Below, piece by piece: positions 1-33,415 of a stretch of 33,415 nucleotides of DNA (position 1 is the stretch's first letter; each line of letters starts with the position of its first letter). Below the pieces are notes generated by a model, which was given only the letters and a program-made list of their open reading frames with translations, was not told the origin of the DNA and made no database searches. Both the position numbers and the translations under genes were made by a program. This DNA comes from a virus. The DNA lies in the IMG/VR virus record IMGVR_UViG_3300041418_000099, positions 1 through 33,415 of that record, one strand, 5' to 3'.

Positions 1-11
1 GACCATTCGTT

Positions 12-659
12 TCATTGTGCGAAATCCTTTGTTTTGATTTTCGTGATAAGCCGATGGCCTTTTTTATCGAACAGCGTTTCCAGCGGACGGCCCACGAGCC
101 CTTCTGCGTCTTTCTCGGAGCTCGCGGCGCATTTCGATTTGAAGCCCTTACGGACGAATTCCGTAGCCTCCTCAAGCGTCATCTCACCGAAAGAAGGAAC
201 GACCTCCAGCCCGAGTTTTTTCGCCACATCTACGACGTTCTCGTAACTGAGCCACCATTTCCCGCCGACGAGGACATCAAAGACAATCATCTTCTTTTCC
301 GGTGAATAATCGCCACCGCCTTTCTGAATCCCGGCCCCGTAGCCCTCGCCATACACAACGGCATCGGCAGGCACGCCGTCCTCATCCGGAAAGACAGCCC
401 GCATCTTCTCGACCGTGATATTCTTCCAGAGCCAGTTCATGAGGTCGGCGTGAATCTGGGCGTTGTCGGTCTTGCCGGAAAAGACGAGCGACCCGTTCTG
501 ATAGACGCATCGGATATTCGTGCCATCGACCTTCTCGGTCCAATGCCACGTCTTGAGCAGGGAATAGGTGCGGTTCTTCAACTCTCCGACATGGACTTTA
601 AAGGTTTTATCGTCGCGCACATAAAGGGTTTCGATTTTCCCGTATTCGGTGATGCTCAT
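12..659 (-). CDS. RNA ligase (Rnl2 / DRB0094-type nucleotidyltransferase)
   Basis: A 215-residue ATP-dependent RNA ligase that would seal nicked or broken RNA through an enzyme-AMP intermediate. The nucleotidyltransferase motifs are all visible: motif I KVDGTNIR with the adenylated lysine at about K43, motif III YGEGYG near 103, a IIIa-like VFDVLVGGKW near 127, motif IV AEGLVGR near 185-191 and motif V ITKIKTK near 205. The length fits a catalytic core with little C-terminal extension. The start has an AAGGAG site and overlaps the previous stop by ATGA. It is the last gene of the leftward operon visible here. It may repair RNA cut by host defences, and shares the genome with a Ro60/Y RNA locus. 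Family call is from motifs only. Confidence 0.85.
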   Translation of the reverse strand: MSITEYGKIETLYVRDDKTFKVHVGELKNRTYSLLKTWHWTEKVDGTNIRCVYQNGSLVFSGKTDNAQIHADLMNWLWKNITVEKMRAVFPDEDGVPADAVVYGEGYGAGIQKGGGDYSPEKKMIVFDVLVGGKWWLSYENVVDVAKKLGLEVVPSFGEMTLEEATEFVRKGFKSKCAASSEKDAEGLVGRPLETLFDKKGHRLITKIKTKDFAQ

Positions 660-1057
660 TCGCTCTCCTTCGCTGGATAGACCTCATCTATCACGCCGTA
701 GTGGTTATAGGGCTGGAACCATCGCACGGCATCTGCGGCATTGTTTGCGGAGACAACCGTGTGGGCCGAGGTCGCGCCAACATGATATCGGATGACGTAT
801 TTCCGCTTCCCCGAAGGCGGGCCGGCCGACAATGGGGAAGAGATGATGGCCGAGTTGACTGAGATTTTCCCTGTTCTATTGAGATATCCGGAACTCATAT
901 ACGGCTCTCTCTCTTTCTTCGCCTGTTCGTCCCGCCACGGCCGGCTGACAAAGCGGCGGAACTCCCGCCGCACGATGGCCCGCTGGACGAAGAACCCGAT
1001 GATGAACAACGCGAAGATGCCGAACGAGATGCAGACGATAATCAGGGGGTCGCTCAT
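656..1057 (-). CDS. Small single-span membrane protein, unknown function
   Basis: About 133 residues from the ATG that follows a GGAG site; a longer reading from 1126 exists but lacks a good ribosome site. A hydrophobic span (LIIVCISFGIFALFIIGFF) near residues 4-24 is followed by a basic stretch, so the protein is probably anchored with its C-terminus in the cytoplasm. The middle contains YLNRTGKIS then NSAII, which also occurs in the next gene upstream and is encoded by a 46-nt near-identical repeat. No family recognised. It overlaps the RNA ligase start by ATGA. Confidence 0.7.
   Translation of the reverse strand: MSDPLIIVCISFGIFALFIIGFFVQRAIVRREFRRFVSRPWRDEQAKKEREPYMSSGYLNRTGKISVNSAIISSPLSAGPPSGKRKYVIRYHVGATSAHTVVSANNAADAVRWFQPYNHYGVIDEVYPAKESE
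841..886. repeat. 46-nt direct repeat, copy 1 (other copy 1356-1401)
   Basis: This stretch matches 1356-1401 at 43 of 46 positions. Both copies are read in the same frame and give the peptide YLNRTGKIS-x-NSAII in two otherwise dissimilar membrane proteins. Confidence 0.85.
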
Positions 1058-1125
1058 CGGTTGCTCCGGGTATAGCCGGCCCACAGCATACCCCACACTA
1101 GGAGCCCAAACGGGATGAGTAGCCA

Positions 1126-1578
1126 TCAGAGCAGGATATAGGCGAGTTGATTGGGGACAAGACTGATATACACCGGAAGCGTGAGATGCTGGCCGTGTTC
1201 CCCATTATCAAGCAACGTCTCGCGGACCTTCATCAGCACATTGCTATTCTCCAGCGCCGTTGCCTTGTCACCCTTCGCGACCATCTGCTCCGTCAGACTC
1301 TTGGCCGCGAGGATTTGGCGATACCAGATGCCGACATCATGCTTCGGCTTTTTGAAGATGATGGCCGAGTTGCCCGAGATCTTCCCTGTTCTATTGAGAT
1401 AGTCGATGGATTTCGCCAGGAAATCATCCGCCATCTTAACGCTCGAAGCATCGGCCGCCAATTTCAGATAATCGCCACAACGCAGGTCAAACAGATATGC
1501 TTGGACGACCCCATAAACCCCCAAGCACGCGAACAGAAGAATCCATATTCCAAGAAACACAAATCCGAATCCTTTCAT
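1126..1578 (-). CDS. Membrane-anchored or secreted protein, unknown function
   Basis: 150 residues from an ATG behind a strong AAGGAGGAGG site; an in-frame ATG at 1623 lacks one. The N-terminus (GFGFVFLGIWILLFACLGVYGVVQAYLF) is a membrane segment or uncleaved signal, so most of the protein is likely outside the cytoplasm. The central part holds the YLNRTGKIS motif shared with the downstream gene. After the TGA stop the same frame stays open for 23 codons and encodes another hydrophobic helix. Function unknown. Confidence 0.75.
   Translation of the reverse strand: MKGFGFVFLGIWILLFACLGVYGVVQAYLFDLRCGDYLKLAADASSVKMADDFLAKSIDYLNRTGKISGNSAIIFKKPKHDVGIWYRQILAAKSLTEQMVAKGDKATALENSNVLMKVRETLLDNGEHGQHLTLPVYISLVPNQLAYILL
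1356..1401. repeat. 46-nt direct repeat, copy 2 (other copy 841-886)
   Basis: Second copy of the repeat described at 841-886. It differs at three bases, yet keeps the reading frame and nearly the same peptide. Confidence 0.85.
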
Positions 1579-1850
1579 TTTTCCTCCTCCTTCATAAACT
1601 CTGCCACATAACCGGATGGGCAAATTCTCACACCATCCAGCATTGGGTCCCTCGAACAGGTCACAAAGACCTGGCCGCCTGAACCGGTCGCCGTCCCATT
1701 GAAAGGGTGCGGCTCGGCCAGTCGCTTCTCGATGTGCGCCAGGGCCTCACTCCATCGGTTGTATCGCTCAAGTTCGACGGGGCCATTCGCCGACTGCCAC
1801 TCATCGGCTAATAATTCCCGTAACCGTTTCAATGCCTCTTTGTCCGTCAT
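1575..1850 (-). CDS. Hypothetical protein with shared LAHIEKRLAEP segment
   Basis: 91 residues, ATG with GGAG eight bases upstream; ends in an ATGA overlap with the next gene. The N-terminal half is helical and charged and includes LAHIEKRLAEP, which recurs exactly in the gene at 4404-4883 and is encoded there by an identical 33-nt DNA stretch. The C-terminal half (DGVRICPSGYVAEFMKEEE) resembles nothing I can name. Unknown function. Confidence 0.7.
   Translation of the reverse strand: MTDKEALKRLRELLADEWQSANGPVELERYNRWSEALAHIEKRLAEPHPFNGTATGSGGQVFVTCSRDPMLDGVRICPSGYVAEFMKEEEK
1711..1743. repeat. 33-nt perfect direct repeat, copy 1 (other copy 4684-4716)
   Basis: Identical over 33 bases to 4684-4716. 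Both copies lie in coding frame on the minus strand and encode LAHIEKRLAEP in two unrelated small genes about 3 kb apart. Confidence 0.9.
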
Positions 1851-1963
1851 TTAAATACTCCACAAACCGCCAGCATGATGATGAAAAGCCAGATACAGGC
1901 CCAACCTATGCCGGATTTGATTCCCTTAAGCAGGGCAATTGTTTCCCAGTCTCTGTCGCTCAT
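1847..1963 (-). CDS. 38-residue membrane peptide
   Basis: Too short for standard ORF limits. It begins MSDRDWETIALLKGIK and then has one clear membrane span (WACIWLFIIMLAVCGVF). It overlaps the upstream stop (ATGA at 1960-1963) and the downstream start (ATGA at 1847-1850), so it is probably translated by coupling. A longer reading from 2158 is arginine- and glycine-rich shadow sequence and was discarded. Function unknown. Confidence 0.6.
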   Translation of the reverse strand: MSDRDWETIALLKGIKSGIGWACIWLFIIMLAVCGVFK

Positions 1964-2367
1964 CTCACCAAATCCTTGCCGGGAATCGTGCCGTGGACAG
2001 GGATGATTTTCTTGCCGCGCCGCCGCAGTTCCTCCTCCGCGAGTTCCATCTGCGACTCCTCGATGGCGCGCCTCCGTTCCTGTGCGGCCTTGTCTTTCGC
2101 TTGCATCTCCTGGTTCACCTTCTCCTGCTCGGCCTGCTTCTTCTTGGCGGCGTCCCACTCGGCCTGCGGCACCTCCTCGACCAGCACGATGCTCCGCTTG
2201 TCAACGATGACGACGTTCTTCGACTGCATCGACTCGGCGATGACCTGACGGCGGAACCAAGCGATTTGATACGGGTGGAACAGGCGGTGCCAAAATCCTC
2301 GACGGATGACCTCATCGCTGACGATGGCGTTCTGTCCATTTTTCAACATGAGATAGTGTGGACTCAT
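1960..2367 (-). CDS. Coiled-coil protein, unknown function
   Basis: 135 residues from the ATG following a strong AAAGGAGG site. Residues about 1-65 look globular (MSPHYLMLKNGQNAIV, then basic and aromatic residues). Residues about 70-120 are a highly charged Lys/Glu/Gln helix of coiled-coil type (AEWDAAKKKQAEQEKVNQ). The C-terminus is RRGKKIIPVHGTIPGKDLVR. No catalytic motif is visible. It sits in a run of small accessory genes. Confidence 0.7.
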   Translation of the reverse strand: MSPHYLMLKNGQNAIVSDEVIRRGFWHRLFHPYQIAWFRRQVIAESMQSKNVVIVDKRSIVLVEEVPQAEWDAAKKKQAEQEKVNQEMQAKDKAAQERRRAIEESQMELAEEELRRRGKKIIPVHGTIPGKDLVR

Positions 2368-2378
2368 TGGTCCTCCTT

Positions 2379-2624
2379 TCAAACACACTCGAAATATTTA
2401 TAATCTAGGCGATACTTGCGCAAAGCCGTGAGGTGGAGTAGCGCGGACTCTCGATATCCTGCCGCGAGCGTCTGGCACGCCTCGTCTATGAGCTGACGGA
2501 AGAATATTGTGTGGAAAGGCGGGGAGGAGTCGATGGTGAGTTTGAGTTCACAATGGGGCTCCGGCTTTGCCTTATGATGCGAGCGTTTCGGCTTGTGGAT
2601 AATTCGGACGATATGCTTTGTCAT
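2379..2624 (-). CDS. Hypothetical 81-residue protein
   Basis: ATG with a GGAGGAG site; its start overlaps the upstream stop by ATGA. The N-terminus is basic with several histidines (HIVRIIHKPKRSHHKAKPEPH). The rest is helical (FRQLIDEACQTLAAGYRESA). No family recognised. Confidence 0.65.
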   Translation of the reverse strand: MTKHIVRIIHKPKRSHHKAKPEPHCELKLTIDSSPPFHTIFFRQLIDEACQTLAAGYRESALLHLTALRKYRLDYKYFECV

Positions 2625-2992
2625 TTCTTCTCCTCCGGCACCTGGCTGATATCATCATACACTTCCAGCCCGAGGTCAATAGCCCGATCGGCCTCCGCAC
2701 AAGCCCCCTCGCTCAACGTCCACTTATTGATGAGCAGGATGGCGTCGGAGGCTTCCAGCCACGCCATGCTCACGTCCTTGACGGTCTGCTCGTCAATGGT
2801 TGCGCCGGGCGGGAGTGCCACAAAGTACATGAAGTCGAGAGCGGGGCAGAACGGAGCCCACCCCTTTTTGATGCACTCGTTCGCGGCAACTAGAAAATCC
2901 CTCACGTTGAGCAGATACTCGATGGCGAGCGTTGAGCAATCCTTGCGGATGCTCTTCGGCCCGAGCGGTCCGGCTATGTAGATTTTACGCAT
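2621..2992 (-). CDS. Nucleoside 2-deoxyribosyltransferase-like / DUF4406-type protein
   Basis: 123 residues. The N-terminal MRKIYIAGP and the late ASDAILLINKWTLSEGACAEA are the two hallmark regions of the nucleoside 2-deoxyribosyltransferase-like fold found in many phage proteins. In that family the glycines near the start bind the nucleotide phosphate or sugar and an acidic residue after the GA motif is catalytic. A base-exchange or nucleotide-salvage role is inferred. I chose the start at 2992 because a 19-codon ORF with a strong ribosome site ends two bases upstream, which suggests coupled translation; an in-frame ATG at 3016 is the alternative. Confidence 0.65.
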   Translation of the reverse strand: MRKIYIAGPLGPKSIRKDCSTLAIEYLLNVRDFLVAANECIKKGWAPFCPALDFMYFVALPPGATIDEQTVKDVSMAWLEASDAILLINKWTLSEGACAEADRAIDLGLEVYDDISQVPEEKK

Positions 2993-2993
2993 T

Positions 2994-3053
2994 TCAACGC
3001 CGCCGACTCTTCGCATCTCTCGACCAACACTCGAAAACGATGATGTTCCTCAT
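2994..3053 (-). CDS. 19-residue coupling or leader peptide
   Basis: A very short ORF (starts MRNIIVFECW, ends in three arginines) with a strong GGAGGG ribosome site and an ATGA overlap with the upstream gene's end. Its TGA lies one base before the next ATG at 2992. It may exist mainly to deliver ribosomes to the next gene. Confidence 0.4.
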   Translation of the reverse strand: MRNIIVFECWSRDAKSRRR

Positions 3054-3352
3054 GGCTTGCCCTCCTGCATGAATTTCGCTCGATAGACCTCCCCGTCCAT
3101 CCCGCCCAGAATAAAACCGGGAGGGACATCGCGGACATCTATGAATTCCCGCCCATCCGTGCGCTCCATGTATCCCCTCTCTTCCCCGCAGCTGGCGCAC
3201 TTCAACAGGCGGGTAACGACCTCAATGGAGAACGGATGTTGGCCCCCGAATGGCCCGGTCTGGATGTAATGCATCATCCGCACGGAGTGGTGGATGCGCT
3301 GCCAGTCATGATTGTGGCGCGGCACTTTCGGCTTACGATGGAATAGGCTCAT
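3050..3352 (-). CDS. Hypothetical protein with a CxxC pair
   Basis: 100 residues from the second of two adjacent ATGs, five bases after GGGAGG. The N-terminus is basic (MSLFHRKPKVPRHNHDW). The middle has LLKCASCGEERGYMERTDG, a possible half zinc site. The end (DVPPGFILGGMDGEVYRAKFM) has no known match. The longer reading from 3481 runs into the previous gene and has no ribosome site. Confidence 0.65.
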   Translation of the reverse strand: MSLFHRKPKVPRHNHDWQRIHHSVRMMHYIQTGPFGGQHPFSIEVVTRLLKCASCGEERGYMERTDGREFIDVRDVPPGFILGGMDGEVYRAKFMQEGKP

Positions 3353-3410
3353 CATCGCCTCCCGGTCGGCGTCCAGAGGTTCGGCGGTCGGCCCTGGTTC
3401 GGTTTCATTT

Positions 3411-4097
3411 CTAGAACCACCAAACATAACTGCAGGAGAGCGTTTCGTTCCGATAGCGCCGCCCGTAGGTCGTAAAGACATTCACGAGCCCTCTGGACCA
3501 CGCGAACTCGATGGAGTTCTTGTACGTTATTGTCGGGCACTTGATGAGCCAACTGAATCCCGCCACCGCCATGTATCCGGCGTCGGCGTGGTCGGCGTTC
3601 ATCACCGGACTTCCGAGCGGGATGGCCGGCGGCGGTTTCGGCTTACAGCGCGGCGCGATGGCCTCCTCCGGCGTCACCTGCACCAGCGGCGCGTAATAGA
3701 CCCGTCGGAATGTCGGCTGAGAGCCGTAGAGCCCGCCGCCGATGTGGAAGAACCGCACCGGATGCACCACCAGCAGAAGCGGCACCTCAATCTCGCCGGA
3801 GACGACTTTGGCGGGCGTCGATAGATGTTGCGCGCCGGAATAGACGACGGTCGCATTGAACGCTTTATTGGAATATTGCACGCCCGTCATCAGCGAGAAC
3901 TTCCACGCCAGCGGAACATCAACCAGCGCCGAGCCCATCGCCGACGTGAAGTAATAGCGGTGGTACGCCGCGTCGAGCGGGTATTGCAGACCTCCCGAAT
4001 ACTGCACGCCAGGTCCGAGTCCGAAGTCCACTTGGGCCGCCAGCGGGACCGCCGCCAGCAACCCGGCCAACAGACACCACGTTAAATATTTCTTCAT
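3411..4097 (-). CDS. Secreted outer-membrane beta-barrel-like protein
   Basis: 228 residues with a classic signal peptide (MKKYLTWCLLAGLLAAVPLAAQ, cleavage likely after AAA or AQ). The mature part alternates polar and aromatic residues typical of a small beta-barrel, with many Gly, Tyr and Phe, and ends in YVWWF; a C-terminal Phe is the usual insertion signal for the BAM machine. The pattern GLGPGVQYSGGLQY resembles PorT/OMP_b-brl-type proteins. Strong AAAGGAGG site. A phage-made barrel could block receptors for other phages or alter the envelope; this role is inferred. It also argues for a Gram-negative host. Confidence 0.65.
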   Translation of the reverse strand: MKKYLTWCLLAGLLAAVPLAAQVDFGLGPGVQYSGGLQYPLDAAYHRYYFTSAMGSALVDVPLAWKFSLMTGVQYSNKAFNATVVYSGAQHLSTPAKVVSGEIEVPLLLVVHPVRFFHIGGGLYGSQPTFRRVYYAPLVQVTPEEAIAPRCKPKPPPAIPLGSPVMNADHADAGYMAVAGFSWLIKCPTITYKNSIEFAWSRGLVNVFTTYGRRYRNETLSCSYVWWF

Positions 4098-4300
4098 GTT
4101 ACCTCCTTTGCGCTTTTAGGGATTCGTATCAGCGGACACCAACGCGGGAAGCGGCGCGGGTCGTTGCAGAAGCGATACTTCATCAGGCTTTGCTTTTGGG
4201 CCGCCCGTGAGCATTGATATTGCGGGGCCTCTCTCGCTCCGAACACATAGATTCGGAATGGGCAGACCAGCGGGCACTCGATGATGATGGCGCGGCTCAT
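4094..4300 (-). CDS. Cysteine-containing hypothetical protein
   Basis: 68 residues, ATG with GAGGAAA upstream and an ATGA overlap into the barrel gene. Five cysteines are spread along it, including CPLVCPF near residue 9. Many Arg and Pro residues follow (DPRRFPRWCPLIRIPK). No family recognised. Confidence 0.55.
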   Translation of the reverse strand: MSRAIIIECPLVCPFRIYVFGAREAPQYQCSRAAQKQSLMKYRFCNDPRRFPRWCPLIRIPKSAKEVT

Positions 4301-4307
4301 GGTTTCC

Positions 4308-4403
4308 TCACAGTGTCAGCAAGTACAGCAGGAACAGCCCTGCCGCTATCAACATCAGCGTTCCGAGTGTTCGCAGTTCGCTCCCGACCTTTTCGTCTTT
4401 CAT
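4308..4403 (-). CDS. 31-residue membrane peptide
   Basis: A short ORF starting MKDEKVGSELRTLG and continuing into one membrane span (TLMLIAAGLFLLYLLTL). It has a strong AAGGAGA site seven bases upstream and starts one base after the stop of the previous gene. The charged N-terminus and hydrophobic C-terminus are typical of tiny phage membrane proteins. Confidence 0.6.
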   Translation of the reverse strand: MKDEKVGSELRTLGTLMLIAAGLFLLYLLTL

Positions 4404-4883
4404 TTATTCTCCTTCGACCTCATCTTCTTCGGCTTCTCCCAAAGGACAGCGAGTCCAATCTCCGCCACACTTTTCGAGTATCACTTCCCTTTCCTTGCGA
4501 GTCACTTTGGCATCATGGGGCATGACCTTCTTCTGAGGCGCGGCCAGGATGAGAGTGCGTTTCTCACGAAAGGCCACGCAGTCTGTGCATAGACAATTCT
4601 TCCAATAGTCATCGACTGTCGGGCACCCATCCGAGATTAACTCATCCAGCGCCTTCTCGCGCTCCTCGTCCGCGGGCGCGGGTGGCTCGGCCAGTCGCTT
4701 CTCGATGTGCGCCAGGCGTTCCATGAGTTTGCTTTGGAGATAATCCGCTTCCCAGCTGTCCCTGGAGTCAAGTTGGTCGGAACCAGCTACCCCGGCGGCG
4801 AAGATAGTCGCCTCTGCCAATTCAACCAGCGTCATCTTGTTCTCGTGGGCAATGATTCTCTGTTGCCACTTCCACGTCTTCAT
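4404..4883 (-). CDS. Hypothetical protein with CxxC motif and shared LAHIEKRLAEP segment
   Basis: 159 residues from an ATG after GAGGAGG. The first half is helical (TLVELAEATIFAAG) and includes LAHIEKRLAEP, shared at DNA level with the gene at 1575-1850. The second half has CPTVDDYWKNCLCTDC and a late CGGDWTRCPLG, enough cysteines for one metal site. The C-terminus is acidic. Function unknown. Confidence 0.7.
   Translation of the reverse strand: MKTWKWQQRIIAHENKMTLVELAEATIFAAGVAGSDQLDSRDSWEADYLQSKLMERLAHIEKRLAEPPAPADEEREKALDELISDGCPTVDDYWKNCLCTDCVAFREKRTLILAAPQKKVMPHDAKVTRKEREVILEKCGGDWTRCPLGEAEEDEVEGE
4684..4716. repeat. 33-nt perfect direct repeat, copy 2 (other copy 1711-1743)
   Basis: Identical to 1711-1743, in frame; see that entry. 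Confidence 0.9.
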
Positions 4884-5065
4884 GGCTTCCTCCTCTCTGG
4901 CCATTCGGACCCGGCATTGTGATAGGCCATTTTGACCATTCTGGTTATGCGGTTCTTTTGTCCATTAAGGTCATGCCGCTTACAGAAGTGGACGGTTAAT
5001 CCCGTAGGCCTGTCCGTCCGGCATCCGCACGGCTCGATGGCGATACGGTCCTCAAATCCTCTCAC
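4880..5065 (-). CDS. Small Cys/His protein, GTG start
   Basis: 61 residues starting with GTG behind a strong GGGAGGGG site; the GTGA overlaps the upstream stop. The pattern IEPCGCRTDRPTGLTVHFCKRHD places Cys, Cys, Cys and His suitably for a small zinc site. Similar short C-x-C...CKRH proteins occur in phages without known function. Confidence 0.65.
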   Translation of the reverse strand: MRGFEDRIAIEPCGCRTDRPTGLTVHFCKRHDLNGQKNRITRMVKMAYHNAGSEWPERRKP

Positions 5066-5400
5066 TTTCCCCTCCCTTCCCTCTTGGCGCGGTAGTCGAG
5101 CGCGGCGCGGAGGATGGCCCTAGCCGACGGCATAGAGGGGTCATAGGAAGTTAGCCCCGACTCATCGGTGAAATGAGCCTTCTCCACGGCCTCCAGCAAC
5201 GGACGAGCCCGCTCCAGTTCGGCCTTGAGTTTTCCAATCAATTGCGCCTTTCCTGCTTCTCTGTTTAGCACCTCGATGTGCTCGCCCCGTAGCCGCTCGT
5301 AGTCGTCGAGGATATCCACCAGTTCGTCCCGGTCCTCAAACTCCTCGATGTTGCCCTGAAGGACTATCCGCTTCAGTTCCTTAATCTGCTCAGGTGTCAT
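5062..5400 (-). CDS. Coiled-coil hypothetical protein
   Basis: 112 residues from an ATG after AGGAGGG; the ATG overlaps the stop of the Lar-like gene. Residues 5-70 are strongly helical and charged (ELKRIVLQGNIEEFEDRDEL, then a Lys/Glu stretch). The C-terminus ARAILRAALDYRAKREGRGK is basic. No enzyme motif. Confidence 0.65.
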   Translation of the reverse strand: MTPEQIKELKRIVLQGNIEEFEDRDELVDILDDYERLRGEHIEVLNREAGKAQLIGKLKAELERARPLLEAVEKAHFTDESGLTSYDPSMPSARAILRAALDYRAKREGRGK

Positions 5401-5576
5401 CCAGCCCTCCTGTTCCATGCGGCGATGGCTTTCACCTTTCCCGCAACTCTTGGCCCAGTTGCCTGGCATACTAAGCACATGACAACAGTTGCATAAGAAT
5501 CCGCAAGGACTCCCAACAAAGATTCCTGGTCATCGTTCCCGCAGAACGGACATGGCTTCAACTTCGGCTCTTTCAT
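5397..5576 (-). CDS. Lar-like restriction alleviation candidate (zinc ribbon)
   Basis: 59 residues, just below usual ORF cut-offs. It has KPCPFCGND near the start, a central VMCLVCQATGPRV and a terminal AIAAWNRRAG. The order CxxCG ... CxxC-x2-G ... A...WNRR is the signature of the Lar family, whose founder in the Rac prophage reduces type I restriction of incoming DNA. Ribosome site AAGGGGAAG; ATGA overlaps at both ends. Family call is by pattern, and activity against restriction is inferred; many such phage proteins are untested. Confidence 0.7.
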   Translation of the reverse strand: MKEPKLKPCPFCGNDDQESLLGVLADSYATVVMCLVCQATGPRVAGKVKAIAAWNRRAG

Positions 5577-5845
5577 TTCTTCCCCTTCCCCGGCCCAGGC
5601 GTCGGCTCGTCGGGCAGGGCTTCGATTAAAAAATGAAGACCTCCATCGAATGTTGCCGCCGAGAAAAATTGAGATAATTTAGCCTTATTTTTATCCACCT
5701 TCGCCGCCGCTTCGAGGATGCGGTGAAGCAATTGGTATTCTGCCTCATCCTCAGGAAGCCACAACCCTCCATGTTTGTTTGCCAAGCGTTCATAAAAGTC
5801 GGCCCATATCTCAAACCGTTTAATTGCGCTGTTTAGTTTGCTCAT
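5573..5845 (-). CDS. Hypothetical 90-residue protein
   Basis: ATG with AAGGAG site and overlap with the preceding stop. Helical N-terminus (SAIKRFEIWADFYERLANKH), a central LHRILEAAAKVDKNKAKL, and a Pro/Gly-rich tail (PTPGPGKGKK). No family recognised. Confidence 0.65.
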   Translation of the reverse strand: MSKLNSAIKRFEIWADFYERLANKHGGLWLPEDEAEYQLLHRILEAAAKVDKNKAKLSQFFSAATFDGGLHFLIEALPDEPTPGPGKGKK

Positions 5846-6372
5846 GGCTTAATCTCCTTCAGCGTCTTGATTCGGCGCTGGACCCAGGCCTCGATTTTCT
5901 TACTGGCGGTGTAGGCGGCGTCGTAGGCGGCGGCGGCGTAGGCGGCGGCGTAGGCGGCGGCGGCGGAAGATGGGTCTTGCAGCCACGCCTTCGCCGCCTC
6001 GATGGCCGCTCTTGGCCGTTTGTCGTCGGGGTTCTTCTTCTCGAATATCGGCAGGGCCAACTCGGCGGCGTAAATAGCCAGGGCCACGCTGTCGGCTTTC
6101 GTCCACTCCCACGCCTTCACAACCCGCATCTCGGACCAGACCTGCTTGTCGCTCTGCGCCAGGTGTTTCCCGCGCACTTCTACCTTGGCCATAACCTCGC
6201 AATTGACGTATTGCATCGCGTCGATGGCCTGCTCTGAGGCATGGAATCCCGACTCGCACATCTTGAGTTTGCCGGGGTGCTTGTGCCATGTACCGATGGG
6301 CCACGGCCCAAGTTTTCCGCTGCCGGACACCAGCCCGGCCTTCATGGACTTCCATAGATAAGTTTTCATCAT
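5842..6372 (-). CDS. DUF7666-type phage protein with Ala/Tyr repeat tail
   Basis: 176 residues. The N-terminal third (KLGPWPIGTWHKHPGKLKMCESGFHAS) resembles the small phage family with the core MCexGFHA (DUF7666-like), whose function is unknown. Residues about 135-155 are an alanine/tyrosine tract (SSAAAAYAAAYAAAAYDAAY) encoded by a GGCGGCGTA-type short tandem repeat, suggesting a stiff helix that can change length by slippage. The start overlaps the upstream stop (ATGA at 6369-6372). Confidence 0.65.
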   Translation of the reverse strand: MMKTYLWKSMKAGLVSGSGKLGPWPIGTWHKHPGKLKMCESGFHASEQAIDAMQYVNCEVMAKVEVRGKHLAQSDKQVWSEMRVVKAWEWTKADSVALAIYAAELALPIFEKKNPDDKRPRAAIEAAKAWLQDPSSAAAAYAAAYAAAAYDAAYTASKKIEAWVQRRIKTLKEIKP

Positions 6373-6467
6373 CTCCCCTTTCGCTTGTCCTCAATGTAAA
6401 TGCCAACACATGATATTATGATGCCAAACCATGTGCCCGCAATAAAGCCCAAAATGAACCCTCTCAT
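6369..6467 (-). CDS. 32-residue membrane peptide, DUF3789-like
   Basis: A short ORF of MRGFILGFIAGTWFGIIIS type followed by a basic tail (EDKRKGR). Gly-x3-Gly spacing in the helix and the total length match DUF3789-like peptides common in phage genomes; role unknown. Strong GAGGAGG site; the ATG directly follows the RusA-fusion stop and the stop overlaps the next ATG. Confidence 0.6.
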   Translation of the reverse strand: MRGFILGFIAGTWFGIIISCVGIYIEDKRKGR

Positions 6468-7316
6468 TCACTCCTCCTCTCCCGGTGCTGTGATTTTTAT
6501 TTCGACGTGCGGGTGTCGCAGTTTCCAATAATTCGACGAGGGGTCGCTCCGGGTGGTCATGGAACACGCTCGACAGACTTTATATTCTTTCCGACTAACC
6601 CTACCGCCGCATTTTAAGCAGACCCATTTATCACTTTCTTTCCCCTTGATTCTCTTGAGGAGGCGATGATATTCAATGGAACACGTCCTGGAACAAAATT
6701 TTCTAGGATACTTCAGGCCATTTTTTCTGGTGAGCGATTTAGGGAGATCGAATGCCTGAAAACAATAGGCACAGGTGAGAGTTTGCCTCCGACTTTTAGA
6801 AAAACATTCCAGGCTACAATATTTACGGATTGAGGATGGATAACTTCTCGTCTTCTCTCGGTCCATCGGCTGTCCGCATTGTGGGCAGAGCTTATGCTCC
6901 ATGAACTGATATTTTTTATTGATGTTTTTCGGGCCCCTGTCTTCCAATAACGAGATTGAAAATTCAACTCTCGGGTTTTCTGAGGCCTTTTCTATCCTTG
7001 CGGATACCTCGTGGACCCGGCAATCATCAGCCCAGAAACCCGTTTGCGTTACGGCATCGAAAACAGTCTTTATCAAATTATCAATATCGATTCTTTGACG
7101 GGTGGATCGATAGAAAACTGCATTGAGCGCATAGGTATCATGTGCGCCTTTCTGATAAGGCGATCCGGTCATTTCGGCTATAATCGCATTGGCTAGGTTT
7201 TGACGATAAGTCCGTGTTTTTTCCGGAGTATAGAATCTTCCGCCGCGGCCCATTCGAGGCCGCGCATGAGCAATCGGATCGCCCGGAAAGTTTATAGATA
7301 ATATTGGCTCGCTCAA
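6468..7316 (-). CDS. RusA-type Holliday junction resolvase fused to a zinc-finger region (TTG start)
   Basis: About 282 residues. Residues 1-125 are RusA-like: INFPGDPIAHARPRMGRGGRF, then RIDIDNLIKTVFDAV and GFWADD, which supply the conserved Asp residues and Lys that cut four-way junctions. RusA is normally about 120 residues. Here it continues into about 150 residues with at least six Cys pairs (CPQCG, CSLEC, CAYC, CSRTC, CLKCG, CRAC), likely two or three treble-clef zinc fingers. The start is taken as TTG because it has AGGAG five bases upstream and overlaps the previous stop as TTGA; upstream in-frame ATGs lack a site. Role: resolving recombination or replication intermediates. Confidence 0.8.
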   Translation of the reverse strand: MSEPILSINFPGDPIAHARPRMGRGGRFYTPEKTRTYRQNLANAIIAEMTGSPYQKGAHDTYALNAVFYRSTRQRIDIDNLIKTVFDAVTQTGFWADDCRVHEVSARIEKASENPRVEFSISLLEDRGPKNINKKYQFMEHKLCPQCGQPMDREKTRSYPSSIRKYCSLECFSKSRRQTLTCAYCFQAFDLPKSLTRKNGLKYPRKFCSRTCSIEYHRLLKRIKGKESDKWVCLKCGGRVSRKEYKVCRACSMTTRSDPSSNYWKLRHPHVEIKITAPGEEE

Positions 7317-7498
7317 TGTCTCTCCTGATATTTCGCCAGACTTCGGGGACACCACGACGGCGTGAGGTCGATATCCTCGTCCTTGACGTTCTTGGACCGC
7401 TTCCATCTCGGATTGGCGCACGTGACGACTCCGGCCTTCCGCTCACGATGGTATGGGCATCCGCGACAACCGGACCCGAGGAACTTGAAGGCGGTCAT
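7313..7498 (-). CDS. Cysteine-rich 61-residue protein
   Basis: Starts MTAFKFLGSGCRGCPYH and has four or five cysteines (CRGC, VTCANPRW, SWCPR), suggesting a zinc or iron-sulfur site. Start at 7498 overlaps the HNH gene stop by ATGA, so it is probably coupled; a longer frame to 7531 has no site. No known family. Confidence 0.65.
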   Translation of the reverse strand: MTAFKFLGSGCRGCPYHRERKAGVVTCANPRWKRSKNVKDEDIDLTPSWCPRSLAKYQERH

Positions 7499-7767
7499 TT
7501 GCGATGCTCTACCCGATGACAATTGGGACATAAAACAATGGTATTTTCTGGCGTATATTCTCCCCCCTTTGCGCCCGGATTAATCCGATGGAGATCGCAA
7601 GGGGCTTCGTGCCAACCGCATCTGGCGCATGGTGTGCCTGTTAATTGCGACTTCCAAGAGAATTTTCGACATCCTGGGGAACAAACAATCTGAGTCCAGC
7701 ACTTAGGTTTAAAGAATTTCCCGCACTTGGGACACTCCCTCTCGGGGACGGTCAACTTGATGCTCAT
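7495..7767 (-). CDS. Small HNH endonuclease
   Basis: 90 residues. The N-terminal half has two Cys pairs (CPKCG; CSPGC) and CARCG. The C-terminal half is an HNH motif: CDLHRINPG, GGEYTPENTIVLCPNCHRVEH, in which the His of LHRI, the central Asn and the final His bind metal and catalyse cleavage, and the Cys pairs hold the fold. It lies between replication genes and the RusA fusion. It could be a homing-type or recombination-associated nuclease. ATG with GAGGTG site. Confidence 0.8.
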   Translation of the reverse strand: MSIKLTVPERECPKCGKFFKPKCWTQIVCSPGCRKFSWKSQLTGTPCARCGWHEAPCDLHRINPGAKGGEYTPENTIVLCPNCHRVEHRK

Positions 7768-7949
7768 CGCGTCACCTCATACGTCGCCGTCGTCCCGCCG
7801 GTTTGCTGTGCGGCAGAGCCGAGGCCTTCTTCGCCTTCGTCCCGCGCACGGCTCGACCGCTCATCCACGACCACCATCATCACGGCGAGGAACAGAATCA
7901 AGACGACCAGCCCGATGAGGACCTCCCACTTGCCGCGCGTGATTCTCAT
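7764..7949 (-). CDS. Single-span membrane protein
   Basis: 61 residues: a short basic N-terminus (MRITRGKWE), one membrane helix (VLIGLVVLILFLAVMMVVV) and an acidic, Gly/Thr-rich tail. Strong GAGGAGGG site; ATGA overlaps at both ends. A Rz/spanin or holin role cannot be argued from this. Confidence 0.6.
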   Translation of the reverse strand: MRITRGKWEVLIGLVVLILFLAVMMVVVDERSSRARDEGEEGLGSAAQQTGGTTATYEVTR

Positions 7950-8731
7950 TCGCCCTCCTCATCCTTGAGTTCCGGGAAGTTCTTCAGGTTCCGCTCGTGC
8001 GCGGCCTTGAGCTGCGCGGCCGAGTCGCCGGCCCTCTCGCCCACCCGCGACGCCTTGTACTCGCCCTTTCGCACGTTGCGCGTACCGCCATCGGCTTGCG
8101 TACTTTTCAACCACTTGACTATGAACGCCCGCCATGCCCGTTTTTGGCCTCTCGCCCCGGCCCCCAGTATCCACTCGCGCATCCGCGCCAACTCGACGGC
8201 CACATCGCACGCCGGGTATGCCTCGGCCCACGCCGCCTTATCTTCGTCAGTTATGTTTTTCCATGAACGGGTGGGGTGGTCGAAGCAGAGGGCCTTCTTA
8301 TCTACATCTACATCTCTATCTACATCTCCCTCTCCCTCTTGGGGATACTTTTGTACAGAATCGTCTTGTACTTTTGTACGACGAGAGGGAGCATCCTTTG
8401 TTCTCTCATATTCGGACTGGTATTTGTGCCAGTTAACGATGGTGATTACACCCTTGTCGTCGATGATGATTTTACTTTTCTGAACCATCCGGATAAGCGC
8501 CGGGGCGAGTTCCTCCTCGCATACTCCAAGAGTGTCGGCCAAGACAGCGTTGGCATAACCAATGGGGACGCCATCCTCGTCTTTGCGCCGGTAGATGGAG
8601 CCGGGAATTGAAGAGTCCCCAGCCATAAGTAATAAGCCAACGAACATCCACCTCTGTGCGGCGCTCAACTCCTCTATCAGCGAGCCCCGCAAGGTCTGGT
8701 CTACGTAGAGTTTTATCCAATTACGGCGCAC
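7946..8731 (-). CDS. Replisome organiser / replication initiation protein
   Basis: 261 residues from a GTG behind AAGGAG. The N-terminus (NWIKLYVDQTLRGSLIEELSAAQRWMFVGLLLMAG) matches the phage replisome-organiser N-terminal domain, a winged-helix that binds the phage origin. Residues about 110-150 are a linker with a Glu/Asp/Val repeat (GEGDVDRDVDVDK) coded by short DNA repeats. The C-terminal part (RSWKNITDEDKAAWAEAYP) probably contacts the helicase or its loader. As in lambda O, the repeat-coding middle may itself be the origin. It neighbours RecT and RusA-like genes. Confidence 0.75.
   Translation of the reverse strand: MRRNWIKLYVDQTLRGSLIEELSAAQRWMFVGLLLMAGDSSIPGSIYRRKDEDGVPIGYANAVLADTLGVCEEELAPALIRMVQKSKIIIDDKGVITIVNWHKYQSEYERTKDAPSRRTKVQDDSVQKYPQEGEGDVDRDVDVDKKALCFDHPTRSWKNITDEDKAAWAEAYPACDVAVELARMREWILGAGARGQKRAWRAFIVKWLKSTQADGGTRNVRKGEYKASRVGERAGDSAAQLKAAHERNLKNFPELKDEEGE
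8293..8341. repeat. Short pyrimidine-strand repeats inside the replication gene; origin candidate
   Basis: A run of imperfect repeats of TCTACA and TCTCCC type on the plus strand, inside the linker-coding part of the replisome organiser. Strand composition is very skewed (almost no G). Phage initiators of this type often bind repeats within their own gene. Confidence 0.45.
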
Positions 8732-8768
8732 GTCTGCTCCTTGAGAGGAATTTCCCCGGCCCGCTGTG

Positions 8769-9449
8769 TCATCTTTGCCCTCGCGACGCGACAGTCGTCG
8801 TCTTGTAGATGTGGATGCCGTCGATGTGGCCCTGGTCCTTCATGTTGCGGACATAGCCGTTTATTTTGACCTCATCCAGTTTCAGGAACAGGCGCGGCAC
8901 TTTGCTCTCGTCCTCGACATCCCACCCCCACAGCGTGCGAAGCGACGCGCCCTCCGCCACCGGCTTGTCCGGAATGAGGGGCACGCTGGCGTTCACCGCC
9001 TCGATGTCAACGGCGGCCTGTTCGACGACCTTCTCCGCTTCGTCGAGCCGGCCCTCGTGGATGAGGTCCGTCGCTTTGTCGGCGGCGACAACCGCCTTCG
9101 CCTCCGCGACTTCTTTCGCTCGCTGTGCGGCGCGCTCTGCGGCTAGACGCCGCTCGTCCTCGTCACGCAGATAGGTGGCGATCTTCGGCTTGAGCAGTCG
9201 CTCGGCGTCGTCGAGTGGATCGGTCCATTTCTTTTTCTGCGCCACGAGCGTGCGGTGATGCTGGAAGGCTTCGGCGATACCAGGGTTGAACTCCTCATCA
9301 AAGTTCCGGCGCAGGGCCTTGATGCGCACCAGCAAGCCGTTGGCGAGCGAGAGAGACGGCTGGTCGATAACTGCGAGGGCTTTGATGCTCGACAGCACCG
9401 CCAGCGCGTCGCGCTTGGCTTCGACATTCAGTTCATTTTCCACGGGCAT
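8769..9449 (-). CDS. Coiled-coil protein next to RecT, unknown function
   Basis: 226 residues from MPVENELN; the GGGAGG site is very close to the ATG. Mostly helical. Residues about 50-150 are charged coiled coil (EDERRLAAERAAQRAKEVAE). The C-terminal 80 residues (LWGWDVEDESKVPRLFLKLD then GHIDGIHIYK) look like a small globular domain. Its 5-prime end overlaps the 3-prime end of recT, so it may be a partner of the annealing protein. Exact family not recognised. Confidence 0.65.
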   Translation of the reverse strand: MPVENELNVEAKRDALAVLSSIKALAVIDQPSLSLANGLLVRIKALRRNFDEEFNPGIAEAFQHHRTLVAQKKKWTDPLDDAERLLKPKIATYLRDEDERRLAAERAAQRAKEVAEAKAVVAADKATDLIHEGRLDEAEKVVEQAAVDIEAVNASVPLIPDKPVAEGASLRTLWGWDVEDESKVPRLFLKLDEVKINGYVRNMKDQGHIDGIHIYKTTTVASRGQR

Positions 9450-10635
9450 CCTCCCTTTTGTTCTTCGCCTCTTTTGAGGCTCGTTCCTTCTCGACAGCCT
9501 TCTTCCAGCGGTGCGCATACGCGATGACGTTCTCCAACTGCGGCTCCGTGAACTGCGACAACTCCGTGACCGTCAACTGGTAGGTTGATTGCGTGAAGCG
9601 GTAGATTCCGTTCCAGAGCGCCTGCTCATCGACGCCGAACGTCGCGAGGTCGGCTTTGACCTTCGCGAACTTCTCATACTGCGCGATGGTCGAGGCGGTC
9701 GGCCCCCGACCCGGTTGTTCGGCCATCTTCTCGGCGTGCTTCTCCGGCGTATCGTGATGCGCCTCGGCGAGCGGGTCTGCGCCGCTTTCTTCGGCTGGCG
9801 CGTCGAGGCCAGCCTCAAGCGCCTTCTCGACTTCCGTCTGTGGTCGCTGAAGGGACGCCTCGTAGCGCTCCTGGTCCTTCGCGCTCCACCCGTCAGGCAT
9901 CTGGCCGCTGAACGGATTGACCTTCGGGTCCGTCAGGTCGCCCTTGCCGCTGAACTCATCGGCGACCGGTTTCGGAGCGTGGACCTCGGCGCTCACGACA
10001 CCGGGGTACTTCTCCGCGCTCGTCGCGTCAGAGATTGCCTGGCGCACTTCGTCGAGTTTGTCGAGCGCAGTCTTGAAGATGTCCTCTTTCTCTGTCTTGC
10101 TGAGGTCGACGCCTTCAGCGTCCGCCAACTCCTCGCGGGCATAGAATCCCAGCGTGGCGTCCGGCGCAATCCGGCGAACACCCCGGCCTGCGGCGCGGGC
10201 GAAGTACATATCTTTGCCCCAGAGTTGCCAATTGGTTTTGCCGAGTAGATTCGCCGCCTTCGCTTCTGCGACGGTGAATGAGGACTCGACATCGGGCCAA
10301 CCGGGGCGATGGAATGTCAACCAACAACCCTCGGGGCCCTCTTTCGTCACCTCCCACGTCACGCCGGCTCGTTGATGGGCGACCGCGAGCAGAAGTTTCG
10401 CCTCCATCGCCAGCCGTCCATTGATAATGACCATCGTATTCAGGGCGGCGACGGGCGGGATGCCCAACTCCAACCCGGCTTGCAGAATCGCGACCGCGCC
10501 CGCAACGCTCTTGACGCCAGGGAACAGCCCCGAGTCCAGCAGGTCCTTTGCAAGCGCCCGGACGTTCGCCACGTCCGGCACCTGCACCTTTTCCGAGGAC
10601 GGCCTTCCCAGGGCGTCCTTTTTCTCCTCCGTCAT
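9433..10635 (-). CDS. recT: RecT-family single-strand annealing protein
   Basis: 400 residues. Residues about 20-175 carry the RecT core: GLELGIPPVAALNTMVIINGR, WEVTKEGPEGCWLTF, then WGKDMYFARAAGRGVRRIAPD and GFYAREEL. RecT anneals complementary single strands in recombination-dependent replication and usually works with an exonuclease, which is not seen in this window. The C-terminal 200 residues are acidic and Pro/Ala-rich, ending with a helical, basic domain (YAHRWKKAVEKERASK), longer than in Rac RecT. Strong GGAGGTAAC site; driven by the promoter at 10908-10936. Confidence 0.8.
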   Translation of the reverse strand: MTEEKKDALGRPSSEKVQVPDVANVRALAKDLLDSGLFPGVKSVAGAVAILQAGLELGIPPVAALNTMVIINGRLAMEAKLLLAVAHQRAGVTWEVTKEGPEGCWLTFHRPGWPDVESSFTVAEAKAANLLGKTNWQLWGKDMYFARAAGRGVRRIAPDATLGFYAREELADAEGVDLSKTEKEDIFKTALDKLDEVRQAISDATSAEKYPGVVSAEVHAPKPVADEFSGKGDLTDPKVNPFSGQMPDGWSAKDQERYEASLQRPQTEVEKALEAGLDAPAEESGADPLAEAHHDTPEKHAEKMAEQPGRGPTASTIAQYEKFAKVKADLATFGVDEQALWNGIYRFTQSTYQLTVTELSQFTEPQLENVIAYAHRWKKAVEKERASKEAKNKREDARGK

Positions 10636-10663
10636 GTTACGTTACCTCCTCGTAGATTTTTCG

Positions 10664-10885
10664 TCATGGCTTATTCAGCCGTGTTTCCAGGTCTCGGACG
10701 CGGGCGGCGAGCGCGTCCACTTTCTTGTGCGCCGGCGTGCCGTAGTTGTTCGCCATCCAGTCGCTCCAGCCGCACTTGCGGGAGCAGTAACGCTGGAACG
10801 AACGCTTTGGGATGAACGATTTTCGACACGGCTTATAGGCGCATTTCTTTGCGGCGGGTGATTGATTTGCTTTCACGTTTGTCAT
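10664..10885 (-). CDS. Small zinc-finger protein
   Basis: 73 residues, ATG after AAGGAGG. It has CAYKPCRKSF and RYCSRKCGWSDWM, a C-x4-C ... C-x3-C zinc finger like those of phage and restriction-type small proteins. The C-terminus (VDALAARVRDLETRLNK) is a short coiled coil, suggesting a dimer. It is the first gene after the 10.9-kb promoter and may act as a regulator; that is inferred. Confidence 0.65.
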   Translation of the reverse strand: MTNVKANQSPAAKKCAYKPCRKSFIPKRSFQRYCSRKCGWSDWMANNYGTPAHKKVDALAARVRDLETRLNKP

Positions 10886-10907
10886 TCGGCCTCCTTGATA
10901 TAAATAA

Positions 10908-10936
10908 GTTGTAACACATTTCGCCGTGAAAAGCAA
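10908..10936 (-). promoter_or_regulatory. Sigma70-type promoter for the recT operon
   Basis: On the minus strand, TTGCTT, a 17-base spacer and TACAAC, with TGT just before the -10 (extended -10). Transcription would start near 10901, 15 bases ahead of the zinc-finger gene, and lies directly downstream of a terminator. Confidence 0.6.
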
Positions 10937-10948
10937 GATATTTTAGGC

Positions 10949-10985
10949 AAAAAAAAGGGCCGGGAAGATTGCTCTCCCCGGCCCT
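10949..10985 (-). terminator. Rho-independent terminator
   Basis: On the minus strand AGGGCCGGG pairs with CCCGGCCCT (nine pairs) around a 12-base loop, followed by eight U. It follows the gene ending at 10992 and separates the first early genes from the recT operon. Confidence 0.9.
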
Positions 10986-10991
10986 GGTTGC

Positions 10992-11177
10992 CTATTCGGC
11001 ATTCCCCACCTTGATGGCCATCGTAAAAATGGTCTGAATGGGAAGCCAATAGACGTGCCGACACCCCTTCTCACGAAAGCCGATGCGCTTCGTCTCTGCG
11101 TCCAACGTCACGACGATTGGGCGCGCCATGTGCGGACATTGAACCGTCCGATGAAGTTGCCCCTTGAGCGTCGTCAT
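10992..11177 (-). CDS. Hypothetical 61-residue protein
   Basis: ATG with GGAGGC site, overlapping the upstream stop. It has TVQCPHMARPIVVTLD and EKGCRHVYWLP; two Cys and two His could hold a metal. Last gene before the terminator. No family recognised. Confidence 0.6.
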   Translation of the reverse strand: MTTLKGQLHRTVQCPHMARPIVVTLDAETKRIGFREKGCRHVYWLPIQTIFTMAIKVGNAE

Positions 11178-11293
11178 ATCAGCCTCCGGCCTCTTTTAGT
11201 CACTCGGCCGGCAATCCATTCGATACCGGCGATGACGCAGACGATGACGAACGCGGCCGCCAGACAGAAGAACAATTCGATGAGCGTTTCCAT
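11174..11293 (-). CDS. 39-residue membrane peptide
   Basis: Short ORF starting METLIELFFCLAAAFVIV and continuing as a single hydrophobic helix, with a basic tail (RVTKRGRRLI). It begins five bases after the lipoprotein gene's stop and ends in an ATGA-type overlap with the next start. Weak ribosome site, so translation is probably coupled. Confidence 0.5.
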   Translation of the reverse strand: METLIELFFCLAAAFVIVCVIAGIEWIAGRVTKRGRRLI

Positions 11294-11298
11294 GGCGC

Positions 11299-11685
11299 TC
11301 AACGATTGACCCGACTGACGGAGGAGACGACGCCGTTGGTGAAATACACGAACGTATAGGACGGCGGCCCGCCGAAGCCCTCGACCCGATAAGACCAGGT
11401 CTCAAGGACCGCCCCCGCCATCGTCGTATTGCTCGTCTCATTGGGGTCGCCCATCAGGAACTCTACGTCCTCGCCGTGCATCCCGAGGATGACCTCGCCG
11501 CGTAGAATCGCCGCCTTTATGTCATCCGAAAGATACGGATGCGCGGCGAAGTAGCGGGCGGCACGGTCCGGTTGTGGGGTATAGTTCCCGATGGACTGAT
11601 TCAGGCCGACCACAAACCCCGCGCACGACGATAGCAGAACTACCGCTATACACGCCAGACAGACCATATATAAGGTCTTTTTCAT
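11299..11685 (-). CDS. BamE/SmpA-like outer-membrane lipoprotein
   Basis: 128 residues from an ATG after a perfect AAGGAGG. The signal peptide ends in a lipobox (VVLLSSCAG, acylated Cys near residue 21). The mature part has AILRGEVILGMHGEDVEFLMGDP, then ETWSYRVEGF and TFVYFTNGVVSSV, the pattern of SmpA/OmlA (BamE-like) domains: a G-M start, a helix with MGxP, and strands ending in a F..G.V motif. Cellular BamE supports barrel insertion. The phage also encodes a barrel protein at 3411-4097. Role inferred: lysogenic conversion or superinfection exclusion. Confidence 0.7.
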   Translation of the reverse strand: MKKTLYMVCLACIAVVLLSSCAGFVVGLNQSIGNYTPQPDRAARYFAAHPYLSDDIKAAILRGEVILGMHGEDVEFLMGDPNETSNTTMAGAVLETWSYRVEGFGGPPSYTFVYFTNGVVSSVSRVNR

Positions 11686-11720
11686 AGAAACACCTCCTTC
11701 AGACTTTCCGCTTTGCCGCG

Positions 11721-11915
11721 TCAGCAGACCTCGAAATACTGGTGCAGGACTTGGAGCAAGTGTGCGTAGTTGCCCGACGTGGCCTCGGACATCATTTTGT
11801 TCTTCTGCTCCTGTGTCCATCCGGCCCGACGCGCCGCCCGCCCTGCCGCCGCGAGGATGGCAAAGGCGTTCCCGTCTTTCCCGATGATTGCGAGTTCCGG
11901 CTTCTTGGCGCTCAT
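11721..11915 (-). CDS. Conserved small phage protein of GKDGNAFAIL type
   Basis: 64 residues. The segment PELAIIGKDGNAFAILA and the end SGNYAHLLQVLHQYFEV match a small protein type seen in many phages next to unrelated early genes; its function is unknown. Start overlaps the upstream stop by ATGA. Confidence 0.65.
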   Translation of the reverse strand: MSAKKPELAIIGKDGNAFAILAAAGRAARRAGWTQEQKNKMMSEATSGNYAHLLQVLHQYFEVC

Positions 11916-12250
11916 CTTGCGCCTCTGCGGTCCTGTTCTGCGACCGCGCTGTTGCGCCACGCCTCGAATGACTCGACGTTACACGCTTGCAAATCGCCCC
12001 ACGGCGTCTGGTCGAGATACGAGACGAGCCGCGCCACTTCGTCCTCCGCGTCCTCTAGGTCTTGGATACGCTCGCCGACCGCGAACTGAGAACAGCGGCA
12101 CCTGGACTTCGGGGTGTTGAATATCTCGTCGCGAACGTCAACGCCAATCCCCGAAATCTGCCCGAGACATTCGATGGCGTGCTGGACGGCCTCCTTGGCC
12201 TCCTTGAGCCACTCCGCCGCCGTCGTCTCCCGGTAATACTGTTGTCCCAC
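11912..12250 (-). CDS. Hypothetical protein, GTG start
   Basis: 112 residues from a GTG behind a strong AGGAGGTG; the longer ATG reading to 12367 runs through a structured gap and has no site. Helical (TAAEWLKEAKEAVQHAIECL) with a C-x-C (SRCRCSQF) in the middle and acidic helices after it. No family recognised. Confidence 0.65.
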   Translation of the reverse strand: MGQQYYRETTAAEWLKEAKEAVQHAIECLGQISGIGVDVRDEIFNTPKSRCRCSQFAVGERIQDLEDAEDEVARLVSYLDQTPWGDLQACNVESFEAWRNSAVAEQDRRGAR

Positions 12251-12289
12251 GAAACACCTCCTAAATAGATGTACGACGACCGGGCTACC

Positions 12290-12333
12290 AACCGGCCTGC
12301 CGCATTTCAGCGGCTCGCGCCGCTGTGGCCTGC
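12290..12333 (-). other. Intergenic hairpin flanked by short direct repeats
   Basis: CAGCGGC pairs with GCCGCTG (12308-12325); read from the minus strand the loop is GCGA, a stable GNRA tetraloop. GGCCTGC occurs on both sides (12294-12300 and 12327-12333). No U run follows, so it is not a standard terminator. It may pause transcription or protect the mRNA end. Confidence 0.5.
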
Positions 12334-12335
12334 GA

Positions 12336-12608
12336 TTACCTGCCAAAGATGAAGTTGAGGCACGCATCGTCGCCCATCCCGGCGTCGATGAGTTGGTCGG
12401 TGATGATGTGCTGGGCCACCATCGCCCCGTAGCGGAATCCTTTGAAATACCGTTCCCGCGCCGCCGCCGCCACTTTGTCCGACTTGCTCATGTGCTTGGA
12501 CTTCGCTAGGTCGGCATTCAGAATTACATAATGGTCAGCATTGTCCCGCTCGGCCGAAGCCTCCAACAGCGCCGTCACCAGATTGCCCACCAAAAGATTG
12601 ACTGCCAT
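12336..12608 (-). CDS. Hypothetical 90-residue protein, first SD-led gene of the early operon
   Basis: ATG after GGAGGTG. Helical throughout (NLVTALLEASAERDNADHYV; RYFKGFRYGAMVAQHI) with a His/Asp-rich end. No motif I can name. It follows the structured leader at 12650-12755. Confidence 0.65.
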   Translation of the reverse strand: MAVNLLVGNLVTALLEASAERDNADHYVILNADLAKSKHMSKSDKVAAAARERYFKGFRYGAMVAQHIITDQLIDAGMGDDACLNFIFGR

Positions 12609-12649
12609 TTGAACACCTCCGATTGAATTAGGGGTCGTCCCCGTTTGAA

Positions 12650-12755
12650 GGCGCGATTTAAAGCGGCGATTGCCAACGCTCCGATGGGCTTATGTTGTAC
12701 CCCGTTGTCAACGGTGCCTTGCGGCCCCAGCCATCGGCTACGATTAATTCGCGCC
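12650..12755 (-). ncRNA. Three-way-junction leader RNA candidate
   Basis: Nested inverted repeats: GGCGCGATTTAA at 12650-12661 with 12744-12755 (11 of 12 paired); CCGATGG at 12681-12687 with CCATCGG at 12731-12737; CCGTTG at 12702-12707 with CAACGG at 12709-12714; and a side hairpin at 12662-12680. On the minus strand a GCC-GCAA-GGC tetraloop also forms. It lies 42 bases before the first SD-led gene, where a riboswitch-like or antitermination element would be expected. A different strand or role is possible. Confidence 0.5.
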
Positions 12756-12790
12756 CTCAAATAGAGAGGCGGACCCGCGCCCGCCGCCCC

Positions 12791-12807
12791 GAGGTGTTTT
12801 GAGGTGT
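12791..12807. repeat. GAGGTGT direct repeat, one helical turn apart
   Basis: GAGGTGT at 12791-12797 and 12801-12807, spaced exactly ten bases, in the otherwise gene-poor stretch 12760-12883. It could be an operator. The same stretch has a small hairpin (CGCTC/GAGCG at 12834-12848) and is GC-rich near 12769-12790; nothing else is seen. Confidence 0.3.
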
Positions 12808-12883
12808 CACCGGCTTATGAACTTTTCGGTCTCCGCTCTTTATGAGCGTCCGACTCGTTCCCTATCCGGTCGTGATGTTGCCG

Positions 12884-13057
12884 TTACAGCGTGACCGTTC
12901 CGGGACTCTCAGGGACGCGCCCATCGAAGTCTGTGCGATGGGTTCTGGCCCCTGCGCGGATACGTCTGTCGTTGACTTGCGGCATATCTTTTAGACAGGC
13001 TAGGCTCGACCCCGTGGCCGCCGGCTCTTCCTGTCTGCTCATCATCTTGTCTATCAT
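12884..13057 (-). CDS. Possible leaderless 57-residue ORF
   Basis: Reads MIDKMMSRQEEPAATG at the start and ends VPESPGTVTL. Its ATG coincides with the start point expected from the promoter at 13064-13092, so the mRNA could be leaderless. There is no ribosome site. The DNA also holds hairpins (CCCATCG/CGATGGG at 12920-12942; AGACAGG/CCTGTCT at 12993-13036), so the stretch may be RNA rather than protein. Confidence 0.3.
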   Translation of the reverse strand: MIDKMMSRQEEPAATGSSLACLKDMPQVNDRRIRAGARTHRTDFDGRVPESPGTVTL

Positions 13058-13063
13058 GGCATC

Positions 13064-13092
13064 AGTATAAAACTCATTAAAACGAATAGCAA
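13064..13092 (-). promoter_or_regulatory. Leftward promoter for the early operon
   Basis: On the minus strand TTGCTA, 17 bases, TATACT: five of six -10 matches and ideal spacing. Transcription would start near 13057 and run into the leader and the early genes. Confidence 0.65.
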
Positions 13093-13096
13093 GTAA

Positions 13097-13144
13097 AAAG
13101 ATTTTTCTATGTCGTTGATACGGCGATGGTTATAAAAAATCTTT
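13097..13144. other. 10-bp inverted repeat in the divergent control region
   Basis: AAAGATTTTT (13097-13106) and AAAAATCTTT (13135-13144) are perfect complements with a 28-base spacer. They lie between the leftward promoter and the two rightward promoters. A repressor operator is likely; a hairpin in a transcript is the alternative. Confidence 0.45.
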
Positions 13145-13173
13145 CGAGGGGACAGAAGGCGGTGGCGGTTTTT

Positions 13174-13201
13174 TTGACGGCAGTTCTGGCACCCCGATAA
13201 A
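13174..13201 (+). promoter_or_regulatory. Rightward promoter 1 (Y RNA / rsr)
   Basis: TTGACG, 16 bases, GATAAA; expected start near 13208. Weaker than the next promoter, which it overlaps functionally. Confidence 0.45.
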
Positions 13202-13208
13202 AAAGAAC

Positions 13209-13237
13209 TTGCAAAATTTATCGACGTGTGTTATAAG
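13209..13237 (+). promoter_or_regulatory. Rightward promoter 2 (Y RNA / rsr), extended -10
   Basis: TTGCAA, 17 bases, TATAAG, with TGT directly before the -10. Start expected near 13244, about 45 bases upstream of the first Y RNA. The layout (TTGC-type -35, 17 bp, TGT) resembles the recT promoter at 10908-10936. Confidence 0.7.
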
Positions 13238-13288
13238 AATTGCGAGAGACGAGATGAGAAAGCCAAGAACAATTCTTTTATGAATTCA

Positions 13289-13537
13289 AAGGGCTGGCGT
13301 AGGGGTGGCATACTTCAATGCAAATCTTAAGTCGGTGGTTCGATTCCACCTGTTCGTTTCGGCGAACATGGCGCAGTGGTAGCGCGAAGATACGAAGGCC
13401 GCGCCGATGAGGGTCGATGTAGTGCCAAACTCCTCGTCTCATCGCATCGACCTTTACGGATGGCGTAGCCGGGGAATCCTTCGCTTGAAACAAAGGCCCT
13501 GGCGATTGTTCCTCCGTTGTTCCGCCCTTGCTTTTTT
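13289..13537 (+). ncRNA. Y RNA 1 (YrlA-like) with permuted tRNA-like domain
   Basis: An outer helix AAGGGC (13289-13294) / GCCCTT (13524-13529) is followed by six U (13532-13537), a likely 3-prime end. Inside the 5-prime strand is motif copy A (13295-13316); its stem continues as GGGGTGGC with GCCGCGCC (13302-13309/13398-13405, one mismatch) and CTTC/GAAG up to the tRNA-like core at 13324-13391. A second arm (GGTCGATG/CATCGACC, 13412-13452) and a complete second motif module (copy B, helix ACGGA/TCCGT, 13456-13517) branch off before the 3-prime strand TGTTCC (13518-13523). Bacterial Y RNAs bind Ro60 by a stem of this kind and PNPase by the tRNA mimic. Ends are inferred. Confidence 0.75.
13324..13391 (+). 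other. Circularly permuted tRNA core within Y RNA 1
   Basis: Order: anticodon-stem strand ATCTT (13324-13328), five-base variable loop ending C, T-arm GGTGG-TTCGATT-CCACC (13334-13350), acceptor 3-prime strand TGTTCGT (13351-13357), UUCG loop, acceptor 5-prime strand GCGAACA (13362-13368), T8, G9, D-arm GCGC-AGTGGTA-GCGC (13371-13385), one base, then AAGAT (13387-13391). Acceptor 7, D 4, anticodon 5 and T 5 pairs; A14, G15, G18, G19, A21, C48, T54, T55, C56 and A58 are all in place. There is no room for CCA, so it is a mimic and not a tRNA gene. Confidence 0.9.
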
Positions 13538-13546
13538 AATGCATCA

Positions 13547-13647
13547 GACGCGTGGCGTAGATGGCGGTTACTTCGCCTGTGGAGCGTGAAGGCGGACGGC
13601 GAAAGCCGTTGCGCGCATACGTTCCCGCTATCGTTTGTTCCCGCGTT
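13547..13647 (+). ncRNA. Y-like module C, Ro60-site motif without tRNA-like domain
   Basis: Helix GACGCG (13547-13552) / CGCGTT (13642-13647) encloses motif copy C (TGGCGTA) opposite GTTTGTTCC (13633-13641), then GATGGCGG (13560-13567) pairs with CCGCTATC (13625-13632). The inside holds an ACGGC-GAAA-GCCGT hairpin (13596-13609) rather than a T-arm and D-arm. It may be a separate small RNA or part of a longer transcript with Y RNA 2. No terminator or promoter separates it. Confidence 0.6.
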
Positions 13648-13664
13648 GAAATATTCGCCAATGA

Positions 13665-13783
13665 GACGAGTGGCGTAGGATGCGGATACTTCGTATAACA
13701 ACGATTGCAGGTTCGAGTCCTGCCGCGCCGCCGGGCGCGTAGCCTAATGGCAAGGCACCTCCGCGTCCGCTGATTCCCTCGTC
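13665..13783 (+). ncRNA. Y RNA 2 (YrlA-like) with permuted tRNA-like domain
   Basis: Helix GACGAG (13665-13670) / CTCGTC (13778-13783); motif copy D opposite GCTGATTCC; then GGATGCGGA (13678-13686) with TCCGCGTCC (13760-13768). The apical domain is again a permuted tRNA: T-arm GCAGG-TTCGAGT-CCTGC (13707-13723), acceptor helix CGCGCC/GGCGCG with a GCCG loop (13724-13739), T8, A9, and D-arm GCCT-AATGGCA-AGGC (13742-13756). A15-T48 replaces the G15-C48 of Y RNA 1, a covariation of the Levitt pair. It ends 30 bases before the rsr start codon. Confidence 0.75.
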
Positions 13784-13813
13784 ATAAATATCTCGCACGG
13801 AGGAGGAAAGGAA

Positions 13814-15337
13814 ATGACGAGGTTCAACACCACGACGAAAGGCCGGAACACTTCGGCCTCCAAAGCCCCGACGGTCAACTACGAAGGCGCGCCCGCCTAC
13901 ACGCTCGAAGCGAAGGCGGAGTTGTATGCGCTGGCCGTCACGAGTCTTTTGAGCGACAAGTTCTATGCGACAACCGAAGCGGAACTGGAGCGCCTCACGC
14001 GGCTCGTGCAGAGCGCCCCGCCGGAGTTCACGGCGCGGCTTGCCGTCTATTGCCGTGAGTCGATGTGGCTCCGCTCAATCCCCATCATGCTACTGGCCGA
14101 ACTCGCACAACTACACAGCGGCGACGACCTCGTGCGACGGGTCGCGGGCCGCGTCATCCGGCGCGTCGATGAGTTGACGGAGACGCTCTCATGCTACGCG
14201 CTTCTCAACCCGCGCACCGGAGCCAAGCAACTCTCGAAGATGTCCCACCAACTGCAACTCGGGCTGGCCGATGCGTTCGGGCGATTCGACGAGTATCAAT
14301 TCTCTAAATGGGCCGGTGCGGGCAAAGGCATCTCGCTCCGCGATGTGATGTTCCTCTGCCACCCGAAGCCGACAGCCGAGCGTGAGGCGCTCTACAAGAA
14401 AATCGCCGCCAACGAACTCGGCGCCGCCTATACGTGGGAATCGGAACTCTCCGCGAAGGGCAACAACCGCGAGACGTGGGAAGCGTTGCTGGACTCCGGC
14501 AAGGTCGGCTATATGGCGTTGCTCCGCAATCTGCGGAACATCCTGAGCGCCGGCGTTTCGAGCGCGCACGTCGAGCAAGTCTGCGCCCGGCTCGGCAACG
14601 AAGAGGAAGTCATGCGCTCCCGCCAGTTCCCGTTCCGTTTCTTCTCGGCCGCGCGGGAATTGTCGGCAATGGATGGATTGAAGTTCGACCGCCGGGTCGC
14701 GGAGGCTCTGGAGCAGGCGATGACGGTCGCCGCCCAGAACATCAAAGGCATCGACACTGACGACCGCGTGATGCTGGTCTGCGATATCTCCGGATCGATG
14801 GACAATGCGCTGTCCTCCCAATCGAAGGTCAAACTCTATGAGGTCGGCATCGTCATGGCCTCTCTGCTCAACACGTACTTGAAGAACCCGAAGGTCGGGC
14901 TGTTCGCCGACCGGTTCCAACTCGTGAACCTGCCGCGCGCCGGGGTCCTGGCGAACGCGGCGCACCTCTCGAAGATGCAAGGCACGCTCGGCGGCTCAAC
15001 GAACGGATATCTGGCACTCAAATTCCTGCTCCAGAGCAAAGCCGAGTTCGACAAGGTCATCTTCTTCACCGACTGCCAATGGTGGGACAGCGATCCTCGC
15101 TACGGCTACGGCATCGTGCATGAGTCCGCAACGCTTTGGGCCCAATATCACGCGCAGTTCCCCGCCGCTCGCGGCTATTATATCGACCTCGCCGGATATG
15201 GGACGACGCCCGTCCGCATCGACCGCGCCACGGGAATGTCATTCATCGCCGGATGGAATGAGCGGGTGTTCGAGTTGGTGGACCGCGCCGAGAACGGCTC
15301 GACGGCTATCGCTGAGATAGAGGCGATGGAACTCTGA
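13814..15337 (+). CDS. rsr: Ro60 orthologue, TROVE domain RNA-binding protein
   Basis: 507 residues, a typical length for a complete bacterial Ro60. Residues about 25-310 form the TROVE HEAT-repeat ring that binds Y RNAs on its surface and ends of damaged RNAs in its hole; landmarks are LAVYCRESMWLRSIPIMLL, LSKMSHQLQLGLADAF, and MALLRNLRNILSAGV. Residues about 318-500 are the vWA domain with an intact MIDAS: DISGS at 324-328, T396 in GGST, and D420 in FFTD. Ribosome site GGAGGAGG. The neighbours upstream are the two Y-like RNAs. Known Rsr proteins work with PNPase in RNA decay and rRNA maturation, and help stress survival. A phage copy may steer host RNA decay; that is inferred. Confidence 0.92.
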   Translation: MTRFNTTTKGRNTSASKAPTVNYEGAPAYTLEAKAELYALAVTSLLSDKFYATTEAELERLTRLVQSAPPEFTARLAVYCRESMWLRSIPIMLLAELAQLHSGDDLVRRVAGRVIRRVDELTETLSCYALLNPRTGAKQLSKMSHQLQLGLADAFGRFDEYQFSKWAGAGKGISLRDVMFLCHPKPTAEREALYKKIAANELGAAYTWESELSAKGNNRETWEALLDSGKVGYMALLRNLRNILSAGVSSAHVEQVCARLGNEEEVMRSRQFPFRFFSAARELSAMDGLKFDRRVAEALEQAMTVAAQNIKGIDTDDRVMLVCDISGSMDNALSSQSKVKLYEVGIVMASLLNTYLKNPKVGLFADRFQLVNLPRAGVLANAAHLSKMQGTLGGSTNGYLALKFLLQSKAEFDKVIFFTDCQWWDSDPRYGYGIVHESATLWAQYHAQFPAARGYYIDLAGYGTTPVRIDRATGMSFIAGWNERVFELVDRAENGSTAIAEIEAMEL

Positions 15338-15364
15338 TGGGCCGCGCAAAAAGGAAACTGACAT

Positions 15365-15580
15365 ATGAGCGAACCGAAACTATGCCCGTTTTTGGTCATG
15401 GCCTATTGGCTTGGACAACTAACTAAAATTGAGGGGTTAGACCTTGACTCTTTCTGTCGAGAGGACAAGTGCGCCATGTGGCGGAAGAATTGGCACGTCA
15501 CTAAATATTCAAAACCGCCCACCGTCCTGCCTATTGGATGGGAACCTGTCTTTTTCTGTGGCCTCGCGGGGGAGCCCTAG
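15365..15580 (+). CDS. Small four-cysteine protein downstream of rsr
   Basis: 71 residues (MSEPKLCPFLVMAYWLG ... FCREDKCAMWRKN ... FFCGLAG). Four cysteines in the pattern CPFL ... C-x4-CAMW ... CGLA suggest a zinc or iron-sulfur site; small proteins of this pattern are frequent but uncharacterised. It lies 27 bases after rsr on the same strand and may be part of the same transcript. AAAGGAAA site at a long distance. The stop is 13 bases from the convergent tail-fibre stop; no clear terminator is seen between them. Confidence 0.65.
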   Translation: MSEPKLCPFLVMAYWLGQLTKIEGLDLDSFCREDKCAMWRKNWHVTKYSKPPTVLPIGWEPVFFCGLAGEP

Positions 15581-15592
15581 GCGATTCTGCGG

Positions 15593-16561
15593 TTAGGCCG
15601 ATAAGCGCACAAAAATGGCTGGGATCGGCGCCGCCGTGATGAGGGTGGGGGATGACGGGAATGTCCCGGGTAGAGCACCGTAGGTCTGCGCTACGTACAG
15701 ACCGCAGTTCATGGCCGTGCCGAGAGCGTTCGACGTGCCGAGTACGTTGATGACGCCCGCCACCGGGATGCAGTAGATGGCCGGGGTAGCCGCGCAGACG
15801 ATGACGAGCCAGCAGAGCGTGTTGACCGCTAGGGCCTGGCTAATCGTGATGGTCTTGGCTCCGGTTGAGGTCACGTCTATTGTCCCCGCATCTAGGAGCA
15901 GGCTGCCCGGGTAGCAGTTGCCGCCGTCCGCGTAGATTCCCAGCCGCGCCGTGGTCGTGCTGAGGGTTGAAACGTAGACCCCGATCCGGTCCAGGGTGAT
16001 GGCTTTCGGGCTGAGGAAAGGCATCGCGTACATACGGGCCGCCACGAGGGCCGTACCAGAGAGGGCCGTGCCCGAACGCGGCGAGGTATACCAGGCCTCG
16101 TAATTCGTAACCCCATAGTGACGGTAAAAGTTCACGTCCGGGTTGCGCGTGTCAGATAGCCGCGAATCGTTCCCCTGGCAGATCGTACCCGCCCCCGTCC
16201 CAAAGGACTCCCGGCTGTGCCGGTGGTCGGCCCGCGCCACGGACGCGCTAGAACCCTCGGCCGCGTAATCCCCCGGAGCACTCGCCCCGGCCGTAACGCC
16301 TACGGTATGCAGGGCATTGCCGTGGCTCGTGGGCGTCCGCGAATCCGAGAGGCGGCTGTCCGCTGTCACGACTGCTGTGCCGGTGACATCGGCCGGAGCA
16401 TGGGAATGCGCCGTGGGCGTCCGTGCGTCGGAAAGACGGCTATCCCCCGTCCCGACTTTTCCGCGTTGTCCCCCGACCGCTTGGTTTATCATGTTCTGCA
16501 ATTTTCTGGACAGCGCTTCCACGTCCTGCTTGAGCGCGATTCGTTTTCCTGATACCGGCAT
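15593..16561 (-). CDS. Tail fibre / receptor-binding protein candidate
   Basis: 322 residues. Residues 1-30 are a coiled coil. Residues about 35-140 have repeats of DSRLSDARTPTAHSHA type, the common phage tail-fibre shaft repeat, ending in VARADHRHSRESFGTG. The C-terminal half is a beta-sandwich with ARLGIYADGG and PGSLLLDAG, also seen in the repeat protein at 29834-32515, and is likely the receptor-contacting part. It is the last gene of the structural operon, where fibres often lie. Confidence 0.75.
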   Translation of the reverse strand: MPVSGKRIALKQDVEALSRKLQNMINQAVGGQRGKVGTGDSRLSDARTPTAHSHAPADVTGTAVVTADSRLSDSRTPTSHGNALHTVGVTAGASAPGDYAAEGSSASVARADHRHSRESFGTGAGTICQGNDSRLSDTRNPDVNFYRHYGVTNYEAWYTSPRSGTALSGTALVAARMYAMPFLSPKAITLDRIGVYVSTLSTTTARLGIYADGGNCYPGSLLLDAGTIDVTSTGAKTITISQALAVNTLCWLVIVCAATPAIYCIPVAGVINVLGTSNALGTAMNCGLYVAQTYGALPGTFPSSPTLITAAPIPAIFVRLSA

Positions 16562-16571
16562 GGCTTATCCC

Positions 16572-18116
16572 CTATGTATAGATGATGGTCTGCGTGTCGA
16601 GTTGGGCGATGATTTCCGTCGTCGCGCTCTGCGGCTTCTTGACGATTTTCATAATGCGGAACAGCACGTTCGTCATCGCGCCGCCCGGCCAGGGGGCCCG
16701 CTTGCGGCTGATGCTCACTTTGTCGCGCCCCGGCACGAGGTTCAGCCCGTAACCGTGGACCTCGAAATCAACGAGGATTTGCGGCTGTTGGTAGAGCGTC
16801 AGGAAGTTCGCGCAGAGCGCCGCCGCATCGGCATCGGCGACGAGGTACGTCTCCATCTCCAACGACTCGGCGTTCGAGTAAAAGAAGTTGGAGATATTCG
16901 ACACCATATCCTTCGCCTTGAACGTCTGCCCGTCCAGGCTCTCGGCGTATTTGATGTTGATGTGCTTCTGGATGGCCTGCACTTCGTGGATGACATTGAA
17001 CATGATGAAGTCCTCGTCGGCCAGCACCGGCGTGTTGGCGGGCGTGCCGCTCAGGAATACGACCGTCCCGTAGGTGCCGTCATGGTAGGGCGTCCACTTG
17101 TAGAGGACCGTCTGTTCGAGTTGGCTATTGAAGTCGCCGAATGTCAATTGCCGGTCAACGAAGATCCCCAGCGTCTGTGTGCATCGGGTATGCATCGCGG
17201 CGAGCGCCGTCGCGTCGAGCGTCGCGGCGGGGTAGCCCATGATGCCGACGACGATATCATAGATGACATCGTCGGCGGTGGTGATAACGACGCTGGAGCC
17301 GTTGACGGGGCCCTGGATGTCGCACGTCAGGTTCGTGTCCTCGTTGCAGAGCGGCGTGGCCAACTGCGCGCCGTCGGTCGCCTCGTTTGCCGGGATGGTG
17401 GCCGTCAGCGGCCCGAACTGCGTCTCCGGAGATTTCGACGAATAGAACTTGACCCAGACATTCCCGCTCGGCGTGCCGACGACCGAGCCGCCATAGAGAA
17501 TGAGTTTCGTCGGGAAGAACTGCGTGCCGACCGTGAACGCCTGCCCGATGGCCGTGTCGGTCGCGGAGTTCCTCAAATTTTTAGCCGTCCCGCTGGTATC
17601 TGAGTTGTCGATATATAATGTCTCGGCAGCGTCCACCGACACCTTTCCGTAGAGTTGGAACGATACGGATTGACCGGAGGTTGAACTCCAGCCCCGAGAA
17701 CCGTTGATTGTATAGCCCTGCCCGTTCGCCACGCTTGAACTCTCGCCGACGACAACATAGTTGGAGCCGCTGATGGCGAAGTCGCCCTCGACGGAGAAGT
17801 AATATGTGTGGCCGATGCCGACCGAGAACTTCTGGTTGAAAATGAGCGTGAACTGCCCGGTCGTCAAGTCCTGCGTGTAATCGAGGCCGAGGATGAGCGG
17901 ATTCTTCGTCGCCGAGCGAATGGCGTCGATGGCATGGATGCTCTGGTCCACGATTTTGAATGTGTGCGCCGTCGTGTCGATTTGTGTCGGGGTGATGTTC
18001 GTCAACGTGCCGTATCCGATGGGGATGGCGTTGCCGACGGCAGTCGGGTCGATATTCGGATATGTCACAATGTCGTAATTGCGGAGCGGTATAATCGTGT
18101 TTATCATAATCGTCAT
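16572..18116 (-). CDS. Tail tip / hub protein
   Basis: 514 residues. The start (YDIVTYPNIDPTAVGNAIPIGYG) and FKIVDQSIHAIDAIRS match hub-type tail proteins of siphoviruses, where this region follows the fold carried by the gene before it. Residues about 165-290 look like an inserted beta-sandwich (GQAFTVGTQFFPTKLILYGG), perhaps sugar-binding. The C-terminal part resembles a baseplate-hub domain. The start overlaps the previous stop (TAATG) with no ribosome site, so translation is coupled; the two may have been one protein. Confidence 0.6.
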   Translation of the reverse strand: MTIMINTIIPLRNYDIVTYPNIDPTAVGNAIPIGYGTLTNITPTQIDTTAHTFKIVDQSIHAIDAIRSATKNPLILGLDYTQDLTTGQFTLIFNQKFSVGIGHTYYFSVEGDFAISGSNYVVVGESSSVANGQGYTINGSRGWSSTSGQSVSFQLYGKVSVDAAETLYIDNSDTSGTAKNLRNSATDTAIGQAFTVGTQFFPTKLILYGGSVVGTPSGNVWVKFYSSKSPETQFGPLTATIPANEATDGAQLATPLCNEDTNLTCDIQGPVNGSSVVITTADDVIYDIVVGIMGYPAATLDATALAAMHTRCTQTLGIFVDRQLTFGDFNSQLEQTVLYKWTPYHDGTYGTVVFLSGTPANTPVLADEDFIMFNVIHEVQAIQKHINIKYAESLDGQTFKAKDMVSNISNFFYSNAESLEMETYLVADADAAALCANFLTLYQQPQILVDFEVHGYGLNLVPGRDKVSISRKRAPWPGGAMTNVLFRIMKIVKKPQSATTEIIAQLDTQTIIYT

Positions 18117-18811
18117 TAATCAGTATTGAGCATCTGGTCCTCGATGTCTATACTGAGAACGTCATCGGCCCAGGTCACCTTGCCCGTTCTGGCCCGCACA
18201 CAGTTCACGGCGGCGGAATACGCCTCGCCCGGAACGACGACTTTCAGGTAGCAGAGGCGCGACTCCCAGATGAAGTTCACAATGTCCAGGTCATACGCGC
18301 CGTCACCGTTGGCGATGGTGATGGTGTCCCATGTCTGGCGCTGGGTGCCTTCATAGAACATCGTCAATTCCAGCGTGATGTCCGGAATGGAGTCTTTGAG
18401 AAGTCGGGGCTCGATTTCAAAGCCTCCGATATCGACAATGGTATAGGGCGGCGGGTACTGCTGGTCACAGAACCGCCGCCAGTAGAACGCCATCACCGCG
18501 ATCGTCGTATCGCTCGGATTGTTGCCGGCGATGGCGTGGAGGTAGAGTTTCGCGGCGGCGGGGTCGTAGTAATAACTACCGGCCGTAATCTTGCAGGTTG
18601 CCACGCTCCCGACCGACTGGTCATCAGTCGTCACGAACGTCGTGTTGCTGGCCTCATGCACCTCGGCCGGAGCCGTCAGACACGCGAGCGTCGAGTAAGT
18701 GCTGGAGCCTTCGGACGACCACGAGGCAGTATCAATACGCTGACCGACCTCAATCTCGAAGATGAACGCCAGTTTCGAGTCCGGCTTCGCTATCTCCAGC
18801 GGGACCGTCAT
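18116..18811 (-). CDS. Tail tip protein, N-terminal hub partner
   Basis: 231 residues from the ATG after GGAGGAG; overlaps the upstream stop by ATGA. It is beta-rich with KLAFIFEIEVGQRIDTASW and FEIEPRLLKDSIPDITLEL, consistent with a tail-tip component between distal tail protein and hub. No enzyme motif. Confidence 0.6.
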   Translation of the reverse strand: MTVPLEIAKPDSKLAFIFEIEVGQRIDTASWSSEGSSTYSTLACLTAPAEVHEASNTTFVTTDDQSVGSVATCKITAGSYYYDPAAAKLYLHAIAGNNPSDTTIAVMAFYWRRFCDQQYPPPYTIVDIGGFEIEPRLLKDSIPDITLELTMFYEGTQRQTWDTITIANGDGAYDLDIVNFIWESRLCYLKVVVPGEAYSAAVNCVRARTGKVTWADDVLSIDIEDQMLNTD

Positions 18812-19572
18812 CTCATCTCCTCCAATTTCATTGACGCCGCTTCGACCTGATAGTCGTCGGCATTGTAGGAGAAACTCATTGCCCCGGCATACTGGACGTA
18901 GAACGTCATCACGGACGGATAGGTGGAATCCTCGCAGAAGAACCACGGGACGCTGGTGCCGACCACCTTCAGAATGCCAAGAAGCGTCGATTTGTCCGAC
19001 GCGATGTTCGGCAGGTCATACTGCCACGTTCGATAGCGCGTCAACTGGAACGATGTTTTCTGGCCCCCGATGGAAGTCTCGACGACCGACGGGTCCTCGT
19101 AGGACGATTTCCGTGACTTGTAGGTGCGGGTCAGTCCGGTGTACGGGCCGAGGAAGATTCGCCCGACGGAGAGATAGCCCGCCGTGTTTCCGGTATCAGC
19201 GATCGTCAGCCGCCACCATTGGTAGGTCTGCGTCGAGGCGGGGAAATAGCAGAACGTCGTGTACGGCCCGTCGCCCGCCACGGCCCACGTGAGCGCCTGA
19301 TTGTAGGACGGGGCACCCCATGAGTCTGTGGCATTGCCCTGAAGCGTGACAGTCGCGCCGGCCGTGAGGTTGTGGTCGTGGAGGACGAGCGCTTGGATGG
19401 CTTTCGCCGAGCCGAGATTGACTTTAATCCACTCGCTCGTGATTCCGGTCGAGCGCCATACCCGCGTCGGCCACCGCTGTTGTGTATTCGTGCCGGAATA
19501 GCCGGAGGCTTCGGAACTGTCGGTCAGCGTCCCGCCGTCCCAGAGGTTGTTGTAGAGGATTCTACTGGACAT
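18808..19572 (-). CDS. Distal tail protein with discoidin-like domain
   Basis: 254 residues. The first 130 residues (EWIKVNLGSAKAIQALVLHDHNLT, WWRLTIADTGNTAGYLSVGRIFLG) follow the pattern of F5/8 type C / discoidin-like carbohydrate-binding domains. The second half (LTRYRTWQYDLPNIA, FSYNADDYQVEAASMKLEE) looks like a tail-tube-like core. Position right after the tape measure gene is that of Dit proteins. GGAGG site. Confidence 0.6.
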   Translation of the reverse strand: MSSRILYNNLWDGGTLTDSSEASGYSGTNTQQRWPTRVWRSTGITSEWIKVNLGSAKAIQALVLHDHNLTAGATVTLQGNATDSWGAPSYNQALTWAVAGDGPYTTFCYFPASTQTYQWWRLTIADTGNTAGYLSVGRIFLGPYTGLTRTYKSRKSSYEDPSVVETSIGGQKTSFQLTRYRTWQYDLPNIASDKSTLLGILKVVGTSVPWFFCEDSTYPSVMTFYVQYAGAMSFSYNADDYQVEAASMKLEEMR

Positions 19573-21758
19573 CAGATGCCTCCAAGCGCATTGCGCGGGA
19601 CGGTGAACAACCGTCGATTAAGCCCGTCCTGGATGAGCGGCATGAGTTGCGTTCTAAAGACACGCAGGACGCTGGCTCCGTCCATCGCCGTGACGTTGAG
19701 GTTGATGGTCATGTTGCCGCCGCCTCCGCCGCCACCGAACCCGCCCGGCGTGATGGAGACGCCCTCCGGTCCCGCCTCGCCGGCGAGGAACAGCGTCGGC
19801 TGGCTCACGATGCCCTGCCAACCCTGCTGGCCCATCAGTAGTTCAGCCCCCGCAATGCTCCCCGCCGACGCACCCGCACTCCCTAGGCCAACTGCGGCTT
19901 TAAAAGCCCCGGATAAGGCGGTCCCGATGCCGGGGATAAGGTTCAATGCGGCAGCGAGGATATTAAAGAATAGTAATTTCGCAATCATCTGGCCGATGAT
20001 TTCCAGGAAGAACTTCAAGATGGACTTCCAGATATCCTCGAAGAACGTCTTGAACGTGATGGTCCCCGATGCCCATTGGTCAAGTAGGTTGCCCCAGTCG
20101 CGTCCGAGCGTCGCGGTCGCTTGGATGAGGATTTGGTTGATTTCCTGAAACATTTTGTTGTGTGCCTTTGGGAGTTTCGACACTTTATCCGCTATCTTGT
20201 CTAGAGCATCATCGACGGCCTGAAACTCCGGGGCACATTCGCCCCACCCGTCTTTGACTGCCCCGGCGATATCGTACATATCGCCGATGATGTCATTCGT
20301 CGTTTTCTCAAAAGAACGCGCCGGAAGTTCCGAGGCCAGCGTGATGTCGTGGAATTGGTTGGTGATAATGTTCGTCCCGGCCTGAACGTAATGCCCGAAC
20401 TTATCCAACTCCAAGTCGGTAGAGAGCAGTTCTGAGCCGAGTTTTTTTATCTCATCGCCAAGTTTCGAGATAATGCCCGGTGCCTTGCCACCGGTCGCGA
20501 TGTAATCGGCTAATGCCTTTTCTGCTAATTTGATTTTATCTGTTATCTCCGTTTCTGTTTTGAGGCCCAGGTCTTTGAATTCCTTGGCGAGGTCGGCGGC
20601 AATATCCCGCACCTTGATGAACGGCTCTTCAATCGCGACGACCCGTCCCTCGAGGTCCATCCAGTAAATCGCGTTCCGGTCTAACTGCTGGCCCATTGCA
20701 GGGAGGTCAACGTGGTAAAGTTGCTCGAACGTCGGGTGCATGGCCGCAAAATCACGATTCGCCTCCTGCTGTTCTTTCAACGCCCACGCCAGGGCGATGC
20801 CATATTTATCCAACAGCACCTGCCCGACGGCGTGAATAGCCTCTGTCAAAATACCAAGAGGGCCGATGGTCTTATCCGTGGCCGCGGCGAAGGCATCCAT
20901 CAAGTCCTTCATCAGCCCGAGGACCGTCTTGAATTCCGTAGATTTCAGAACCACATCGCCCATCTGGGCACCGAAGAGTTCTGTGGTGTTCTGGAGTTGC
21001 TTGAGTTGACCGCCGAACGTATCGGCATAGGCTTGCGCGGCTTTATAAGCATCGCCGATGGCCTTCATGAAAATAGCGTGTTTTTCTGATTCGCTCCCGG
21101 CGTTTTTGAGGGCCGGGATAAGCATCTGCAACCGCCCATAGACGCCTTCCATTCCGCTGGCGACTTGACGGGTGCGGGTATCCAAATCACCGCCGAATAC
21201 GAATGCTAAACCCTCGGCTCCCTGAATAACCTGCTTGATGCCATCCTCATCAAGAGTCGTCATCTGTAGCGCGAGGGCCTCGGCAGAAAGAGTTTGTTGC
21301 TTGGAATAGGTCGTAACCTTCGATTCCGCATCAGCGAGATTCTGATAGAACCCGATCTCCTGACTCGCTTGCCGGCCCGTAATTTCGAGTGCGGCGGCCA
21401 GTTTGCTATTCGCTTCCTCATAGGCAAGGGCCGATTTGATACAGTCCTCAATGATAGCCTTGCCCTCGGAGATGGCTTTGTGGAACAGGTTGACGGCGAG
21501 CATACCGATTGTGAATCCGGCGGCCATCTGCCCGATGGCCCCTTTAAGGTTCGTGGCCGCAGTCTGTCCCAGCGTCGCGGATTGCGCCACGTTATTGATG
21601 GCGTCCTTGGCCGGTGCAAGCCCGGTCTGTATTTGCGCTCCCGCGTTAGTGGCTTGGCTAGATAGTTGTTGAAGGAGCGCGGCGACCTGCGTCAGCGCGG
21701 ACGTCAACTCATCCATCTTCGCGCCGATTTGAACGTAGAGCGTACCAGCGTCGGCCAT
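19572..21758 (-). CDS. Tape measure protein
   Basis: 728 residues, the longest helical protein here. The N-terminal coiled coil (MDELTSALTQVAALLQQL) and the central MAAGFTIGMLAVNLFHKAI match tape measures. The middle is largely helical. A hydrophobic part near residues 590-640 (FFLEIIGQMIAKLLFFNILA) and a Gly-rich stretch before NMTINLNVTAMDG complete the usual layout. With the common rule of about 0.15 nm per residue this suggests a tail near 110 nm, an inference. Preceded by the G/GT chaperones, as expected. Confidence 0.85.
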   Translation of the reverse strand: MADAGTLYVQIGAKMDELTSALTQVAALLQQLSSQATNAGAQIQTGLAPAKDAINNVAQSATLGQTAATNLKGAIGQMAAGFTIGMLAVNLFHKAISEGKAIIEDCIKSALAYEEANSKLAAALEITGRQASQEIGFYQNLADAESKVTTYSKQQTLSAEALALQMTTLDEDGIKQVIQGAEGLAFVFGGDLDTRTRQVASGMEGVYGRLQMLIPALKNAGSESEKHAIFMKAIGDAYKAAQAYADTFGGQLKQLQNTTELFGAQMGDVVLKSTEFKTVLGLMKDLMDAFAAATDKTIGPLGILTEAIHAVGQVLLDKYGIALAWALKEQQEANRDFAAMHPTFEQLYHVDLPAMGQQLDRNAIYWMDLEGRVVAIEEPFIKVRDIAADLAKEFKDLGLKTETEITDKIKLAEKALADYIATGGKAPGIISKLGDEIKKLGSELLSTDLELDKFGHYVQAGTNIITNQFHDITLASELPARSFEKTTNDIIGDMYDIAGAVKDGWGECAPEFQAVDDALDKIADKVSKLPKAHNKMFQEINQILIQATATLGRDWGNLLDQWASGTITFKTFFEDIWKSILKFFLEIIGQMIAKLLFFNILAAALNLIPGIGTALSGAFKAAVGLGSAGASAGSIAGAELLMGQQGWQGIVSQPTLFLAGEAGPEGVSITPGGFGGGGGGGNMTINLNVTAMDGASVLRVFRTQLMPLIQDGLNRRLFTVPRNALGGI

Positions 21759-21759
21759 C

Positions 21760-22511
21760 TTAGTTCTCCATCATCTCACCGGGTTTCTTCTTCAGCAGGT
21801 CCTCCACGGCTTGCGGCCCCGCCGCCTCCCCGAACAGTTCCGGCCACCGCTCCCGCTTCTGTTTCGCGCTCATGTCGTTTATCGCGTTCATCTCGTCAAT
21901 GAACTTATCGGCCTCTGCTTGAGTCGTCGGCTCCGCGACTGCGGGCCGATGCTTTGTCGATTTCAACGGTTGTAGCATCTTGTCGAGGTCAATTTTCTGT
22001 CCCGTCAGAGCCGACAGGAGACAAGCAGTCCGCTCCCACGCTTGCCGTTCGCGCAGGCGGTATCCGTCTGCCATCGCGTCAAGTTCCATCGGCGTCATCA
22101 CCCAGAACTCAAACGGCGAGAGCGCCAACGCGCCGAGGGCGAGAGCGAAAGCCTGCGTCAACAAGTCTGGCGTCTCGGCAGGCTCCCCGCCCTCGGTCAG
22201 TTTTTTAGCGGCTCCTTGACGGCCGGAAATGCCGCCGTCAACGCTTCCGTCACCTTTGAGGCGAGGTAGAGGATGTCCTCTCCGCCAACGAGGTCCTCGG
22301 CCTTCTCCTGCGTCATGGACTTGTCCTCGTGGAGCAGTCCGGTCCATAGAAGAATCGTCAAATCGGCAAGGTTCAGTTTGCCCTTGAGCCGCTCGCCGAT
22401 GTCAACGATAGGGGTGCCGAATTCCTTTTCCAGTCTCGCCAGCGCTCGGAAATCATAGCGCAGAGTGTGGCTCTCGCCGCCCAGTTCGATTGGGATGGCT
22501 TGAACAGGCAT
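21760..22511 (-). CDS. Tail assembly chaperone, frameshifted long form (GT-like)
   Basis: Formed by -1 frameshifting at A-AAA-AAC (22206 to 22200) near the end of the short form. The fused product is about 250 residues: 104 from the first frame, then LTEGGEPAETPD and a T domain with LSPFEFWVMTPMELDAMADGYR. That T domain matches tail chaperone families of the F..MTP.E...G..R type. It has no ATG and no ribosome site of its own, which supports frameshifting. In lambda-type phages the short and long forms load onto the tape measure and guide tail tube growth. Confidence 0.8.
22197..22511 (-). CDS. Tail assembly chaperone, short form (G-like)
   Basis: 104 residues from an ATG after AAGGAGG. It starts MPVQAIPIELGGESHTLRYD and continues FRALARLEKEFGTPIVDIGE and LTILLWTGLLHEDKSMTQE, the typical tail chaperone G pattern. 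It ends KEPLKN, where the slippery site lies. It is next to the tube gene and precedes the tape measure. Confidence 0.85.
   Translation of the reverse strand: MPVQAIPIELGGESHTLRYDFRALARLEKEFGTPIVDIGERLKGKLNLADLTILLWTGLLHEDKSMTQEKAEDLVGGEDILYLASKVTEALTAAFPAVKEPLKN
22200..22206 (-). promoter_or_regulatory. -1 ribosomal frameshift site
   Basis: On the minus strand A-AAA-AAC in frame, immediately followed by the TGA of the short chaperone. It is the classic heptamer of X-XXY-YYZ type, and the -1 frame is open for 146 codons. Confidence 0.85.
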
Positions 22512-22533
22512 GAAGCCTCCTTCTATGTGAAAA

Positions 22534-22950
22534 TTATGAATGAGCCGCCGCAAGCACTCCCGTGCCCTGGAACGTCGCTTTGTGGGTCATCTCGGCGTCA
22601 TACGGACCTTTCCAGGTCAGATCCGTGAGGACTGCCGAGCCGGTGTAGGTGTTTCCGTCCGGTGTCGTGAAGATAATCGCGAGCGGGGTCACCGCCGACG
22701 CTGACGACATCGTTTGCATCCAGTAGGCCCAGAGCAGTTTCTTTGCCGTGTCGCTGTAGATGTACAGCCCGTCGGTCTCGACCTTCCAATCGCGCCGGCC
22801 AAGCAGGAACGAGGCCCAGCCGATGTCGTCCGCCGAGGACACATCCACGGCCTTGCCCGCAAGCGTCAGCGTGACGGTCTTGGCGCCCGCCACGACGTAG
22901 GTTCCAATTTTGACTGTGCAGAAAAGCCCAGTAACAGCACCTGTAGTCAT
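22534..22950 (-). CDS. Major tail tube protein
   Basis: 138 residues from an ATG after AGGAGG. Beta-rich, starting MTTGAVTGLFCTVKIG and ending TFQGTGVLAAAH, with AGKAVDVSSADDIGWASFLLGRRDW in the middle; this is the pattern of TP901-1/phage_tail_2-type tube proteins. Located between terminator and chaperone genes as expected. Confidence 0.75.
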   Translation of the reverse strand: MTTGAVTGLFCTVKIGTYVVAGAKTVTLTLAGKAVDVSSADDIGWASFLLGRRDWKVETDGLYIYSDTAKKLLWAYWMQTMSSASAVTPLAIIFTTPDGNTYTGSAVLTDLTWKGPYDAEMTHKATFQGTGVLAAAHS

Positions 22951-22984
22951 AAGTTCCTCCTGTGAACTTTCGTTGTTAAGTTGC

Positions 22985-23419
22985 TCAAGTTGTCGGCTCC
23001 AGATGGAACCGGTATCGGATGATTCCGTGCCGGACGACGTGCGTCGGCGCGGAGGCATCAATCAGAATATCGAACAAATCTATCAACACGAGCGGCACGT
23101 TGTAGCCCGTGACCGTGAGCGGCGTTCCGCTCACCGCCTGGCTCACGGCACTCATCATCTCGGCGCACTCTTTGTTTCCGGCATAGTCGGAAAAAATGTC
23201 GATGGTGACAATGTGGTTCTCCGAGAATCGGTCCTGCGCCGAAAAGTTTGTCGAGCGCACGCCGTATGGCCCGGAGATGTGGACGAACGGGAACGCCACC
23301 GTCTCCGGCACCTCATCATATATCCGGTAGGCAGAGGTCACGCTGTCCGTCGTCAGCCGCGCGTAGAGAGCGGATAGCAGATCATAAAATCCAATGTTCC
23401 ATTGCATCGTATATGTCAC
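22985..23419 (-). CDS. Tail terminator / completion protein (DUF3168-like)
   Basis: 144 residues from GTG after GAGG. FYDLLSALYARLTTDSVTSAY, then VAFPFVHISGPYG, VTIDIFSDYAGNKECAEM and a late YRFHLEPTT match the DUF3168/tail terminator family, which caps the tube and joins the head. An internal ATG at 23407 is possible. Confidence 0.75.
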   Translation of the reverse strand: MTYTMQWNIGFYDLLSALYARLTTDSVTSAYRIYDEVPETVAFPFVHISGPYGVRSTNFSAQDRFSENHIVTIDIFSDYAGNKECAEMMSAVSQAVSGTPLTVTGYNVPLVLIDLFDILIDASAPTHVVRHGIIRYRFHLEPTT

Positions 23420-23442
23420 GGAGTTGCCTCATGCCTTATGTC

Positions 23443-26049
23443 TTACGCATATTGATTGATGACCTTTTCGAGCCCGTGCTTTTGCAGGAAATATGACGGC
23501 ACCCCGGCCCGTCTATATCCCTCGTATTCGTATGTCGGCTCGGAACGCTGATGAACGGCCCGCACATCGACGCAGACAGCCGCCTTCCATCCGGCCTCTT
23601 TGAGCCGGAGAAAGAAGTCCATGTGTTCCCACTCAACGAGGATTTTATCATCCCACCGCACGCTGTCAAATACCTGACGTTTGGCGAGGAAGAAGTTCGG
23701 CGCCTGGTCGGCGTACTTGAACAGCACCCCGCCGGTCTCGGAGACCGCCCCGCCAGCGCTGACGCGGAGCAGGAGCGCGCCGTTGCGCTCGAACCGCAGA
23801 CCATTCGCATAGGTCTTGCCGCCGTAGAGTTCGAGGCTGTTCTCAAGCCCGAGCAACGCGGCGACGACGCCGAGTTTCGAGTCGGAGTCCAGCACCTCTT
23901 TCATCTTCAGCAACCCGTCGCCCGGAGGGATGAGAATGTCATCGTCCATCATCAGCACATAGTCCTCGGTGATGGCTTTGACCATCGCGTTCCGGCCGGC
24001 AGAGATGCCGGAGTTGAACGGGAGCCGGATGACGGCGTGGCCCTGCTCCATGAGTTTCGCGTAGCGGTACGCTTTCGCGTCGCTCGGCGTCGGCCCGTCG
24101 TCGGCGATATAGATTTTATACGGCAACGGGCAATTCTTTTCGATTGTGTCGAGCGCCCGCATCAGCACCGGCTCGCGCATGAACGTCTTGATAGCGATGG
24201 CGATTTTCCCGGCCCATGCGTTCGGCTCCACGGACTTCTGCGACTCCTTCATCAGCGCGGCGTTGTTCAGGATTCGCCCGCGAATGCTGGAGGACGAGAT
24301 GCCCCGCGTGTACGGGAAGAACACGACCTTGCCGCCGAACGTCTCGACGAACTCCGCGCCGGGACAGGCGTCCCAGTCGTCGCCGTGAACCAGATAGTCG
24401 GGATGGATGTCGAGTTTCTGGAAGTCCTGTATCGGGTTCTTGTCGTTCTGCGTGATGACCTCATCCACGAGGTCGAGCGAGGCGACGATTTCCTTCCGCT
24501 CGGCGAACGGGATGATAGGTTTCGCCTTGTAGCGGGCCGCCGCTTCATCGGTTAGCACTCCGACGACGACTCGCCCAAGACGACGGCAGTTGCGGAGGAT
24601 GTTGAGATGCCCGGCGTGGAACAAGTCCCACACGCCGCCGACGAACACCGTCCGGTTATCCTTGAGGAAGTTCTTGTCGATGGCCTCGCAGTCGAGCCAA
24701 TACTTGTATTCGCGGTCCGGCGTCCGCCAGTCTTTTCCGTAGCGCTCGGCGAGATACTTCTCCGTCGGTGCCGGCAGATAGACTTCCATCCCACGATAAG
24801 TGACCGGCTCCAGTTCTTTGAACAACTCGGCGGAGAACACATGAGGCAGGAAGTCGCGGTTCTCTTTGCCCGCCTGCTCGGGACCCCAAGCGCCGTGCCA
24901 CCACATATCGCCGCGCACGCCGAAGAAGAACAAATCGAACTTGATTCTATCGCCGCCCGCGTTCTTCCAGAACGACACCTCCAGCACGCGCGGCCCGCGC
25001 CGCCAGTCTTTATAATGCTCGAATCCGGCGGCGATAAAGTCTTTCTTCAGCGCATCCCATGATTTGCTGTTCTCCGGCGCGATGCCGATATCAATGTCCG
25101 GGTCCCACGGCATGAGTTTCCGGTCGCGGAACACGCCGAGACAGGTCCCGGCCTCCAGCCACCACTTGACGCCGTGGCGGTTGAGGATTTCGATGGCCGT
25201 CGCCAGGATAGGGTCTTTCGGGTCAATCTCCACGCGCTCCTCCATGTCGAAGAATGAAATCGGGTTCGTCGCGTTCCAGTCGTTCCACGACTGCCAGACG
25301 CCCCACTTCTGCCCGAACAGCCGCCACCCTTTCGGGCGGTTCCGATAATGGTCGTACTCTTTGCGGTCAGCGTCTTTTCCGTGGTCGTGCGTTGCCGTGA
25401 CCTCGGGCACATAGGCGACCCGCCATTTCGTGCGCGTCTTGAGCGACCAGAAGAAGTCGCAATGCTCCAGCGCGGTCTTGAACTGCGCGTCCCATGGATT
25501 CGACTCCCACGCTTCGCGCCGCATCAGGAACACATTGAGAATGAGGTCGCACTTGCAGAACCTGATTGACGGCTTCCCGGTCGCTCCGGCCGCGAGCCAC
25601 TCCGGACGAATGAGTTTGGTGACATAGAAATTATCGTCCTGAATCTTCATCATCGCTTCGTAGTGGCGCTCGCCGACTCCCGGCTGAAGGAGATGACCGC
25701 CAGCGAGCCCGATGGTTGGCTCTGCGTCCAGCACCTGACGGAGTTTCTCGATGACGGTCTCCTCCGTGAAGAGGATGTCGTCCTCGCATACGAAGATGTA
25801 TCGGAACTGCGCCGGTATCTGCTCCAGCGTCGCGTTCCGCACGCCGCCCACCCCGAGGTCAAACGGATGGCGGACGAGCGTCGAGCACGTTCGTTTGCAG
25901 AACGGCCGGAGCGCCGCCTGCTGGTCCGCGTGCCCGTTGTGCCCGATGAAGATGTCGATGTCCGGGTAGAACCGACGGATGGACTCGACGCACCGCTGGG
26001 TGAGATCGTCCCGGAGGAAGGCGGTCACGAGGATGCAGGTGTCGCTCAT
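23443..26049 (-). CDS. Four-domain glycosyltransferase / LicD-like / cytidylyltransferase / glycosyltransferase fusion
   Basis: 868 residues, start overlapping the methyltransferase stop by ATGA. Residues 1-255: GT-A glycosyltransferase with EDD at 89-91 as metal motif. Residues 285-455: LicD/FKRP-like phosphotransferase with WLEAGTCLGVFRD and WDPDIDIGI. Residues 465-595: cytidylyltransferase with VGGVWDLFHAGHLNIL (HxGH at 478-481) and GISSSSIRGRI. Residues 615-868: second GT-A with IYIADDG at 647-652 and MDDDI at 701-705. In known pathways a cytidylyltransferase makes CDP-choline, CDP-glycerol or the like, and LicD moves the phospho group to a sugar. Here the whole path may decorate tail or host glycans. 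Substrates are unknown. Confidence 0.8.
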   Translation of the reverse strand: MSDTCILVTAFLRDDLTQRCVESIRRFYPDIDIFIGHNGHADQQAALRPFCKRTCSTLVRHPFDLGVGGVRNATLEQIPAQFRYIFVCEDDILFTEETVIEKLRQVLDAEPTIGLAGGHLLQPGVGERHYEAMMKIQDDNFYVTKLIRPEWLAAGATGKPSIRFCKCDLILNVFLMRREAWESNPWDAQFKTALEHCDFFWSLKTRTKWRVAYVPEVTATHDHGKDADRKEYDHYRNRPKGWRLFGQKWGVWQSWNDWNATNPISFFDMEERVEIDPKDPILATAIEILNRHGVKWWLEAGTCLGVFRDRKLMPWDPDIDIGIAPENSKSWDALKKDFIAAGFEHYKDWRRGPRVLEVSFWKNAGGDRIKFDLFFFGVRGDMWWHGAWGPEQAGKENRDFLPHVFSAELFKELEPVTYRGMEVYLPAPTEKYLAERYGKDWRTPDREYKYWLDCEAIDKNFLKDNRTVFVGGVWDLFHAGHLNILRNCRRLGRVVVGVLTDEAAARYKAKPIIPFAERKEIVASLDLVDEVITQNDKNPIQDFQKLDIHPDYLVHGDDWDACPGAEFVETFGGKVVFFPYTRGISSSSIRGRILNNAALMKESQKSVEPNAWAGKIAIAIKTFMREPVLMRALDTIEKNCPLPYKIYIADDGPTPSDAKAYRYAKLMEQGHAVIRLPFNSGISAGRNAMVKAITEDYVLMMDDDILIPPGDGLLKMKEVLDSDSKLGVVAALLGLENSLELYGGKTYANGLRFERNGALLLRVSAGGAVSETGGVLFKYADQAPNFFLAKRQVFDSVRWDDKILVEWEHMDFFLRLKEAGWKAAVCVDVRAVHQRSEPTYEYEGYRRAGVPSYFLQKHGLEKVINQYA

Positions 26050-26606
26050 ATCTGCTTCACCATGACGCCGATGCCGAGATTCGGGATGGTCATCTTCCAC
26101 GGGTCGGACCAGCACGAGAACTTGATGAACGTCGCGTCGGATTTATCCTCATACTCGCGGCGCAGGTATTCCCAGAATTGCATCGCCCCCGGCTCCTTCT
26201 TGTTGTCAACATCGTGGAATGCGATGAGCCGTGGGGCGTTCGGTCCCCATAACTCATAATCGGCCTTGATGCCTTCATAGGTGTGGTCGCCGTCAATGAA
26301 CAGCAGGTCGATGGGCGCGTGCCCGCTCAAGTCGAAATAATCCTGAAGCGTTAAGGGGTTGTGGCTGTCGCCGAGAATATCGGGCTTGAAGATGCCGTCG
26401 GTTTTCAGGTCCACGCCGAAGTGCCGGGCGTGCATCGCCGCCTCGTAGAACCGCTTCTGGCGGTTGTCCCACGTGCCGATCTCGACGACAACCGGGTCCG
26501 TGATGTCCCGGTGCGCGAAATAAGCCGCCGCGAATTCGATGAACATCTGCCACTCGTTGCCGTTCTGAAGCGGCATCATGAAGTCGGAGAAAATCCTCAG
26601 GTACAT
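26046..26606 (-). CDS. Class I methyltransferase (Methyltransf_24 / CmcI-like)
   Basis: 186 residues. VVVEIGTWDNRQKRF is a SAM-binding motif I; DLLFIDGDHTYEGIKADYELW followed by RLIAFHDV is the signature of the Methyltransf_24/cephalosporin hydroxylase-like family, often linked to sugar or lipid modification. It starts with a TAATG overlap and an AAGGG site. It precedes the four-domain enzyme and likely acts in the same modification path; that is inferred. Confidence 0.75.
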   Translation of the reverse strand: MYLRIFSDFMMPLQNGNEWQMFIEFAAAYFAHRDITDPVVVEIGTWDNRQKRFYEAAMHARHFGVDLKTDGIFKPDILGDSHNPLTLQDYFDLSGHAPIDLLFIDGDHTYEGIKADYELWGPNAPRLIAFHDVDNKKEPGAMQFWEYLRREYEDKSDATFIKFSCWSDPWKMTIPNLGIGVMVKQI

Positions 26607-27091
26607 TATTTCAGCCCTTCATCTTCATTGAGCGCCGCTTGCAGGCGCGGATACACATCATTCATGTGAGAGAAGAACGCCGGCGAGAGATACGGGCGCC
26701 CGGCCACGTAGGTGGCGACATAACTCGACGTGACGCTCTGCTTCTCGGCATGGATTGTGTGCCCGAATTCCACGAAGGGGGCATATTCCACGTTCGTCCC
26801 GACGACGACGGCGAACCCGCCCGCCGGGACATCGGTCGGCTGACCCACGCCGTCCGCCGTATCAGCCTTGCCGTCAACCGAGCCGAACCCCTTGCCGCTG
26901 TCGGTCCAGTTGTAGGAAATCGAGGCGCGGAGCCGGCCCGTTTTCCACGGGCACATCGACTTCGCGTCGCGCTCGATGTCGGCGGCGACCCATTTCAACG
27001 CCTGTTGCATCTTCGCCTGCTTGCGCTTGCCCCACTCTTGGAGGTTCGAGAACAGCGCATCCAGCCCTTCGATTTTGACGTTGATTTCCAT
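26606..27091 (-). CDS. HK97 gp10-like head-tail protein
   Basis: 161 residues from MEINVKIEGLDALFSNLQEW. It shows the gp10 pattern: helical start (ALKWVAADIERDAKSMCPWKTGRLRAS), GTNVEYAPFVEFG and GRPYLSPAFF. Such proteins sit at the head-tail joint. Starts one base into the previous stop. Confidence 0.8.
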   Translation of the reverse strand: MEINVKIEGLDALFSNLQEWGKRKQAKMQQALKWVAADIERDAKSMCPWKTGRLRASISYNWTDSGKGFGSVDGKADTADGVGQPTDVPAGGFAVVVGTNVEYAPFVEFGHTIHAEKQSVTSSYVATYVAGRPYLSPAFFSHMNDVYPRLQAALNEDEGLK

Positions 27092-27423
27092 CAGCGCACT
27101 TCCATCACGGCGAGTTCCATGTAGGTCTTGGCCATGTCCCATTGGATGATGAGTTTCACGTCATACACGGAGCCGTCATCCAGAACCAACCGGTCGCCCT
27201 CTTTGAGTCCATCAAGATATTCGAGATAGACTTTGTAGTTGGCGAACACGGTTTTCTTATCGTAGTCCCACAGCATCTCTTTCGTGAACAGACTGTTGAA
27301 CCGGCACGGGACGTTGGGCCGGACGAGCGCGTAGGACTTGGAAGAGTTCCCGCCCAACTCGTCCGCCGTATAGACGGCCCGCGTGATGTTGACGGTGCGG
27401 TTGTAGAGATTGTCGCGACTCAT
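27091..27423 (-). CDS. Head closure / head-tail joining protein
   Basis: 110 residues, ATG with AAGGGG at ten bases. NRTVNITRAVYTADELGGNSS, VPCRFN, LEYLDGLKEGDRLVLDDGSVYDV and a C-terminal MELAVMEVR fit the SPP1 gp16 / HK97 head-tail joining group. It is separated from the connector genes by the plus-strand HNH cassette. Confidence 0.7.
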   Translation of the reverse strand: MSRDNLYNRTVNITRAVYTADELGGNSSKSYALVRPNVPCRFNSLFTKEMLWDYDKKTVFANYKVYLEYLDGLKEGDRLVLDDGSVYDVKLIIQWDMAKTYMELAVMEVR

Positions 27424-27437
27424 GGCTGTCTAACCCC

Positions 27438-27466
27438 TTGACTATGCGGTCCAGTTGCGTTAAAAT
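27438..27466 (+). promoter_or_regulatory. Promoter of the plus-strand HNH cassette
   Basis: TTGACT, 17 bases, TAAAAT: nearly perfect sigma70 boxes, pointing against the structural operon. Start expected near 27473. Confidence 0.65.
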
Positions 27467-27502
27467 GCATATAGCAACACATGGACGAGAAAGACGACGC
27501 GG

Positions 27503-28021
27503 ATGCGTTATAACGGAACAGGCGCCGCATCCTGTGAAATTCCCCGCCACGCGCCCGTGAAGGCGATTTTCGGCAAGGTCGCGCTCCTGCGCGTTTACTG
27601 TGAAGCGTGCAAATCATATGGATTCCTAATCGATGGCGCTCTGCAATGTTGCGGTCAGCCGTATGAGCTGGAAACGCAGGCGTGCAAATTGAAGCGGGAG
27701 GCGGAGGGCTCGTTGCGAAGGAAACAGCCCCCGGCGACAGTGAAGAAGCAAATCCTCGCTTTCCAGAATCACCAATGCCTCTATTGCGGGAAGCGCTTCG
27801 GAGGAGGAGCGCGGATTGAGTGGGACCACTTTCTGTGCTTCGCTTATTCTCGCGACAATTCGGAACACAATATGATTGCGGCGTGCCCGGAGTGTAATCG
27901 GCTAAAAGGTGCGATGATTTTCCAGACCGTCCTGGAGTCCCGGATATACATCCGTGGCGTAAGGGAAAATAAGGGCCTGCCGAATTATGATTATTTTGGA
28001 GGAAGTTATGATGCGGGATAA
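27503..28021 (+). CDS. HNH endonuclease, free-standing and opposite to the structural operon
   Basis: 172 residues. An N-terminal zinc site is likely (VYCEACKSYG ... LQCCGQP). The HNH domain runs from NHQCLYCGKRF through IEWDHFLCFAYSRDNSEHNMIAACPECNRLKG, giving the DH pair, the central Asn and the metal-binding Cys pairs. It is inserted between head-tail genes on the other strand and has its own promoter, typical of homing nucleases or morons. Start codon choice is weak: no good ribosome site precedes 27503. Confidence 0.8.
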   Translation: MRYNGTGAASCEIPRHAPVKAIFGKVALLRVYCEACKSYGFLIDGALQCCGQPYELETQACKLKREAEGSLRRKQPPATVKKQILAFQNHQCLYCGKRFGGGARIEWDHFLCFAYSRDNSEHNMIAACPECNRLKGAMIFQTVLESRIYIRGVRENKGLPNYDYFGGSYDAG

Positions 28022-28193
28022 TCGCGACCATCGGAAATGCTTGATGTGCGGCAAGGCGTTCGCTGTTTTTCGGAAATGGCAAACCTATTGCAGTTCGGCC
28101 TGCCGCGTCGCCGCGTGGCAGGCGCGCCACCCGCGCATCGACATCGATGAGTTGAAGCGCTTGCGAGGGAATCCGACAAAGATTCATGGCTGA
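28008..28193 (+). CDS. Small zinc-finger protein of the HNH cassette
   Basis: 61 residues from the ATG after GGAGGAAG, overlapping the HNH gene by 14 bases. HRKCLMCGKAFAVF and TYCSSACRVAAWQARH form a C-x2-C ... C-x3-C finger. A partner or a regulator of the nuclease is possible. It ends ten bases into the convergent gene at 28184-28381. Confidence 0.7.
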   Translation: MMRDNRDHRKCLMCGKAFAVFRKWQTYCSSACRVAAWQARHPRIDIDELKRLRGNPTKIHG

Positions 28194-28381
28194 TGCTCAT
28201 CCTCGGCCAAAAGTCGCGCTTTTTCGTCCGGTCGGAAGTCCCACCGCCAAGCGTCCGTCACGCCCCGGCGCTTCATGTCCTCATATTGCTCGGACACCCA
28301 TTGCATCAGCACCGGAATCTCGTTGGCGTCCGAGGTCCAGAGTTTCACGCCCACGTCGTTGATGGAGATCGTCGTCGGCAT
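28184..28381 (-). CDS. Small head-tail region protein
   Basis: 65 residues (MPTTISINDVGVKLWTSD, then WVSEQYEDMKRRGVTDAWRWD). Starts one base into the connector stop; weak AAGG site. No family recognised. Its 3-prime end overlaps the plus-strand zinc-finger gene. Confidence 0.6.
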   Translation of the reverse strand: MPTTISINDVGVKLWTSDANEIPVLMQWVSEQYEDMKRRGVTDAWRWDFRPDEKARLLAEDEHQP

Positions 28382-29538
28382 CAGATGACTACCTTCTTGA
28401 ATTGTGCGAGTTCGGCCCGCACCTGCTCCGGCATCCCGCTCTTGAAGTCGGCGAGCGTGTAGGTGTAGTCGCCGAGCCGCTCCTCCTTGAGCGCGAGGTC
28501 TTTGGAAATCATGTTGTATTTGAACTTCACCAACTCCAGACACGCGAGTTCGAGTTCGTACGGTATCTGCTGATATCCGGCCCAGTAGGTGATAAAGTAT
28601 TCCAGGCTCCGAGAGAACCCGCTCGGGTAGTAGAGAATGCCGGGATTGCGCCGCTCATCCGAGCCCGGTCCTTTCTCGAAGAGGTAGTAGTCGAGATAAA
28701 AATTCGTGACCTCGATGCCCAGCCGGCGCGGATAACAATCCCAGCGGGCTCCGTAGGACGGGAGCAACTCTGTCGTCTGCAAATTTGAGACGTAGATGTT
28801 GTTGGCGAAATAGATGCCATAGAGTTCGAGATACCAGCCGGGGACCGCGTTGATAGCGTCGCGCAGAAGTCCGATGTTCGCATAATCGGAAAGTTTCAGC
28901 GTGGCGACGGTCACGTTGTCCGCCGTCAGGATGAACGATGTGTCGGTGATTTCGATGTACGCGGTGCTGGCGGCGTTCGAGCAAGCGATGAGCCCCGCCG
29001 TCGTGCGTCCGCACTTAATGCTGTTGACGCGGTTCACCGGATACTGGTCCAGCACGAGGCGCGGGTTGTCGTTGCCCCAGTAGACTTCGTTCGTATATTG
29101 ACGGGCGACGAATTTGCGGTTGCAATAGCGCTCGATATAGTCCGAGGCGCGCTCGATGAGCCGCTCAACAGTCCATGCATCGATGGTCTGCAACGTCGTC
29201 GGCGCGTTGAGGCACGCCATTGACCCAGTCGAGACAAGATAAGCAGAGTCGGATTGCTCCGCGCAGAGTAGGCCTGCCGACCAGCCGGAGGTTGCGTTGA
29301 TGCCGGCAACGAGTTCGACCATCGTGTTGTAGTCGGGGTCGGTGAACGTGAACGTCGTTGTCCCGCCATCTGTCCCACCCGTTATGATGAGCGTCAAGGC
29401 AGCGCTGGACGCCTCGACGGTAGCGGCGGTCGCGTCCGTTGCGGTCGCGGAAACCCAGAGTGCGTTCTTGCGCGGCGATACGCCGAGATAGGCGAGCGCC
29501 TCGTCGGTCGATGTCAATGCGTATTTATTCAGACTCAT
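28381..29538 (-). CDS. Head-tail connector (gp6/gp15-like) with inserted beta domain
   Basis: 385 residues. The start (TSTDEALAYLGV), AWTVERLIERASDYIERYCNR and the late WAGYQQIPYELELACLELVKFKYN are the helical elements of head-tail connectors that sit below the portal. Two insertions, about residues 27-115 and 185-250, are beta-rich (TLIITGGTDGGTTTFTFTD), making it more than twice the normal length. AGGAG site. Confidence 0.7.
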   Translation of the reverse strand: MSLNKYALTSTDEALAYLGVSPRKNALWVSATATDATAATVEASSAALTLIITGGTDGGTTTFTFTDPDYNTMVELVAGINATSGWSAGLLCAEQSDSAYLVSTGSMACLNAPTTLQTIDAWTVERLIERASDYIERYCNRKFVARQYTNEVYWGNDNPRLVLDQYPVNRVNSIKCGRTTAGLIACSNAASTAYIEITDTSFILTADNVTVATLKLSDYANIGLLRDAINAVPGWYLELYGIYFANNIYVSNLQTTELLPSYGARWDCYPRRLGIEVTNFYLDYYLFEKGPGSDERRNPGILYYPSGFSRSLEYFITYWAGYQQIPYELELACLELVKFKYNMISKDLALKEERLGDYTYTLADFKSGMPEQVRAELAQFKKVVI

Positions 29539-29547
29539 GGCTGACTC

Positions 29548-29823
29548 CTAGAGCGGTTCCTCGACCTCGAACGATGAGGTATCGCCATAGCCCTTCCAGT
29601 CGGGCGTCTCGACGTATGCTTGTATCTGCCAACGGCCGGCCTCGTTCAAATCGTTCGCCACGGTGATGTAATAAATCTCGGTCGTCCCGACCACCGCCGC
29701 AGTCCAGACGCCCTCGATGCCGGAGGGGGTGCGGTAGTGGATTTGGGCCAGGGTCGCGGCGGTGACGACCGCTCCGCAGTCCAGGATGATCGTGGTGTCC
29801 GCTTCTCCGATGTAGATTGGCAT
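29548..29823 (-). CDS. Small beta-sandwich structural protein (BppU N-terminal-like)
   Basis: 91 residues. IYIGEADTTIILDCGAVVTAATLAQIHYRTPSG, then VWTAAVVGTTEIYYIT and GRWQIQAYVETPDWKG follow the pattern of the N-terminal domain of phage upper baseplate proteins and related small structural proteins. AGGAGAG site. Confidence 0.65.
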   Translation of the reverse strand: MPIYIGEADTTIILDCGAVVTAATLAQIHYRTPSGIEGVWTAAVVGTTEIYYITVANDLNEAGRWQIQAYVETPDWKGYGDTSSFEVEEPL

Positions 29824-29833
29824 AATGGCTCTC

Positions 29834-32515
29834 CTATGGAATGATGCGTCCCGTGAGCAGAATCCGGCGGTTGATGACCGATGGCTCCTCCTCGTCCGTG
29901 ATGATGACGATGGGGCTCTGGAGCCGGATGGTGCGATCGATGATGCTCGCTCCCGCTACGAGCCGATGGCACCGAGTGATTTTCACCTTCGGTTTGATGG
30001 TGCAGAAGCGCCCGTGGTTCGCCGCCACCGGGACCGTCACGTTAACGATGGCCCCGACGGATACATAGACGCTCGGTGCCGTGAACCGTCCAGCGAGGGG
30101 AGCGGGATTGACCGTTATTGAGCCGCTGGCCCTGATGCTCGGGTTGACCGCTGTAAAGGTTCCGCTAACCGGGCTTGGCGTAATGACCGTCGAAATCAAG
30201 AATGACGGGGCAACGGCAGAGAACCGGCCGCCGCCAGGGACGACAGAAACATTCACGTCGCCTTCCGCATTTTGGGCTGGCGCGTAGAACTCACCCTCTA
30301 TGGCGATGACTTCAACAACGATGCCGATGCTCTGTCCGGTTATAGATAGCGACGGGGGCACTGCGCTGAACTTACCTGACACGGGTGCCCCATTCACCAC
30401 AGCGGAGCTCGCAAGAACCGGCCCAGCCTGCGAGAACTGTCCAGCGATAGCATCCGGCGAGGCCGCAACGGCCACGCTGGGCGTTGGGCCCATCTGACTG
30501 AACTGCCCGGTGATAGCATTGACGGACACGGTGATGCTGACCGTCGTGGCAATAATTGGCACAGCTACCGAGAACTGACCCCCGACCGCACTCGGGAAGA
30601 TAACGGTCATCTCGCTGATTTGCAGGCTTGGCGCTGGCAGCATGAACTGGCCCGTGATTAGAGAGGCGGTCACGATGGCAGACGCTGGCATTACCGGGGG
30701 CGGAGCTATGAATTGCCCGGCGATCGCATTCGGAGCAACCACGGTGCTTGCCACTACCGTCGGGGTCGGCAACGAGAACTGCCCATCAATATCATATGGA
30801 ATTAGAACGGCGTCTATTGCGCTCGTCAGATATGGACATAAGAACTGACCGGAGACCGCGTTCGGCGTGACGCCCGCCAGTGCATTAAAGAAGAGCGTCG
30901 GGGCGACCGCTGTAAATGTTCCGACGACGGGGGCAGTGACGTATAATGGAGACACGCTCAAGGATGGGTTATTCGGGATGATAAACTGACCGGCGATGGG
31001 AGCGACAACGATAGTTATGTTTGCCTGGCCGGTCTGGGTGGTCACTGTCGGTCCGGCCAGAACGTATGATCCCGGCAATGGAGGCATAGACAACAGCGCG
31101 GAAATCGATAGCGACGGGTTATTCGGGGCGACGAACTGCCCTGTGGCGGGGCCAGGGGTAACGAGCGTTCCAATATAGACACTCGGAATGCCGGAAATGA
31201 ACGCACTGCCTATGGCATCGGCAACGAGAATCGTAGAAATTGAAAGCGCCGGATTATTCGGTGCGATGAATTGCCCTGTGACGGGAGCCAGAACGATTGT
31301 GATTTGCGTAACAACCGATGGCGCGATGCTTGAATACTGACCAGCGATGGCATTGGGGGCTATAAGCGACGATCCGCTCGGAGAAGCCGATGCCTGCGAG
31401 AACTGCCCCGTAATAGGCGTCGGGATGACCGTGCAGTTGAATATCACGAGCAGCGTTGGGATAACGGGTGCGAATGTCCCGGTGATCGGTGCGGTGACGA
31501 TAACGGCGGATGCCGTTAAGGCTGGGGCGATCTGGCTGAACTGCCCGCCTATCGCGTTGGGCGCGGCGACGAGGCCGGTGAGCAAAGTCGGGGCGACCGT
31601 ACCGAAGTGACCCGCAATAGGTGCAGGCAAGACGACGACGCTGGCCGTGACGGTCGGGGCCGGTAAGTTGAACTGCCCTGCGAGCACCGGGGTGGCAATA
31701 AGCGCACCAGCCAGCACAGTCGAGGCGACCGTTGAGAATAGGCCGGAGATGGCGTTAGCAGCGACAGAGGCCCAGCCCGCAACGGTCGAAGCGATAGCCG
31801 CGAATAATCCGCCGACGGGGTCCGGCGTGATCGTGATGCTTGCTGGGTTGGCGATAGAAATAGTCGGGCCAACCGTAGCGAATTGACTCGTGATCGGAGC
31901 GACGCTTTCCCAAGTATCGACCTCGATTGCCGGGGCGTTTGGGGCGATGACCTGGCCCGTTGATGGAGAAGGGGCAATGACGGCGCTCGCCGCCGCTGTC
32001 GCTCCAATCGCCGCCATTGCCCCAGCGACAGGGCTGGGAGTTATAGTCACGGAAGTGGCCGGTGGCGTGACTCCGGCTCGGATGGAGTACCCATAATTTT
32101 CTGTCGCGTCAATGGTCCCGAAGGGGTCGGGGAGGGCCCCGTATGTGACTACTTTGTATGAGTCCTGTTTGGCCGTATTGCAGTAAAAGTACAATGCTCC
32201 ATCGGGGTTAAACGCCAGCCAGTAATAAGTCCCCGAAGTCACGGCCAGCGACAACCCGGTGATGGATTGCCATCCGGTGCCAGGATTGGTTAGAACTCCA
32301 GCGTCCAGTAACAGGGCACCGGGCTGGGTGGTGCTCCCGGTGTCCGCATAAACACCGAGATGTGTATGCCCGGTATAAGCGGAATAGACATTAAGGCCGA
32401 TTTCGGTCAGCGTCCCAGTAGTGCCACATAAGCATCGAACAGCTCCCTGATAACCCCCGGTCCAGTCAATATGACCGTTGCCGTTATCGTTATTGCCGAA
32501 ATAACTTATGGACAC
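29834..32515 (-). CDS. Giant repeat fibre protein, about 30 short repeats
   Basis: 893 residues. Residues 1-150 are a beta-sandwich (GHTHLGVYADTGS, GALLLDAGV) like one in the tail fibre at 15593-16561. Residues about 155-840 consist of about 30 units of 21-31 residues around a core of I-x-G-Q-F type (AITGQFS, AIAGQFI, PVSGKFS), followed by a Pro two to five residues on and a Ser/Val strand. The end (KITRCHRLVAGASIIDRTIRL) is distinct. GTG at 32515 is preferred to TTG at 32518 because of spacing from GAGG. Likely a long head or tail fibre. No known repeat family recognised. Confidence 0.7.
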   Translation of the reverse strand: MSISYFGNNDNGNGHIDWTGGYQGAVRCLCGTTGTLTEIGLNVYSAYTGHTHLGVYADTGSTTQPGALLLDAGVLTNPGTGWQSITGLSLAVTSGTYYWLAFNPDGALYFYCNTAKQDSYKVVTYGALPDPFGTIDATENYGYSIRAGVTPPATSVTITPSPVAGAMAAIGATAAASAVIAPSPSTGQVIAPNAPAIEVDTWESVAPITSQFATVGPTISIANPASITITPDPVGGLFAAIASTVAGWASVAANAISGLFSTVASTVLAGALIATPVLAGQFNLPAPTVTASVVVLPAPIAGHFGTVAPTLLTGLVAAPNAIGGQFSQIAPALTASAVIVTAPITGTFAPVIPTLLVIFNCTVIPTPITGQFSQASASPSGSSLIAPNAIAGQYSSIAPSVVTQITIVLAPVTGQFIAPNNPALSISTILVADAIGSAFISGIPSVYIGTLVTPGPATGQFVAPNNPSLSISALLSMPPLPGSYVLAGPTVTTQTGQANITIVVAPIAGQFIIPNNPSLSVSPLYVTAPVVGTFTAVAPTLFFNALAGVTPNAVSGQFLCPYLTSAIDAVLIPYDIDGQFSLPTPTVVASTVVAPNAIAGQFIAPPPVMPASAIVTASLITGQFMLPAPSLQISEMTVIFPSAVGGQFSVAVPIIATTVSITVSVNAITGQFSQMGPTPSVAVAASPDAIAGQFSQAGPVLASSAVVNGAPVSGKFSAVPPSLSITGQSIGIVVEVIAIEGEFYAPAQNAEGDVNVSVVPGGGRFSAVAPSFLISTVITPSPVSGTFTAVNPSIRASGSITVNPAPLAGRFTAPSVYVSVGAIVNVTVPVAANHGRFCTIKPKVKITRCHRLVAGASIIDRTIRLQSPIVIITDEEEPSVINRRILLTGRIIP

Positions 32516-32522
32516 CAATGCC

Positions 32523-33107
32523 TCAGTAGTTCATCTTCACTATCGTCGAAACATGGGCTCCGCTAGCCAGGTTAGTCGTGACGGAGATGGATGGAACCGC
32601 CAATGCGAATGTGCCGGCAAGAGCATTTGGGGTAGGGGTAATGCTGGCCCCGCCCGTCGTGTAGGTGGCGTAGATGGAAACCAACCCTGTAAATTCGGAG
32701 CCCAAGAGGGGATTGGGCCAAGTTGGGAAGGTGCCCGGGACCGACATTATCGAGAAAACACCGCTAGCGTCGTATTTTGTATAAACGGCCGTCCCGTTCG
32801 TCCAAATCTCAAGGTAGAAATCCCCCGCCACGGCGACATAGGGAGTGACAAGATTTTGCGTTCTCCAGTCATAGGCCGAGATGATGGCAGCCGGCGCAGT
32901 GTAGCCGACCAACGCCCCGTCCCCGCCGCCGGTGACCGTGTAAAGGGCGAATGAATAGCTCCCAGACCCGCTGTCCTGACCGAAGTACGCGGTAATCGAG
33001 GTGATAATCCCCGCCTCGGCCAGGGTGGCCTTGCCGCCGAGAACGCCGTATGACCCGGAGATGTTGAGCCAGCTGGCTCCGATGTTCTGATTGCCGAAAA
33101 CGGACAT
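32523..33107 (-). CDS. Fibre-like beta-sandwich protein with one terminal repeat unit
   Basis: 194 residues from an ATG after AGGAG. Beta-sandwich (ITSITAYFGQDSGSGSYSFALY; DFYLEIWTNGTAVYTKY) related to the N-terminal part of the next gene. Its C-terminus ASITPTPNALAGTFALAVPS is exactly one unit of the repeat expanded in the next protein. The role is structural, by position and pattern. Confidence 0.65.
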   Translation of the reverse strand: MSVFGNQNIGASWLNISGSYGVLGGKATLAEAGIITSITAYFGQDSGSGSYSFALYTVTGGGDGALVGYTAPAAIISAYDWRTQNLVTPYVAVAGDFYLEIWTNGTAVYTKYDASGVFSIMSVPGTFPTWPNPLLGSEFTGLVSIYATYTTGGASITPTPNALAGTFALAVPSISVTTNLASGAHVSTIVKMNY

Positions 33108-33116
33108 TTTAGTCTC

Positions 33117-33415
33117 CTATCTCGGATACGGATGAGCGCCCTGGTCCGGGGCCGTTCCGTAGAGGACGCGCACCCCGTCCGACTTTTTGTAGAGCCACAC
33201 GGAATCCCCATTGCTCCAACTCAGGGCGGAGGCCAGGGTAATCGTCTTGGTGTCGTAGTTTATGAACGAAATCTGAGCGATGTTTCCTACCGTCCCTATC
33301 GCTATCCAATCTGGGAACAGCGTCACGCCGCGGGCCAAGTCCGACCCCCAAGTTCCGTCTTGGAAGGGAACAACACTCCCTGTTGCAAGGGGAGTAACGA
33401 CAAGCGTCACGGAAG
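33117..33415 (-). CDS. Structural protein, 5-prime end beyond the window
   Basis: At least 98 codons; the frame is open to the right edge, and the GTG at 33410 need not be the start. Beta-rich (ISFINYDTKTITLASALSW) and ends VRVLYGTAPDQGAHPYPR, like the ends of beta-helix or lectin-like fibre proteins. Probably a fibre or head decoration component. Confidence 0.55.
   Translation of the reverse strand, partial: SVTLVVTPLATGSVVPFQDGTWGSDLARGVTLFPDWIAIGTVGNIAQISFINYDTKTITLASALSWSNGDSVWLYKKSDGVRVLYGTAPDQGAHPYPR

Follow-up and report, generated by a model that had tools for sequence, protein, structure and literature searches.

The window analysed here, the whole 33,415-nucleotide stretch of IMG/VR virus record IMGVR_UViG_3300041418_000099, carries a Ro60 gene and, 5' of it on the same (+) strand, four modules that each contain a Ro site (Table 1). 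Modules b, c and d are intact and module a is split. The sequence TGGCGTAG lies at 13295, 13461, 13553 and 13671, with one further copy elsewhere in the 33 kb. The array lies in an interval with no assigned genes, flanked by − strand blocks whose genes have phage family matches, which is where a sequence-only reading of this DNA had placed the locus. That reading described two YrlA-like RNAs 5' of Ro60; the strand and the assignment as Y RNAs hold, but the count is four modules, the first of them split.

Table 1. Features of the Ro60 locus in the window (R1, covariance model of the module; L003, a near-identical contig)
Feature	Position	Strand	Basis or remark
Candidate sigma-70-like promoter for the array, TTGCAA-17-TATAAG	13209..13237	+	Found by eye
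Leader hairpin, 5' arm	13242..13253	+	3' arm at 13433-13445 here; split by segment A
Segment A, 135 nt, carries 5' part of module a	13273..13407	+	134/135 identical to L003
Y RNA module a, 5' part (split): AAGGGC stem strand, UGGCGUA Ro site, UACUUC	13289..13407	+	YrlA 27.8 bits
Segment B, 109 nt, 3' arm of leader hairpin and module b	13408..13516	+	108/109 identical to L003
Y RNA module b, a short hairpin lacking the tRNA-like domain	13456..13517	+	R1 56.3 bits, E 5.3e-17
Y RNA module a, 3' end: UUGUUCC loop part and GCCCUU stem strand	13517..13529	+	Joined to the 5' part in L003
Y RNA module c, a branched hairpin lacking the tRNA-like domain	13548..13646	+	R1 57.9 bits, E 1.7e-17
Y RNA module d, tRNA-like domain (YrlA type)	13666..13782	+	R1 51.9 bits, E 1.2e-15
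Ro60 (TROVE ring and vWA), 507 aa	13814..15337	+	Pfam, PHROG, alignment, AlphaFold model
71-aa ORF 3' of Ro60	15365..15580	+	No Pfam or PHROG match

The Ro60 protein is complete, as had been claimed: its TROVE domain (PF05731; E 1.1e-32, 114.3 bits against a cut-off of 23) and its vWA_Ro60 domain (PF25045; E 1.1e-6, 29.2 bits against a cut-off of 27.7) both score above the Pfam cut-offs, and the ORF matches phrog_850 of PHROG (4.4e-49). The DxSxS motif (D324, S326, S328), T396 and D420, the MIDAS residues, are invariant in an alignment of 38 proteins. The AlphaFold model (pLDDT 90.8, pTM 0.90) resembles the Ro structure 2i91 (VIA-align of the predicted model; Z 32.7, 452 residues, rmsd 2.8) and the Ro60 of Thermus phage phiLo (9l5y; Z 25.2), and Ro structures align with it across almost its whole length. 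The predicted Ro60 is a ring fold of the Ro type. Consistent with the earlier remark that some phages carry Ro60 genes, 249 phage records contain a match. Among the best 60 of these 249 named records, identity does not exceed 34% at protein coverage of at least 80%, with a single exception of 40% identity over 65% of the Ro60 protein. The closest non-phage Ro60 proteins found are chromosomal ones of Bacteroidota (80 loci kept), whose best segments are 40-47% identical.

Each module is built from a basal stem, a bulged U, a G-C pair and an N-N' pair, and an internal loop (CGUA / GNYUGUU); beyond this loop come a helix with a 9-nt 5' strand, an unpaired UACUUC (UCCUUC in module b) and a variable head, which is a tRNA mimic in a and d and a hairpin in b and c. 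This predicted structure is backed by strong covariation. Across 109 distinct modules aligned on sequence anchors only, pairing at each of the 13 variable stem positions is more frequent than in every one of 200 shuffles of the partners; N3-N8, for example, shows 98% WC plus GU pairs versus 55% when shuffled, with CG, GC and UA types all present. In rows selected by a descriptor, paired cells reach 92.6%, versus 57.4% shuffled and 44-51% slid, and the covariation score is 0.931 versus 0.230. RNAalifold, unaided, predicts the same helices. With a predicted basal stem and a conserved internal loop, adjoining Ro60 on the same strand, the modules are Y RNAs in the broad sense.

Because Rfam alone gave no gathering-level match in the window, we built the covariance model R1. 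Modules b, c and d are full matches to this model (E 1.7e-17 to 1.2e-15), whose training alignment (A5) has rows for b and c, not for d. Module a scores 13.8 bits here, whereas its intact counterpart in L003 (4586-4715) reaches 38.0 bits, a match made with filters off and missed by the default filters. Fold z is −3.77 for d (0 of 200 shuffles as good) and −0.40 for a in this contig. Values for a, b and c are unremarkable, so that single-sequence folding energy backs d only; the evidence for b (descriptor score 30.5) and c (32.5) is covariation rather than folding energy, since their fold z is only −1.20 and −1.32, respectively. The covariation-backed module thus finds Ro60-linked Y RNAs, hairpin-only forms included, where YrlA scores are below threshold.

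A YrlA search of the stretch (RF02553), as the sequence-only reading had proposed, does match module d over the full length of the model (13670-13788, 44.0 bits, E 3.2e-8) and module a at model positions 23-86 (13326-13390, 27.8 bits, E 0.0015), but both lie under the Rfam gathering score of 69 bits, which nothing in the window reaches. The same holds for 20 further loci, and the YrlA matches of other relatives are likewise under 69 bits. The tRNA-like domain (T-arm, acceptor-like hairpin, D-arm), likened to the D, T and acceptor arms of tRNA in a report on YrlA (PMC8394870), is present in d and partially aligned in a (13326-13390); a T-loop pattern search finds none in b and c. By this pattern, at least one tRNA-like head is present in 19 of 94 loci from viruses and in 73 of 80 from bacteria. 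A reading of the array as two tRNA genes was rejected, as ARAGORN gave zero tRNAs.

These tRNA-like heads bear on a rival explanation, in which tRNA-like Y RNAs on Ro60 act as decoys or in tRNA rescue to counter tRNA-cutting defences such as anticodon nucleases, with PNPase uninvolved. The tRNA-like region of YrlA is matched by modules a and d, two of the four, and the authors of work on Salmonella suggest that the tRNA-like domain of YrlA, itself a non-substrate, may competitively inhibit an anticodon nuclease (PMC7790460). The Ro60-RtcB neighbourhood of another contig, L026, and the treatment of TROVE alongside RNA repair in work on jumbo phages (PMC7824862) point the same way. However, modules b and c lack the tRNA-like domain, this contig has no RtcB match, and the YrlA head, which resembles the D, T and acceptor arms (PMC8394870), lacks the anticodon loop, the target of these nucleases. 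We consider this explanation unlikely.

Two near-identical contigs, L003 and L004, encode Ro60 proteins 98-99% identical to that of the window and have the same four modules, with segments A and B in reverse order (A then B here, B then A there). L003 has an intact leader hairpin and four intact modules, and the array of L004 is identical to that of L003; in the window, segment B separates the 3' end of module a from its 5' part. The contiguous leader hairpin of L003 (4428-4498) folds at −22.6 kcal/mol (3 of 200 shuffles as good), and fold z in that contig is −2.78 for d, −2.66 for the leader, −1.92 for c, −1.76 for b and −1.71 for a. Since the other order leaves all four modules intact, the segment order of the window is probably derived relative to L003 and L004. 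The folding energy of the whole array does not tell which order is ancestral: it is slightly lower in the window (−220.8 versus −218.0 kcal/mol in L003), so that the intact order is not favoured. An assembly artefact is thought unlikely, as judged from the contigs, because there is only one shared base at the three junctions and each order occurs in at least two contigs; the array order of the window is found unchanged in two more, L001 and L002. Y RNA modules can thus be rearranged between close phage relatives.

The splitting of module a relative to L003, and that of the leader hairpin, might also be taken as signs of decayed cargo, a degrading array that came as a passenger from bacteria and has no function in this phage. 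Against this, Ro60 is intact with its MIDAS residues, three modules retain high scores, the same array persists unchanged in L001 and L002, and Ro60 is matched across the 249 phage records, which together make such decay highly improbable. We infer that the redundancy of the array may be enough for the lineage to persist with one split Y RNA.

The module extends well beyond these close relatives. R1 (E <= 1e-3) matches 68 of 92 phage/viral Ro60 loci searched, 43 of them with at least two modules and up to a maximum of seven, and every one of 172 matches at E <= 0.05 in the 92 loci lies on the strand of Ro60. Caulobacter phage CcrColossus has seven R1 matches. At the Ro60 of mycobacteriophage Astraea, R1 gives nothing better than E 0.24, and a YrlA-like domain scores 36.1 bits. 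The module consensus is therefore not universal, as Astraea and 24 of the 92 loci (E <= 1e-3) have no significant R1 match. In Bacteroidota-type loci, a separate descriptor finds at least two modules in 70 of 80, one in seven and none in three, with arrays of up to eight, and R1 gives 323 matches at E <= 1e-3 in the 80 loci. These chromosomal loci share the module consensus and differ in having the array mostly 3' of Ro60 (solely downstream in 65 of 80) rather than 5' as here. The earlier description of a multi-RNA Ro60 locus as unusual therefore fails, since such loci are common in both groups, and what was read as a one-off becomes a defined family.

We also looked for orphan arrays, in phages without Ro60, using a 16-base pattern. 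Among 14 viral contigs chosen by this 5' motif alone, the single one with R1 matches (four) is also the single one whose record has TROVE; in the other 13, with no R1 match (E <= 0.1) in the stretch searched and no TROVE in the record, the 5' word is presumably a chance occurrence, and the pattern is narrow enough that orphans may still exist. In 50,697 phage records, there is no near DNA match to positions 9000-33415 of the window and no distant match to the array.

Both Ro60 and Y RNAs have been described in phages before, and this locus is a clear further example of a known machine. It shares a phage-encoded Ro60 with mycobacteriophages, CcrColossus, crAss-like phages and phiLo, many of which have adjacent modules. 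As in the bacterial Rsr/Ro60-YrlA/YrlB systems (Deinococcus, Salmonella; RYPER with PNPase), a Ro60 fold adjoins Y RNAs, and the basal Ro site and YrlA-type tRNA-like head of the bacterial system are found here as well (PMC8394870 and PMC7790460). Two Y RNAs adjoin Ro60 in the Salmonella rsr-yrlBA-rtcBA operon (PMC7790460). Unlike bacterial Rsr/YrlA, the present locus has four modules, of which only d is a full-length YrlA match; unlike the rsr-yrl-rtcBA repair operon, it has no rtcB, as RtcB (PF01139) has no match in this 33,415-base record, which may be a fragment. The contig likewise has no RNase PH-domain match and encodes neither PNPase nor RtcB, so that any such partner would have to be supplied by the host or by phage DNA outside the record. 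Elsewhere, RtcB adjoins Ro60 in L026 and is present in two of 13 records searched. Neighbours of Ro60 with Pfam matches include RtcB once, RNase_H_2 three times and Prok-JAB twice, and no partner is common to most loci (20 of 53 ORFs listed, nine phage contigs). The 71-aa ORF is found by tblastn only in L001, L023 and its own records, plus a 35% version in L002-L004, L024 and L029; it does not accompany Ro60 at the other loci compared and is probably outside the system.

The claim that the locus has its own promoters finds less support. A consensus scan of 12650-15650 gives zero promoter-like sites on the + strand, and the idea of several promoters was dropped. The scan demands T at the last position, which is why the one weak candidate, seen by eye, is unlisted; its TTGCAA and TATAAG hexamers are the same in L003 and L004.

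The family and fold of the protein, the covariation of the RNA and the genomic linkage together strongly support a Ro60-Y RNA particle locus. We propose as the probable function a phage-encoded Ro60 ribonucleoprotein whose different Y RNAs serve as alternative adaptors between the ring and RNA enzymes of the host. The RNAs and Ro60 would be made together and separately from the leftward genes, probably early, by analogy with a TROVE gene of crAss001, which is transcribed less than 10 min post-infection (PMC10136315). Ro60 would hold every Y RNA by its internal-loop stem, leaving the variable head as the adaptor: a tRNA-like head could recruit PNPase or tRNA-binding enzymes of the host, so that structured host RNA or damaged RNA is directed towards repair or decay, and hairpin heads would gate the ring. 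PNPase is perhaps the host partner, and the link to RNA repair is drawn by analogy with the RtcB records above.

The hairpin-only modules b and c, which have no evident effector head, could also suit a chaperone or storage role, in which the ring sequesters or protects phage or misfolded RNA with Y RNAs acting as competitive gates and no enzyme partner involved. Ro60 binds misfolded RNA at a site that partially overlaps that for Y RNA (PMC4726728). The recurrence of tRNA-like heads in viral and bacterial loci nevertheless suggests a partner, and we find this role rather improbable.

The residual interest lies in module exchange and in the strict geometry of the 9-nt helix strand and unpaired UACUUC. 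Very tentatively, phage Y RNA arrays could be exchangeable adaptor sets for one Ro60 ring. The chassis (CGUA, 9-nt helix strand, unpaired UACUUC) would be fixed and hold a second conserved contact, for Ro60 or for a common partner, and the head alone would vary. Recombination in or near the chassis would permute, split and replace heads between near-identical phages, so that the array would evolve as a fast-changing target-selection cassette in phage-host RNA conflict. What the variable heads and the conserved UACUUC do can now be tested directly.

The phage Ro60 gene proposed in the sequence-only reading proves complete. It encodes a TROVE domain (Pfam PF05731, E 1.1e-32) and a Ro60-type vWA domain (PF25045, E 1.1e-6), and its product matches PHROG 850, 'RNA-binding protein'. 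The MIDAS residues are present: D324, S326, S328, T396 and D420, which we take to fit the MIDAS requirement, show no variation across the 38-protein alignment. Among solved structures, two TROVE proteins, 9kop and 9l5y, are closest by sequence (E 2.7e-21). An AlphaFold model computed from an alignment of 38 window and locus proteins (pLDDT 90.8, pTM 0.90) points to the same fold, with Ro-RNA and apo Ro structures (2i91, rmsd 2.8 over 452 residues, Z 32.7) and human Ro60 complexes as its top matches, and with predicted similarity to 9kop (Z 27.3), the Thermus phage phiLo Ro60 9l5y (Z 25.2) and Deinococcus Rsr 2nvo (Z 19.5). In the source record, typed as a virus of 33,415 bases, Ro60 is the only + strand ORF with an assigned family; the surrounding RecT, exonuclease, RusA, tail and neck proteins all lie on the - strand, and the remaining long + ORFs overlap - strand proteins with phage family matches.

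The same reading placed two YrlA-like RNAs upstream of Ro60 on its strand. Their position and strand stand, but the locus is better defined than first reported, with four modules (a to d), three of them intact. A search with the Rfam YrlA model (RF02553) does return two matches, but both fall below the gathering score of 69. A repeat search finds a 32-nt element four times in the array (at 13290, 13456, 13548 and 13666), and its core, TGGCGTAG, has four copies in the array and one in the rest of the contig (mean 0.76 in shuffles of the whole contig, five copies being reached in 1 of 100). A T-arm, an acceptor-like hairpin and a D-arm are present in modules a and d and absent from b and c; ARAGORN finds no ordinary tRNA in the window. 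Folded as a single sequence, module d has a z of -3.77, and b, c and a are unremarkable (-1.20, -1.32 and -0.40).

Features of the Ro60 locus in the window. R1 is the covariance model of the Y RNA module built in this analysis, run for this table with filters off; its training rows include modules b and c of the window, not d.
Feature	Position	Strand	Details
Candidate promoter (tentative)	13209-13237
Segment A	13273-13407	+	135 nt, 134 identical to L003
YrlA match	13326-13390		27.8 bits, E 0.0015
Segment B	13408-13516	+	109 nt, 108 identical to L003
Module a	fragment only	+	R1 13.8 bits
Module b	13456-13517	+	R1 56.3 bits
Module c	13548-13646	+	R1 57.9 bits
Module d	13666-13782	+	R1 51.9 bits
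YrlA match	13670-13788		44.0 bits, E 3.2e-8
Ro60 gene	13814-15337	+	507 aa

The module consensus, drawn from relatives, consists of a basal stem, an unpaired U, a G-C and an N-N' pair, an internal loop in which CGUA faces GNYUGUU, a helix whose 5' strand measures 9 nt, a single-stranded UACUUC and a variable-length head. When this sequence and pairing pattern is scanned as a descriptor over 175 of 183 sequences (eight near-identical or own loci omitted), 354 places on the Ro60 strand reach scores of at least 20, and no place on the opposite strand does; a looser version finds two on the opposite strand at scores of at least 22. Pairing is also evident when modules are anchored by sequence only (5' GNCGTAG then a CTTC word, 3' GNYTGTTNC), blind to complementarity. 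Across 113 such modules (109 distinct) from 68 loci, with 13 near-identical or distant loci omitted, Watson-Crick or GU pairing at all 13 variable stem positions occurs in 72 to 98% of modules and exceeds the maximum of 200 partner shuffles, even at the weakest, positions 4 (72% versus 58%) and 3 (77% versus 53%) of helix 2. The G2-C9 pair is uninformative because the anchors fix it, as is the first pair of helix 2 because it equals its shuffles. In a 44-row alignment, whose rows were picked by the descriptor and are hence biased towards structure, 92.6% of cells are paired, versus 57.4% shuffled and 44-51% slid, with a covariation score of 0.931 versus 0.230. RNAalifold, unaided, recovers the same two helices and leaves UACUUC unpaired.

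We further note that UACUUC recurs behind the Ro-site helix of R1-type modules, at a constant 9-nt distance from CGUA. Among 299 modules found by a descriptor that fixed the TTC letters and left the distance free, 291 have the hexamer 9 nt from CGUA, and 267 have UACUUC as the hexamer.

The sequence-only reading called an array of this kind unusual, which the survey contradicts. Of 103 phage or viral Ro60 loci, 92 were surveyed, 11 near-identical or own ones being set aside; several training-row loci and some near duplicates are among the 92. R1 at E <= 1e-3 finds at least one module in 68, at least two in 43 and none in 24; CcrColossus and one other locus (L091) have the most, seven each. At E <= 0.05 there are 172 matches, none of which lies on the strand opposite Ro60. 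By the descriptor, only 33 of 94 viral loci contain a module. Among 14 viral contigs that were chosen for the 5' motif only, R1 matches one (four modules), which is also the only record of the 14 with a TROVE match. In a biased chromosomal sample, the 80 best-scoring of 552 Bacteroidota-type Ro60 loci, R1 gives 323 matches at E <= 1e-3 (all 300 of those listed share the strand of Ro60). By the descriptor, 77 of these loci have modules, 70 have at least two, and in 65 the modules are exclusively downstream of Ro60. Bacteroidota chromosomal arrays thus lie mostly downstream of the gene, whereas the window array lies upstream. Other Ro-site types exist, since mycobacteriophage Astraea has a YrlA match upstream of its Ro60 (36.1 bits) and no significant R1 match there. 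In Xanthomonas phage 10KY502B (L015), an annotated tRNA-Thr (2325-2392) falls within a Y RNA match (2322-2451; R1 46.6 bits, YrlA 46.7 bits) and is perhaps a mis-annotated Y RNA head; the score of the Rfam tRNA model there, 33.3 bits, likewise exceeds its cut-off of 29.

Two near-identical phage contigs, L003 and L004, have Ro60 proteins 98-99% identical to that of the window and the same array sequence, with the adjoining segments A and B swapped (window 13273-13516; L003 4460-4703). No bases are gained or lost, and the junctions share a single T. The near-identical L001 and L002 have the window order. In L003, R1 with filters off gives four full-length modules (56.5, 54.8, 51.6 and 38.0 bits, the last being module a, undetected with default filters), and a contiguous leader hairpin lies 5' of the array (about 13 pairs and one bulge, -22.6 kcal/mol; equalled in 3 of 200 shuffles). 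The window order breaks up both module a and this hairpin. As two independent stems are unlikely to arise by chance, we infer that the window order is derived; whole-array folding energies of the window and L003, however, do not differ in the direction expected of a derived order. An assembly error behind the swap is not supported by any junction repeat, the order being known from assembled contigs alone. Behind Ro60, the stretch 15365-16487, including a 71-aa ORF (a 35% version in L002-L004), diverges between near-identical contigs, with Ro60 almost constant.

A quick Ro60 tree (82 rows, SH-aLRT only) groups the window and L003 with the phage contig L035 (97). In the same tree, the larger clade around these three also contains 27 Bacteroidota chromosomal rows (95; from L103-L182), which fall among phage sequences. 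Ro60 matches occur in 249 named phage records, the best 60 of which reach at most 34% identity at coverage of at least 80% of the protein, and a single one 40% over 65%.

The locus is real and belongs to a known Ro60-Y RNA type. The sequence-only reading suggested that it may re-target host RNA decay. Published accounts describe Deinococcus Rsr as tethered to PNPase by a Y RNA and as redirecting PNPase to structured RNA (PMC8058203, PMC8394870, PMC4726728), YrlA as a tRNA mimic and substrate of DusA and TruB (PMC8394870), and a Salmonella RNA repair operon of rsr, two Y RNAs and rtcBA, with a decoy idea for its YrlA (PMC7790460). TROVE proteins are reported from some jumbo phages (PMC7824862), a Vibrio jumbo phage (PMC7765460) and Borg elements (PMC11208441), and for crAss001, transcription of a TROVE gene is reported by 10 minutes after infection (PMC10136315). 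On the basis of these systems, we propose that the phage RNP may be made early in infection, with alternative Y RNAs that would serve as adaptors for one Ro60 ring. The window contig has no match to an RNase PH domain or RtcB, so any enzyme partner of the particle is probably the host's. The literature examined, which does not extend to key Ro60/Y RNA papers, yielded no prior description of such arrays; the conserved UACUUC at fixed distance and the segment exchange may be novel.

Another phage contig (L026) carries an RtcB RNA ligase gene (3989-5164; PF01139, 5e-109) immediately behind Ro60, with three R1 matches before Ro60; RtcB was found in 2 of 13 records searched. Elsewhere in the window, 5842-6372 (-) encodes a DUF7666 and an Imm5-like stretch, and 23443-26115 (-), inside the structural gene block, encodes an 890-aa protein with two family 2 glycosyltransferase stretches, a LicD and a cytidylyltransferase-like domain.
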